From: a virus
DNA length: 42,326 nt
Strand: one strand, 5' to 3'
IMG/VR virus record: IMGVR_UViG_3300042992_002630
Coordinates: 1 to 42,326 of that record
In this document: positions 1 through 42,326 of the stretch, piece by piece
How positions within the stretch are numbered: position 1 is the stretch's first letter
Layout: every line of letters begins with the position of its first letter
The notes under the pieces: model-generated
What the model was told of the DNA's origin: nothing
The model's database searches: none
What the model saw: the letters and a program-made list of their open reading frames with translations, nothing else
Made by a program: the position numbers and the translations under genes

Positions 1-53
1 ATAGCAGAAAATCTGTAGATGATCCGACATTTGAATTGCGGCTTTAGTTTTGC

Positions 54-236
54 TTAAATGCTATTCTCCATGTTGCGGATCAGCTTACCAGATGGACAAT
101 CTCCATAATTATCTGTTTCAATGGGTATTATTTGGTAGGGGTTTATATTGAGTAACCGCAAAAACTCAACTTCTCTGATTATCGTCTTTGACCCTACCCC
201 ACCCACCGGCACACGAACCGAGTAGCCGTCTCCCAA
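54..236 (-). CDS. Small hypothetical protein next to tail gene
   Basis: A 60-residue reading frame on the minus strand, overlapping the 3' end of the preceding K-like tail gene by 43 bases. The segment after about residue 15 (GSKTIIREVEFLRLLNINPY) looks protein-like. The first 14 residues overlap the upstream coding region, so the true start may be further in. Lambda-type phages place tail assembly gene I after K, but this frame is far too short for that and I recognise no family. It could be a fragment whose remainder has been lost. No ribosome binding site stands out. Confidence 0.35.
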   Translation of the reverse strand: MGDGYSVRVPVGGVGSKTIIREVEFLRLLNINPYQIIPIETDNYGDCPSGKLIRNMENSI

Positions 237-949
237 TATCCACCATACATAAACAACTCACTCATCCGCCCTTCACCTAAATTGTGGAGGGCTTTGCCAT
301 TTTTAGGATCTAGCAAAATTGCGGAGTGGTGAGTCTGTGTGCCAGAAATGCACATCAATATAACATCATTAGTTCGTAGTGGTTCATCGGTTAATTTCCT
401 AAAGCCCGCCCTTTCAAAATTGCCTACGAACATATTCCATCCAGGTGACGTGGTTTCTTGGATGTTGTTGCGGGGAAAATCAGGTAAATTTATGCCAAGC
501 ATCCCTTTATAGTACGAACGAACCAGCGTGTAACAATCACTGCGGTTATAGTCAAATCTCCATCCCAGATAAAACGGTAATTCTTTCGGCAGCCAAGGAT
601 TTGGGATTAACGGGTAGGGGTAAATATCGGCAGGATCATAATAGTCCCATTCCCCAAAGTCCGTATGGTACAAAGCGTAGGGTATTTTCCTTGCTTTGCT
701 ATTGGCGATGTCCTTGGCACTTAAAATAGCCGGCTGTGAATCAAGGCAATGACTGTGGTAGATTCCCACTGCGGAGTCAGCGACTAACTCAAACTCATCT
801 TCATTAATCAGAAATTCGTGTTGCGGTTCATTTGCACAATTGTTCATTTGTATAATTGTGCCGTTGTTCAGAACTACGCCACAGATTTCTACATCCGGCG
901 TGGCGATCGCTTGCTCAATAATTTGCCGCTTGATTTGTGAGGTTAGCAT
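194..949 (-). CDS. Phage tail-tip assembly protein, JAB (Mov34/MPN) + NlpC/P60 peptidase domains (lambda K-like)
   Basis: Two-domain tail-tip protein of 251 residues, the architecture of lambda gpK. The N-terminal JAMM/JAB zinc metallopeptidase domain has Glu21, the pair His65-Ser-His67 and Ser77..Asp80; the spacing between HSH and S..D is two residues longer than the classical JAMM motif. The C-terminal NlpC/P60 cysteine peptidase domain has Cys139 in RSDCYTLVRSYY and candidate His208 and His222. In the family these domains act at the tail tip, probably cleaving cell-wall peptides or processing during tail assembly. The gene is leftward, downstream of a terminator, with no other recognisable tail gene beside it. 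A lambda L-like partner lies 19 kb away on the other strand. Confidence 0.85.
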   Translation of the reverse strand: MLTSQIKRQIIEQAIATPDVEICGVVLNNGTIIQMNNCANEPQHEFLINEDEFELVADSAVGIYHSHCLDSQPAILSAKDIANSKARKIPYALYHTDFGEWDYYDPADIYPYPLIPNPWLPKELPFYLGWRFDYNRSDCYTLVRSYYKGMLGINLPDFPRNNIQETTSPGWNMFVGNFERAGFRKLTDEPLRTNDVILMCISGTQTHHSAILLDPKNGKALHNLGEGRMSELFMYGGYWETATRFVCRWVG

Positions 950-981
950 TTGAGAGTGGGATAATTTTTAGTATTGTTGAC

Positions 982-1009
982 AAAAAAACTCCTGATTTTC
1001 TCAGGAGTT
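982..1009 (-). terminator. Rho-independent terminator downstream of the tRNA-like gene
   Basis: Nine-base inverted repeat (AACTCCTGA / TCAGGAGTT, loop of five) followed on the minus strand by a run of seven T residues. It lies between the leftward tRNA-Met-like gene and the leftward tail gene, so it should end tRNA transcription before the tail gene. Confidence 0.75.
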
Positions 1010-1029
1010 AAGGGGTCAGAGTCTCAACT

Positions 1030-1099
1030 GTCGGGGATGGGAATTGAACCCAATATTTCGAGCTTATGAGACTCGCGTGATCCGTTTCACTCCCCCGGC
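1030..1099 (-). tRNA. tRNA-Met-like gene (anticodon CAT)
   Basis: On the minus strand a 70-nt cloverleaf can be drawn: acceptor GCCGGGG with CCCCGAC (position 2 is a C-A mismatch), D-arm GTGA/TCAC with a short GG-containing loop, anticodon arm CGAGT-CTCATAA-GCTCG, and T-arm with loop TTCAATT. The outermost pair of the T-stem is T-T. The loop gives anticodon CAT, so methionine, or isoleucine if the C is modified to lysidine. No CCA is encoded. The mismatches resemble the diverged tRNAs carried by cyanobacterial phages and plasmids. tRNAscan-SE would decide whether it is functional. Confidence 0.7.
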
Positions 1100-1246
1100 A
1101 ACCGCCATTCCTGTTAGTCCGCAAGGCATGAAGCCTGTGCAAGATCAATCAGTTCTGGCGTAAAATCATGATAGCACAGATTTAGTTCAATGTTTCTGAA
1201 CTACCGTCAAAATCCCTGTTAGCGATAGATTCTAAAGATTTATTTA

Positions 1247-1292
1247 CCGCCTTCTAAGCGGACGGTCACAGGTTCGAGCCCTGTCGTACCCA
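1247..1292 (+). other. 3' half of tRNA-Arg(TCT): probable attP core
   Basis: The sequence runs from the anticodon stem-loop (CCGC-CTTCTAA-GCGG, anticodon TCT) through the T-arm (ACAGG-TTCGAGC-CCTGT) to the 3' acceptor strand CGTACCC plus discriminator A. The matching 5' half (expected GGGTACG acceptor and D-arm) is absent upstream. Tyrosine integrases often recombine in the anticodon or T-loop and carry the tRNA 3' end on the element, so that integration restores the tRNA. The integrase gene starts 143 bases downstream. A phage tail gene on the far side argues for attP rather than a prophage boundary. Confidence 0.75.
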
Positions 1293-1304
1293 TTAACTTA
1301 AGAT

Positions 1305-1326
1305 CCTTGCAACCGCGAGGGTTTTC
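1305..1326 (+). terminator. Terminator carried with the tRNA-Arg fragment
   Basis: Hairpin CCTTGC-AACC-GCGAGG followed by GTTTTCC, directly downstream of the partial tRNA-Arg. It would end transcription of the host tRNA after integration and insulate the integrase gene from tRNA read-through. Confidence 0.5.
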
Positions 1327-1434
1327 CTATACCTATGGTTATTTTAGCCATTGGTTTGATCATCTTGAATGCTCTGGAATGTACCGGAATATGCTAGAAC
1401 GTAATTAAGATTTAGTTCAGAACTAGCACAACCA

Positions 1435-2508
1435 ATGAAAGGAAAATGGACTTTAGAAGAAGTGAATCAACGCCTAAAAGCCGGAAGAATCGGCGTTACA
1501 GTTTGTCAACGTGGAGACAGGCTTTCACTTCGTGGTACATTTCCGGCAAAACCAGGAATTGGTAAACCACCTCACCAACAATATCTAGCTTTAGGATGCT
1601 ATGCCAACCCCGCAGGGCTGCAATATGCCGAAGCTGAAGCTAAAAAAGTTGGTGGAATACTGGCCCAAAAACAATTCACCTGGTCTGATTATCTAGAAGA
1701 ACCATTGGCACCGGTTGGCGATGCTCAATCATGGGTTAGGAAATTCGAGATTGATTATTACACCCGCAAAGGCCGCACCCCTACTACTGAAACCACTTGG
1801 AAATCAGATTACCTGCCAGCATGGCAACTTCTAGAAGGGGAATTAACAGCGGCAACAATCATCACCGCAGCAGGTAAAACCAGAGCCAATACCCGCAAAC
1901 GTAAACGGGTATGTGAAAAGTTGCTGGCATTAGCTAAATTCGCAGATGTAAATGTAGATTTAAAACCATACCTGGGGACTTATGGGAGCGCTGAAACCAT
2001 GCCAAGGAACATCCCCAACAAAGCTCAGATTGAAAAGAGTAGAAATTTATTTACTGGCCATTGGCAATGGGGATATGGAGTATTAGCAGCTTACGGACTT
2101 CGACCCCATGAATTATTTTTCTGTGAAATCTCACCAGAGCATCCGTACTTATTAAAAGTTCTAAAAGGCAAAACAGGCTATAGAGAAGTTTACCCTTACC
2201 ATCTAGAATGGGCTAAAGAATGGCAACTATGGGAGCAAGTCACACTCCCATGCAATGCTGATACGTTTAAAGAATATGGTGGTCGCGTGACCCGGACATT
2301 TGCTAGGAAGAATGTTCCCTTTACTGCTTATTGTCTACGCCACGCCTACTGTATTCGGTTGGCTACAGAATACAAAATCCCGGTTGCGATCGCTGCTAGT
2401 TGGGCAGGACACGAACCGGGAATATATTTAAAAACTTATCAAAGATGGATCGGGAAATCTGAGAAGCGGCGAATATTTGAAGAGAGTCAAAAATTAATTA
2501 TGTCGTAA
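1435..2508 (+). CDS. int: Tyrosine recombinase / phage integrase
   Basis: A 357-residue site-specific recombinase predicted to integrate and excise the phage at a tRNA-Arg gene. Visible catalytic residues are Arg223 (GLRPHELF), a candidate Lys246, Arg302 in YCLRHAY, His326 in WAGHEPGIY and nucleophile Tyr335 in KTYQRWI. The usual His of the H-x-x-R box is Tyr (Y299-C-L-R302). Residues 95-190 form the core-binding region. The gene is alone and rightward, beside the att-like tRNA fragment. Upstream lie small palindromes but no strong ribosome binding site. The recombinase assignment is firm; the target site is inferred from context. Confidence 0.9.
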   Translation: MKGKWTLEEVNQRLKAGRIGVTVCQRGDRLSLRGTFPAKPGIGKPPHQQYLALGCYANPAGLQYAEAEAKKVGGILAQKQFTWSDYLEEPLAPVGDAQSWVRKFEIDYYTRKGRTPTTETTWKSDYLPAWQLLEGELTAATIITAAGKTRANTRKRKRVCEKLLALAKFADVNVDLKPYLGTYGSAETMPRNIPNKAQIEKSRNLFTGHWQWGYGVLAAYGLRPHELFFCEISPEHPYLLKVLKGKTGYREVYPYHLEWAKEWQLWEQVTLPCNADTFKEYGGRVTRTFARKNVPFTAYCLRHAYCIRLATEYKIPVAIAASWAGHEPGIYLKTYQRWIGKSEKRRIFEESQKLIMS

Positions 2509-2743
2509 TCCAAAAGTTTTTCTTACAAAAGTATAAAATCTTTGGGTTCCAATTGTGGTTATTTTTGCCACGGCGGGAAACGTTTTCCGTCATGACTTTA
2601 AATTGGTAAAACTGTTTAATATTCTAGTGATCCCTCATTTCAGTTGAATTATATCCGTTCCTGTTATCTAACCTGAGTTCGACGTAAGAAAATCCGCTAG
2701 AAAGCAAGTGGGAAGAGAGTTAGAGACTTTTAGCCAAAGAAAT

Positions 2744-2778
2744 TTTATTCTCAATAATTAGTAATTATTGAGAATAAA
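2744..2778. repeat. Perfect 17-bp-arm palindrome
   Basis: Arms 2744-2760 and 2762-2778 are exact reverse complements around a single G at 2761 (core of each arm TTCTCAATAATTA and its complement). There is no T-tract on either side, so it is not a standard terminator. It may be a regulator site or a cruciform-forming element. Confidence 0.8.
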
Positions 2779-2804
2779 GAAAAATAAGGGTAAACTCAAG
2801 TAAA

Positions 2805-2839
2805 TATTTGTAACAAAATCTAAATTATTGTTACAAATA
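2805..2839. repeat. 12-bp-arm inverted repeat with 11-base loop
   Basis: TATTTGTAACAA (2805-2816) and TTGTTACAAATA (2828-2839) are exact reverse complements. It lies 57 bases beyond the stop codon of the methyltransferase gene, so it could be a weak 3' hairpin or a dimeric protein binding site. Confidence 0.75.
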
Positions 2840-2895
2840 AATTAGGCGTACCAACGTATTTACATTCAGACGATAGATCCGTTTGACATATTTAT

Positions 2896-3927
2896 TTACT
2901 GAAGATGTTCCAAAATACTTCGACCTATAACTTCTCCCAATTTAACAGGAACAGCATTACCAATTAATCTTCCTATGGGAATAACTGCTAAATCTTCATT
3001 AGGAGCTATGAATTGGTAATTTTCTGGAAAAGTTTGTAGTAATGCTGCTTCTCTCAATGTAATGGCTCTATGTTGTTCAGGATGTCCAAAACGACCATTA
3101 CCAAAACCAAAACATTGTGTAGTAATAGTTGGACTTGGCTTATCCCATTCCATGCGACCATATACACTAGGATAACTTTTACCACTTTTTTTTGTATGAC
3201 ATTTAGCAATTAATTCTGGAGGCCAATCTCGCCAAGTTCCTCCAGGTTTTGAAGCCTGAATACGTTTAAGATTAAGATTAGATAGTTTACTGCATATATG
3301 AAGTTTATCAGTTTTAGATTTTTCACCCGCAGCTAGTGGTTCTAGATGTTCAATAGTTTTTCTAACTGTTTCGTATCTTCCTTTATTATGAGTTTGTGAA
3401 ATTAAATTAATTTTACCAAATTTTGAAGCAAGTAAAACTAAACGTCTTCGAGATTGAGGGATTCCATAATTTAAACAATTAACTTCATAAGGCTCAATAT
3501 CATACTTTAAACTTTCTAAATTCTCAATAAATTCTTGAAAAACTGAATGATATTTTAACTGAAGCACATTTTCCATGGAAATGATATCTGGTTCAGATTC
3601 TTTGACCAAACGGACAAAATCTTGTAAAAGTTTCCATTTAGATTTTTTATCATTATAACGTCTTGAATAATTAGAAAATGGTTGACAAGGCGCACATCCT
3701 ACCAAAATTTTTATACTGCTTCCAGAAAAATGCTCTGCTAAATCAGAACCGCTAAGATTTTCTATATCTTGTAATATAAACTTCGCTTTGTTATTATGTT
3801 CATAAGGAAACCTACAGGCAGGATCAATATCATACCCAACTTTTACCGGAAGACCTGCTTGCTCAAATCCATGAGTTAGTCCTCCAGCACCACAAAATAA
3901 ATCTACAGTAGCAATGCTGACAGTCAT
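2896..3927 (-). CDS. dcm: DNA (cytosine-5) methyltransferase
   Basis: A 343-residue C5-methyltransferase with motifs in order: motif I DLFCGAGGLT (9-18), motif IV with catalytic Cys81 in PCQPFSNYS, motif VI ENV (119-121), motif VIII QSRRR (158-162) and motif X near the C-terminus (IGNAVPVKLGEVIG). Start ATG at 3927 follows GGAGAGAA. No restriction enzyme gene is adjacent, so it probably protects phage DNA from host restriction or acts as an orphan regulatory methylase. The specificity cannot be read from sequence. The gene is AT-rich, lacks HIP1 sites and lies between 14-bp inverted repeats (2670-2683, 4044-4057), which suggests separate acquisition. Confidence 0.93.
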   Translation of the reverse strand: MTVSIATVDLFCGAGGLTHGFEQAGLPVKVGYDIDPACRFPYEHNNKAKFILQDIENLSGSDLAEHFSGSSIKILVGCAPCQPFSNYSRRYNDKKSKWKLLQDFVRLVKESEPDIISMENVLQLKYHSVFQEFIENLESLKYDIEPYEVNCLNYGIPQSRRRLVLLASKFGKINLISQTHNKGRYETVRKTIEHLEPLAAGEKSKTDKLHICSKLSNLNLKRIQASKPGGTWRDWPPELIAKCHTKKSGKSYPSVYGRMEWDKPSPTITTQCFGFGNGRFGHPEQHRAITLREAALLQTFPENYQFIAPNEDLAVIPIGRLIGNAVPVKLGEVIGRSILEHLQ

Positions 3928-4039
3928 TTCTCTCCTATTTTTGAGATATATAGCCCAACTAACTAGACTAGCGCATTTGTCCTACTACTACAAGGTGGTG
4001 GACAGTCTGCATATTACAACTCACTTTGAGCTTTTTAAT

Positions 4040-5530
4040 TTAGGTCGAACTCAGGTTCTGAATTAAGTGAAACTTCTCCAACAAATCTTTTCTATCTTTG
4101 ATAGTTAGCGCGATCGCTTGACTCATCTTTTCCACCTTTTCGCCACTCAATCCCAAATCTTCACGGATAAAACTATCTAAAGATTTATCAGTTGATTCTA
4201 ACTTCTTAATCAGAATTGTTGATTGAGATTTAGTAACTTTTAGCGGGTCAACGAGGCTTCTTTTATCCCGATTATAACCTGAGAAATTATGCAATTCAGG
4301 CATCGGAAACCACTGGTTAAAGCCACCATGAAATATTGCTCTCCCGACGGGTGACTGCTGACATAATTCCATCATTTTATCAGAGCTTATTTTCCTGTCT
4401 CCAGGAATGATTTGCGCTCTTAATATGTTTTCCGAAGATGGTAATTGAGTGTCAGAAATTATCACATAAGGAGTAAAAATTGACCTTGAACCTCCATCAA
4501 ATCCAGTCCCCGAATTATGCCCATTGGAAGAAACACCCCAGATTTTGATTCCTCTAGAGTCGCCTGAACTACTGTACCCAACCATCTTGGAAACCAGCAA
4601 ACTTAATGCCCCTCTGACATTTTTTAAAGCTGTGTTAGTACCAGCTAACTCATTAAAAACTAACAATTTAATCCCAGTTCCAGCATCAAATTCGTCGTAA
4701 GTTTTAAGGCATTTCTGAATCCACGACCAAACAAATTCTGGGGAGCATTTACAGATATTCAACCGGAATAAATAATCAACCCTGCCGTCGAAATAGCCAG
4801 TCTCTTTGGGGTCATCCTTGGGGTCTATAAAAAATACCATACAATTAGGGTGGATCTTCTTTACCCAGTCCAAGGCATTGCTGACAAAATAATCTTTACC
4901 GACTCCAGGGACCCCAATGATGAGGGAGTTTTTCAAATCCTCAGCCATCTTTTTAGCTAAGTCCACAGGCTCTTTATCAAAGGTGACAATATTAGTTTTG
5001 GTAATTGGTAATTGGTGATTGTTAATTGGTAATTGGTGATTGTCAGTTGTCGGTTGTCGGTTGTCGGTTGTCGGTTGTTCCCTGTTTCCTGTTCCCTGGT
5101 TTCTGGTTTGCAACCTGCGGACAGAGGGTGAGAATTGCCTAGCCGTTTCAACAACATCTAGAGCGTCACGGCCAACAGGGTAGCCGTTTTCTCTAGCCCA
5201 AACTATCTGCTTTATCACTTCTTCGTCTCCCACCTGGTTGCGAAATTGGCGTAACTTATCCCCTTTTAAAACATGGGCAATGCAGCCATATTGATTAATG
5301 GCCACCTCATTACGATTGATGTCTTGGGTTTTTTTCCAGGCCACCTGCATAGACCAGGCTGCGACCAGTAGACCAGTGGGAGGGAAACCGGTTGCGGATG
5401 CCGCAAACAACCCGCCAATTATGCCGCCGATAATGATGTACTGGGAGTTATCATTTTCAATGGCTTCGGCTGCGACAGATTGCCATTCCTGGGCAGATAA
5501 TTGGTTTTGCTTGGGGTTGAATGCGGTCAT
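4040..5530 (-). CDS. Membrane-anchored P-loop ATPase (FtsK/VirD4-like in layout)
   Basis: A 496-residue protein and the last gene of the leftward operon. Residues 31-65 hold one or two hydrophobic membrane segments. A low-complexity linker (about 143-178) is followed by an ATPase domain with Walker A GVPGVGKD (206-213) and Walker B-like LLVFNE (289-294). N-terminal membrane anchors followed by a cytosolic P-loop domain match the plan of DNA-pumping FtsK/HerA or coupling proteins, but I cannot confirm the family. The linker is encoded by heptamer-type repeats (4997-5104). Its role may be DNA movement or membrane-linked assembly, together with the small membrane proteins upstream. Confidence 0.75.
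   Translation of the reverse strand: MTAFNPKQNQLSAQEWQSVAAEAIENDNSQYIIIGGIIGGLFAASATGFPPTGLLVAAWSMQVAWKKTQDINRNEVAINQYGCIAHVLKGDKLRQFRNQVGDEEVIKQIVWARENGYPVGRDALDVVETARQFSPSVRRLQTRNQGTGNREQPTTDNRQPTTDNHQLPINNHQLPITKTNIVTFDKEPVDLAKKMAEDLKNSLIIGVPGVGKDYFVSNALDWVKKIHPNCMVFFIDPKDDPKETGYFDGRVDYLFRLNICKCSPEFVWSWIQKCLKTYDEFDAGTGIKLLVFNELAGTNTALKNVRGALSLLVSKMVGYSSSGDSRGIKIWGVSSNGHNSGTGFDGGSRSIFTPYVIISDTQLPSSENILRAQIIPGDRKISSDKMMELCQQSPVGRAIFHGGFNQWFPMPELHNFSGYNRDKRSLVDPLKVTKSQSTILIKKLESTDKSLDSFIREDLGLSGEKVEKMSQAIALTIKDRKDLLEKFHLIQNLSST
4997..5104. repeat. In-frame short tandem repeats inside the ATPase gene
   Basis: Tandem 7-base units (TTGTCGG/TTGTCAG, then TAATTGG/TGATTGT types) and CCCTGTTTCCTGTTCCCTGG-like units. 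They resemble the short tandemly repeated repetitive (STRR) sequences of heterocystous cyanobacteria. Here they stay open for translation and encode a Q/P/T/N-rich linker with repeats such as QPTTDNR and NNHQLPI. Confidence 0.8.
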
Positions 5531-5541
5531 TTTCTAATCCT

Positions 5542-5730
5542 TTAATTTGTTTTTCTGACAATAAAAGCTTCAAAAGCCCTTGCTACAACTCTTTTTCCCC
5601 TTTCAGTCCGCGGACTTCCTAGGTCATCTTGATTCAAGACTACAGCCGCATTTCTTGCTAAATTCTCTGGTAGTCCTTCAGCGGAAAGTGTCTCGGCATA
5701 GATTCTAGTTCTTGATTTTTCGATTTTCAT
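5542..5730 (-). CDS. Small hypothetical protein (62 aa)
   Basis: Starts at MKIEKSRTR, preceded by GGAGAAAAAC; an upstream in-frame ATG at 5760 has no such signal. It overlaps the end of the previous gene by 26 bases, so translation is probably coupled. Contains SAEGLPENLARNAAVVLNQD, a helical, mildly charged protein. No family recognised. It lies between the HNH-like membrane protein and the P-loop ATPase. Confidence 0.6.
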   Translation of the reverse strand: MKIEKSRTRIYAETLSAEGLPENLARNAAVVLNQDDLGSPRTERGKRVVARAFEAFIVRKTN

Positions 5731-6040
5731 GTTTTTCTCCAAAAAATAACCAAAACACAACCCAAAAAACCATCAACATCCTAAGGACGAAATTAATCCA
5801 AGGTCTAAGCGGAGACTTCCAAAATATTCGCCAATGAATAATAGAATGGGCGGTTTTTGAAAGTGGTACAATATCCCTAACTGGCATCTCCCTTTCCAGA
5901 TTTTGATAAGTTAAATGATGAGCGTGATTGCTCTTTAACCAAGGGAATAAAATACAGTGATTAGATGTCATTCGCTGAACGTGCTTTGACTTCTTTTTCC
6001 ACTCAGGGGACATGATGTAAACCAGGTATTTATTGGCCAT
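5705..6040 (-). CDS. HNH-like motif protein with C-terminal membrane segment
   Basis: 111 residues. The central part NHAHHLTYQNLEREMPVRD followed by VPLSKTAHSIIH closely follows the HNH-nuclease pattern (HHLTYxxLGxE...DLxPLCxxCHxxIH), but the zinc cysteines are mostly replaced: only one Cys remains before the motif and CxxC has become SKTA. The C-terminus (about residues 83-103) is a hydrophobic membrane helix. A degenerate HNH fold tethered to the membrane would be unusual. It could equally be a decayed homing-type nuclease now used structurally. Overlaps both neighbours in the operon. Confidence 0.6.
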   Translation of the reverse strand: MANKYLVYIMSPEWKKKSKHVQRMTSNHCILFPWLKSNHAHHLTYQNLEREMPVRDIVPLSKTAHSIIHWRIFWKSPLRPWINFVLRMLMVFWVVFWLFFGEKHENRKIKN

Positions 6041-6704
6041 TGCGAGTATGAGCTATCCGCATAAAATACATGGTTTCGCTGAACCAAAACAACAAATTAA
6101 TGATTATTTCAATAGCAAACAAAGTAATCATTAAAAGGACAATGTTACCCCAGTCCAACCGTGTCCAGTCACCACTAACCAAGATAAACATCAACTGTCC
6201 AAATCCGCCTTTACAGGGAGGATAAACCACCGTGCAAATTAAGAAATCAATAGCATAAGTGAATAGTGCCAAGTTTCGGGCACTATTCATGGTCAGCGTT
6301 GGAAACCTGTTATACCAAGTTTTCAAAGCTGCTAATGCCGGATCATCTTTAGCATCAACCTTAAACTTTTCAGCCCCTTGGTTTTCGTTGATGATCACTT
6401 TCATAAATGCCCTATCCCTCTTCAGGAGAATTGGGAAAACTTCAATAGTTTGAATAATTCCCCACAGAATTAAACCGATCAGCCAGTGCATTGCTGAACC
6501 GAGTAATGCAGCAAATCCATTAATAATGGGAATCATTGCAATTATCTGAACTAGCGATTCATCTTTAGTTGAATTTCTGATTATCAATCGAACAGCTTGG
6601 GCGTAAGGATTGATATTCAGAAAAGCAAACCAGATACTAGCGAAGACACATAGCCAATAAAGAACTTTAACAACCTTATTGGCCTGAAACCTTTTATCTT
6701 GCAT
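6030..6704 (-). CDS. Multi-pass membrane protein
   Basis: 224 residues with four or five hydrophobic helices: near residues 12-30, 50-95 (two, with the Gly/Ala-rich INGFAALLGSAMHWLIGLILW), 145-163 and 188-212. No catalytic motif recognised. It sits in the middle of the leftward operon, five bases after the coiled-coil gene and overlapping the HNH-like gene. With the 170-residue anchored protein and the P-loop ATPase it may form a membrane complex. This is inference from the operon. Confidence 0.7.
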   Translation of the reverse strand: MQDKRFQANKVVKVLYWLCVFASIWFAFLNINPYAQAVRLIIRNSTKDESLVQIIAMIPIINGFAALLGSAMHWLIGLILWGIIQTIEVFPILLKRDRAFMKVIINENQGAEKFKVDAKDDPALAALKTWYNRFPTLTMNSARNLALFTYAIDFLICTVVYPPCKGGFGQLMFILVSGDWTRLDWGNIVLLMITLFAIEIIINLLFWFSETMYFMRIAHTRNGQ

Positions 6705-6709
6705 TCATT

Positions 6710-6931
6710 TTAAACCTCAAACATTTCTCCACTAGAATCAACCTTGAACCGTCTTACGACTTTTCCCTGTTTAAACCGAAGGATACAAGGTTCATTATCT
6801 TTTAATTCATTCTTGAGTTTAGTTTGAAGCTCCTTCCGTTCGTTTTTCAAGCGATTCAATTGCTGTTCTAGAGCGGCAATTTCAGACGATTTTTTTTTGA
6901 ATTCTATAAACAGAGTTTGTATCTTATTCAT
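6710..6931 (-). CDS. Small coiled-coil protein
   Basis: 73 residues. Residues 8-48 form an amphipathic, Lys/Glu-rich coiled coil (EFKKKSSEIAALEQQLNRLK), followed by a short beta-rich tail. The start overlaps the previous stop by four bases (ATGA), showing translational coupling. Possibly an oligomerisation partner for the neighbouring membrane proteins. No family recognised. Confidence 0.65.
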   Translation of the reverse strand: MNKIQTLFIEFKKKSSEIAALEQQLNRLKNERKELQTKLKNELKDNEPCILRFKQGKVVRRFKVDSSGEMFEV

Positions 6932-7440
6932 GTCCTTGGCAGTGAAAAACGTTTATTAGCCCGTTTTTTAGCAGCATTAATTAATGTTTCATTGCCAGTA
7001 AAAGCCATTTCTCCTACTACTGGAGTTTTGTCTATTTCGACAATCACCCCAGTGTTTCCAAATCCGTCACATACTACAGCACCAGCCGATAAAGGTCGTT
7101 TCCTGGCTGCATCCATGACTGGTTTCCCTTCCTCCAATGCAGTCAAGCTGTCGGGAGAATTAGACGCAACCACCATGATGCAACCCGATTTATATCTGCT
7201 ATCAGCAATCTCCCCTTGTGACTCAACAAATTGTTGAGTCGCAAATAACCGCATCTGCCTAGCGCTGTTGTTTTGTGTGAGTTTTTGCACCTCCCCCATT
7301 GCCGTCATATTGGACTTGATGTTGGGGGATGCGATCACTAAGCACACGCAGAACGCAAAGAAATAAACAGCATTTGCCGGGTTACGTTCTAGCCACTTCA
7401 TAAACCTGCTGCTTTCAATCCGCTGGAGGGTTTCTTGCAA
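6928..7440 (-). CDS. Single-pass membrane protein of unknown function
   Basis: 170 residues: a cytosolic N-terminus, one membrane helix at about residues 24-42 (AVYFFAFCVCLVIASPN), then a 120-residue predicted external or cytosolic domain with a Gly/Val-rich beta region (SAGAVVCDGFGNTGVIVEID). Overlaps the upstream gene by 43 bases. No known domain recognised. Part of the leftward membrane operon. Confidence 0.65.
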   Translation of the reverse strand: MQETLQRIESSRFMKWLERNPANAVYFFAFCVCLVIASPNIKSNMTAMGEVQKLTQNNSARQMRLFATQQFVESQGEIADSRYKSGCIMVVASNSPDSLTALEEGKPVMDAARKRPLSAGAVVCDGFGNTGVIVEIDKTPVVGEMAFTGNETLINAAKKRANKRFSLPRT

Positions 7441-8084
7441 CGATTCAGTAGCGATGCAGCCAGCTTCTGTACATCCTTGGTCGAAGTAACTTGGATAGTT
7501 GTTGGCTTTTTTTTGCCTTCTACCTCGGTAAAGAAAGCTTCGACATCAAATGTCGAATCAGCCGCCAATGTTTGCTGACGCTGCACCACTTGTTCTTGAG
7601 AAGTCCCGCCAAAGTCCTGAATGATCTTGTCTAGATTATCTGGGTCGCTAAGGATGGTGGCAATGGTAGCGATTTTCTGGGCATTCCTGTCTGTCAGTCC
7701 CATCAGAGATTGACTTTCAAGATCAGCCGTTACCTTCTCCATAACCTGTTGCTTTAGCTGATGCTTGAAAACGGCCTCAGCCATTCCCTCGCTTACGATT
7801 AATTCAACAACATTATTAAGGGTATTGGCATCAAGGTCTAATTCAATTGCTCTGTTTTGAGCTAATTCAATCGCTAAATTTTGAGCATCTCTAACATTGC
7901 CGCCTGGCAACTTCCTAGCGGCTTCTTGAGAAATATTAAAAGCCGCTTCCAAACCTTGAACAACTGCATTGGGGTATAGTCCATCTTGATCAGGTGAAGC
8001 TTGAATTTTGTTCAATGCTTCTATTACTTGAACCTCTGTATATTGTCCTTCAAAGTATTCAATCAATTCGGGTAAGGTGAACAT
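7398..8084 (-). CDS. Hypothetical helical protein (228 aa)
   Basis: Mostly helical, acidic and Gln-rich (for example QNLAIELAQNRAIELDLDAN), with a basic C-terminal end. No membrane segment and no motif I recognise. It overlaps the upstream gene by 22 bases and the downstream gene by 43, so it is an integral member of the operon. Confidence 0.65.
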   Translation of the reverse strand: MFTLPELIEYFEGQYTEVQVIEALNKIQASPDQDGLYPNAVVQGLEAAFNISQEAARKLPGGNVRDAQNLAIELAQNRAIELDLDANTLNNVVELIVSEGMAEAVFKHQLKQQVMEKVTADLESQSLMGLTDRNAQKIATIATILSDPDNLDKIIQDFGGTSQEQVVQRQQTLAADSTFDVEAFFTEVEGKKKPTTIQVTSTKDVQKLAASLLNRCKKPSSGLKAAGL

Positions 8085-8500
8085 AGATTATCCTCAATTA
8101 TTTTTTTTGTAAATCGTTCTTGTTCGTTCAGATAAGCTTCACGGGTGAAGTTTTCAAATGAAGATTTTATAGTTTCTTCTACTATCCAAACCTTGCGAGT
8201 ACCGTTATTTAATAACCCAAAATACTCGCCGATTTTTCCGATTACCCAAACTTGGTAGGGTACAATCGGGATTTGATGATCAGGGATGTCTCTTTGCTTT
8301 GCTAAATTCCTGACTTGAATAAATGTTAATTTATACTCTGGAATCTGCAAAGCCACTCGTTCCCATCTGTTCCAAGTCCGGCAGCACACCCCTATAATTC
8401 GCTGCCCCTGAGATTGAGACATCGGAAAACCAAGGGGATTGGGGGTTAACTCTTTTTGTGAATGTGGTTTAAAAAGTTCATTTCTCCACGACTTAATCAT
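8063..8500 (-). CDS. Hypothetical protein with possible DNA-binding N-terminus
   Basis: 145 residues. Residues 25-60 (MSQSQGQRIIGVCCRTWNRW) could form a helix-turn-helix of the kind seen in small phage proteins, followed by VPYQVWVIGKIGEYFGLLNN. Its start overlaps the previous stop codon by four bases. No firm family. Confidence 0.6.
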   Translation of the reverse strand: MIKSWRNELFKPHSQKELTPNPLGFPMSQSQGQRIIGVCCRTWNRWERVALQIPEYKLTFIQVRNLAKQRDIPDHQIPIVPYQVWVIGKIGEYFGLLNNGTRKVWIVEETIKSSFENFTREAYLNEQERFTKKIIEDNLCSPYPN

Positions 8501-8703
8501 CGGGTAGTCAGTAGTACCTTTTTAACAGTCACCGGACTGCCATTATCCGTGTCATCAACCCTGTCATGCTGTCTATCAGCAGACAATCCGTTAACAGTTA
8601 ACGGATTGTCTGCTGATATGGTTGGAGCGGAAAAAATCCTACCAGAGCCGCGATGAAAGCTAAGGCTTTGGAGTTGTTGACGGCTGTAAACTGGGTATGA
8701 CAT
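8497..8703 (-). CDS. Small protein encoded across a 45-bp palindrome
   Basis: 68 residues, first gene of the leftward operon. ATG at 8703 follows AAAGGTC at good spacing, and the stop overlaps the next start (ATGA). The middle of the protein (SADNPLTVNGLSAD) is encoded by the perfect palindrome 8574-8618. Upstream (about 90 bases) lies the TTGACA/TACAGT promoter. No family recognised. Confidence 0.6.
   Translation of the reverse strand: MSYPVYSRQQLQSLSFHRGSGRIFSAPTISADNPLTVNGLSADRQHDRVDDTDNGSPVTVKKVLLTTR
8574..8618. repeat. Perfect 45-bp palindrome within a coding region
   Basis: Arms 8574-8595 and 8597-8618 (22 bp each) are exact reverse complements around a single A at 8596. The centre reads CCGTTAACAGTTAACGG. 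It remains in frame in the 68-residue gene. The arm end TTGTCTGCTG recurs in the ERF gene repeats at 36851-36881. Confidence 0.9.
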
Positions 8704-8791
8704 GATAGTTATGACCTTTTCTTTCGTGGATTTGGTTCAGAGTCGGTAGCTAAACTTTGGACGGTGTGGCTATCGGCTTTGCTATTTCTCT

Positions 8792-8820
8792 ACTGTACAG
8801 CATCACTAGAAAAATGTCAA
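8792..8820 (-). promoter_or_regulatory. Promoter of the leftward membrane operon
   Basis: On the minus strand TTGACA (8820-8815), 17 bases, TACAGT (8797-8792): close to sigma-70 consensus. The -35 box overlaps the stop codon of the repressor gene 8817-9128. The sequence TTTCTAGTGA occurs twice, once just before the -35 box and once in the spacer, and may be the repressor's operator. Confidence 0.7.
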
Positions 8821-9128
8821 GTGTCACTAGAAATTATTTTTGGAGAGTCGAATAACTCCTGTACATCCCTGCCCAGCACCTTACAAATATGGCGTAACAG
8901 CTTAAAAGAGACGTTATGAGGTGCTTTAGGAAGATGAGGATATTCCATAAGCTGAATATACTGCTGTGAAACCTTGCCCCCGCACTGTACCACCATTTCC
9001 GCCAATTTTCGCCGCGATAACCTACCACGCATGGCTTTGAGCTTTTCGGCATGACTGCTTTGCCATACCACTGTATTCACCAAATCTAAATCAATCATAA
9101 TAAATTCTTTACTAGCTTGACTTGACAT
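8817..9128 (-). CDS. XRE-family HTH repressor
   Basis: 103 residues with a helix-turn-helix domain: LSRRKLAEMVVQCGGKVSQQ then YIQLMEYPHLP, followed by LLRHICKVLGRDVQELFDSP, the usual end of a Cro/CI-type domain. Start at 9128 (MSSQASKEF); an internal ATG at 9098 is an alternative and neither has a strong ribosome binding site. It lies between a leftward promoter at its own 3' end and the divergent AAA+ gene, so it probably controls the leftward operon and perhaps itself. Confidence 0.8.
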   Translation of the reverse strand: MSSQASKEFIMIDLDLVNTVVWQSSHAEKLKAMRGRLSRRKLAEMVVQCGGKVSQQYIQLMEYPHLPKAPHNVSFKLLRHICKVLGRDVQELFDSPKIISSDT

Positions 9129-9221
9129 TGTACCATTATTTTTATAGAGTCTTATTAGTAAATAGTAAGCATGAAAATCCTAAATGACCCCTAGACTTCT
9201 ATTTTTGCGGAGGGAGGCAAT

Positions 9222-10244
9222 ATGAAGGGAGAGCTTCTCAAAAGGTTTTTCAGAGCGATCGCTAGTTCAGACCAGGAAGCGATTGACAAACTTACATATC
9301 TAGTTATAGAAGAAGAGCGCAGCAAAGGGCATACTCTCCTTGCTGACCAGTTAGAGAATATTACTAAAAAGAAACCTAAAGATCAAGCTCCCGACTTGAT
9401 CAAACCTGTTTCCTCTCTTGCAAATGCCACACAAACGACAGGAGAAAACTTACAGGGTTTAAGCGAATTACCAACTAGTAAGCGTTTTAACCTTCCCCTG
9501 GTAACGACCATACCAAGGGATAAATTGCGTCATTACATGGTATTGCCTGAAAAAATTGAAAAGCGTTTTCAAAGAATTGAACGGGAGTATGCAGCAAGAG
9601 ATAGACTAGCTCATCATGGACTGCGTTATCGACAAAAAATTCTCCTTTATGGACCGCCTGGGTGTGGAAAGACATTAGGAGCAGAACGTTTAGCTTGGAA
9701 TACAGGTTTACCGCTTTTAAAAGTCCGGTTTGATGCAATGGTATCGTCTTTTTTAGGGGAGACAGCCAGTAATTTAAGACTTGTATTTGAGGATGCTGCA
9801 AAAAATCCATGTTTATTATTTTTAGATGAATGTGACTCAATTGCTAAGACACGAGAAGATTCTCAGGAAGTGGGAGAAATTAAGCGAGTTGTAAATACAT
9901 TTTTGCAAATTTTGGATGAATATCAACCTCCTTCTGGACTTATGGTAGCTGCTACGAATTTGAATAAATCTTTAGATACTGCCCTTTGGAGAAGATTTGA
10001 TGATGTGATTGCAGTACCCAAACCGGGAGAAAAAGAACTAGAATTTATACTAAGGGAAACACTATCTGCAATTGAAGTGGGATCTATCAACTGGCCAAGG
10101 ATTATTGAACAGATGAAAGATTTTTCTGCGGCTCAAGCTGTGAGGGTTGCCCAAGATGCAGCTAAACGAGCGATTTTAGAGCGAGAGGGATTAGTGATTC
10201 AGGAACACTTAGAAGAAGCGATCGCTGAAATCAAGGTTTCTTAG
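9222..10244 (+). CDS. AAA+ ATPase
   Basis: 340 residues. A helical N-terminal domain (1-50, MKGELLKRFFRAIASSDQEA) is followed by an AAA+ core: Walker A GPPGCGKT (144-151), Walker B LLFLDE (198-203), sensor 1 Asn246 (AATNLNKS) and arginine finger candidates Arg257/258 (WRRFD). The strong ribosome binding site GGAGGGAGG precedes the ATG. Related N-terminal plus AAA proteins often pair with a subtilisin-like protease in bacteria, but no such gene is present here; the next gene is a PAS-like protein. Role in the phage unknown: unfoldase, host takeover or defence are all possible. Confidence 0.85.
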   Translation: MKGELLKRFFRAIASSDQEAIDKLTYLVIEEERSKGHTLLADQLENITKKKPKDQAPDLIKPVSSLANATQTTGENLQGLSELPTSKRFNLPLVTTIPRDKLRHYMVLPEKIEKRFQRIEREYAARDRLAHHGLRYRQKILLYGPPGCGKTLGAERLAWNTGLPLLKVRFDAMVSSFLGETASNLRLVFEDAAKNPCLLFLDECDSIAKTREDSQEVGEIKRVVNTFLQILDEYQPPSGLMVAATNLNKSLDTALWRRFDDVIAVPKPGEKELEFILRETLSAIEVGSINWPRIIEQMKDFSAAQAVRVAQDAAKRAILEREGLVIQEHLEEAIAEIKVS

Positions 10245-10308
10245 TTTTTTGAGAGTTAAATTTTTGGTGTTTGGAGAAAAAAATGGTTTAAAGTTCTCAG
10301 TGTCCTAA

Positions 10309-11019
10309 TTGGTGTACAATAATCCAGAATCAGCATCACGGCATCACCCACCCCATGAGATGATCATTCAAGTAGTCAGCACCCTTTTACAAAAATGCCG
10401 AGCCTCACTCTTACTCTCAAACTTAATTCTTATTGCTTGTCCCGACACCTCCACTTTCGCCAAGTTAGCCAGGTTTCGGAAGGCTTTGCCTAATGCCTTG
10501 GTCTCATGCTGTGGGGAAGAAATCAAAACTTCCTTAATGCAAAAAAACGTAGAACATATCACAATAGCAACATTGGGAAGGATGACTACTTTCTCAATTG
10601 TTCTTGATAAAAGGGTGCTTGCTGATATGAATAATCCCGTGATAGAGATTTCACCTAGACAACTAATATTAGTGCCGCAACTGGAGCTAATAAAAGAGTG
10701 CTTGGCATACGAAGGAGCTTGTGGAATTATTGGGATGTCAAACCATACAGGGTATTTCAGTAATGCCCAGATTGTTTTGTCGTCCAATGCCCATCCTAAT
10801 GATTGGCTAGGCAAAAAAATGTCCGATTGGTGGATACAACCGGAACTCGACGAATACTTAGGACGACTTCGCCATGATGGAAAATTGGAAAATTACTCCT
10901 ATGTAGCCAAAATGATGACGGGAGAAAATGCCCGTCTGACCGTTGATTCCAGGTTAATCGTCTGGAATGGCGAACCCGCTCGACTAGTGAAAACGATTTC
11001 CCGCGAACTCCTGAGCTAA
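10309..11019 (+). CDS. PAS-like domain protein
   Basis: 236 residues. The C-terminal segment DEYLGRLRHDGKLENYSYVA continuing to SRLIVWNGEPARLVKTISREL resembles the second half of a PAS sensory domain (xGxLxxYxxxx...R.LxxxNGxPAxL). The N-terminal 120 residues look like a receiver-type alpha/beta fold but carry no clear phospho-acceptor set. The annotated TTG start (10309) is uncertain; ATG at 10360 (MIIQVVSTLL) is an alternative. A good ribosome binding site at 10273 leads only to a two-codon ATG-GTT-TAA, so the 5' end may have been altered. The end overlaps the convergent gene by four bases. Confidence 0.5.
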   Translation: MVYNNPESASRHHPPHEMIIQVVSTLLQKCRASLLLSNLILIACPDTSTFAKLARFRKALPNALVSCCGEEIKTSLMQKNVEHITIATLGRMTTFSIVLDKRVLADMNNPVIEISPRQLILVPQLELIKECLAYEGACGIIGMSNHTGYFSNAQIVLSSNAHPNDWLGKKMSDWWIQPELDEYLGRLRHDGKLENYSYVAKMMTGENARLTVDSRLIVWNGEPARLVKTISRELLS

Positions 11020-11291
11020 TGTCCCATAGAACAATCCTGCCCATGATGAGCAGGATTAATAATTCCACAGAATTGAATAATGTCCTCAGCATTACCAAAA
11101 GTTTCCCCAGTCTTGGGATTGGTAAGCACACTGCCTAAGAGAATCAGATCCGTTTCAAAATCCTCTGATTCTCTCCCCTCAGAAATATCAAATAAATCCG
11201 CAAATTCAACCCCACACTCCTCTGCCATTTGCCTAAGCGTCCAGCCCTGAGTCTCCAACTCCAATTTAATCAATCTAACTAAAACATCCAT
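11016..11291 (-). CDS. Small HTH-like protein
   Basis: 91 residues. MDVLVRLIKLELETQGWTLR followed by QMAEECGVEFADLFDI reads as a helix-turn-helix (WTLRQMAEECGVEFADL). The ribosome binding site AAAGGATCTAGT precedes the ATG. Second gene after the XRE repressor on the leftward side of the switch. Family not recognised. Confidence 0.6.
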   Translation of the reverse strand: MDVLVRLIKLELETQGWTLRQMAEECGVEFADLFDISEGRESEDFETDLILLGSVLTNPKTGETFGNAEDIIQFCGIINPAHHGQDCSMGH

Positions 11292-11320
11292 ACTAGATCC
11301 TTTAAAACGCTCCGAAGCAA

Positions 11321-11340
11321 CATCTATGAAATCATAGATG
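11321..11340. repeat. 20-bp palindrome after the repressor gene
   Basis: CATCTATGAAATCATAGATG: nine-base arms with a two-base centre, starting one base beyond the stop codon of the XRE gene. It could be a 3' hairpin or an operator for the downstream gene. Confidence 0.65.
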
Positions 11341-11341
11341 C

Positions 11342-11605
11342 TTAACGGAACTCCTCTATCGCAGGTAACGATCCGCGATGCAGCATCGCAACTAAAGTAT
11401 TGAATTGTGGTATGCCTTGAGCATTTTCAATGCTGTTAATAGTCCTGTAGTTTATAGACATTCCAGAAACTTCACTGACAATTTCCCCGGCTTGGCGAAG
11501 CGTTATTTTTTTAAGCTCCCTTGATTCCCGGATAATTTCACCAAGCTTGGCAAGTCCCAGTTTAGTCCAGAATTTAAATTTTGTTGATTTTTCGACAAGG
11601 TTCAT
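11342..11605 (-). CDS. XRE-family HTH repressor (lysogeny switch candidate)
   Basis: 87 residues starting MNLVEKSTKF at 11605, preceded by GAGGTGG; a GTG at 11614 lies inside that ribosome binding site and is less likely. HTH: ITLRQAGEIVSEVSGMSINY followed by RTINSIENAQGIP, typical Cro/CI-type. Divergent from the small regulator and antirepressor genes to the right across an intergenic region with TTGTC...GACAA operator-like sites. A CI-like role is inferred. Confidence 0.75.
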   Translation of the reverse strand: MNLVEKSTKFKFWTKLGLAKLGEIIRESRELKKITLRQAGEIVSEVSGMSINYRTINSIENAQGIPQFNTLVAMLHRGSLPAIEEFR

Positions 11606-11696
11606 GTTTTCCACCTCATGCCTATTTTATATCAGCACAAGGCATAAGTCCTAATGCAACAAAAATCAAAATATTAAGAAATGTAACGTTTTCGCT

Positions 11697-11757
11697 TTGT
11701 CTATTGCGCTGGACAAAAATATGTGGGATATTGTCTATTGTGAAGCACAAAGGACAA
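11697..11757. promoter_or_regulatory. Operator-like inverted repeats in the lysogeny switch
   Basis: Two TTGTC...GACAA sites: 11697-11716 (TTGTCTATTGCGCTGGACAA) and 11731-11757, which starts with the same TTGTCTATTG and contains an inner palindrome TTGTGAAGCACAA. They lie 34 bp apart between the divergent repressor (11605) and the small regulator (11770), as expected for a phage repressor operator region. Confidence 0.6.
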
Positions 11758-11769
11758 ACCCATAAAAAA

Positions 11770-11979
11770 ATGGCAAGCAGAAAAAATAGCCAACTTCAAG
11801 TACGAAGCCAGCCAACGACTCGTATTCATCGTGAGGATAAAAACCGAGTTAACGAACTGGCCTCAGAGCTAAATGTACTCAATCTTGAAGCTTTACGAAT
11901 CGTCCTAATGGCGGGTTTTGAAGCTATCGAAAACAGAACGGTAGATATACACAGAATTAAAGAGGAATTAGCAGCATGA
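11770..11979 (+). CDS. Small DNA-binding protein, ribbon-helix-helix-like
   Basis: 69 residues starting MASRKNSQL. A longer upstream extension runs through the operator region and is unlikely to be translated. TTRIHREDKNRVNELASELN followed by VLNLEALRIVLMAGFEAIEN matches a short beta strand plus two helices, as in Arc/CopG-type repressors. Ends four bases into the antirepressor start (ATGA overlap). Possible Cro-like or antirepressor-control role. Confidence 0.6.
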   Translation: MASRKNSQLQVRSQPTTRIHREDKNRVNELASELNVLNLEALRIVLMAGFEAIENRTVDIHRIKEELAA

Positions 11980-12806
11980 GTTTAGCGATCGCCAATGCAG
12001 AAAGACCCGAAAACATTCAAGCATTAATTGATAAATGGCTTGAACAGGAACGGAACGGCGTTAGATTTCCAGTTGATTTTGAAACTGCTTGGTATATAGC
12101 CGGATATTCAAGGAAAGATTCCGCAAAGCGTAAATTGTCCAAAATGACCGAGGGGACTGACTTCCACAGGCTTGTGGAGGTTAAGCAACGCCATCAAAGA
12201 GGGGCGGTAGAAGTTGAAGTATTCACCTTAACTTGTGATGCCCTAAAACATTTTTGCTTATTAGCAGAAACAGAACAAGGTAGAGAAATTCGCCAGTATT
12301 TTGTTGAGTGCGAAAAGAAGTGGAAATTGGTTGAACAACACCATCCAGAAATTGCACAAGAAATTAATCTTGAACTTCGCAAGATGGAAATGCAAACCGA
12401 GATCCTGAAGCTGCAAAATGACAATCTCAGACTGCAAGGTGAATTACGGAACATTGACTCAACCATGATCACCCTACATGGTGTAGAACTAACCCTTGCA
12501 CTCAGAGGTAAATCAGATCAACTGGTCCGAGTAGAAACAGTTGTAACCGAAGTTGTTAACCCAAAGACCGGAAACACAGACCGCATCCTTACCGCAGAAC
12601 AACTCAAGAAAATCGTCAAGCAAAACACAGGTCAAACCATCCCCTCAATGAAATGGTTCACTGACAAACTTCGGGAGAAAGGTAGAGACGATCTACTAGT
12701 CCCAGTTACCCGCCATCAAATTAGCGAGTACGTCACACCGGAAACTCTAGCCGAAGCGATCGCCCTAGTATTCGGTGAAAATCGTCAACTGCTACTGGGG
12801 GAATAG
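11976..12806 (+). CDS. ant: AntA/AntB-type phage antirepressor
   Basis: 276 residues. N-terminal AntA/AntB domain: YSRKDSAKRKLSKMTEGTDF, then VFTLTCDALKHFCLLAETEQ and GREIRQYFVECEKKWK, the family's conserved end. Residues 120-165 form a coiled coil; the C-terminal domain (200-276) is a DNA- or repressor-binding region seen in other phage Ant proteins. Antirepressors inactivate the lysogeny repressor and favour lytic growth. The position directly after the divergent repressor/small regulator pair supports this. It contains two HIP1 sites. Confidence 0.85.
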   Translation: MSLAIANAERPENIQALIDKWLEQERNGVRFPVDFETAWYIAGYSRKDSAKRKLSKMTEGTDFHRLVEVKQRHQRGAVEVEVFTLTCDALKHFCLLAETEQGREIRQYFVECEKKWKLVEQHHPEIAQEINLELRKMEMQTEILKLQNDNLRLQGELRNIDSTMITLHGVELTLALRGKSDQLVRVETVVTEVVNPKTGNTDRILTAEQLKKIVKQNTGQTIPSMKWFTDKLREKGRDDLLVPVTRHQISEYVTPETLAEAIALVFGENRQLLLGE

Positions 12807-12814
12807 GGGAATAA

Positions 12815-13177
12815 ATGACAACCCTACACCAAGAAATGTCTACCAACCTAGCCAAAGTTTTACCAGTAGACATAGAGCTTATCAAAGAAGCAGTTCGCCA
12901 AGTTTTAGATGAACGTGGCATCTACCCTTCTCCACCCCAAATAGACCGACGGGAATGGTACGACACCAGCGAAGCAGCCCGATTAATAGGACTGAAAACC
13001 TCTGATTGTCTGCGGAAATATGCTCGTGACGGAGTTCTCCGAATGGGGATAGAAGTCAGAGACAGACGACTAACCAACAGGGAAAAACCCCGATACCAAT
13101 TCCACATCGAAAAATGCAAACAACGGCTGGGAGTCCAACCCGCCAAACGAACCGGCCGTAAAAAAAGCGCGGCTTGA
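12815..13177 (+). CDS. HTH (excisionase/MerR-like) protein
   Basis: 120 residues. YDTSEAARLIGLKTSDCLRK followed by YARDGVLRMGIEVRDRR is a winged-helix pattern as in excisionases and MerR-type DNA-binding domains; the C-terminus is basic (PAKRTGRKKSAA). Eight bases after the antirepressor. An excisionase role is possible but not demonstrated. Confidence 0.65.
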   Translation: MTTLHQEMSTNLAKVLPVDIELIKEAVRQVLDERGIYPSPPQIDRREWYDTSEAARLIGLKTSDCLRKYARDGVLRMGIEVRDRRLTNREKPRYQFHIEKCKQRLGVQPAKRTGRKKSAA

Positions 13178-13214
13178 CAGTCCACGCAATCAAAAAAAAC
13201 ATTCAACTCAGATT

Positions 13215-13607
13215 ATGACCCAAATTACTTCACATCGTGGCAGTGTCCGCAAAATGTCTGTTGCCGAAAATCTTAACAAGCAGCAGAGAAAACTGGGATT
13301 AGGTAGAGGCGATCAATGCCTACCCAGCCTCGAACGAAACACAGACCCCAATGAAGCTCTAATCCCCTGCCTCCACGCCGCAGTATTAATGCGGATTCAG
13401 GAAATATATTGCCAGGGATTCATCAGCCAAGAACTGGCATCAGAAGCAAAAGCCACAGCAAACTTAATTGAAAAGCGCGGTTTCCATTACCGTAAAGAAT
13501 TTCTAAAAACAGCTAGAGCTATGGCTATCCTCAGCTTTCAAAAAGATGGATATAAAGCATTTGGATTGTTCTTTAAATCGGAGTTAAACAATGAAATTCA
13601 GCTTTGA
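13215..13607 (+). CDS. Hypothetical protein (130 aa)
   Basis: Rightward, helical C-terminal half (AAVLMRIQEIYCQGFISQEL). No domain recognised. Overlaps the next small gene by 17 bases, so it is part of the early rightward operon. Confidence 0.6.
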   Translation: MTQITSHRGSVRKMSVAENLNKQQRKLGLGRGDQCLPSLERNTDPNEALIPCLHAAVLMRIQEIYCQGFISQELASEAKATANLIEKRGFHYRKEFLKTARAMAILSFQKDGYKAFGLFFKSELNNEIQL

Positions 13608-13761
13608 AAATGACCTAATTGAGTTCATAAAAGTTGAGCGCTCCTGGGAAGAAATAACCACCAAATTCAAGGAGTATTCGCTAACTGCAATATCTATTTG
13701 TCTCAGGCAATTAGAGGAAGAGAAAGTAATTAAGGTAAAAGTAAAATACCATGCAAACTAG
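13591..13761 (+). CDS. Small winged-helix-like protein (56 aa)
   Basis: ATG at 13591 follows CGGAGTTAAACA. The product IEFIKVERSWEEITTKFKEY then SLTAISICLRQLEEEKVIKV reads as a minimal winged helix (helix-turn-helix plus basic strand), similar in pattern to the small wHTH proteins further downstream. It overlaps the previous gene by 17 bases and the next by 11. Confidence 0.6.
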   Translation: MKFSFENDLIEFIKVERSWEEITTKFKEYSLTAISICLRQLEEEKVIKVKVKYHAN

Positions 13762-14026
13762 CATTCCACCCCTAAAACTAATTCCACAAGAGCTACAAAT
13801 TCCCCGTCCCCGCTCCACAACAGAACCAAAATATTGGTTTGGCGACAGACTCCTAACGACTAGAGGATGGGGAATTTGCAACGGACTTAAAAAATGCAAA
13901 TCATTAAATGAGTGGCTTTACTACGTAGATTTGGATAATGCCACACATCCTCAACCATTCTTCACCAAAGAAATAATTCTTCGATGCTTATCCCTGCCCA
14001 ACCTCACCTTATGTAATCGTCCATGA
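13751..14026 (+). CDS. Small hypothetical protein (91 aa)
   Basis: Proline-rich N-terminus, then EPKYWFGDRLLTTRGWGICN, which reads like a short conserved surface domain. Overlaps the previous frame by 11 bases. A 13-bp-arm hairpin starts right after its stop codon. No family recognised. Confidence 0.55.
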   Translation: MQTSIPPLKLIPQELQIPRPRSTTEPKYWFGDRLLTTRGWGICNGLKKCKSLNEWLYYVDLDNATHPQPFFTKEIILRCLSLPNLTLCNRP

Positions 14027-14055
14027 GCAAATTTATGATCTCATCATAAATTTGC
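14027..14055. repeat. Perfect hairpin after the early operon
   Basis: GCAAATTTATGAT, loop CTC, ATCATAAATTTGC: 13-bp arms directly after the stop codon at 14026. It lacks a good T-tract downstream, so it may be an RNA-stabilising hairpin or an inefficient terminator. Confidence 0.6.
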
Positions 14056-14163
14056 AAAAAGAAGCCATCAAATATCTTGATGGTGCTAGAAGGCAACAAG
14101 CACTATTCTCGTAACCCTAAAGCAATTCTGTGGTTCATAATTCAACCTCAAAAATAAAAAAGA

Positions 14164-14184
14164 ATGCCCGTGAAATTCGGGCAT
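14164..14184. terminator. Hairpin with T-tract on the minus strand
   Basis: ATGCCCG-TGAAATT-CGGGCAT. On the minus strand it is followed by TCTTTTTTATTTTT and would terminate leftward transcription; on the plus strand it lies in the leader of the next gene and could act as an attenuator. Confidence 0.5.
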
Positions 14185-14205
14185 AGTAATTACTTCCTTG
14201 GATAT

Positions 14206-14574
14206 ATGAATACAACAATTGTACCGCTCCCAAAGGAATTACAGGATCATGAAAAACAACCTGTTCAACATCAACTGGCACTATTCACAGCTTCAGTAGA
14301 GCCAGAAACAGTCAAGACAACAGACAGTAACTTTCTAGATAACACAATTGAACACACGACTACTGTCTTGATAAGCCCAGAATCGCAATTCAAAAAAGGG
14401 GACAAAATCCAGTACAAACACCCCAAAGCAAGCGGGTGGGTAGAAGCAGTTTTTGAAAGTTTCTACATACCAGACTTAGCACCCAAGAATTCCCCACATA
14501 GCTTTATAGAAATCTTGGTCAAAGGCAAAGTGGTCAACGCTTACTCTCACCAAATCAGACCAGCATTTCACTAA
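14206..14574 (+). CDS. Small hypothetical protein with SH3-like C-terminus
   Basis: 122 residues starting MNTTIVPLPKEL. An in-frame ATG at 14164 lies in the hairpin and is disfavoured. FKKGDKIQYKHPKASGWVEA followed by VFESFYIPD has the beta-barrel pattern of KOW/SH3-like domains. Function unknown; precedes the replication module. Confidence 0.6.
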   Translation: MNTTIVPLPKELQDHEKQPVQHQLALFTASVEPETVKTTDSNFLDNTIEHTTTVLISPESQFKKGDKIQYKHPKASGWVEAVFESFYIPDLAPKNSPHSFIEILVKGKVVNAYSHQIRPAFH

Positions 14575-14602
14575 AAAGAGGAAGATTACGAGGAAGATTA
14601 CA

Positions 14603-15175
14603 ATGCCAAATACAGCACAGGTACTCCAATTCATAGGAAGAAGAAACGGTTCTGTTAGAGTGCGGGAATTGCAGATATTTCCTTTTCCTTTAATTCAAAG
14701 TTTGGAGCGCTCCAAACTTATCAAAATACTGAAAGAGGGCGGAGAATGGAGAATACAATCTGTATCGGCATTTGAAAAAAAAGAGGAAATAAATTCAATA
14801 ATACCCCGACAAGAGAAAGTCGTTGAAAAACTGCCAAAACCAATAAAAGGGGAGAAGAGAAAAACAGCTAAAGCAAGAATATCTCCTACTAAAATCGAAG
14901 AAAAAAAGCCGAAAGTAGACATAAAAGCACAGGTGTACTCTTTTATTCTAGCATCTGAACATCCGCTATTTTCCAAAGATATTTTGGCATCTAAAATATG
15001 TGCCAAGGTCACACTTCACAAGTACCTAAATCTTCTTATGGAAGAAGGGTCTGTAATAGCAGACGATAAACAGAAGGATAGACTTTATATTGATAAAGAC
15101 AGAGCGCATCTACTCATTGAGTACGGCTTCTTAAAGAATCCAAGAAAATTATTGCACGTCCTTGGGGGTGTGTGA
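14603..15175 (+). CDS. Two-winged-helix hypothetical protein
   Basis: 190 residues: a small N-terminal winged-helix-like domain (VLQFIGRRNGSVRVRELQIF), a basic linker (70-115) and a second winged-helix-like domain (SEHPLFSKDILASKICAKVT). The ribosome binding region has a duplicated GAGGAAGATTAC. The stop codon overlaps the next start (TGATG). Probably DNA-binding in the replication module. Confidence 0.55.
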   Translation: MPNTAQVLQFIGRRNGSVRVRELQIFPFPLIQSLERSKLIKILKEGGEWRIQSVSAFEKKEEINSIIPRQEKVVEKLPKPIKGEKRKTAKARISPTKIEEKKPKVDIKAQVYSFILASEHPLFSKDILASKICAKVTLHKYLNLLMEEGSVIADDKQKDRLYIDKDRAHLLIEYGFLKNPRKLLHVLGGV

Positions 15176-15453
15176 TGGGGGAAACAATCAGAGTTGAACA
15201 CTCCAAAGATTACACCATTATCTCAAATCTAGCCATTAGAGATGTTCGCTTGAGTCTTAGAGCAAGAGGTTTGCATCACCTACTTTTGAGCTATCCAAAC
15301 GGCTGGAAAATAAATATCGACCATCTAACCGGTGAGTCGAAAATAGAGGGTAAAGATGCGATCGCCAAGTCGCCTAATTTTTTTATCTCAATTAATCGAA
15401 ATTTCAATAACATTATGGATTTTGTGATAAGAGGTGCAAGATGGGTGTTTTAA
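15175..15453 (+). CDS. Truncated replication-protein N-terminal winged helix
   Basis: 93 residues. YTIISNLAIRDVRLSLRARG followed by LHHLLLSYPNGWKINIDHLT is the hallmark N-terminal HTH of phage and plasmid replication proteins (normally followed by GRDAIxxALxELExxGY). Here homology breaks off after EGKDAI and the protein ends in an unrelated tail, so it is probably a 3'-truncated copy. Start at ATG 15175, overlapping the previous stop; a GTG at 15172 is an alternative. Confidence 0.65.
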   Translation: MGETIRVEHSKDYTIISNLAIRDVRLSLRARGLHHLLLSYPNGWKINIDHLTGESKIEGKDAIAKSPNFFISINRNFNNIMDFVIRGARWVF

Positions 15454-16046
15454 AAGTTATCCAAAGCACAAAAGTGGTGTGCATTAACAGCAAGGTTTTT
15501 GAGTTAAATATCACACCAAATGCGTTCAGGCTTTATTGTCAGGTGTTATATGAAGCAGAAAAGCGTCAGGAAGATGAGGTCTATGAGATTGATTTTTTAG
15601 GCTGTGGGATAGACGATGATGGCGTAAAAATAGCGTATCAGGAATTATTCAATCTAGGACTTCTTGAATGTCTTGAGGGTATTGTCACGGTTGTTGATTT
15701 GTCGCCAACAAAACTAGATTCTCCTTTTGTAGTTCAAAAAAAAGTAGAACCTCCACAAGAAGAATTTGTTTATGTAATTCACGCCGTGGATTTGAATCTT
15801 TACAAGATAGGATGCACTAACAATGTAGCCAGAAGATACAAGGAGCTTAGACATCAGCAAATACCGTCAGATCTAGGATTAGTTGCAAGCTACAAAATAG
15901 AAAATGCGGCAAAAGTTGAAAATTATTTACATAATTTCTTTGCAGAAAAAGAAGCTCACAGTGAATGGTTTCGACTAAATCGTAATGATTTATCCCTTAT
16001 TGATTCAAAACTGAAATCAATGGGGGGCATCCGTGAACCAAATTAA
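15441..16046 (+). CDS. wHTH + T5orf172 (GIY-YIG-type) domain protein
   Basis: 201 residues, preceded by AGAGGTGCAAG. The N-terminal half (NITPNAFRLYCQVLYEAEKR) is winged-helix-like, similar to the next protein. The C-terminal half has VYVIHAVDLNLYKIGCTNNV, then RRYKELR, VENYLHNFFAEKE and SEWFRL, the pattern of T5orf172/Mug113 domains of the GIY-YIG superfamily, common in phage Bro/Ant proteins. Nuclease activity cannot be judged. Overlaps the initiator gene by 14 bases. Confidence 0.7.
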   Translation: MGVLKVIQSTKVVCINSKVFELNITPNAFRLYCQVLYEAEKRQEDEVYEIDFLGCGIDDDGVKIAYQELFNLGLLECLEGIVTVVDLSPTKLDSPFVVQKKVEPPQEEFVYVIHAVDLNLYKIGCTNNVARRYKELRHQQIPSDLGLVASYKIENAAKVENYLHNFFAEKEAHSEWFRLNRNDLSLIDSKLKSMGGIREPN

Positions 16047-17118
16047 GGATCGCAGAGACTTTGCAATTGTCGTTCCCTCATATCTTGATGATTACGGATT
16101 AAGCCCTTACGAGTACAGGCTTTACTCTCACATAGTCAGACGCGCCGGGAAAAACGGGTGTTTTGAATCTATTGGGAATATTGCCAAACATTGCTTGATG
16201 AACGAAAAGACGGTCAGGCAGTCACTAAAGGTTTTACTGGGCGCGGGGATGATTGCAGTAGTTGAATCTAAAAAAGGTAAATCGGTAGTTTATGAAGTAA
16301 CCCCGCATGAGGACTGGGTGACACCAGAAGAATTGCCAAACATACGGAATAAGCGCACCCCTACCAAATCAGGTACTACTACCCCTACCAAATCAGGTAC
16401 TACTACCCCTACCAAATCAGGTACTACTACCCCTGCCAAATCAGGTACTACTACCCCTACCAAATCAGGTACTACACCCCTACCAAATTTGGCAGACGAA
16501 GTATTTCCCTCTAAGGAAATCCCTTTCAAGGAAATCCCATTAAGTGAGAGAGAAGAACCCCCTACCCCCGAAGTTGAGGTTTTAACTCCAAAACCAATAA
16601 ACCCAGAAATCCAAGGAAGTGCCTTAGACCAAATCGGTTTCCCTGACCAATCAAAACCAGAATCTTTGCAACAAACCGAAAATCTTCCGTTAGGACAAAA
16701 TTCCCCCGCGCCGCTTGCAAAAGCTGAAACAACAGCAGATAGAGTTAGACGCACTTGGCAAGAAACCGGAATGTTGCCCAGTATCCCGATGGAATTAGAG
16801 GCATGGGTACAAATAGACCTTGGGAGTGAGATCGTGGCTTCCTACCGCAAATCTGGCAGGGTTATGACGATAAAGCAAGGGGATATCCAACCCACTTTTG
16901 CTTCTTACGTGGCCAGCCAGTGGAAAGGGAAGGACATTGACTATGGCTACAGCTACATCAGAAGCCTAGAAAAAGACCCGACTAAGTGGGAGACGTTGGC
17001 TGCCTTGGTAATCAAATGGCAAGCGTCTAAGTCAACCAATAATCACAACCTCAACATTACCCAAGAGGTTGAAAGAGCATCAAAACCAGTAGTTGATTTT
17101 GAAGGAATAAGACTATGA
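16033..17118 (+). CDS. Phage replication initiator / replisome organiser
   Basis: 361 residues, GTG start. Residues 20-95 form a winged helix (LSPYEYRLYSHIVRRAGKNG, then SIGNIAKHCLMNEKTVRQSL), as in DnaD-N/replisome-organiser proteins. Residues 109-150 are repeats of PTKSGTT encoded by 24-bp tandem repeats. A proline-rich linker precedes a C-terminal helical domain (240-335, TWQETGMLPSIPMELEAWVQ). Similar domain order and in-gene repeats occur in lambda O and in replisome organisers of Gram-positive phages, where the repeats are the origin. A helicase-loader-like gene follows (ATGA overlap), completing an initiator-loader pair. Confidence 0.75.
   Translation: MNQIKDRRDFAIVVPSYLDDYGLSPYEYRLYSHIVRRAGKNGCFESIGNIAKHCLMNEKTVRQSLKVLLGAGMIAVVESKKGKSVVYEVTPHEDWVTPEELPNIRNKRTPTKSGTTTPTKSGTTTPTKSGTTTPAKSGTTTPTKSGTTPLPNLADEVFPSKEIPFKEIPLSEREEPPTPEVEVLTPKPINPEIQGSALDQIGFPDQSKPESLQQTENLPLGQNSPAPLAKAETTADRVRRTWQETGMLPSIPMELEAWVQIDLGSEIVASYRKSGRVMTIKQGDIQPTFASYVASQWKGKDIDYGYSYIRSLEKDPTKWETLAALVIKWQASKSTNNHNLNITQEVERASKPVVDFEGIRL
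16357..16490. repeat. Iteron-like 24-bp tandem repeats: candidate replication origin
   Basis: Copies at 16357-16380, 16381-16404, 16405-16428, 16429-16452 (one mismatch), 16453-16475 (lacking one base) and a partial copy from 16476. The unit contains CCTACCAAATCAGGTACTAC. The last copy keeps the DNA sequence but is read in a different codon phase after the single-base loss, which argues that the DNA itself, not only the peptide, matters. Position inside an initiator gene parallels lambda ori within gene O. Confidence 0.7.
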
Positions 17119-17678
17119 GCGAACAGAGCGAACAGTACAAGCGAGCGATCGCCGAACTAGAGACTTTCTATGGTGGCAACGTTCTCAATGGGGGAATACT
17201 CGAAGCTACTTGGATGAGTGAAATGCAAAAACTATCCATTCAACAACTTCAAGTAGCGATCGCCCGCTGCTTCAAAAAGCATCCTAGAAAATATAACTAT
17301 TTCCCATCACCAGATGAAATTTTGGAATTGGGTAGAGGTTCGCTACCTGCTGAAAATTCAGAAATCTATGAAGTTCGCTCAATCAATGATCATCTTCAAC
17401 TACCTCCTGAAGATGAACAAGAAGCTTACAAAGATGTGTTGATAGAGCGGCTTTACCTATGTTTAAAACTCAAGAAAAGAGTAGGTAAAACTGAATTAGA
17501 AAAACAGGATTTTTATGAAAAGTTTGAGTCATATTCCATTGAGGAATTATCAAACTTGTTGGAAATTGAGCGTCCATGCAGAAATTCTACACACATAACA
17601 CCTGAACACGCCGCAACTCCAGAAGCACAAGAATACGCCCGTAAACTCCATCAATTGATTACAGGAAAAACTTTATGA
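17115..17678 (+). CDS. Possible helicase-loader-like protein
   Basis: 187 residues. AIAELETFYGGNVLNGGILE then KLSIQQLQVAIARCFKKHPR and FPSPDEIL resembles the N-terminal fold of DnaB-loader proteins of the G39P type (xxLxxxYP...Wxxxlxx.xxxxxxxAvxxxxxxxxxfPxixEI). Start overlaps the initiator's stop (ATGA). The pairing initiator-loader supports the call; sequence similarity alone is weak. Contains two HIP1 sites. A 23-codon frame follows (17675-17746), too short to judge. Confidence 0.5.
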   Translation: MSEQSEQYKRAIAELETFYGGNVLNGGILEATWMSEMQKLSIQQLQVAIARCFKKHPRKYNYFPSPDEILELGRGSLPAENSEIYEVRSINDHLQLPPEDEQEAYKDVLIERLYLCLKLKKRVGKTELEKQDFYEKFESYSIEELSNLLEIERPCRNSTHITPEHAATPEAQEYARKLHQLITGKTL

Positions 17679-17757
17679 TGGTGATTACCAAAGAGAAGAA
17701 GGATTTCCAGAACGTTTATTTAATCCAACTCACACTTTTTAAATAGGAGAAAATTCA

Positions 17758-17967
17758 ATGACCGAATTATTTGAGCAATATTCAATCATTCACTTTAACC
17801 TCACCGAATCAGAGGTAGTTATGCAAATGGTTTTTCCTTATGGTGAATCATCAGTGGTATTAATTTCTTCTGATTTTTTCGCATTCTCTAGTGATAAAGA
17901 AGGGGCGATTAAAGCATTAGAAACAGCGATCGCACAAAACCAATTACTACCAAATCAAGAGGGATAA
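17758..17967 (+). CDS. Small hypothetical protein (69 aa)
   Basis: Preceded by AGGAGAAAATTCA. Contains a mixed beta/alpha pattern (IIHFNLTESEVVMQMVFPYG). No family recognised. One base separates it from the next gene. Confidence 0.6.
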   Translation: MTELFEQYSIIHFNLTESEVVMQMVFPYGESSVVLISSDFFAFSSDKEGAIKALETAIAQNQLLPNQEG

Positions 17968-17968
17968 C

Positions 17969-18721
17969 ATGAACGCAGAACAACTCAAGATCATTGCAGA
18001 AAATTCACCCCGTAAAGCCGCGGCAATTCTAGGTGTTCACATCAGAAAGGTTCGATATCACAAGCAAAGAATGGAGGGGAAGAGTGTAAAACAGCCAAAA
18101 GAACCCAAAACAAACTACAAGAAATGGGATCAAGAAGAGGACAATTATTTATTAACTTTCGGGAATGGCTCAACTTATCCAGAGTTGCAGGAAGCGCTTA
18201 AAGCGTCTCGGACCCAAATAGACCATAGGTGCAAAATTCTTGGCGTTTCTCCAAAGAAACTAAAACATCACAAAACCCTCGCAGAAGAGGAAAAAGAGGT
18301 TTGTTTACAAGGGTATCCTCATCAAGTAGCGGAAAAGCTGGGAGTTTCCATCTCAACTGCTAGACGACGTAGAAGAGAGCTACTGAAAATGGATTATCGG
18401 CATTTTGACGCACGGACTTCAGTGCCATTACCGCCATCTACACCAACTAAATCGCTGATAAATTTTGTTAGTTTGAATGATGCTGAACAACCTAAAGAGC
18501 AAATCGAGGAAAGATTACACCATGTTTTGAAGGAAGAAAAAAACAAGATTGGGATTAATGAAATTTTGTCACAATTTCAAATGACCACCGGACAAATTCA
18601 CCAGATGAAACTTATTTATTCCTACAGCCCTAAATCGGCTGTGAGATATTGCGAAGTAATCAGAGAATATGCAAAGAACAAAACCGCATATTCGCCAGCA
18701 AGAATTAGGAATGACAGATGA
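17969..18721 (+). CDS. Multi-HTH DNA-binding protein
   Basis: 250 residues with three HTH-like units: RKAAAILGVHIRKVRYHKQR (14-33), a Myb/SANT-like KKWDQEEDNYLLTFGNGSTY with LQEALKASRTQIDHRCKILG (50-90), and QVAEKLGVSISTARRRRREL (118-137). The C-terminal part is helical. Probably a sequence-specific regulator or a replication accessory protein. Ends with an ATGA overlap onto the methyltransferase. Confidence 0.65.
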   Translation: MNAEQLKIIAENSPRKAAAILGVHIRKVRYHKQRMEGKSVKQPKEPKTNYKKWDQEEDNYLLTFGNGSTYPELQEALKASRTQIDHRCKILGVSPKKLKHHKTLAEEEKEVCLQGYPHQVAEKLGVSISTARRRRRELLKMDYRHFDARTSVPLPPSTPTKSLINFVSLNDAEQPKEQIEERLHHVLKEEKNKIGINEILSQFQMTTGQIHQMKLIYSYSPKSAVRYCEVIREYAKNKTAYSPARIRNDR

Positions 18722-19398
18722 ACCAATTAACTTTAGATTTTTCCGTACCAGAATCCACAAAACCAACTATGAAGCGCCATGATTTTGATAGGTACGACAG
18801 CCCTCACTGGTTCATCACTCATTTACCCAATTACATCAAGCTAGAGGGCATAGTTGGCGAACCATGCAAAGGCAGTGGGAATATATCTAAATTGCTTGGA
18901 TTTATTAAGCACGTAAATCATGTATGGACTAACGATATAGATCCTAGTGTTGTTTCTGATTATCATCTTGATGCGGCTGATCCAAAATCATGGGAACAAC
19001 TACCATATACGGATTGGATTGTCACTAATCCGCCATTCAATGCAGCATTACCAATTCTCAAAAACAGCCTAAATCATGCGCGGTTGGGCGTGGTTTTCTT
19101 CCTGAGATTATCCTTTGTCGAACCAACAGAAGAACGCGGACAATGGCTATTTGAGAACCCCCGTAACTTGGATTTAATTTACCCAAGATTTAAGTTTAGA
19201 AAGGATAAGAACAACGAACGGTGGCAGACGGATTCAGTGCCAATAATTGCTATGATTTGGCATAAAGATACGAGCGAAACAAGAGGATCTATCACTATCC
19301 CTCAATCGCATATCTTGGGGTTTCATAATAACCCTGAGAACGCGCCAAGTTTTGATAGGCAAGTGGAGATTTTGCAACAAGTTCAAGCAAATAATTAG
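18718..19398 (+). CDS. SAM-dependent DNA methyltransferase-like protein
   Basis: 226 residues. EPCKGSGNISKLLG is a motif I (cf. EPCAGxG) and IVTNPPFNAA is the NPPF motif IV of amino-methyltransferases (N6-adenine or N4-cytosine). DRYDSPHWFI near residue 20 is typical of phage Dam-like enzymes. The N-terminus MNQLTLDF matches a beta-clamp binding motif (QLxLxF). Second methyltransferase of this genome, unlinked to a nuclease, so probably anti-restriction or replication-linked methylation. Confidence 0.75.
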   Translation: MNQLTLDFSVPESTKPTMKRHDFDRYDSPHWFITHLPNYIKLEGIVGEPCKGSGNISKLLGFIKHVNHVWTNDIDPSVVSDYHLDAADPKSWEQLPYTDWIVTNPPFNAALPILKNSLNHARLGVVFFLRLSFVEPTEERGQWLFENPRNLDLIYPRFKFRKDKNNERWQTDSVPIIAMIWHKDTSETRGSITIPQSHILGFHNNPENAPSFDRQVEILQQVQANN

Positions 19399-19411
19399 GA
19401 GAAAAATAATC

Positions 19412-19858
19412 ATGGATACATTACTAATTTCATTGCACCCGCGTCACAGTCAAAATATTGTATTAGGCAAGAAAACAATTGAGTTGAGGAAAACAAAACC
19501 AAGAATGAGAAAATCAGAAAGTCGTTTAGTCCAGAAGAAATCATTAGCATTTCGGAATATTCTCATTTACGAAACTACTCCTACTTCGGAAATTAAATTA
19601 TATTGTCAGGCATGGGATTGTGGCGCATTATTAGCATCCGAATGGACTAAACACTCAACTGATTTATGCCTTTCTGCTGAAGAAATTGAGAATTATTTAG
19701 GATCTCGCATGGGTTACGGAATTAGAATTAGAAACCCTCGACAAATTACGCCTATCCCACTATCAAAAATGCGTGAGTTGGGTATAGCTCCACCACAAGG
19801 TTTCTGTTATTTAAATAATGAAATGATTGAAAGATTAGGGATTAAATTTAATGATTGA
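19412..19858 (+). CDS. ASCH/PUA-like domain protein
   Basis: 148 residues starting MDTLLISLHPRHSQNIVLGK, preceded by AGGAGAAAAATAATC. The first 30 residues (SLHPRHSQNIVLGKKTIELR) are the classical ASCH signature; the domain is predicted to bind RNA or modified nucleic acid. One of two clear ASCH proteins in the window, with a third possible relative at 24270. Exact role unknown. Confidence 0.75.
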   Translation: MDTLLISLHPRHSQNIVLGKKTIELRKTKPRMRKSESRLVQKKSLAFRNILIYETTPTSEIKLYCQAWDCGALLASEWTKHSTDLCLSAEEIENYLGSRMGYGIRIRNPRQITPIPLSKMRELGIAPPQGFCYLNNEMIERLGIKFND

Positions 19859-19957
19859 TGACTTAATCCCCTGGAATCCCGCCCATTTCGGACATACAGA
19901 CTTTCAAAAAGAAGCCGATGGTAACAGGGGCTTTTTATTGGCAAATATAAAAATAAA

Positions 19958-20635
19958 ATGCCAATTATCAGTAATCTTCTATCACTCAACCCCGACTCAC
20001 CCATAGAACTGTTTGAAGTCAGCGGTTATAACCTAGCTACACCATCAGAAACTCTTTACATCTGCAACTATACCGGGGTGTCCTTTGAGGGTCAAGAATA
20101 TGCCGCTATTGGTTTTGAGTCTGAAGGCTTTGATTTAGTTGGACAAGGTCCAATTCCCACGCCGCAACTCATAGTTTCAAATATTGGGCGTGTCGTCTCT
20201 ACTTGGCTGGCTGAGTGCAAAACTAACCCGAACTACCGACTAGAAGGAACAACAGTAAAACGGCGAATTACCCAACGGCAATTCTTAGATGGTGGTGAGA
20301 ATGAAAATGCGGCGATCAAAGAACTTCCCCAGCAAATATTTGTAATTGAACAGATGGTCAGCGAAACCTATATTGCTGTTCAGTTCCGACTCGGATCGTC
20401 ATTCGATGTCGAGGGTGTGACTTTGCCAGCCCGTCCGTTACTGCGGTCATGCTCATGGCGATATCGTTCCGCTGAGTGTGGATACTTGGGCGGTGGCTAC
20501 ACCCTCAACAATGCTCCTACCTCCAACGCTGCGTTAGACCAGTGTGCCAAAACATTGACAGCCTGTAAGGTGCGGTTTGGGGCTGCGGTGGATCTGCCGT
20601 TTGGTGGTGCACCGGGGTTAAATACTTATAGCTAA
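19958..20635 (+). CDS. Phage minor tail protein L
   Basis: 225 residues of the lambda gpL family. Four conserved cysteines near the C-terminus (Cys165, Cys174, Cys196, Cys203, in SCSWRYRSAECGYLGGG and DQCAKTLTACKVRFG) fit the 4Fe-4S cluster described for lambda gpL. Tail-tip component. In lambda it sits next to K and I; here the K-like gene is far away on the opposite strand. The gene is isolated and rightward, and converges on two head-tail genes. Confidence 0.85.
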   Translation: MPIISNLLSLNPDSPIELFEVSGYNLATPSETLYICNYTGVSFEGQEYAAIGFESEGFDLVGQGPIPTPQLIVSNIGRVVSTWLAECKTNPNYRLEGTTVKRRITQRQFLDGGENENAAIKELPQQIFVIEQMVSETYIAVQFRLGSSFDVEGVTLPARPLLRSCSWRYRSAECGYLGGGYTLNNAPTSNAALDQCAKTLTACKVRFGAAVDLPFGGAPGLNTYS

Positions 20636-20693
20636 TACTTATGTTGATATTGACGGTTTCCAGCCTGTGTGTTTTTGCGGACACAGAACAAGA

Positions 20694-21107
20694 TCAAACA
20701 TAATTATTCAAAATTTCTAATTCACTTAACCGGAAGGTGGCCACAAGATTATCAGTTTCACTAAACGGCGATATTGACTCCCTACGACGGGGGAAATATT
20801 GCCGCATTTTGTCTATGGCACTATTGAATTTAGAATATTCTGCGAGGGTTCTATCTCCTATTGTTTTAACAGAAACCACCCACTCATACCGCTGTTCTTG
20901 CTGACTATTCAGCATTAGCGACGACGACGAAACATTTTTAAATCTACCAATACTTACTTCCAGTCCACCTGTAACCGCGCCTTTTGGGGCTGATGGTGGT
21001 TCTACCCAAACAGCAGGTTGTCCGTTACCAAAAGTACCAAGTTCCTGCGCTAGTAAATCAACAATTGCGGCTCTAAGCTCTGGTACAGTGTGGATGTTTT
21101 TAATCAT
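20694..21107 (-). CDS. Probable phage head-tail/tail completion protein
   Basis: 137 residues. MIKNIHTVPELRAAIVDLLA, then QQEQRYEWVVSVKTIGDR and a C-terminal strand pattern fit tail-terminator/tail-completion proteins (gpU-like), but similarity is by shape only. Start overlaps the stop of the 107-residue gene (ATGA). Confidence 0.5.
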   Translation of the reverse strand: MIKNIHTVPELRAAIVDLLAQELGTFGNGQPAVWVEPPSAPKGAVTGGLEVSIGRFKNVSSSSLMLNSQQEQRYEWVVSVKTIGDRTLAEYSKFNSAIDKMRQYFPRRRESISPFSETDNLVATFRLSELEILNNYV

Positions 21108-21427
21108 GATAATTTCATGGATTGCGACGCTTTCAATGTTCCACTACTAACAGGAACTTCATCTAAAAACCGTTGATTCAAATAATGTGCGGTTTGGATA
21201 AATGCCATATCTAAAGTAGTTTGGTAGTTACTTTTAAAAACTGCGGGTAAATTACTACCAGCTAACGCCCGATCAGTCCATCGGTTTCCTTGTCTCTCAT
21301 GCAAGTCATAGGCGTAGGGTGCTGACCATTGCCAATCGGCAATGGTTACGGTTAATCGTGGTGGTGTCCAGCTTCTCCAGATTGGCATTTTATTTTTATT
21401 TTTCCCATATCCCTCGACAATAAGCAT
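21104..21427 (-). CDS. Probable minor structural protein
   Basis: 107 residues. RLTVTIADWQWSAPYAYDLH followed by ERQGNRWTDRALAG, then ILD-like QTTLDMAFIQTAHYLNQRFL, matches small head-tail joining proteins in general character. The hairpin at 21430-21449 lies only three bases upstream of its start codon, so cassette insertion may have replaced its original leader. Confidence 0.5.
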   Translation of the reverse strand: MLIVEGYGKNKNKMPIWRSWTPPRLTVTIADWQWSAPYAYDLHERQGNRWTDRALAGSNLPAVFKSNYQTTLDMAFIQTAHYLNQRFLDEVPVSSGTLKASQSMKLS

Positions 21428-21429
21428 AT

Positions 21430-21452
21430 AACCCTCTATTTTGAGGGTTTTT
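21430..21452. terminator. Bidirectional terminator at the left edge of the cassette region
   Basis: AACCCTC-TATTTT-GAGGGTT followed by a T-run. The same hairpin occurs inverted at 31162-31181. With the promoter that follows it forms a repeated terminator-promoter unit. Confidence 0.75.
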
Positions 21453-21492
21453 AGTCATCAAAAAAATATTTTAAAAATTTTTCCAAAACCCC

Positions 21493-21521
21493 TTGACAAA
21501 TATTTGTTATCCTGTTACTAT
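21493..21521 (+). promoter_or_regulatory. Cassette promoter copy A
   Basis: TTGACA (21493-21498), 17-base spacer, TACTAT (21516-21521), within a block starting CCAAAACCCC and ending TATAAGAGTGAGAG. Near-identical to five other copies in the window. Confidence 0.85.
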
Positions 21522-21557
21522 ATAAGAGTGAGAGAAAAAACAACAGGAGAAAGAACA

Positions 21558-21980
21558 ATGCTTGAATTAACAAATCAGAATCAGAGAATTATAGCTGGTT
21601 GCCTTGGAAATGGGGTCACTTTTGGGGATGTGCTTAATGATCAAACTGTGGCTCATGTTTCCTTTGAGGGGCAAATAACATGGCATTCTGATTACAAAAA
21701 AAAGATCGCAGAAGCTACTAAAAAACACATTCAAGAAACATCACTAGAATATCAAAAACAAGCCATGATCCCTCTTGATGCCATTATCAGCCCTAGAGAT
21801 CACAAGTTTATGGCCACTTACCTATATAAAAATTCTCAAGGTCAATACAAACATTTAGCAGATATCTACTACCCCAAAGGCAAGGACAAAGGGGGAGTTT
21901 ATCTCAAAGTGTGGGAAGGCATTGTGCCACCTGAAATACTGGAAGAAATGAACCAGCTTTATAAATCCAATGGAGGATAA
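21558..21980 (+). CDS. CpG-depleted cassette gene 1, hypothetical
   Basis: 140 residues starting MLELTNQNQRIIAGCLGNGV, preceded by ACAGGAGAAAGAACA. An in-frame upstream extension would run through the promoter and is rejected. A soluble alpha/beta protein; no family recognised. The coding sequence has a single CpG in 423 bases. Own promoter and own terminator, so it can be expressed independently of the surrounding structural genes, like a moron. Confidence 0.75.
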   Translation: MLELTNQNQRIIAGCLGNGVTFGDVLNDQTVAHVSFEGQITWHSDYKKKIAEATKKHIQETSLEYQKQAMIPLDAIISPRDHKFMATYLYKNSQGQYKHLADIYYPKGKDKGGVYLKVWEGIVPPEILEEMNQLYKSNGG

Positions 21981-22016
21981 AACCCAGCCCCCAAAAGGGG
22001 CATTTTATATCACGAT

Positions 22017-22042
22017 AAAACCCTCAACTTTGAGGGTTTTTT
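22017..22042 (+). terminator. Terminator of cassette gene 1
   Basis: AAAACCCTCA-ACTT-TGAGGGTTTT followed by TT: a strong intrinsic terminator 37 bases after the stop codon. Confidence 0.85.
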
Positions 22043-22136
22043 ATTGTTTAAAATTCGTGGCAGTCTGAGAAATTTTACTAACTTAATTCACGGTAAACTG
22101 TCACTTTTTAACTTTAAAAAAACTTTCCAAAACCCC

Positions 22137-22165
22137 TTGACAAATATTTGTTATCCTGTTACTAT
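22137..22165 (+). promoter_or_regulatory. Cassette promoter copy B
   Basis: TTGACA (22137-22142), 17 bases, TACTAT (22160-22165), same flanking block as copy A. Confidence 0.85.
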
Positions 22166-22198
22166 ATAAGAGTGAGAGTTCAATAAAAGGTAAAAACA

Positions 22199-22495
22199 AT
22201 GATTGATGTCTACTACAGTTGTCTTCTGGATGAAGAAAACTGCCCAGAAATCACTACAGCATCAAGAAAAAGGGCTTTAGAATTAGCTCAACAAAAAACT
22301 AGTAACCCTGTATCAGTAGCAGAATTTGAAAAGGGGGAATATCTGTTATTTTATGAGAAAATTTCAGTTGATGAGACATTGCCTGAGAACAGGGGATATA
22401 CTATAGAAGCCATTATCAATGACTTAACTCCTCAATGTAGTGATGCAGAATATTCCTCTCATAGAAAAGTTAAAGTTACCTCCCAAGAGTGCTAA
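22199..22495 (+). CDS. CpG-free cassette gene 2, hypothetical
   Basis: 98 residues, preceded by AAAAGGTAAAAACA. Acidic and possibly a small adaptor: VYYSCLLDEENCPEITTASR, then RALELAQQKTSNPVSVAEFE. I see no CpG in its 297 bases. No family recognised. Confidence 0.7.
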   Translation: MIDVYYSCLLDEENCPEITTASRKRALELAQQKTSNPVSVAEFEKGEYLLFYEKISVDETLPENRGYTIEAIINDLTPQCSDAEYSSHRKVKVTSQEC

Positions 22496-22522
22496 GACTG
22501 AAATATTTGTCCTATTCTTAGT

Positions 22523-22551
22523 AACCCAGTGCATAAAACACTGGGTTTTTT
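22523..22551 (+). terminator. Terminator of cassette gene 2
   Basis: AACCCAGTG-CATAAAA-CACTGGGTT followed by TTTT. Confidence 0.85.
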
Positions 22552-22601
22552 CATGTTGCCTAAGTCATCAAAAAATATTTTAAAAATTTTTCCAAAACCC
22601 C

Positions 22602-22630
22602 TTGACAAATATTTGTTATCCTGATACTAT
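22602..22630 (+). promoter_or_regulatory. Cassette promoter copy C
   Basis: TTGACA (22602-22607), 17 bases, TACTAT (22625-22630). The preceding block AAAATATTTTAAAAATTTTT is shared with copy A. Confidence 0.85.
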
Positions 22631-22666
22631 ATAAGAGTGAGAGAAAAAAACAACAGGAGACAAAAA

Positions 22667-23641
22667 ATGAGAGTAGCAGAAATTAACACCACAGAACTAA
22701 ATTTAGACCCCAAAAGATTTCAATACAAACTAGTCCACAATTCAACAGGTGCTACTGGTTCATTATCAGGAATTGACTCCTGGAATATCTATTTGTCAGG
22801 AATTGTATTGGTGTGGGAAGATTTTGGAGACATTTATGTGGTCAATGGTCACAACAGAGTAACCCTGGCCAAAAAGCTGGGGGTTCAAAAAGTTCTCTGT
22901 AGGTTCATTGATGCCTCTACTCATGTAGAAGCTAGGCTAGTAGGTGCACTGGCCAACATTGCAGAGGGTATGGGAACTGCCATTGATGCAGCCAAGTTTT
23001 TTAGAGACTCATCATATACCGTAAAAGACGTAAAAAACTTTGGCATTAATCCCAGGTTAAAAATAGTGCAAGATGGGTTAAGCCTGTCCAATCTGGTTAG
23101 TTTCCTGTTTGATAAGGTTATTACTGGCACTATTCCCATTGATAAGGGTGTGATTTTGGGTAGTGTAGGGACCAGAGAACAGTTGGAAGTCTGGGAATTG
23201 ATTAAGGATAAGCAGGTTAGCACCCCTGCATTGGATGAAATTATCGCAAATATCCTTAACCCTGCAACTGGGCAAATGTCCCTGCTTAACCTCTACATAG
23301 ACAGTGATGATGAGCTAATAAGACTAGAGTTAATTGCCCTGGTAAGGGTCAAGCTACAAAGATCCAAAAAACTATTACACTTAGTCTCAGATAACTCTCA
23401 ATTCCTAGAGTCAATAGGAAACAACTTAAATCACACTGGCAACACATCAACTGGTGAGTTAACTCACTATGTGCTACAAATTTTTGACCAGTTAAAAAAT
23501 CAGAGTGGACCAGTAAGTGACATTCTCAGTAAAGGTGTCAATGCTATAAAATCAGGTCAATCAATGCCTGATGTGATAACTGTTTGTGTTAATGAACTAA
23601 TCACAGTTATTCCTAGAATGATCAACCAAAAAGTTGCTTAA
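22667..23641 (+). CDS. ParB/Srx-like nuclease-domain protein (CpG-depleted cassette)
   Basis: 324 residues starting MRVAEINTTELNLDPKRFQY, preceded by AACAGGAGACAAAAA. The ParB-fold signature is IYVVNGHNRVTLAKKLGVQK (NGHNR), followed by a helical region with GTAIDAAKFFRDSS as in phage ParB-like proteins. These can be DNA nucleases, CTP-dependent switches or regulators. Three CpG in 975 bases. A second ParB-like protein is encoded at 27553-28524. Confidence 0.8.
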   Translation: MRVAEINTTELNLDPKRFQYKLVHNSTGATGSLSGIDSWNIYLSGIVLVWEDFGDIYVVNGHNRVTLAKKLGVQKVLCRFIDASTHVEARLVGALANIAEGMGTAIDAAKFFRDSSYTVKDVKNFGINPRLKIVQDGLSLSNLVSFLFDKVITGTIPIDKGVILGSVGTREQLEVWELIKDKQVSTPALDEIIANILNPATGQMSLLNLYIDSDDELIRLELIALVRVKLQRSKKLLHLVSDNSQFLESIGNNLNHTGNTSTGELTHYVLQIFDQLKNQSGPVSDILSKGVNAIKSGQSMPDVITVCVNELITVIPRMINQKVA

Positions 23642-23655
23642 CCAAAGGTTTAACC

Positions 23656-23689
23656 AGTTGACTACTTGTTACAAGTGGTCAACTTTTTT
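23656..23689 (+). terminator. Terminator after the ParB-like gene
   Basis: Thirteen-base arms with one internal mismatch (AGTTGACTACTTG / CAAGTGGTCAACT) and a T6 tail, ending before the ASCH gene, which may therefore rely on read-through or its own weak promoter. Confidence 0.8.
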
Positions 23690-23701
23690 GTATGAGATAA
23701 A

Positions 23702-24220
23702 ATGAATAAACATAAACAGTTATCAATTTTTGACTTGTTTCCACAAGATGAGCAGGTGAGAGGCAAGGCAACTGAAACTCACCCCACACCACCACCTAGA
23801 AACTCAGTAATTGGCAAAATGAGGGCTATATCAATCCATGCTCCTCATGCTTATGCAATTTGCCTAGCAATAAAGCCCTATGAGTATAGAAACTCTCCTA
23901 CAAAGTTTCGGGGTTGGGTTTTGATTCATTCCAGTGGCAGCAAAGCTAGTGATTCAAGCTTTAAAGACTATCAGTTAGAAGACATCAGACACCTTGTTTC
24001 CAGGCAAGCTTTAATTGGTGCTGGTTTTATATCAGACTGCCAGAGGATGGAAGAAGGGGGCTTTGCCTATTTATTCAGTGAGGTATTGTTATTTGACAGC
24101 CCTGTTGAAGGGGTGAAGGGTTGCCAAAGCATATTTTGGGGGGACTGTAATGACCCTGCTAAAATAAAGGCTTTTGAGCAAGCTAGAGAAGAATTAAAGG
24201 CTTTTGATATTAGCCTTTAA
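23702..24220 (+). CDS. ASCH-domain protein with beta-clamp motif (CpG-depleted)
   Basis: 172 residues. N-terminus KHKQLSIFDLFPQDE contains QLSIFDLF, a strong match to sliding-clamp binding motifs. The ASCH domain follows: MRAISIHAPHAYAICLAIKP, YRNSPTKFRGWVLIHSSGSK. Probably recruited to replicating DNA and binding RNA or modified nucleotides. One CpG in 519 bases, like its upstream neighbours. Confidence 0.8.
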   Translation: MNKHKQLSIFDLFPQDEQVRGKATETHPTPPPRNSVIGKMRAISIHAPHAYAICLAIKPYEYRNSPTKFRGWVLIHSSGSKASDSSFKDYQLEDIRHLVSRQALIGAGFISDCQRMEEGGFAYLFSEVLLFDSPVEGVKGCQSIFWGDCNDPAKIKAFEQAREELKAFDISL

Positions 24221-24226
24221 TGTCCT

Positions 24227-24268
24227 GTAAAATAGAGGGTAATTAGTGCCAATTACCCTCTATTTTAC
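24227..24268. terminator. Long hairpin terminator at the right edge of the cassette region
   Basis: Eighteen-base perfect arms (24227-24244 and 24251-24268, AAAATAGAGGGTAATT and its complement) with a six-base loop. It marks a sharp return of CpG frequency on its right side. Confidence 0.75.
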
Positions 24269-24269
24269 T

Positions 24270-24743
24270 ATGAATTGGATATACAGTATGCGTCCCGATG
24301 TGGCGTTAATGGTGTTAGATAGCCAAATTAATATACTATTTTCTCCAATAAAAATAACCGGAAAAGTCGCAATTCATACGACATTTTATGAAGACAAGAA
24401 GGAACAAATAAAATGTGATCAAATGATTAGAGACATGGGGTACGAACCCGACCATATTCTCGAAGGTAGCTTAATGGGATGGGCAAAAGTTAAAGAGTGT
24501 ATTGTTTACGATGACAATAGCTTTATGGCAGATTACAATAAGCACCGCTCTATAACGCCAAATTTACAGCAATTTAGGCAAGATAATCAATGGTATGGCG
24601 ATGTTTTTGGAGTGTATTTAGAAAATATAAATATTCCAGCATTGCCGATAATCTGGATAGGGGAATACCAAAAACCCGGTACATGGTGGCAGCCCGGAGT
24701 ACCGTTAGACTCCATCGGCTGCAAGATTTTATTTGCAAGTTAA
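24270..24743 (+). CDS. ASCH/PUA-like hypothetical protein
   Basis: 157 residues starting MNWIYSMRPDVALMVLDSQI; a GTG eight codons upstream lies in the terminator hairpin. IKITGKVAIHTTFYED, GWAKVKECIVYDDNSF and YGDVFGVYLENI fit a PUA/ASCH-like beta barrel, but the signature is weak. CpG content is normal, unlike the preceding genes. It converges, with a four-base overlap, on the Gly/Arg-rich gene. Confidence 0.55.
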   Translation: MNWIYSMRPDVALMVLDSQINILFSPIKITGKVAIHTTFYEDKKEQIKCDQMIRDMGYEPDHILEGSLMGWAKVKECIVYDDNSFMADYNKHRSITPNLQQFRQDNQWYGDVFGVYLENINIPALPIIWIGEYQKPGTWWQPGVPLDSIGCKILFAS

Positions 24744-25423
24744 GCGGCTCTTTGTGATCTTCGTCTATTGGCTATCTGTTTAATAAGTTGACCTCTAGCC
24801 GCCCTTGCTTCGCTAGGTCTAGGACGGACTGCTGGTGTTGGTGCTGTTGCTGATGCAGCCCTCCTAGAACCTCTGTTTTGATGGGGATCACCACTGGTGC
24901 TACCACCACCAGCATTGCCAGTCCTACCGCCACCACCGCCAGCATTAGCAGTAAGCCCACTTCTTCGTGCTTCTCTCATTGTCCTCCTAGAAGTTGGGTC
25001 AAGAAATTCTGCTGTCGAATAACGGTTTAGCCTGTTACGTCTTCTGGCTGGGGTATCATTGTAAGCATCAAAGCCAATCCTCATCCTCCGTGGCGTACCT
25101 TGTCCACCTCCAATACCTCTAGCAACGTTAGCAATGCCGCCTCTAGTGCTACCGCCACCAGCATTGCCAGTGCTACCGCCACCAGCATTGCCAGTCCTAC
25201 CGCCACCAGCATTGCCAGTCCTACCGCCTCTTCGTGCTGTTTCTGCTATTACTTGCGGCCTAGTACGTGGATCAGTAAAATCCCCCCCTCGTTGTGCTGG
25301 TGTCATAAGACGGTTAATCCTGTTGAGAGTTCTAGGCACGCTATAAGGATCAAAGCCAGTCTTTATCCTTCTAGTCCGCCCACCTTGTCCGCCTCTAGTG
25401 CTTCTAGCAACGCCTCTAGCCAT
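24740..25423 (-). CDS. Gly/Arg-rich repetitive protein
   Basis: 227 residues starting MARGVARSTRGG, preceded by AGGA. Very basic. Two diverged copies of a 50-residue unit (TRRIKTGFDPYSVPRTLNRI and PRRMRIGFDAYNDTPARRRN) are separated by GNAGGGST repeats. Likely nucleic-acid binding or a phage structural/packaged protein; no family recognised. The repeats come from 24-bp tandem DNA units. Confidence 0.6.
   Translation of the reverse strand: MARGVARSTRGGQGGRTRRIKTGFDPYSVPRTLNRINRLMTPAQRGGDFTDPRTRPQVIAETARRGGRTGNAGGGRTGNAGGGSTGNAGGGSTRGGIANVARGIGGGQGTPRRMRIGFDAYNDTPARRRNRLNRYSTAEFLDPTSRRTMREARRSGLTANAGGGGGRTGNAGGGSTSGDPHQNRGSRRAASATAPTPAVRPRPSEARAARGQLIKQIANRRRSQRAA
25149..25220. repeat. Three 24-bp tandem repeats in the Gly-rich gene
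   Basis: Units at 25149-25172, 25173-25196 and 25197-25220 (core CCGCCACCAGCATTGCCAGT), with diverged copies near 24896-24946. They encode AGGGSTGN or AGGGRTGN on the minus strand. Confidence 0.85.
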
Positions 25424-25469
25424 AATAGTCAATCCTAATTTTGTAAATAATTTATCTTTAGTTTTCCCA

Positions 25470-25799
25470 ATGACGGTATTAGCAGAAAGTGATGCAGTTC
25501 ACTACGAGTTACTGACAGATGAGAGCGAGATTATTGGCAGCGTGTTTGCTGTTGACCAGTGCGAGTATATCGAGATAGTTGATTTATCCGTTGGACAAGA
25601 ATTTCAAGGTCAAGGTTATGGGCGATCGCTCATGCAGGTAATTCTTGACAATCACCCAGACACCATACTTTGTTTACGATGCAGCGCGTTCGACAATGGA
25701 TTGAGTCAGGAAAACTTAGCGGAATGGTATAAACGGCTGGGATTTGTAGATGGTACGCCATTTCATCAAGGTGATGGGTGGATGCACAGACCTGTTTAG
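25470..25799 (+). CDS. GNAT-family N-acetyltransferase
   Basis: 109 residues starting MTVLAESDAVHYELL. Acetyl-CoA loop QEFQGQGYGRSLMQVIL and the C-terminal LAEWYKRLGFVDGTPF are diagnostic. Substrate unknown. Its last 170 bases overlap, in antisense, the end of the PAPS-reductase-like frame. Contains a HIP1 site at 25622. Confidence 0.85.
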   Translation: MTVLAESDAVHYELLTDESEIIGSVFAVDQCEYIEIVDLSVGQEFQGQGYGRSLMQVILDNHPDTILCLRCSAFDNGLSQENLAEWYKRLGFVDGTPFHQGDGWMHRPV

Positions 25800-26682
25800 C
25801 CGTCAGCCTGGCGCTAACTTCTGGGAACAAGTCACACAATTCTTTGAGTTGAACGGGTGCGTAACGCGCTAACCACTTATAATAAGTTCCACACAGAATT
25901 TCTGGGCTACAATACCAAAGCGTCCGGGGAAATGGCTTGCCTTTTTTCTGCGGTATTTGGTGCATTGAGTAAATAGGTGAGATTGGTGCGTCCTCTTCCA
26001 CTAGCAACGCCCAAACATCAATATCAAGCCAATCACCTATCGGGAGTCCACGCACATAGGGTAAATAGTCTTTTTTGTCCTGATCACGGAATTGAATTAG
26101 TCCTTCTCGACTAATTTCAAACTGGCGTTCCATGCCTTCCGCGCCGCGATTTCCCCACATACACATTACATTGGGGTTTCCATCACCATAATTATGCTGA
26201 AATTGATAGATGGCTTCGTAGGAAATGCTATCCCTCATTTCTCCCCAATCCCAAAAATTCAATGGTTGTCCATCTTTAGTTTTTAATCCGTAAGAATTAC
26301 CCCAATCTAAATATTTTTTAATAATTAATGGAAACGGGTCATCAGTTAAATACTCCTCATAATAAAACCCGTTACCAAATGAATTGATATAATCCTCCCA
26401 CTCTGGCAAAACATCATAGTGGTGCGGAAGTTCCGCACCGCAATCAATAATTAAATTACAATAATCAACCTCTGCTAATTCCAAAATTATTGCAGTTGCC
26501 ATTGAGTCTTTACCGTACCCAAACCACAATCCTGGTATGACATCCTGATTAATTTTAGGATCATCATACCAAGTCCGCACACGCTCAATGGTTTTGTTCT
26601 TGAGTGCCTGAAATTCATCAGTTTTCGCCCGTTTCGCTGCTTCTATATATTTCTTCTGCGGCAGTGCTTTCGATATTTCCAT
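25630..26682 (-). CDS. PAPS reductase-like PP-loop protein
   Basis: 350 residues. The PP-loop (GLWFGYGKDSMATAIILELA, residues 51-70) and GAEGMERQFEISREGLIQFR with ADPW-type DWLDIDVWALLVEE match phage phosphoadenosine phosphosulfate reductase-like (IbrA-like) ATP pyrophosphatases. The last 56 residues are antisense to the GNAT gene and look non-native, so the original stop was probably lost. Co-oriented with a ParB-like gene, as in IbrA/IbrB pairs. Roles proposed for such pairs include DNA modification and regulation. Confidence 0.8.
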   Translation of the reverse strand: MEISKALPQKKYIEAAKRAKTDEFQALKNKTIERVRTWYDDPKINQDVIPGLWFGYGKDSMATAIILELAEVDYCNLIIDCGAELPHHYDVLPEWEDYINSFGNGFYYEEYLTDDPFPLIIKKYLDWGNSYGLKTKDGQPLNFWDWGEMRDSISYEAIYQFQHNYGDGNPNVMCMWGNRGAEGMERQFEISREGLIQFRDQDKKDYLPYVRGLPIGDWLDIDVWALLVEEDAPISPIYSMHQIPQKKGKPFPRTLWYCSPEILCGTYYKWLARYAPVQLKELCDLFPEVSARLTAKQVCASTHHLDEMAYHLQIPAVYTIPLSFPDSIHCRTRCIVNKVWCLGDCQELPA

Positions 26683-27310
26683 CTCCCCAAATATCCCCTT
26701 CTAAAATGTTTTCAGGCCAAGTCAGTACATCTTCTTCTGTGCGCTGCACTTCTTCTTGGGTTTCTTCGCTGTCATCTTCTTCTTGGTCGTCACTTTCTTC
26801 TTGGGCATCATGGATTAATTTCTCCAATTCTTCTAGTGGTAAATCAGCGTCTAGTTTCAATTGTTGAATACAAGCAAGTGCTAATTCTCGCGCCATTCTG
26901 TCTTGTGATTTTTGCAGAATAGCAACAATAAATGCCTTGCAAATATCTAACTGACGGCGGACATCCCCCATTTTTGATAGGCGAACCGCGCCATCCGCTA
27001 AAGCTAAAGTTCCCTGAAATGCTGCCAACATTCCGTTTAAATCAAGTCCTAAAAGCCGCAGTTTTAATTCTTCGACAAACTCAAAAGTTAGCTCCCCTTG
27101 TTCAACTAAAATTTCACACGCTTGGAGCAAAGTTTTCCCTTCTTTGGAGAATTTCCCCGCGCCTTCAATTTGTGAAAGAATCCGACCATGGGCAGCATAA
27201 AAACTCTCACGGACAATGCTCTCAAAGTCATAATCTTGGGCATCCGTGAAAGCGTCGCGCCATTTCCCAGATAATCGTTTACCGTAGAGTCCGTTATTCT
27301 TCTTTGGCAT
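26618..27310 (-). CDS. Hypothetical helical protein with acidic tail
   Basis: 230 residues: helical core (FVEELKLRLLGLDLNGMLAA), then a very acidic stretch (EESDDQEEDDSEETQEEVQR) near residues 168-195. Overlaps the next gene by 65 bases and the previous by 17. Could be a small terminase subunit or another packaging/regulatory partner, but the evidence is position only. Confidence 0.5.
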   Translation of the reverse strand: MPKKNNGLYGKRLSGKWRDAFTDAQDYDFESIVRESFYAAHGRILSQIEGAGKFSKEGKTLLQACEILVEQGELTFEFVEELKLRLLGLDLNGMLAAFQGTLALADGAVRLSKMGDVRRQLDICKAFIVAILQKSQDRMARELALACIQQLKLDADLPLEELEKLIHDAQEESDDQEEDDSEETQEEVQRTEEDVLTWPENILEGDIWGDGNIESTAAEEIYRSSETGEN

Positions 27311-27599
27311 TACGAACCAACCGGACTACTTGGGTAATTATCTTGTTGACTTCCTGCATCGCTTTTGAACGGCGACCATGCCTGATGTTGTTCTTTCCAC
27401 ATTTGGATTTATCGCGTGGTCCGGTTGACTTCTCCCAAGGCCTATGTACTAAACATCGTTGACGTGCGGCTTCTATAAACTCAGGTGATAGGTTTTTCCG
27501 CTTGTACCTTTTAGGCGGATATTTTTTAGCCCTGAATGACTCCAAAAACTTGTCAGAATCCAACGTTTTCGGCTGTGATTGCTCCGTCTGTACTGTCAT
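27294..27599 (-). CDS. Small basic protein with WEKSTGPR motif
   Basis: 101 residues. CLVHRPWEKSTGPRDKSKCG followed by KNNIRHGRRSKA is a short motif seen repeatedly in cyanobacterial and phage proteins (HRPWEKSTGPRTxxGK...NxxxHG). Basic throughout, so probably DNA-binding. Overlaps the ParB-like gene by 47 bases. Function unknown. Confidence 0.6.
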   Translation of the reverse strand: MTVQTEQSQPKTLDSDKFLESFRAKKYPPKRYKRKNLSPEFIEAARQRCLVHRPWEKSTGPRDKSKCGKNNIRHGRRSKAMQEVNKIITQVVRLVRNAKEE

Positions 27600-28524
27600 T
27601 TATTGCCACTCCTAACTCGGTGCTCATCATGTCTACTATCTTTAGAATTACCTGACTCCGATATTGCTGAACCATGCCCTCAGTTGAGATGCCAATTTTG
27701 GGTGCAAGTTGGTCAAGTTTAGAGCGAAAATTAGCTAAATCACCCTTATCTAAAAAGATAAAAAACTGTGTTTGCTCACCCTTCCCGGTGTAGTTAATTG
27801 ACTGAACTGCACCAACATCTGTCACATTTTCAGTTTCAACAATGACCTTTTCCGCAGGTGGTGGAGGTGTGTAATCGCTTCTACTGGGTGTTACGTCAAT
27901 GGTAGTGCCATCTTCACTCATTTGAGGATTTGGGTATTTCTCGTCATCAAAATCGTAACCCGTTTCTTCCTGTTCCTCTTCCGGTTCTTCTTTGCGAACT
28001 AGAAAGGCTCGCATAAAACTGTTAGCAGTTGAAGTATCCCAACCCGCTGTTTTAATCTGTCTTTTGGGCATTTGTGCCAAAATTGCGGCAATTTTACCGG
28101 GGTCATCACGTCCATCATGGCTAGTATTGTTAAGTCGAAGCAGCGCCGACTTTTGGGATAGTTCATCGAGCGTGACGGGAACGACGGGGATAGCAGTCCA
28201 ATAATTAGCACAAAACCGCTCTCGATGTTTTTCGGCTACTTTATCTCTCCCCGTCCCTTTGATCCACCGATCCCACTCTTTCAGGAAAAAATCTTCATCC
28301 TGTTGGCTTAACCAATCCGCACCCTGAACCCTGCCATGTCCTGAGATGAGGTAGCCGAAACTACCGTCTAGGTTTCGCTGAATTGTGGGGTAAATCAACC
28401 ATCCAAAATCTAGCAAGCTGTCACGAATCCAAGGCAAATCATTCTCTTCTGAATGTTCGCGGGGATTTTCAGGGTGGAATTTTGCCAATACGCTGGAGAT
28501 TGGTAATCGTAAAACTTCACTCAT
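27553..28524 (-). CDS. ParB/Srx-like domain protein
   Basis: 323 residues. The N-terminal ParB-fold has ENPREHSEENDLPWIRDSL and GYLISGHGRVQGADWLSQQD (GHGR motif). The middle is acidic and low in complexity (EEPEEEQEETGYDFDD), and the C-terminal domain (240-310) is unassigned. Starts with a four-base overlap after the sigma-like gene. Together with the PAPS-reductase-like gene downstream it recalls IbrB/IbrA pairs. Confidence 0.8.
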   Translation of the reverse strand: MSEVLRLPISSVLAKFHPENPREHSEENDLPWIRDSLLDFGWLIYPTIQRNLDGSFGYLISGHGRVQGADWLSQQDEDFFLKEWDRWIKGTGRDKVAEKHRERFCANYWTAIPVVPVTLDELSQKSALLRLNNTSHDGRDDPGKIAAILAQMPKRQIKTAGWDTSTANSFMRAFLVRKEEPEEEQEETGYDFDDEKYPNPQMSEDGTTIDVTPSRSDYTPPPPAEKVIVETENVTDVGAVQSINYTGKGEQTQFFIFLDKGDLANFRSKLDQLAPKIGISTEGMVQQYRSQVILKIVDMMSTELGVAINDSTDGAITAENVGF

Positions 28525-29639
28525 TTTTTAGCAACCTCGACGGCTTCCTGAGATTTTTGCATAGCGCTGTTTAGCAGTTTTAACGCCTCGTCTAACTCTG
28601 GTGATTCACCACAGTTCTTGATTAGGTAATCAGCGAGTGACGTAAATTTTGATGTAATCTGCCATTGTGATTGACTGGTACTCATTCGTTTTTTCGATAG
28701 ATTTATTGAATTATTGATAACATAATTTTTACTCCATAGGTAAGCGGTGCTGTGGTCAACTCCCAAATAAGTTTCACACCAATAACTAGATTTACCGTTA
28801 GCGATCGCCTCCAAAACTTTCAGCTTCACATTATTAGAATAGCCACGTCTCCCATTTGGCAATGGGTTCTCCCTGAATTGAGTCTGACAGGACTTGCACA
28901 AATAGCTTTGTTTCCCGTCACGTTTACCATTTTTAATAGTTTGATAGGATTTGCAGTTTGGACATTGAACACGCCCCGCAATAATTAACTTTAACTTTTG
29001 TAAAGACTCAGATTTAATGCGGTGTAATTCCTTCAATTTAATATTATGGATTTGGCACAACATTTTGGCGGGGATATGGGTAATATATAAATCTTTGATG
29101 ATTGTGGCGTGAAGTTCTGGCAACTTATCAAGCAGCGGGAGAATTGACTCTGATTCCTCTGCTTGCTCCGTTGTCAACTGTTCGGGTAGTTCAGGATTAT
29201 TTTGATTGCAAGCTATCGCCGCCTCTTTGGCAACTTGTAAAGAGATATTTAGTTCAATGGCCGCTTGTTCATAAGTTACGCCATGTTTTTGCGCGTGTCG
29301 CTTCAATTTTTGGTGGGTTTCTTGGAGGGGACGCGGAACTTTTACCATCCGCGCTTTATCCCTGACAAATTGCGCCATTGCACCATAAATAAACGGCACG
29401 GCGTAACTGGAAAGTTTAATTTTCTTAGTAGGGTCAAACCTCTCCACCGCTTTGATTAATCCCTCCGCCCCAATTTGTATCAGGTCTTCTCTTGGGACTG
29501 TGCAGCAAGCGGTCATTTTACCTGCTATATGACCGACTAGCCCCATGTTAGTCTCAACTATTTTGTTTCTCAGTCGGATGTCCCTGGTTTGGTGAAAATT
29601 AATTAAAAGTTGCTGATTGTCTAAGTATGCCGCGTCCAT
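28521..29639 (-). CDS. Sigma-70-type factor fused to IS1 InsA-like zinc ribbon and HTH
   Basis: 372 residues. Residues 8-100 are sigma region 2 (EDLIQIGAEGLIKAVERFDP, then SSYAVPFIYGAMAQFVRD); about 100-135 region 3 (VKVPRPLQETHQKLKRHAQK); about 168-222 a region 4-like HTH. Then a zinc ribbon with Cys226, Cys229, Cys248 and Cys251 (CPNCKSYQTIKNGKRDGKQS) and a helix-turn-helix (270-305, VKLKVLEAIANGKSSYWCET) as in IS1-family InsA proteins. No transposase DDE domain. Predicted to redirect host RNA polymerase to phage promoters, with added DNA-binding specificity from the transposon-type module. First gene of the ParB/PAPS operon. Confidence 0.8.
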   Translation of the reverse strand: MDAAYLDNQQLLINFHQTRDIRLRNKIVETNMGLVGHIAGKMTACCTVPREDLIQIGAEGLIKAVERFDPTKKIKLSSYAVPFIYGAMAQFVRDKARMVKVPRPLQETHQKLKRHAQKHGVTYEQAAIELNISLQVAKEAAIACNQNNPELPEQLTTEQAEESESILPLLDKLPELHATIIKDLYITHIPAKMLCQIHNIKLKELHRIKSESLQKLKLIIAGRVQCPNCKSYQTIKNGKRDGKQSYLCKSCQTQFRENPLPNGRRGYSNNVKLKVLEAIANGKSSYWCETYLGVDHSTAYLWSKNYVINNSINLSKKRMSTSQSQWQITSKFTSLADYLIKNCGESPELDEALKLLNSAMQKSQEAVEVAKK

Positions 29640-30025
29640 TTATCCCAAATTTAGTAATAACTTTTAAATTACCCAGTCCTGGCGTGTTTGTCACTGACCC
29701 CGAAACAGGAAACCCTGTGCAAACTACAACTGATGTAGTAGTACAAGCATGGATGGAGGGTAACGCCGCAGTTAAACCCGAACCAGGGCAAAACCCAAAT
29801 GTAGTTAACTTGCGCGGGTATGCTGTAAAACCCCGATTACTGCCAACTGAGTTGATCCGTAAACAGTCGGAAGCATCAGCCGTTTATGTTGACCCATTGA
29901 CGGGGAATGAGCAAACGGGGAAATTTACGCTACAACCGCAGTTTGACGGAAAACGCCCCAGAGTTACAAAGGCTTTAGCCCGTGCTTTGGGGTCTGAATT
30001 ACAAGGTACTTTTGAGTTTAGTTGA
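29627..30025 (+). CDS. Hypothetical, probably structural protein
   Basis: 132 residues, beta-rich (VITFKLPSPGVFVTDPETGN and AVYVDPLTGNEQTGKFTLQP). The style resembles head-tail joining or capsid decoration proteins but no family is certain. Its start codon region (29627-29639) overlaps, head to head, the start of the sigma-like gene. Confidence 0.5.
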   Translation: MPRPFIPNLVITFKLPSPGVFVTDPETGNPVQTTTDVVVQAWMEGNAAVKPEPGQNPNVVNLRGYAVKPRLLPTELIRKQSEASAVYVDPLTGNEQTGKFTLQPQFDGKRPRVTKALARALGSELQGTFEFS

Positions 30026-30083
30026 ACATTAAAAGCACCCTTTGAGGCGCTTTATTCACAAGGTGGAGAAATTCTTGCCTTAC

Positions 30084-30209
30084 CTAATGGACATAAATTT
30101 TTTGACTCTTAACTTTACAACAAGCAGGGCATTTTACACCCTCCAAATCTTCCCGTTCCGTACAAATTTTGATTTGAGAATTTACTACATCTTCATTTAA
30201 ATAAAGCAT
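30084..30209 (-). CDS. Possible small zinc-finger-like peptide (41 aa)
   Basis: A minus-strand frame starting right after the terminator hairpin, with EDLEGVKCPACCKVKSQKI. One CPxC-like pair only. No ribosome binding site is visible, so it may be a remnant. Confidence 0.25.
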   Translation of the reverse strand: MLYLNEDVVNSQIKICTEREDLEGVKCPACCKVKSQKIYVH

Positions 30210-30241
30210 AAAAAATGGGGTGATAGTTCACCCCATTTTTT
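30210..30241. terminator. Bidirectional terminator, copy 1
   Basis: AAAAAATGGGGTGA-TAGT-TCACCCCATTTTTT: 14-bp perfect arms. Ends the leftward cassette gene 30299-30556. Almost identical to the hairpin at 30667-30698. Confidence 0.85.
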
Positions 30242-30298
30242 TAACCTACTTTCATGCTTTTCTTGAATTTACTAGCATTAGTACAGGTTGTTAGTTGG

Positions 30299-30556
30299 TT
30301 AGTAAGGGGCGTTTTGAATCAACCATTGAATGTCCCCCTCATAGAGTTCCTGGTCTTCAGAGAACTCATTAACAAGATGACAAGCTTTGACAGCTTCACC
30401 TAGCAATTGTTTTGTTTGGCTCTGATCAGACATCCAAAATGTCCAGTTTTTTTGATTACCTAATTCAACCATTTTTGCAAAAATTTCTTTTGCATATTCA
30501 CACACTTTAGACCCCCATATCCAAGCACATATTAAATCAATTTCTACATTTTTCAT
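30299..30556 (-). CDS. CpG-depleted cassette gene (leftward), hypothetical
   Basis: 85 residues starting MKNVEIDLICAWIWGSKVCE, preceded by AAAGGTAAAACC, a leader very like that of the rightward gene at 22199. Helical, Trp-rich. One CpG in 258 bases. No family recognised. Confidence 0.7.
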   Translation of the reverse strand: MKNVEIDLICAWIWGSKVCEYAKEIFAKMVELGNQKNWTFWMSDQSQTKQLLGEAVKACHLVNEFSEDQELYEGDIQWLIQNAPY

Positions 30557-30590
30557 GGTTTTACCTTTATTTCTCAACTCTCACTCTTAT

Positions 30591-30619
30591 ATAGTAACAG
30601 GATAACAAATATTTGTCAA
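30591..30619 (-). promoter_or_regulatory. Cassette promoter copy D
   Basis: Minus strand TTGACA (30619-30614), 17 bases, TACTAT (30596-30591), with the shared CCAAAACCCC upstream and TATAAGAGTGAGAG downstream. Confidence 0.85.
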
Positions 30620-30666
30620 GGGGTTTTGGAAAGTTTTTTTGAAAGTTTTTAAAACTTAGGCAACAT

Positions 30667-30698
30667 GAAAAATGGGGTGATAGTTCACCCCATTTTTC
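30667..30698. terminator. Bidirectional terminator, copy 2
   Basis: GAAAAATGGGGTGA-TAGT-TCACCCCATTTTTC, 14-bp arms, two bases after the stop codon of the gene 30701-31054. Confidence 0.85.
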
Positions 30699-30700
30699 AC

Positions 30701-31054
30701 TTAAAAACTTCTAAAACTTCCATTCTTGTATATTGGCTTGTATTCTACTGGTACTTCAGGATATTTTTTATTACCCATGATATCATAAAAATACCAGTAG
30801 TCAATTTTGTATTCTTTTTGTTTTGGTCTTTTCAGTACCACCCACTGTCTACTCTCCACTCTTAATGGTCTCCAATCTATTGGAGTAACAGTAACCCCTT
30901 TTTTTAATTTCTTGGTTCTATCTTGATAATCAACCCAGTCTATTCCTAATTGCTCACAAGCTTCAGTCACTAGCTGATCATCACACCAATTAGTTGCACC
31001 ACTTATGTCAATTGTGATCTTTGTTTCTTCTGTGGTTTCAAATGTAACAAACAT
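30701..31054 (-). CDS. CpG-free cassette gene (leftward), hypothetical
   Basis: 117 residues starting MFVTFETTEETKITIDISGA, preceded by ACAGGAGAAAGAGCA. WCDDQLVTEACEQLGIDWVD and a C-terminal strand-rich part (YKIDYWYFYDIMGNKKYPEV). No CpG in 354 bases. No family recognised. Confidence 0.7.
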   Translation of the reverse strand: MFVTFETTEETKITIDISGATNWCDDQLVTEACEQLGIDWVDYQDRTKKLKKGVTVTPIDWRPLRVESRQWVVLKRPKQKEYKIDYWYFYDIMGNKKYPEVPVEYKPIYKNGSFRSF

Positions 31055-31087
31055 TGCTCTTTCTCCTGTTTTTTCTCTCACTCTTAT

Positions 31088-31116
31088 ATAGTAACAGGAT
31101 AACAAAATATTGTCAA
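31088..31116 (-). promoter_or_regulatory. Cassette promoter copy E
   Basis: Minus strand TTGACA (31116-31111), 17 bases, TACTAT (31093-31088). The whole terminator-promoter-leader block (31055-31186) matches the block at 21424-21557 in inverted orientation. Confidence 0.85.
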
Positions 31117-31161
31117 GGGGTTTTGGAAAGTTTTTTTAAAATATTTTTTTGATGACTAAAA

Positions 31162-31181
31162 AACCCTCAAAATAGAGGGTT
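31162..31181. terminator. Terminator hairpin at the right edge of the leftward cassettes
   Basis: AACCCTC-AAAATA-GAGGGTT, the inverted counterpart of the hairpin at 21430, seven bases from the stop codon of the 31189-31395 gene. Confidence 0.75.
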
Positions 31182-31188
31182 ATATGCG

Positions 31189-31395
31189 TTATTCACCTTG
31201 TTTTTCTTTCTTCAATTTTGCCCGCTTTAGTCGCATATACTCTCTCATGTACTCTCGTTTGGCATCCTTGCGTTCGCGGTCTAATTCGCGTTCACGTTCC
31301 CTGACTTCAGGCTTCTGGCGATATTTCTTCCTCCGTGCCTTACCTTTTTCAGATCTTTCGTAATTCCATTGAGCTTTTCTTAAATTCTCGTCCAT
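31189..31395 (-). CDS. Small highly charged helical protein
   Basis: 68 residues, Lys/Arg/Glu-rich (KARRKKYRQKPEVREREREL), preceded by TTAGGAGTATAACACG. Probably one long helix; nucleic-acid binding is possible. CpG content is normal, but it is driven by a diverged copy (F) of the cassette promoter with a long leader containing a strong hairpin. Confidence 0.65.
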   Translation of the reverse strand: MDENLRKAQWNYERSEKGKARRKKYRQKPEVRERERELDRERKDAKREYMREYMRLKRAKLKKEKQGE

Positions 31396-31449
31396 CGTGT
31401 TATACTCCTAATATTCCTGTTGAACTCTCACAATTTTCGCAGAGAAGAC

Positions 31450-31475
31450 ATAGCACCCCTCATGAGGGGTGCTAT
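31450..31475. terminator. Leader hairpin (attenuator candidate)
   Basis: ATAGCACCCCTC-AT-GAGGGGTGCTAT, 12-bp arms, between promoter copy F and the 31395 start. No T-tract in the leftward direction. A weaker version is at 33326-33350. Confidence 0.55.
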
Positions 31476-31515
31476 TGGTTTAGGGTTTCACTGTTTTTGA
31501 CCTCTCTACATTTAT

Positions 31516-31544
31516 ATAGTAACAGCCTAACAAATATTCGTCAA
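31516..31544 (-). promoter_or_regulatory. Cassette promoter copy F (diverged)
   Basis: Minus strand TTGACG (31544-31539), 17 bases, TACTAT (31521-31516), with the CCAAAACCCC block upstream but a different downstream leader (ATAAATGTAGAGAGG). Confidence 0.75.
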
Positions 31545-31605
31545 GGGGGTTTTGGAAAGTTTTTCAAATCAGGGGAAAGCTTGCTAAAACAGGATAAATA
31601 TCAGT

Positions 31606-32856
31606 ATGGGCAAAGCGTTAGAGGTTTTTGAAAAAACCTGTAAAAAAGGTAAAGCTTGCGGAAATGCTTGTATTTCCGCGCTTAAAAATTGTGCATCAAA
31701 GAAAACTGGGGAATCCACCAAGGAAACCGGAAAATCTACTAAGGAAACCGGAAAATCTACTAAGGAAACCGGAAAATCTACTAAGGAAACCGGAAAATCT
31801 ACTAAGGAAACCGGAAAATCTACCAAGGAAACCGGAAAATCTACTAAGGAAACCGGAGAATCTACTAAAAAGACCAGGGGTTCTACTAAGGAAACCGGGG
31901 AATCCACCAAAAAAACTGGAGAATCCACTCAACCCACTAAAACCACACCTATATCATACAAAGTCGATTCTTCGGATCATAAGGCTTTGATGAACATAGG
32001 CAAGGATTTTTCTGATCAAACTATGGGGAAAGCACTAAAAGCATTACAAGATGCTCAAGCTGAGAAAAAGAATTTCTTTATGGACATAGAGAGGAATAAC
32101 AAGAAAACCAAACAAGGAAAATGGTTCAAAAAAGATGAAAAACACGCAGCAAAATTGGATGAGAAAATGTTACTTGCCCAGAAAGAGCTTGAAGCGGCCG
32201 CAGAGGGAACGTTACAGAAATTAAAAGCCCATCATAAAATTGATAGAGAAGATGCAGAAAAATGGGCTAATTCACTTGTTTCTGACAAATTCACGCTCAC
32301 AGGTAAAGACAGGGAAACAACTTTGACTGCTTTAGCGGATGTTTATATGATAACAGGCGGCATGGGTGCGACAGAACTAAAAAAAGTAGTAAGTACCGAT
32401 ACAAATAGAGCCTTTGCAGATCCATACACTGGAGAACTAACTTTAGAAAGTAAGGGTCTAAAGATTCTTGGCAAAGAATTATCTCCAGAGGCTGAAAGTA
32501 GCCTTACTTCTCGTCGTGAGACAGTGTTCCACGAATACGCGCATTTTTCGGAATTTGAGAATAAGCAATTGGCTGTCGCGTCAAGAAAATTCATTGAAGA
32601 TCGGGCTACGTCGTCTGAGCTTATGAAAATAAATGATATAACTGGATTCAGCGGATACAGAGATAATGAGATGGCATTCCCAGGCAACTTTATACACCCC
32701 TATGTAGGGAAGATATATGGTCCTTCGGGTACTTGGACTGAGGTTGTTTCGATGGGAGTTGAAAGCTTTAAAACTCCCTTTCAGATGGCTTCCTTTTACA
32801 GGCGAGATCCAGAGCATTTTAATTTTATCTTAGGAGCGATTTTACATGAAAATTAA
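31606..32856 (+). CDS. Putative zinc metalloprotease with Cys-rich N-terminus and heptad repeats
   Basis: 416 residues. N-terminal CKKGKACGNACISALKNC (a short Cys motif seen in other phage and cyanobacterial head/toxin proteins); residues 32-108 hold 11 tandem heptads K(E/K)TGKST; a helical middle region follows. A C-terminal zincin site HEYAH (309-313) sits in RRETVFHEYAHFSEFENKQL with candidate third ligand Glu379 (TWTEVVSMGVE). Could be a prohead protease, a packaged effector or a secreted toxin; the small overlapping gene after it may be a partner. Confidence 0.65.
   Translation: MGKALEVFEKTCKKGKACGNACISALKNCASKKTGESTKETGKSTKETGKSTKETGKSTKETGKSTKETGKSTKETGKSTKETGESTKKTRGSTKETGESTKKTGESTQPTKTTPISYKVDSSDHKALMNIGKDFSDQTMGKALKALQDAQAEKKNFFMDIERNNKKTKQGKWFKKDEKHAAKLDEKMLLAQKELEAAAEGTLQKLKAHHKIDREDAEKWANSLVSDKFTLTGKDRETTLTALADVYMITGGMGATELKKVVSTDTNRAFADPYTGELTLESKGLKILGKELSPEAESSLTSRRETVFHEYAHFSEFENKQLAVASRKFIEDRATSSELMKINDITGFSGYRDNEMAFPGNFIHPYVGKIYGPSGTWTEVVSMGVESFKTPFQMASFYRRDPEHFNFILGAILHEN
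31699..31929. repeat. Eleven 21-bp tandem repeats
   Basis: Units such as AAGGAAACCGGAAAATCTAC repeated in frame, encoding KETGKST heptads; six central copies are nearly identical, the outer ones diverged. Confidence 0.9.
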
Positions 32857-33244
32857 ACTTGAATATTGCCCGTTTGGTGACATAGGCAAAAAAGAATTTA
32901 CTTTAGCAAGTGTTGAAGTTGAGACGGAACATAATGATCCTTTCGAGTTCATTAATCCTGTTGTAAAAGTTCAAAGTTACCCAGCAGCAAGCGACCAAAA
33001 AAACAAGCTGAAAGCCGCCGCAGAAAAAGTAAGTGTCAGACAAAGCATAGAGAAAAGGGCTTTAGACGCTTGGGAAAGAGAGCTTGAGGTTTCGCGTGGA
33101 TATCAGGGGCATTCTTATTCCCCGAATAATCTAGACCTGTCGCACGCTGTTTATAACTTGCCTTCTTTTAAGGTTTTGAGTATAGAAGGCAATGAAGACT
33201 TTAAAAGTAAACTCCCGCGTATTCCGAAAGGAGCGGTTTCATGA
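32846..33244 (+). CDS. Small protein coupled to the metalloprotease gene
   Basis: 132 residues, start overlapping the metalloprotease end by 11 bases with TTAGGAGCGATTTTAC upstream. MKIKLEYCPFGDIGKKEFTL begins a beta-rich domain. No family recognised. The tight coupling suggests an inhibitor, immunity or assembly partner of the metalloprotease, by inference. Confidence 0.6.
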   Translation: MKIKLEYCPFGDIGKKEFTLASVEVETEHNDPFEFINPVVKVQSYPAASDQKNKLKAAAEKVSVRQSIEKRALDAWERELEVSRGYQGHSYSPNNLDLSHAVYNLPSFKVLSIEGNEDFKSKLPRIPKGAVS

Positions 33245-33254
33245 GCAGGTGTTT

Positions 33255-33363
33255 TAAATTCTCGTCCATTGTGTGTTATCCTTGTTTTATTCCTGTTGAA
33301 CTCTCACAAATTTCGCAGAGAAGACATAGCACCCCTTGATGAGGTGCTATGTCTATATTTAGG
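33255..33363. repeat. Duplicated leader of the 31189-31395 gene (remnant)
   Basis: Same orientation and clear similarity to 31381-31485: starts with AAATTCTCGTCCAT (reverse complement of the first codons M-D-E-N-L), then CCTGTTGAACTCTCACAA, CGCAGAGAAGACATAGCACC and a hairpin. The rest of the gene is missing, so this is a truncated copy left before the terminase. Confidence 0.75.
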
Positions 33364-33386
33364 GAAAACTCCCAAAAAATCTTATA

Positions 33387-34877
33387 ATGCCATCCTGGGG
33401 AACATTACTAAGCCTTGAATCCACGATACAGCAAGCCTTGGCGGTAGAATCACAAGGTGAGAGTAAGATCACGCTGTTTGAAGAATTTGAGCCTAATCCT
33501 GGCGGACAAACACGGTTTTTAGAGATAGCTGGCTGGGATAGCACCAACGATTTACCGCAGAGATGGACAGGCTTGCTTGGGGGTATAGGCGGGGGCAAAA
33601 GTTTCGCTGGTGCAATTTGGGCGTGTTCCCGTGCCTTACTCGCACCTGACGCTAGAGGTATGATCAGCGCAAATAGCTACGGGCAATTGAGTAGAGCCAC
33701 ACTTCTGGCATTGGTCGAAGTTTGCCGGATGTTCAATATCCCCCTTGAACCTTGGCGTGAGTCGGCAGAAGATCAGGCATTAGCGATCGCCAATTGTCAA
33801 CGCTGCTATATCGGACCGGATCGGGCGTTCGTTTACGTTCTGTCAGCGTCAGCTTTTAGTGGTTCAACTCAAGCGGGGCGCGGTTTACAAATCCGGTGGT
33901 TTTGGGGAGACGAGTTTGCATATACGCCGGAAAAGGCATTTTTAACAATTGATGGAAGATTGGGGCGTGGTCCAGGTACGCTCAAAGGTCAAGGAATATT
34001 AACCACGTCACCAGCCGGATATAACTATCTGTGGGATAAATTTGGAGATCCGACACGCAGCGACGACTTAAGACGGATTTACCAAATTGTTTCAATGTCG
34101 TCACTGGAAAATAAAAAATATTTAGGGGAGGATTATGTAGCTTCACTAGAGGCAAACTATAGCGATGAACTGTACCAACAGGAAGTTATGGGGCAGTTCA
34201 TCAACACGGTACAGGGTTTAATTTACAAATACTTTGACCGCACCAAACACTCGTTCCAGGATGAAGATGCCGAACTACTGGAATATGACCCGAATCTCCC
34301 TCTGCTGCTAACCTTTGACTTTAACCACACGCCTATAGTTTGTTTAGCAGCCCAAAAACGCGGGAACGAAATTCACTTTTGCAAAGAGTGGTTTATGATG
34401 GACTCCGATATTTGGGAACTGACGGAAAGTATTGTGGATTGGGTGGAGAAATACGGCATCCCCCCAGAAATACAAATATTTGGGGATGCCACCGGACGCG
34501 CTAGAACTGCGGCTAGTCGGTTAAGTAGTTGGGATATCGTGTTTCAGGGCTTAGAACCACTAGCCGCAATGCGTGGCAAAGGTTATTTGGTTCGGAAATT
34601 TGCAGATGCCAACCCATTTGTTGTGAATCGGGTCCATTCTGTCAATCAATTGTTCCGCCAAAATCGCTGTTATGTCCACTTTGCGAATTGCCAAAACTTT
34701 ATCAAGGATTTGGAACAGGTGACGTGGAGTGATGAGGGTATCAATAAAAACGATAACCCGCTACTCTCTCACCTGAGTGATGCAGCGGGTTATCTGATTC
34801 ACAGTATTTATCCGTTTAAGAAGGAAACCAGGGAACGGAAAACTGGTAAACGTAAAATTAGCGGACTCGCAGGTTGA
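33387..34877 (+). CDS. terL: Terminase large subunit
   Basis: 496 residues. ATPase domain: Walker A GGIGGGKS (65-72) and Walker B IRWFWGDE (Asp175-Glu176). Nuclease domain: Asp311 in LLTFDFNHTP, Asp367 in IFGDATGRARTAAS and a late Asp in SHLSDAAGYL. It packages phage DNA into proheads. Isolated on the plus strand, away from the capsid genes on the minus strand; no adjacent small subunit or portal gene is visible. A degraded second copy of its 3' end lies at 36262-36339. Confidence 0.9.
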   Translation: MPSWGTLLSLESTIQQALAVESQGESKITLFEEFEPNPGGQTRFLEIAGWDSTNDLPQRWTGLLGGIGGGKSFAGAIWACSRALLAPDARGMISANSYGQLSRATLLALVEVCRMFNIPLEPWRESAEDQALAIANCQRCYIGPDRAFVYVLSASAFSGSTQAGRGLQIRWFWGDEFAYTPEKAFLTIDGRLGRGPGTLKGQGILTTSPAGYNYLWDKFGDPTRSDDLRRIYQIVSMSSLENKKYLGEDYVASLEANYSDELYQQEVMGQFINTVQGLIYKYFDRTKHSFQDEDAELLEYDPNLPLLLTFDFNHTPIVCLAAQKRGNEIHFCKEWFMMDSDIWELTESIVDWVEKYGIPPEIQIFGDATGRARTAASRLSSWDIVFQGLEPLAAMRGKGYLVRKFADANPFVVNRVHSVNQLFRQNRCYVHFANCQNFIKDLEQVTWSDEGINKNDNPLLSHLSDAAGYLIHSIYPFKKETRERKTGKRKISGLAG

Positions 34878-34894
34878 GATACCTAATGGCGAAA

Positions 34895-35245
34895 TTACTC
34901 CCAATCAGTAACGTCAACATCAATGATCTCTGTCTTGTTCTTTGTCAAAAAGCTACCAATGCGGTAACTTATTTTGTGCTTAAGAACGATAAGAAAGTAG
35001 AAAGTCCCCCTAAAATTAAACAAAAAAGCATAAGATACTGCATCTATGACAGACACTATAAATGATTTAGGCATTAAGTTCTGGTAGCAGTAGTCCGTAT
35101 AAACGTCTACCATCTCCAAAGTAGAGTATGTGTCGTATTGTGGGAATTGACGCTTACATTCATCTTCCCACGCTCCAAATGCTTTCATAGGTTCATAAGT
35201 AAAAGCATACCGGAGATACCACCAGCCGAACTTCATTCTTTCCAT
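34895..35245 (-). CDS. Hypothetical protein (116 aa)
   Basis: Starts MERMKFGWWYLRYAFTYEPM after AAGGATTAAAACA; longer in-frame starts run into the upstream secreted-peptide gene. KAFGAWEDECKRQFPQYDTY suggests a soluble N-terminal half; residues 70-95 are hydrophobic (VSYAFLFNFRGTFYFLIVLK). No family recognised. Confidence 0.55.
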   Translation of the reverse strand: MERMKFGWWYLRYAFTYEPMKAFGAWEDECKRQFPQYDTYSTLEMVDVYTDYCYQNLMPKSFIVSVIDAVSYAFLFNFRGTFYFLIVLKHKISYRIGSFLTKNKTEIIDVDVTDWE

Positions 35246-35249
35246 TGTT

Positions 35250-35378
35250 TTAATCCTTACATTTTCCTTTTTTAATGCAATCTCCTGTTTGATCGTCACG
35301 GGCTGCTATTGTGGGATTAGCAATATTGAGAATTGTTAAGATTGCTATTAATGCGATCACGATCTGTTTTAATTTCAT
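35250..35378 (-). CDS. Small secreted peptide (42 aa)
   Basis: ATG at 35378 follows CCAGGAGTGACC. The product starts MKLKQIVIALIAILTILNIA, a clear signal peptide, with likely cleavage after NPTIAA, leaving a mature peptide of about 17 residues with two cysteines (DCIKKGKCKD). The stop is four bases before the next start. Possible envelope or exclusion peptide. Confidence 0.6.
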   Translation of the reverse strand: MKLKQIVIALIAILTILNIANPTIAARDDQTGDCIKKGKCKD

Positions 35379-35464
35379 GGTCACTCCTGGTGATAGGGGT
35401 AGGTTTTGCTTGGCGGCTGCCTTCCCTTTTGAATTGAATAGTTTTATGTCATCGCGGACGGGTT

Positions 35465-35731
35465 TTAGAAAGAATCGGGATCGAATTTTTTGTCTTCTGT
35501 TGATTTGAAATTTTTGATTAGATCCAATGTAAATACGGCAATATTCGCTTTGTGCTTATGGCTTTTCCCTCTTTCACGTATTGCTACTAGCAGCGGCAAG
35601 ATTTGTACCTCCAGGGGTGGTGGAATTAAAAGTTTTGTCATTTCAGTAAATAAAACTTCAATTTCCCAGTGAGTAAATTTACCGTCGCTATTTTTAGCAA
35701 TTTTTTCAAGCCAAAATTCTAAAGATTCCAT
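35465..35731 (-). CDS. Small hypothetical protein (88 aa)
   Basis: Helical, MESLEFWLEKIAKNSDGKFT. Starts one base after the stop of the SSB C-terminal fragment, in the same leftward unit. No family recognised. Confidence 0.55.
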   Translation of the reverse strand: MESLEFWLEKIAKNSDGKFTHWEIEVLFTEMTKLLIPPPLEVQILPLLVAIRERGKSHKHKANIAVFTLDLIKNFKSTEDKKFDPDSF

Positions 35732-35732
35732 T

Positions 35733-35900
35733 TTAAAAGTCCTCCTGTTCTTGTTCTTTCTTGCCCCCTAAAAGCTCTAATTCTCCAACTAAAATTACGG
35801 GTTTTGACCGTAATTCGCCTGTGCTTTTATCCGTCCATTCCTCAAATTTTATTTGTCCAAGAATGCCGATTAATCCGCCCTTGCGGACATAATTGCCCAT
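35733..35900 (-). pseudogene. C-terminal fragment of a single-stranded DNA-binding protein
   Basis: 55 residues: MGNYVRKGGLIGILGQIKFE continuing EWTDKSTGELRSKPVILVGE and LELLGGKKEQEQEDF. This matches the second half of cyanobacterial SSB (VAGNYVRKGSLIG...LELLGSK) including the acidic C-terminal tail ending in F. The N-terminal half of the OB fold is missing and replaced by a different SSB-like gene just upstream. Probably a remnant, though it is open and may still be translated. Confidence 0.65.
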
Positions 35901-35904
35901 CACC

Positions 35905-36186
35905 TCAACTGATTTTAAACTCAGTTACTTTGGTTTTAGTGCCGTTACTTTTACTTTCTTTGCTGATAATGTTGATTGCACCAACCAAGACAATAGCTTG
36001 ATTCTCATCAAGTTGCGCTATTAATTCAGCTAATTTGCCAAATCCCACACACTTAATCTGTTTGACAGACTCCGATTTACTAGCATTTTGAAATGCTAGT
36101 AAGAACTCAGACATAGGTTTGTTGTCATGGCTATATCTAAGTTGTGGAGGGGATGAAATGATGCCCGATAAAACTGCGTTATTCAT
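35905..36186 (-). CDS. SSB-like OB-fold protein
   Basis: 93 residues. MNNAVLSGIISSPPQLRYSH, KPMSEFLLAFQN and KCVGFGKLAELIAQLDENQA follow the short cyanobacterial SSB-like family (which ends without an acidic tail). Likely binds single-stranded DNA in recombination or replication with ERF. Its stop is followed directly, out of frame, by the C-terminal half of a classical SSB. Confidence 0.7.
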   Translation of the reverse strand: MNNAVLSGIISSPPQLRYSHDNKPMSEFLLAFQNASKSESVKQIKCVGFGKLAELIAQLDENQAIVLVGAINIISKESKSNGTKTKVTEFKIS

Positions 36187-36226
36187 TTATAGTCCTTTGC
36201 CGTCTAAATCCAAAAACAATATTTTC

Positions 36227-36274
36227 ATGATGTTTAGCGGTGGCGATTCCACCGCAATTACTTTACTTATTTAA
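36227..36274 (+). pseudogene. PP-loop ATPase start remnant
   Basis: A 15-codon frame MMFSGGDSTAITLLI then stop. FSGGDSTAI is the PP-loop motif (SGGKDSTA) with the Lys missing, and the upstream codons (KNNIF) extend the match. Too short to be a gene; reads as a recombination remnant. Confidence 0.5.
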
Positions 36275-36339
36275 CAGCCAAAAAGGAAACTAGGGAGCGG
36301 AAGTCAGGGAAGAGACGGGTTAAGGGATTGGCGGATTAG
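36262..36339 (+). pseudogene. Terminase large subunit 3'-end remnant
   Basis: In a shifted frame, AKKETRERKSGKRRVKGLAD then stop aligns with the terminase C-terminus FKKETRERKTGKRKISGLAG. DNA similarity covers about 70 bases. Between the intact terminase end (34877) and this remnant lies a 1.4-kb island of leftward genes. Confidence 0.75.
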
Positions 36340-36557
36340 CGTGAAACATGGTCAGTGTAGTTTTCTGTATTATAAAAAGCGTCTAGGATTTCTCCAACAG
36401 CTTCATTAATTTTTTCGATCTGCTTCTGCCTAAATTCTAAAATCTTTTGACAATAGGCGGGATCGTCAAACTCATGTTCTCTGGCAACATCCGCCAAATA
36501 AGATAATGCGGACTTAATAGACTCATGATCAATGCAATCAATTTTTGGATATGACAT
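36336..36557 (-). CDS. Small hypothetical protein (73 aa)
   Basis: Helical, acidic (MSYPKIDCIDHESIKSALSY, then KQIEKINEAVGEILDAFYNT). Lies two bases downstream of the ERF gene in the same leftward operon; its 3' end overlaps the terminase remnant by four bases. No family recognised. Confidence 0.6.
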   Translation of the reverse strand: MSYPKIDCIDHESIKSALSYLADVAREHEFDDPAYCQKILEFRQKQIEKINEAVGEILDAFYNTENYTDHVSR

Positions 36558-36559
36558 GA

Positions 36560-37255
36560 TTACGCAACCTCTGTTAAAACTTTAGGAAACTCACCTCTTA
36601 ACACTTGTTGCCATTTTTGAACCGATGTTAAATCAGGGGATTTAACATTTTCTGTATAAGAATGAAGTGCCTGAAATTCATCCACGCCCTGAGAAATTGC
36701 CCAGTCAATGCACATATCTTTAATGAGTTGTTCAGCAGACTCTAGCTCTTTAATTGATGGAACTTGATAACTGGACAGCCAATTTATAACCCAGGCTTTC
36801 TCAACTTTCAGAAATTCCCTGATTTGCTTAATGGCATTGCCAATGGACAATTGTCTGCTGTTGACTGATTGTCTGCTGTTGTAGGTTTTCTGTGCATCCT
36901 TTGCGCTATTTGCATCGTCATCTTCATCAGCCGTGATTGATAACAAAGCACAAACAGTATAGCGGCGGGCATAAGTCAAAGCCGCCCCTTTCTTTTGGCT
37001 ATCCTGAATATCAGGAAGCTCATATTCACTGGTCAAAAATTCTCCTGACTCATGAAACAAATGAGTTTTTAATATGCTCCCTTTCTCCATGACTTGGACA
37101 ATTGCCAATCCATGTTTACAAAGCACTGGAGTAACAGCGTCTAGAACTGAATCTAGAGATGCATAGGACACTTTAAAATGTGGATTGATTTTGTCTTTTT
37201 GTATGGACGGGAACTCAGCCCGTGCTTTTATCAATGCCTTAATTAGTTCAATCAT
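36560..37255 (-). CDS. erf: ERF-family single-strand annealing recombinase
   Basis: 231 residues. INPHFKVSYASLDSVLDAVT and QKKGAALTYARRYTVCALLS followed by ITADEDDDAN are hallmarks of the ERF family. It promotes annealing of complementary single strands in phage recombination and genome circularisation. A linker (about 120-140) is encoded by 18-bp repeats (36851-36881). Downstream of a SWIM/SAP protein and upstream of SSB-like genes: a recombination module. Confidence 0.9.
   Translation of the reverse strand: MIELIKALIKARAEFPSIQKDKINPHFKVSYASLDSVLDAVTPVLCKHGLAIVQVMEKGSILKTHLFHESGEFLTSEYELPDIQDSQKKGAALTYARRYTVCALLSITADEDDDANSAKDAQKTYNSRQSVNSRQLSIGNAIKQIREFLKVEKAWVINWLSSYQVPSIKELESAEQLIKDMCIDWAISQGVDEFQALHSYTENVKSPDLTSVQKWQQVLRGEFPKVLTEVA
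36851..36881. repeat. Simple repeat inside the ERF gene
   Basis: TTGTCTGCTGTTG at 36851-36863 and 36869-36881, an 18-bp period. It encodes the NSRQSVNSRQ linker. The motif TTGTCTGCTG is shared with the palindrome at 8574-8618. Confidence 0.75.
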
Positions 37256-37304
37256 TTTTCACCTTTAAAATATTTTTGAATAGGGGCAATTACGCCCCGT
37301 TTAA

Positions 37305-38333
37305 CTAAGCTGCTACTAAATGGGTTAATCCGATCAATTCCTTGGCTACAAGCTGCCAATCATCCTGATAATCCTCACCATTCATAGTCCAGCCATGATC
37401 ATCATTCAGGAAGATTGAACCAGCGATCGCCCCATTAATTCTGAGTGTGTAAGATTGTCCATGATCATGGACAAAGTTTGAAAACTCGATATTCATGCTT
37501 ATGTCTTCGATAATTGGCTCTATGCGACCAGTGGCACTGTGCATAATCACATTATTTACATATTCATCTTTGATGAATTGTTCTGCCTCTTCATACGAAC
37601 TAAGAGTTTTTGATTTCTTTACCATTTCTACATTCCAGGATTGATCTAAATATATAATTTTGGCAATGACATGATGTATGTTATTGTCGACGATGGCTTC
37701 ATAATAGCCAAAGTCTGTAGGAGAAATAAAGCTGATTCTGGATGCTATTGCATTTTTAACAGCGAGTTGATGCTTGCATTCAGCGCCTCTAAAGTGATTA
37801 TCCCCACACTCACAGCGCTCTTTTGGGATGGGGTGAGCAGGTGTGACGGTGTAGTAATTGCCATTCTTATGGTTGAGAGTGACAAACTTCACGAAACCAT
37901 TTTCTGTGTGTTGCTCGATAACTTCTACAGATGCGGCTTTTTCAGCCTTTGTTGCGGCTTGCACTTCTAACTCAACCTCTAACTCTTGTTGAGCCAAGGT
38001 TTGACTATCTACGAGTGTGTAGCCCTGCCATTTGCAGTGGCGTTCTGCTTGTTGGTAGGTTGTGGTGCGGTGGACAATCTCACCATTTACCAAAACCATG
38101 TAAGGCTGGGTAGAACCCTCAAAACTTTCACTTTCAAAATCAATAGTTGCTTCTACGACTTCAATTTTTTGAACCTGGGCGGATTGATGCTCAATAATGG
38201 CATCAATCCAATTTTGAATAAGTCTCTTGTCACCTGTGGGCAATACTCCCAAGTCAGAGGCGACTTTTTTAACTTTGATCATTCCTCTGTTGAGGAGTTG
38301 TTGACTGGAATAGGTTGGATGTGCCATGATCAA
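37305..38333 (-). CDS. SAP + SWIM zinc-finger DNA-binding protein
   Basis: 342 residues. The N-terminus (RGMIKVKKVASDLGVLPTGD then KRLIQNWIDAIIEHQ) is a SAP-like DNA-binding helix pair. A SWIM zinc finger has Cys174, Cys176, Cys186 and His188 (CECGDNHFRGAECKH). The C-terminal half is beta-rich with a repeated small domain. Directly upstream of ERF, so probably a recombination accessory. Transcribed from a TTGACA/TATAGT promoter with CTATAG operators; the start may be at 38333 or at ATG 38327. Confidence 0.75.
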   Translation of the reverse strand: MIMAHPTYSSQQLLNRGMIKVKKVASDLGVLPTGDKRLIQNWIDAIIEHQSAQVQKIEVVEATIDFESESFEGSTQPYMVLVNGEIVHRTTTYQQAERHCKWQGYTLVDSQTLAQQELEVELEVQAATKAEKAASVEVIEQHTENGFVKFVTLNHKNGNYYTVTPAHPIPKERCECGDNHFRGAECKHQLAVKNAIASRISFISPTDFGYYEAIVDNNIHHVIAKIIYLDQSWNVEMVKKSKTLSSYEEAEQFIKDEYVNNVIMHSATGRIEPIIEDISMNIEFSNFVHDHGQSYTLRINGAIAGSIFLNDDHGWTMNGEDYQDDWQLVAKELIGLTHLVAA

Positions 38334-38402
38334 TAAAACCTGATTGGTTAGAAAGCAGTCACCTTGTCCTGAGAAAACTTGTGGCTGCTTTTGTTTACTC
38401 TT

Positions 38403-38435
38403 CTACTATAGCTGGTAACTATAGACTTGTCAAGA
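38403..38435 (-). promoter_or_regulatory. Promoter and operator of the recombination operon
   Basis: Minus strand TTGACA, 17 bases, TATAGT. The spacer and -10 region contain CTATAGTTACCAGCTATAG, a palindrome that recurs in part near the adjacent repressor gene (AACTATAG sites at about 38699-38714 and 38749-38756). Confidence 0.65.
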
Positions 38436-38714
38436 GATTTTCCAAAAAAAATTTGAGACCTTGATCTGTAAGGCTTCGCAGATTTTAGCGAAGGTGTCAG
38501 CCCCTACTGTTACCTGTTTTCGCTTCAATAACCTGGGGTTTTCGATTTGCTGGATATAACCCTCGGCCACTCCAGCCATTTGTGCCAGCTTGGCGCGAGA
38601 TAACCCTGCGGATTCCCTGTGTTGCCGTAACTTGGCGGCGTAATCTTGCCCCCAATTAAAAGATGCAATAGGCGTAATGTCCATCTCAATGCTTACCTTT
38701 ATTTCATAGTTCAT
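38430..38714 (-). CDS. XRE-family HTH repressor
   Basis: 94 residues starting MNYEIKVSIEMDITP; a longer upstream frame covers the promoter. HTH: RESAGLSRAKLAQMAGVAEG then YIQQIENPRLL, followed by TFAKICEALQIKVSNFF. It ends about 25 bases before the promoter of the recombination operon and its own promoter (TTGACA-17-TATTTT) overlaps ATAGTTATGAACTAT. Likely an autoregulated repressor of recombination genes. Confidence 0.8.
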   Translation of the reverse strand: MNYEIKVSIEMDITPIASFNWGQDYAAKLRQHRESAGLSRAKLAQMAGVAEGYIQQIENPRLLKRKQVTVGADTFAKICEALQIKVSNFFWKIS

Positions 38715-38757
38715 AACTATAAAAATAATTCCTTTTAGCGTCACTGTCAACTATAGC

Positions 38758-38906
38758 CTAATCTTGCTCATCCTCATCTTTTTCTTCAGGATGCAGTATT
38801 CGCGCTATCTTCAAAGCAATCGAGTCTTTTGCGCCTTTTTTTCATAGAATTTCCTCTTGACACTCTCAGGGTTAAATCCGCTGAGTTTTACGCTTACCGC
38901 GAGGTC
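38758..38906 (-). pseudogene. Frameshifted small conserved protein
   Basis: Two frames join into one protein-like sequence if one base of a seven-A run (38836-38842) is removed: DLAVSVKLSGFNPESVKRKF then YEKKGAKDSIALKIARILHP and EEKDEDEQD. No start is clear. It looks like a decayed small gene upstream of the HTH gene. Confidence 0.4.
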
Positions 38907-38916
38907 TTATAAAAAC

Positions 38917-39285
38917 TCACCCAATTGATAGCCTCTGTCCTGCAGAAGAATTAAATAATATTCCGGTATAAGGGTAAAGCCGCGTTCTAATAGTTTTAAT
39001 ATTATTTGATGGCCGTAGCTGGTAGCCGTCTTTATCTATTTTTGACGGGTCTAAACTAAGTTCTTCAAATTCTGCGAGGATTGCTTGCACTCGCTCAACT
39101 TGAGCCGGCTCAAGATTAATTTCCTCTATTGATGATTGCAGCCTATTCTGGATTGAAGTCCCATAACTGAATAAATCGGGCATAAGACGCGACTGACCAC
39201 TACCACCGGATACTGCTGTGCTATTCCGTAAGGTGATTTCGTACACTTCGTAAAGCAATCCAATTTCGTGATCAGTCAGAGTCAT
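38917..39285 (-). CDS. Probable head-tail connector protein
   Basis: 122 residues, helical N-terminus (MTLTDHEIGLLYEVYEITLR). Last gene of the capsid block, overlapping the previous gene by four bases. Position suits a connector/adaptor protein; family not confirmed. Confidence 0.55.
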   Translation of the reverse strand: MTLTDHEIGLLYEVYEITLRNSTAVSGGSGQSRLMPDLFSYGTSIQNRLQSSIEEINLEPAQVERVQAILAEFEELSLDPSKIDKDGYQLRPSNNIKTIRTRLYPYTGILFNSSAGQRLSIG

Positions 39286-39611
39286 GATTGTTGCGCCTCG
39301 TAGCTAATGTTGTGATACCCAGTCCAGGAAACTACTGGGATTTTGGCAATTAGATCCCCTACATCGGCGTAGGGTCTGCCGTCTCGAACTTCCCTGGATT
39401 GGGCTGTTGTCAATCCCAACTTTTCTGATAAATCTTTGATTGATGCGGAATTGATTTTAATTAGTTCCGCGCTGGGTTCTGTGGGTGCGGGTTGTGGTAC
39501 AGGCTTTGGTTCATCGGGGGCGGTGATTCTGTACCCCATCGCCAAGAAGTTGTTCACCTGCATTTCAGGGACTTGAACCCCTTGCCCATCTGGAGAAAAG
39601 AGGATAGGCAT
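39282..39611 (-). CDS. Capsid-block protein with helix-hairpin-helix-like region
   Basis: 109 residues: N-terminal MPILFSPDGQGVQVPEMQVN, a proline-rich linker (33-48), then INSASIKDLSEKLGLTTAQS with REVRDGRPYADVGDLIAKIP, which reads as an HhH-type domain (NxASxxxLxxLxGIxxxxAxxI). Three bases after the major capsid gene. Structural or DNA-binding accessory. Confidence 0.6.
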   Translation of the reverse strand: MPILFSPDGQGVQVPEMQVNNFLAMGYRITAPDEPKPVPQPAPTEPSAELIKINSASIKDLSEKLGLTTAQSREVRDGRPYADVGDLIAKIPVVSWTGYHNISYEAQQS

Positions 39612-39614
39612 AAT

Positions 39615-40934
39615 TTAGAGGGATAGGATTAAAGCGCATTTACGGAAGTCGGAAATTTTAGAACCAGTCAGCATATAGTAAGCATTTTTCTCGCTTACCG
39701 TGCCAGTATCATAATTCCCCCTAAAAACCTGAATTGTTAAGTTCGTGTCAGAGTCGGTGACACTTGCTCCTACCGCACCTGATCCAGGAGTAGGTTCAGC
39801 AATTCGGCGGGTGGCCATTAAAATACCTTCACGATGGTTGACGGTATTAATGGACGGAATACTGGGGATGCTGAATAAATCAGTGCCAGCAACAATATCA
39901 GTCGCGGTTAATTTTGTGCCATTGGGGGCAAAAGGCACAAAACTAACAACGGGGGCAGTGGGAGTGGCTCTACTGATCCTTAGAATCACGCCAAAAGCTT
40001 TGACTGTATTACTTGTACCGATTCTGGCGATTTGTCCTACTGCGACGCTGTTTGATAAAGCGGTGGTACAAGTCAGGGTTAGGTTGATAGCGCCGACGCT
40101 GGTAGTAGTAGTGTTATCAGCGTAGGTAAAGTCAGTATTGGATGCGGCTGATGCAATGGCTAGAGTCGCTTGTGTTCCGGCGTTGGTATCCAAATCGGTA
40201 ATCGCACTCTGGGAACTGATGACGTTGGATGCGCCGATGTTAAACCCAAAACGGGGTATGAAATTTCTCATACCGTCTTGAATCATTTGTCCACTACCAA
40301 TGGTGGAGGCGGCAAAACCAGTTACCGCAATAGAGTCGGACAGGAACGCACCACCAGCCACAGGTGAAATTAGCGCGAAACGGTCAGCCTTGGGGACATT
40401 CTCTTTATCCAAAACCACACCCGCACCAGTTAGCCCGCTGCTATTGAAGTTGGTTAGTTGCCCGGTGGTGGAATCTACACACGCAGATAAACCAATGGGA
40501 GCGTTAGCACCTAAAGCCACAGATCCGGTTGTTGCCGTCCAAGTGGTAAACAATGAATTCATGTACTCATCGTTCGGCGTAGCGATCGCATCCGCCATTT
40601 GAGATCCAGTTTCTACCAAGTATCTCTCGATACTTTGACGGGGGTCTAGCCCGTAAGTCACCCAGCCATCAAACCACAGCCGCTCTAAAGCCACCGTACC
40701 GGAGAAGAAACCAGCCTCGGTGAAAGTACCAGCCGCAACGCGAGGGTTTAAGTCTGTAGCTCGTCGTCGTCTTGGACGGCGGATCTTAACCTCATTGCCA
40801 ACTTCAAAAGCACCGGGTTCGTAATTTGTAATACAAACACGGGGATACATCGCCATTAAGTTCAATTGCGTTAACGCGCTTAGGGCAATGCGAGTTTCTA
40901 AAAGTGCATCGTTACCGGTAAATTGTGGAGGCAT
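39615..40934 (-). CDS. Major capsid protein (HK97-fold candidate)
   Basis: 439 residues. MPPQFTGNDALLETRIALSA, VGNEVKIRRPRRRRATDLNP and a long beta-rich centre fit phage coat proteins. It follows a scaffold-like coiled-coil gene and precedes small head-completion genes, the normal order scaffold-coat-connectors. The sequence does not let me name a subfamily. Confidence 0.75.
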   Translation of the reverse strand: MPPQFTGNDALLETRIALSALTQLNLMAMYPRVCITNYEPGAFEVGNEVKIRRPRRRRATDLNPRVAAGTFTEAGFFSGTVALERLWFDGWVTYGLDPRQSIERYLVETGSQMADAIATPNDEYMNSLFTTWTATTGSVALGANAPIGLSACVDSTTGQLTNFNSSGLTGAGVVLDKENVPKADRFALISPVAGGAFLSDSIAVTGFAASTIGSGQMIQDGMRNFIPRFGFNIGASNVISSQSAITDLDTNAGTQATLAIASAASNTDFTYADNTTTTSVGAINLTLTCTTALSNSVAVGQIARIGTSNTVKAFGVILRISRATPTAPVVSFVPFAPNGTKLTATDIVAGTDLFSIPSIPSINTVNHREGILMATRRIAEPTPGSGAVGASVTDSDTNLTIQVFRGNYDTGTVSEKNAYYMLTGSKISDFRKCALILSL

Positions 40935-40961
40935 AAATTTTCTTTGTAGAAATTACTTGGA

Positions 40962-41828
40962 TTAAGCTTTCCCAAATTGCTGTTCAAGGAGTTGGTTATA
41001 GGCTTTCATGGCTTCGGGGTCTTTGTTGTAGTTGTCGTAAATTTCCTGAGCAGTCATTTTTGCAAAATCGTATGGACTCTTTTGAGGTGTAGGGCGACTA
41101 CCGGGTGTGGCATCTGTTCCCGTTCCGGCTCTAGGAACAGCAAAATGGGCAAATTCTGTTTCCAGTATGTTTGGGAGAACATCTTTAAATTCAGCCTTAA
41201 CGAGATCTCCAAATTTATCGGTAGATCTGATGTACAGTTTGTTAGCTTCTTTGTCCTCGATCAGCAATCCGCGCTTTTCCAGTAGGGTTAGTAAATCGCC
41301 TTCGGTGTTTGACCGTACCAAACCTAATGCCCGCATTTGATCCAATACTTCATTCCTCATGCGAGATTGCCGGTCCGTTTCTCTAAGAGCTTGAGTTTCC
41401 CTGTCCCGATCGTCAAGCTGTTGTTGAATCTGTTGGATCTGGGACTCATACTGTGATTTGACCTGCTCTGTTAAAGATGCTTTGATCTCTTCTATCTCAT
41501 TGCCAGTTAATCGGGGTTCTCCGGCTGAGGTTGGGGTAGCTGATTCTTCTTCCTCTGTTTCCTGTCTCAACTTATTGAGAAAGTCAAGACTTGGGTTTAT
41601 TGCTTCAAATCTCTCTTCCAATTGATGAGCCATTTGCTCGGATAACTTGGTTGAAGATTCCGATATGGCATCAAAAAGTTTTTTAACATCTCGCTGTTGT
41701 TTTTCGATTATTTCAATCTGTTCGGTTAATGGCTTAACAGCCCCTTCTATCACCGCAGGAAGAATTGCAGGGATTGTGGATTTAATAGCGTCTTGGATGG
41801 CTGCAAGAATTTCGGGGTCTAATGGCAT
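40962..41828 (-). CDS. Scaffolding protein
   Basis: 288 residues, almost wholly helical: coiled coils at about 40-90 (LTEQIEIIEKQQRDVKKLFD) and 110-165 (QVKSQYESQIQQIQQQLDDR), a basic C-terminal region (QKSPYDFAKMTAQEIYDNYN). Directly upstream of the major capsid gene. It should assemble the prohead and then be released. Confidence 0.75.
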   Translation of the reverse strand: MPLDPEILAAIQDAIKSTIPAILPAVIEGAVKPLTEQIEIIEKQQRDVKKLFDAISESSTKLSEQMAHQLEERFEAINPSLDFLNKLRQETEEEESATPTSAGEPRLTGNEIEEIKASLTEQVKSQYESQIQQIQQQLDDRDRETQALRETDRQSRMRNEVLDQMRALGLVRSNTEGDLLTLLEKRGLLIEDKEANKLYIRSTDKFGDLVKAEFKDVLPNILETEFAHFAVPRAGTGTDATPGSRPTPQKSPYDFAKMTAQEIYDNYNKDPEAMKAYNQLLEQQFGKA

Positions 41829-41900
41829 AAATTAAATTTAATTTTGTTTGTACCGTTATTGTTCCCATTGGGAAAAATAAGTCAAAACGAAAAAACTTTT

Positions 41901-42326
41901 ATGGCTTTATCGGATATCAAAGATTTGTTATCAGCCATTTGGGGGGTAACAAGAGATCGCATCCCTGTATTGTCCAACGGCAAAATCCCTGTAGAAGTTG
42001 GTAGCTTAAATGTCACGGTCGGCAATGCTTCTTTGGAGATCGCTAATGATGTAGGTAATCCTGTTCCAATTAATGATGCGGGGGGCAGTATTACAGTAGA
42101 CGGTACATTTTGGCAATCTACACAGCCCGTCAGTATTGCTACTTCTCCGGCAGGTTTAGCTTATGTATCTTCAGCTTCATTAACAAGACCCGCTAACGTC
42201 ACAGCTTACACAGCTAATGATGTGTATGGTGGTGTATTTGAACTTCAGAATATTGGTGCTAGTGGTGGGTTTATATTTATTGAAAGCTTAGATATTATTT
42301 TCAATATCACAGCAGTACCAGCAGGT
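41901..42326 (+). CDS. Partial phage structural protein, runs off the window
   Basis: 142 codons visible, starting MALSDIKDLLSAIWGVTRDR. Beta-rich with repeated short strands (VEVGSLNVTVGNASLEIAND, GGSITVDGTFWQSTQPVSIA), the style of phage capsid decoration or tail-associated beta proteins. Divergent from the scaffold gene; the shared 70-bp region has TTCCCATTGGGAA. Incomplete at the 3' side. Confidence 0.6.
   Translation, partial: MALSDIKDLLSAIWGVTRDRIPVLSNGKIPVEVGSLNVTVGNASLEIANDVGNPVPINDAGGSITVDGTFWQSTQPVSIATSPAGLAYVSSASLTRPANVTAYTANDVYGGVFELQNIGASGGFIFIESLDIIFNITAVPAG

Follow-up and report, generated by a model that had tools for sequence, protein, structure and literature searches.

An apparently undescribed membrane/ATPase operon of plasmids and temperate phages in filamentous cyanobacteria, a candidate DNA-moving machine

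Results and discussion

A nine-gene operon in a temperate phage

The window analyzed here is the whole of virus contig IMGVR_UViG_3300042992_002630, which is 42,326 bases long. Nine tightly coupled ORFs run leftward within it from position 8703 to 4040, and neighboring ORFs mostly overlap by 4-26 bp or sit 5-12 bp apart. In order from the promoter, all on the minus strand, these are g1 (8497-8703), an ORF of 68 aa; g2 (8063-8500), a 145-aa HTH-type protein and putative DNA-recognition adaptor; g3 (7398-8084), a helical soluble protein of 228 aa; g4 (6928-7401; 157 aa), a single-pass membrane protein; g5 (6710-6931), a coiled-coil ORF of 73 aa; g6 (6030-6704), a 224-aa multi-pass membrane protein with four predicted transmembrane (TM) helices; g7 (5705-6040), an HNH-like protein of 111 aa with a C-terminal TM helix; g8 (5542-5730), of about 62 aa; and g9 (4040-5530), an ATPase of 496 aa. 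The original prediction of a nine-gene leftward membrane/ATPase operon is thus borne out, because the ORFs are present and the ATPase, multi-pass, single-pass and C-terminally anchored HNH-like proteins are all found among them. Moreover, the core genes and their order recur in many independent loci, and therefore the operon is more than a chance arrangement. The proposal that these genes form a set stood when it was tested by co-occurrence elsewhere.

Two start codons required interpretation. The g4 ORF is open from a TTG at 7440, and we consider ATG 7401 the most likely start, because it gives a 4-bp overlap with the preceding stop and agrees with the start of the relative in locus L014. Similarly, g8 is open from a TTG at 5760 (72 aa), and its most likely start is ATG 5730, which lies behind GGAGA. 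This gene is confined to the window and locus L012. The least certain genes are g1 and g5, which may be spurious or very young, because neither has relatives in any fetched locus. Gene calls in the fetched loci are mechanical ORFs, and many of these loci lie on contig fragments of unassigned replicon type.

Searches of Pfam, NCBIfam, PHROGs and PADLOC gave no match above cut-off for any operon protein, and we found no paper on the operon in the open-access literature, which misses most subscription journals. The best reading is that the operon is an undescribed gene set belonging to no known family. A virion or lysis module was ruled out, as PHROGs yielded no significant match except coiled-coil noise; the earlier view of an undescribed machine distinct from virion structure is therefore upheld. 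A known defense system was also ruled out, since none of the seven operon proteins of the window that were scanned matched a PADLOC model.

PHROG matches elsewhere in the window include a terminase (at 33387), a portal (22637), an Erf annealing protein (36560), a replication initiator (16033), an anti-repressor (11976) and a tail protein (194). The gene at 1435 reads as a tyrosine integrase by its sequence pattern, PHROGs giving no match. A tRNA-Met lies near this gene, as does a partial tRNA 3' end (approximately 1250-1294) that looks like an attachment site. Because of the PHROG phage genes, the integrase-like gene and the attachment-like tRNA end, the window is most likely a temperate tailed phage; its host is a filamentous cyanobacterium. 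Genes for the integrase and a DNA methyltransferase lie on one side of the operon, and a gene for an XRE-like protein on the other.

Promoter and candidate regulatory sites

The XRE-like gene (8817-9128, minus strand) encodes a putative operon repressor of 103 aa. The XRE assignment is based on sequence pattern and a weak match to Pfam HTH_26 (E = 0.11). Relatives of this protein occur in loci L047, L052, L063 and L074, which also hold the ATPase. The original prediction placed a consensus promoter with repeated sites at the end of the repressor gene, and both are present: a sigma70-type promoter (8792-8820, minus strand; TTGACA-17-TACAGT) has a -35 element that overlaps the XRE-like stop codon, and the operator-like repeat TTTCTAGTGA occurs on the minus strand within the end of the XRE gene (8824-8833) and between -35 and -10 (8803-8812). 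These are the only exact copies in the 42 kb, and they are 21 bp, or two helical turns, apart. In the fetched loci beyond the window, TTTCTAGTGA has a single copy, in L008, away from the operon start. From the position of the gene and the operator-like repeats, we infer that the XRE protein may repress the operon through both sites.

The operon leader also contains a perfect palindrome (8574-8618), with two 22-bp arms and a 1-bp spacer, that falls inside ORF g1. It is a candidate protein-binding or cis site, and has no exact copy in IMG/VR or the fetched loci.

An ATPase family with an altered active site

The ATPase g9 consists of N-terminal membrane helices, a repeat-rich linker encoded by heptanucleotide tandem repeats (4998-5078), and a probable RecA/FtsK-HerA-like core. 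In its AlphaFold2 model, the core is confident (blocks mostly >90) and the membrane part is uncertain. Foldseek searches with this model against the PDB matched Rho (2.4e-4), the FtsK motor (8.9e-4), EccC, KaiC and RadA, and searches against viral models matched A32-like packaging ATPases (2.9e-5) and FtsK-like proteins; whole-model TM-scores were low (0.2-0.3). As modeled, the motor looks like the RecA/FtsK-HerA type. Among nine hhalign comparisons, VirD4 scored highest (41.9), with the P-loop and the IDPK strand aligned, followed by VirB4 (40.9), an AAA+ control (37.7, the P-loop alone), PilB (36.7), FtsK (34.2), KaiC (28.9) and HerA (24.9-28.2). The matches are short, and this ranking is suggestive only.

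The resemblance to VirD4 raises the question of whether the operon encodes a coupling protein and pore for minimal conjugation-like transfer between touching cells, either feeding a type IV secretion system or replacing it. Like VirD4/TraG, g9 has N-terminal membrane helices followed by a probably RecA-like ATPase, and it has a similar second-strand motif, IDPK; VirD4 also gave the best hhalign score, and some plasmids that carry the module are conjugative or mobilizable. However, the P-loops of the family are GKG (79 members), GKD (11) or GKR (1), and never GK[ST], and neither g9 nor its relatives matched the coupling-protein Pfam families PF12696, PF02534 and PF10412 significantly, the best being TrwB_AAD_bind with E = 0.11 for one relative. 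In addition, the same genomes hold genuine VirD4 genes apart from the module, the module does not appear to depend on a relaxase, and small host plasmids fall into the non-mobilizable type. The P-loop, the Pfam results and the separate VirD4 genes rule out a canonical conjugation coupling protein as the family of g9, and the classical form of the conjugation-like transfer suggested originally is not supported. We regard the minimal transfer device itself as very unlikely. FtsK genes are likewise separate in related genomes, and the ATPase and its relatives had no match to FtsK_SpoIIIE (PF01580).

The P-loop of g9 reads GVPGVGKD and its Walker B motif LLVFNE, and the alignment links changes at these two sites. 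Walker B Asp-Glu is present in each of the 77 GKG members that could be scored, whereas the Asp is absent from all 11 GKD members (Asn in eight, Gly in two, Thr in one), which keep the Glu. Detached second copies of the ATPase in L004, L021 and L071 have both GKD and Ser-Glu and branch as a clade of their own. The simplest reading of the alignment is that the metal-binding acid would have shifted, once or twice, to the position that follows the P-loop lysine. In three other loci (L105, L106 and L109), the membrane N-terminus is kept and the ATPase domain is markedly different.

Membrane proteins and tethered nucleases

A core order of single-TM protein, multi-TM protein and membrane-anchored ATPase recurs in dozens of loci. 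Counting same-strand neighbors and setting truncated contigs aside, we found that the ATPase typically follows a multi-TM gene, of the g6 type in 27 loci and of an analogous type, B6, in 44, and that this in turn follows a single-TM gene, of the g4 type in 28 loci and of the B4 type in 39. The alignment of g4 and its AlphaFold2 model (m6cda222597b0) show one TM helix, a long helix and then a beta domain with two invariant cysteines; a fold search with the model gave no match better than E = 0.3.

The g7 protein, whose family was found in nine loci, has the motif HHLTYxNLxxE...AHxxxH. When g7 was compared with HNH nucleases, the HH...H core was kept and the two zinc Cys pairs were absent; in the alignment, the window protein retains the His residues and has lost the zinc cysteines (LS..AH). 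Other loci carry a GIY-YIG protein of the MUG113/T5orf172 type in the same slot. Because a C-terminal hydrophobic helix is present in all HNH-like members and in most GIY-YIG members beside the operon, two unrelated nuclease folds have acquired the same kind of membrane anchor. Nucleases are missing from most operon copies.

Tethered HNH or GIY-YIG domains would suit a membrane machine that stops or cuts the DNA of competing phages or plasmids, that is, a superinfection exclusion or defense system. The GIY-YIG protein matches PADLOC PDC-S57, the operon of the window adjoins a repressor gene and a DNA methyltransferase, and the module is found on plasmids as well as prophages. However, PADLOC had no match for the core proteins of the window, the nucleases are optional, and the HNH-like protein of the window is without zinc cysteines. 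Given also the pattern of variation among co-resident copies described below, we judge exclusion to be an unlikely function.

Distribution, and exchange between phages and plasmids

Relatives of the ATPase (30-41% identity) are present in 19 plasmids of heterocystous cyanobacteria. No match was detected among INPHARED phages, and IMG/VR holds two relatives (86-87% identity). In GTDB genomes, we found 67 loci, in Nostocales, Nodosilinea and Myxacorys, all of which we take to be filamentous cyanobacteria. Within an even sample of 386 cyanobacterial genomes across the phylum, strong matches (E <1e-40) occur in seven, all of at least 5.5 Mb. So far, the module is restricted to filamentous cyanobacteria, a pattern that is confounded with Nostocales ancestry and with our pattern-based searching, since searches with family-derived patterns possibly missed remote relatives outside cyanobacteria.

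Plasmids that carry the module range from 13 kb to >400 kb. Those of 13-24 kb have no typed relaxase, and three small ones are typed as non-mobilizable. The viral contigs with the module besides the window are L012 and L013. At least three other prophages carry it, in G001 (L014), G390 (L093) and G392 (L094); each was recognized by a terminase on its contig, 11-20 kb from the module.

The ATPase tree divides the phage copies into two or more distinct clades with support, set among sequences of plasmid or unassigned-contig origin. Plasmid-type versions of g7 share 57-69% identity with that of the window, while their ATPases share only 36-41% with its ATPase, and the g2 of the window is similar to plasmid-type g2 (36-41%). 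Conversely, the ATPase of prophage locus L014 is 61% identical to that of the window, yet its g2 was undetected by blastp. These comparisons indicate that modules are exchanged between phage and plasmid copies.

Two alternative DNA-facing front ends

Upstream of the core lies either the HTH protein g2 followed by the helical protein g3 (approximately 35 loci; the g2 family occurs in 35 and the g3 family in 34) or an actin-like gene with small genes (approximately 16 loci). The actin is ParM-like, with ALP_N matches of 6e-9 and 5e-12. The HTH region of g2 matches the Xer activation factor NF040522 weakly (E = 0.008, below cut-off).

Operon copies that share a genome are informative about g2. 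We placed these co-resident copies, which are mostly on draft contigs, on plasmids from their close match to the plasmid-borne loci L004 and L005. Identity between copies is 93-97% for the two membrane proteins, 86-95% for the ATPase, 76-88% for g3 and only 51-71% for g2. Estimates of dS are 0.8-1.9 for g2 and approximately 0.2-0.7 for the machine genes, and therefore g2 was replaced by exchange and did not merely change slowly. Nearly identical or identical g2 types recur in different genomes (L031 and L042, 95%; L036 and L064, 100%), and none of five co-resident pairs shares a g2 type, although the pairs are too few for significance.

Such a pattern would be expected if g2 recognized DNA in a replicon-specific way and passed it to a common machine. 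The pattern would equally arise if g2 were a mere autoregulator whose specificity diverged against cross-talk. It speaks against exclusion, because the copies vary in a cytoplasmic HTH protein and not in the exposed membrane proteins. We found no conserved or general repeat array of the clt or parC kind near g2 or the actin genes.

The front ends also bring plasmid partition into consideration. In a purely vertical maintenance system, g2/g3 or the actin set would hold the DNA and the membrane ATPase would tether this DNA to the pole or septum, and none of it would pass to another cell. A subset of loci shares an actin-like front end with ParMRC, the g2 types act like incompatibility types, and plasmids of every size would need partition. 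However, the window is without an actin gene, and the operon adds membrane proteins and a motor to what ParMRC has; a membrane motor, a multi-pass protein and tethered nucleases are unusual in partition systems. Some module plasmids (L008, and L009, the 39-kb plasmid of Tolypothrix sp. PCC 7601) have separate ParA or ParA/ParB genes, and an integrated prophage needs no partition. We therefore consider maintenance of this kind a possible but rather improbable explanation. Another related system is FcmBC of Nostoc punctiforme, in which an actin from a plasmid partition system forms membrane-bound filaments (PMC12645912). Unlike the operon, FcmBC is a chromosomal morphology system, and it is not reported to include a motor operon (PMC12645912).

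A proposed DNA-moving machine

In Streptomyces, FtsK-like TraB and three to six small spd genes under plasmid repressors move plasmids across mycelial compartments and stabilize them there, and palindromes are found inside a small spd ORF (PMC4170104). The operon resembles the TraB/Spd systems of pIJ101 and pSVH1 in having an FtsK-like membrane motor, several small undescribed membrane genes, apparent repressor control, a palindrome within a small ORF and a host that grows as multicellular filaments (PMC4170104). Unlike TraB/Spd, it lacks PF01580 and has two alternative DNA-facing front ends, tethered nucleases and tailed-phage carriers; no kinship in sequence is shown, so the parallel is an analogy.

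The RecA/FtsK-HerA-like motor and the presence of the module on plasmids and temperate phages make a role in maintenance or DNA movement plausible. We propose, tentatively and at somewhat less than even confidence, that the operon encodes a replicon-specific, membrane-anchored machine that moves DNA for the inheritance, and perhaps the spread, of plasmids and temperate phages in filamentous cyanobacteria, and that would operate in the manner of TraB/Spd or partition systems. Its probable task is to move or position the DNA of its own element at the cell membrane, and this may extend from one cell of the filament to the next. Under this proposal, g2 (with g3) or the actin set would recognize a site in the DNA of the element that carries them. 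The membrane proteins g4 and g6 would form a complex with the beta domain on the non-cytoplasmic side, as suggested by the N-in orientation and two conserved cysteines of g4. The ATPase would assemble as a ring at this complex and draw double-stranded DNA up to the membrane or across it, with the septum as the likeliest place. By analogy with TraB/Spd, the outcome would be stable inheritance, perhaps with spread to neighboring cells of the filament. A bolder combination, in which double-stranded DNA passes through the septum to the next cell, so that the phage spreads without lysis, and the ATPase has its magnesium-binding acid at the post-lysine residue in place of Walker B, seems unlikely to us.

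Conclusions

Plasmids and prophages of multicellular cyanobacteria repeatedly carry one unannotated gene system, which passes between these two kinds of element. The linked change in its P-loop and Walker B motif poses a compact question of enzymology. If the septum is where the machine moves DNA, cyanobacteria would have a counterpart of plasmid spreading in Streptomyces, and the travel of genetic elements along filaments would become testable.

Variants of the operon ATPase

Within the family of g9, the membrane-anchored P-loop ATPase of the operon, the residue that follows the P-loop lysine is linked to the state of the Walker B motif. Its aspartate is kept by GKG members and lost in GKD members, without exception among the 88 scorable sequences (88/88). 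Three loci (L105, 4807-6825; L106, 5026-7071; L109, 4322-6256) carry variant ATPases in which the membrane N-terminus and the operon order are unchanged relative to the g9 family; their ATPase domain is markedly different, with a P-loop of the GNQRGGKGT type.

An interrupted plasmid copy

On plasmid A of Trichormus variabilis ATCC 29413 (locus L005, 3259-5524), an IS66-type insertion (ISAva2) splits the gene for g3, a helical soluble protein. This copy of the operon is therefore broken.

Integrase region

A stretch at window 1250-1294 resembles the 3' end portion of a gene for a tRNA and adjoins the integrase gene. The identical sequence is carried by viral contig L012, and the stretch is probably the phage attachment site. 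In viral contig L013 (L013 positions 1263-2486), other ORFs replace most of the methyltransferase-integrase stretch, and the flanks match the window on both sides.

Other genes and repeats in the window

A PAPS-reductase-like gene (from 25630) and a ParB-like gene (from 27553), both within 25630-28524, are reminiscent of DNA-modification gene sets. An RNA polymerase sigma-factor-like gene of the phage genome lies at 28521-29639 (PHROG match, 7.7e-36), and a paralogue of the XRE-like putative operon repressor at 38433-38750 (E=1e-6). Tandem repeats of 24 bp (16357-16488) and of 21/42/63 bp (31697-31929) each fall within a predicted gene. Five near-identical promoter-like sites, TTGACAAATATTTGTTATCCTGTTACTAT, with the palindrome ACAAATATTTGT internal to them, occur at 21493, 22137 and 22602 (+) and at 30591 and 31088 (-). 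These sites on both strands are a possible operator/promoter set of the phage.

Follow-up and report, generated by a model that had tools for sequence, protein, structure and literature searches.

The tandem repeats inside the replication initiator gene of this phage probably serve as the iterons of a theta-type origin, at which the winged helix of the initiator would bind, the adjacent downstream DNA would open and the C-terminal domain would recruit the helicase. The DNA analysed, hereafter the window, is a 42,326-bp IMG/VR virus record without terminal direct repeats that encodes phage tail, portal, terminase, Erf and ParB-like proteins; a gene on the complementary strand (28521-29639) matches an RNA polymerase sigma factor family (phrog_351, 8e-36). 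As the nearest winged-helix relatives come from Nostoc and other cyanobacteria, the phage host is probably a cyanobacterium.

The initiator gene (16033-17118, + strand; GTG start, 361 aa) encodes an HTH_36 winged helix, then a linker encoded by the repeats and finally a separate C-terminal domain. The HTH_36 match (PF13730, E=5e-7, 29.8 bits) is above the Pfam cutoff of 25, and when the repeats are excluded, the protein finds its best family matches in PHROG replication-initiation families (E=2.5e-9); by these matches, the gene is of initiator type. The winged-helix domain, the proposed iteron reader, spans residues 1-107 (16033-16353, + strand) and was modelled by AlphaFold2 with pLDDT 82.5. 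VIA-align of the model returned the plasmid Rep structures 4pql, 4pt7 and 5kbj level with generic winged helices, the structure search giving no separation of initiator winged helices from others, and hmmscan (HMMER, up to E=0.1) found no PF06970 RepA_N domain in the protein. Taken alone, the likeness of the model to RepA_N folds is generic. The C-terminal domain (16705-17115, + strand) is common to the loci L001, L002, L026 and L028, with 68-78% identity.

The initiator gene is the last of three winged-helix-like genes in a row (15172-15453, 15441-16046 and 16033-17118). The first, a 93-aa ORF on the + strand, shows a match to the beginning of replication-initiation families (phrog_4707, 8e-11) with an L002-type winged helix, and is possibly the remnant of an earlier initiator. 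In the product of the second (+ strand), the N-terminal portion aligns with the profile of the initiator winged helix (hhalign probability 83, pairwise E 9e-6) and the C-terminal portion with a T5orf172/GIY-YIG nuclease domain. Odn, an origin-directed nuclease encoded by phage ICP1, has the same layout (PMC8263062), and by analogy the predicted nuclease may cut a competitor's origin; no relatives of its gene were found in viral contigs.

The array consists of six tandem dyad sites, TACC-N6-GGYA, at steps of 24, 24, 24, 24 and 23 bp, and occupies 16357-16494 (+ strand) as determined by TRF and a core scan. Iterons 1, 2, 3 and 5 (16362-16375, 16386-16399, 16410-16423 and 16458-16471) read TACCAAATCAGGTA and iteron 4 (16434-16447) reads TGCCAAATCAGGTA, all in codon phase 2; iteron 6 (16481-16494) reads TACCAAATTTGGCA in codon phase 1. 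The dyad TACC-N6-GGTA is found at each site, one arm being TGCC in sites 4 and 6. TRF scored the repeats (16357-16488; period 24, 5.5 copies, 97% match) at 250, compared to a top score of 50 in 100 mononucleotide shuffles of the initiator gene, and the shuffled array segment contained on average 0.03 dyad cores, with a maximum of 1, compared to the six real ones. The array is the sole cluster of the 14-bp core in the window, other 3-mismatch matches being scattered. Two more coding tandem arrays are present in other genes, at 31697-31929 and 25145-25228 (21-bp and 24-bp units).

The sequence-only reading had described five 24-bp repeats plus a partial copy at 16357-16490, between the winged-helix and C-terminal domains. 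The six dyads (16362-16494) do map between these domains, and both the array and its start stand, but the supposed partial copy is a complete sixth site, TACC-AAATTT-GGCA, which extends the array to 16494. Likewise, the 1-base phase offset that had been ascribed to a base lost from one copy is real and lies in the last step, of 23 bp; it need not reflect a recent loss, because such a step occurs in nearly all 16 related arrays (replaced in L032 by one of 47 bp), in L022 at an identical place. In our interpretation, the sixth site, with a frame of its own, is probably older, and expansion gave rise to the copies in phase 2.

A profile search of genome contigs with an alignment query gave 30 loci; the same kind of contigs searched with the single initiator protein gave no matches. 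Fifteen relatives belong to the same clade as the window: L005 (a Nostoc plasmid), L029-L041 (thirteen Nostoc-group genome loci) and L022 (a phage contig). Many of them are near-identical, which leaves about seven independent lineages, window included. Their winged helices are 56-73% identical to that of the window, and their arrays contain five to seven cores with the same or a matching 14-bp dyad at 23/24-bp steps, which is the conservation in relatives that the sequence-only reading had proposed to look for. The single 23-bp step shifts the frame in most same-clade arrays, at a position that varies. Cores are read in two frames in nearly all of these arrays and in both orientations in several, and the peptides they encode differ (TKSG, PNLV, PDLV, PEMV, PNQ). 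All seven L022 copies have the dyad TAGC-N6-GCCA, the same position being altered in both half-sites; a dimer reading the dyad would explain this paired change, a peptide does not. In L001 and L028, a 23-bp period causes the core to be read in three frames. Selection at the DNA level, already favored over peptide function in the sequence-only reading, is thus well supported by these comparisons, through the core kept across frames and strands, the differing peptides, the paired half-site change and the joint inheritance of repeats and winged helix; the frame and strand evidence led us to reject selection on the peptide that the array encodes. Arrays can be degenerate or absent, since TRF detected none in L013 and L014 despite their related winged helix. 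In addition, three related winged-helix genes from Calothrix and Nostoc (L055, L056 and L057) end soon after the domain, without an obvious repeat array, and perhaps encode stand-alone DNA-binding proteins.

In the loci compared, the iteron type goes with the winged-helix type. Five phage loci (the window, L001, L002, L026 and L028) combine a common C-terminal domain with four winged-helix types and different repeats: 24 bp in the window, 23 bp (AACGGTCAAAYAACCG) in L001 and L028, 15 bp (AACCGGAAACGGTT) in L002, and a shorter, imperfect set, judged by eye, in L026. The winged helices of L002 and L026 show a distant likeness (28%). The window, L022 and L005 have a common winged helix and iteron and unrelated C-terminal domains. 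A recombination junction is located at 16538-16546, just beyond the array: the DNA homology of the window to L022, on the winged-helix side, ends at 16538, and that to L001 and L026, on the side of the C-terminal domain, begins at 16542 and 16546, respectively. The C-terminal type in turn goes with the next gene, a small gene for the window's type versus DnaB in L022, L005 and other Nostoc plasmids. These sequence comparisons show that the winged-helix part and its DNA site are inherited together, as one swappable cassette.

The next gene in the window (17115-17678, + strand) overlaps the initiator gene by ATGA and has the position of lambda P. Its product is a putative helicase loader, based on this position and on co-occurrence with the C-terminal type. 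It has no family or fold match, no detectable loader homology and no direct profile match to lambda P; an AlphaFold2 fold assignment was dropped, the model being too poor (pLDDT 68.5). In many relatives, the gene that follows the initiator is dnaB, and in two small Nostoc plasmids the winged-helix initiator and dnaB are the only annotated replication genes.

DNA of low duplex stability lies just 3' of the array. The weakest 50 bp after the window array starts at 16499 and falls within the gene's lowest 2%, without being its minimum; its A+T content, 62%, is only moderate. Directly 3' of the array is where the gene's weakest 50 bp is found in 13 of 19 initiator genes, lambda O among them. This weak duplex contains AAGGTAATCC-like 10-mers at 13-15-bp steps. 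In the window, the proposed unwinding element spans 16498-16545 (+ strand), with copies starting at 16498, 16513 and 16528 (15-bp steps) and a summed match of 24 versus a shuffled mean of 16.6. The AAGGTAATCC-like repeats exceed the shuffles in 15 of 17 loci (p up to 0.034) and do not in L040 and L042, the start used for the latter probably having been placed too late. Phases 0, 1 and 2 are all represented among the copies, the phase switching between copies in several genes, and in L024 and L023 this second motif is built from codons uncommon in the rest of the gene. Because the reference word was picked from the same loci, many of the loci are related and the shuffle comparison is lenient, we treat the second repeat as hypothetical. 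Tentatively, and as a possibility rather than a probability, the initiator family may carry a second sequence-specific origin code, in which AAGGTAATCC-like repeats in the unwinding region are conserved in plasmids and phages of cyanobacteria and Deinococcus despite differing iterons and are read by a shared factor; such a reader would be, for example, a replication protein of the host or the initiator acting on single strands. The motif does not work as a general initiator marker, since scans also matched unrelated genes: with exact AAGGNAATCC, three of four distinct sequence contexts are winged-helix initiators and the fourth (three contigs) is an unrelated protein, and looser matching of paired AAGGNAATCC in viral contigs brought in unrelated genes alone.

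In the mechanism that we propose, the N-terminal winged helix, probably dimeric, would bind each TACC-N6-GGTA dyad, and the initiator would coat the six sites, whose spacing is slightly above two helical turns. The wrapped complex would strain the adjacent weak duplex on its downstream side (about 16498-16545) until it opens, and the strands thus separated may be held by the second short repeat. Next, the C-terminal domain would recruit the helicase via the product of the next gene, loader-like here and DnaB itself in relatives. The array DNA would also encode a tolerant linker, so that array length could drift and winged helix, iterons and weak duplex could be exchanged as a unit. DNA-level conservation, dyads, the pairing of winged helix with iteron and of C-terminal domain with next gene, and the position of the weak duplex are seen in the sequences; binding, dimerisation, unwinding and helicase recruitment are what we infer.

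GC skew, which the sequence-only reading had suggested as a check, has its minimum over the 42-kb record at 31461 and does not mark the array; skew is weak evidence in a mosaic temperate phage, and no origin was located with it. The loci whose arrays escaped TRF (L013, L014), the moderate A+T content of the window's weak duplex, which is not the weakest of its gene, and the negative loader searches also weigh against the origin reading. The skew result, together with the control roles that are frequent among iteron arrays, counts for a reading in which the initiator-bound dyads are mainly regulatory (incompatibility, copy control or autorepression) and replication truly starts elsewhere. We consider this unlikely, as the sites are 330-460 bp inside the gene, away from the promoter, and a weak duplex lies next to the sites in unrelated cassettes and moves with them. 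Less likely again would be a centromere-like site that serves partition and is bound by a winged-helix centromere-binding protein: the AspA centromere binder is among the many winged helices matched by the model and the phage has a ParB-like gene (27553-28524), but no ParA-like gene is seen beside the initiator in the window, dnaB comes next in many relatives, and ParA is located elsewhere in two Nostoc plasmids. A low-complexity protein linker grown by replication slippage, without DNA-level role, would fit a period of 24 bp (8 codons) and the two other coding arrays of the window (periods 21 and 24), but is scarcely credible given a core kept across frames and strands with differing peptides, the paired half-site change of L022 and the 23-bp periods of L001 and L028.

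An origin within the gene of its reader, inherited with it as a cassette, is already known for phage lambda and staphylococcal plasmids, and the window adds a well-evidenced example from a probably cyanobacterial phage. Lambda and Stx phages have in-gene inverted-repeat iterons plus an A+T-rich tract (PMC7466680), and their O proteins have N-terminal DNA-binding and C-terminal P-binding parts with a flexible linker in between (PMC6022878). The lambda-O-style anatomy, proposed as probable by the sequence-only reading, is borne out in the architecture: like lambda O/ori-lambda (and Stx-phage O), the window has in-gene dyad iterons at 20-24-bp steps in several frames (steps 20, 24 and 23 and phases 0, 2, 2 and 1 in the lambda reference), weak duplex just 3' of them, N-terminal DNA binding with C-terminal partner binding (proposed for the window), and a P-position gene overlapping by ATGA. 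It differs from lambda in its iteron, in the second repeat, not seen in lambda, and in its probable cyanobacterial host. Comparing the winged helix with lambda O, and the next gene with lambda P, revealed no direct homology; hhalign profile comparison detected none between the window initiator, or its winged helix, and lambda O, both initiators matching the PHROG O-like families 391 and 678.

In pSK41 Rep, boxes central in rep are bound by the winged-helix N-terminal domain, and the linker they encode is dispensable (PMC5703833). The pPR9 Rep, which works as a replicon, carries on a pSK41-type C-terminal domain an HTH_36 domain similar to a phage replication protein, swapped together with the in-gene origin (PMC5703833); the combination of HTH_36 and in-gene origin is therefore already reported. 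Likened by description, the window and pPR9 Rep have in common an HTH_36 (PF13730) N-terminal domain with an in-gene origin, and differ by the Firmicute host and pSK41-type C-terminal domain of pPR9, to which the window's C-terminal domain looks unrelated. RepA_N initiators such as pSK41 Rep resemble the window in their winged-helix N-terminus, mid-gene boxes and fold (4pql, 4pt7, 5kbj), whereas the window has no PF06970 match by HMMER and a different C-terminal domain. In the PLE of Vibrio satellites, the origin is exchanged along with the RepA_N domain and the C-terminal domain is retained (PMC8263062); the same exchange is seen here, with the origin being intergenic in PLE and in-gene in the window.

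A single dataset thus shows origin and reader swapped as one cassette, separately from the part that would recruit the helicase. Should the second repeat be real, it would bear on how unwinding regions are recognized. For a phage and for a group of Nostoc plasmids, of which two small ones have no other annotated initiator, the array offers a compact proposed origin that is open to testing, and such origins could become vectors.
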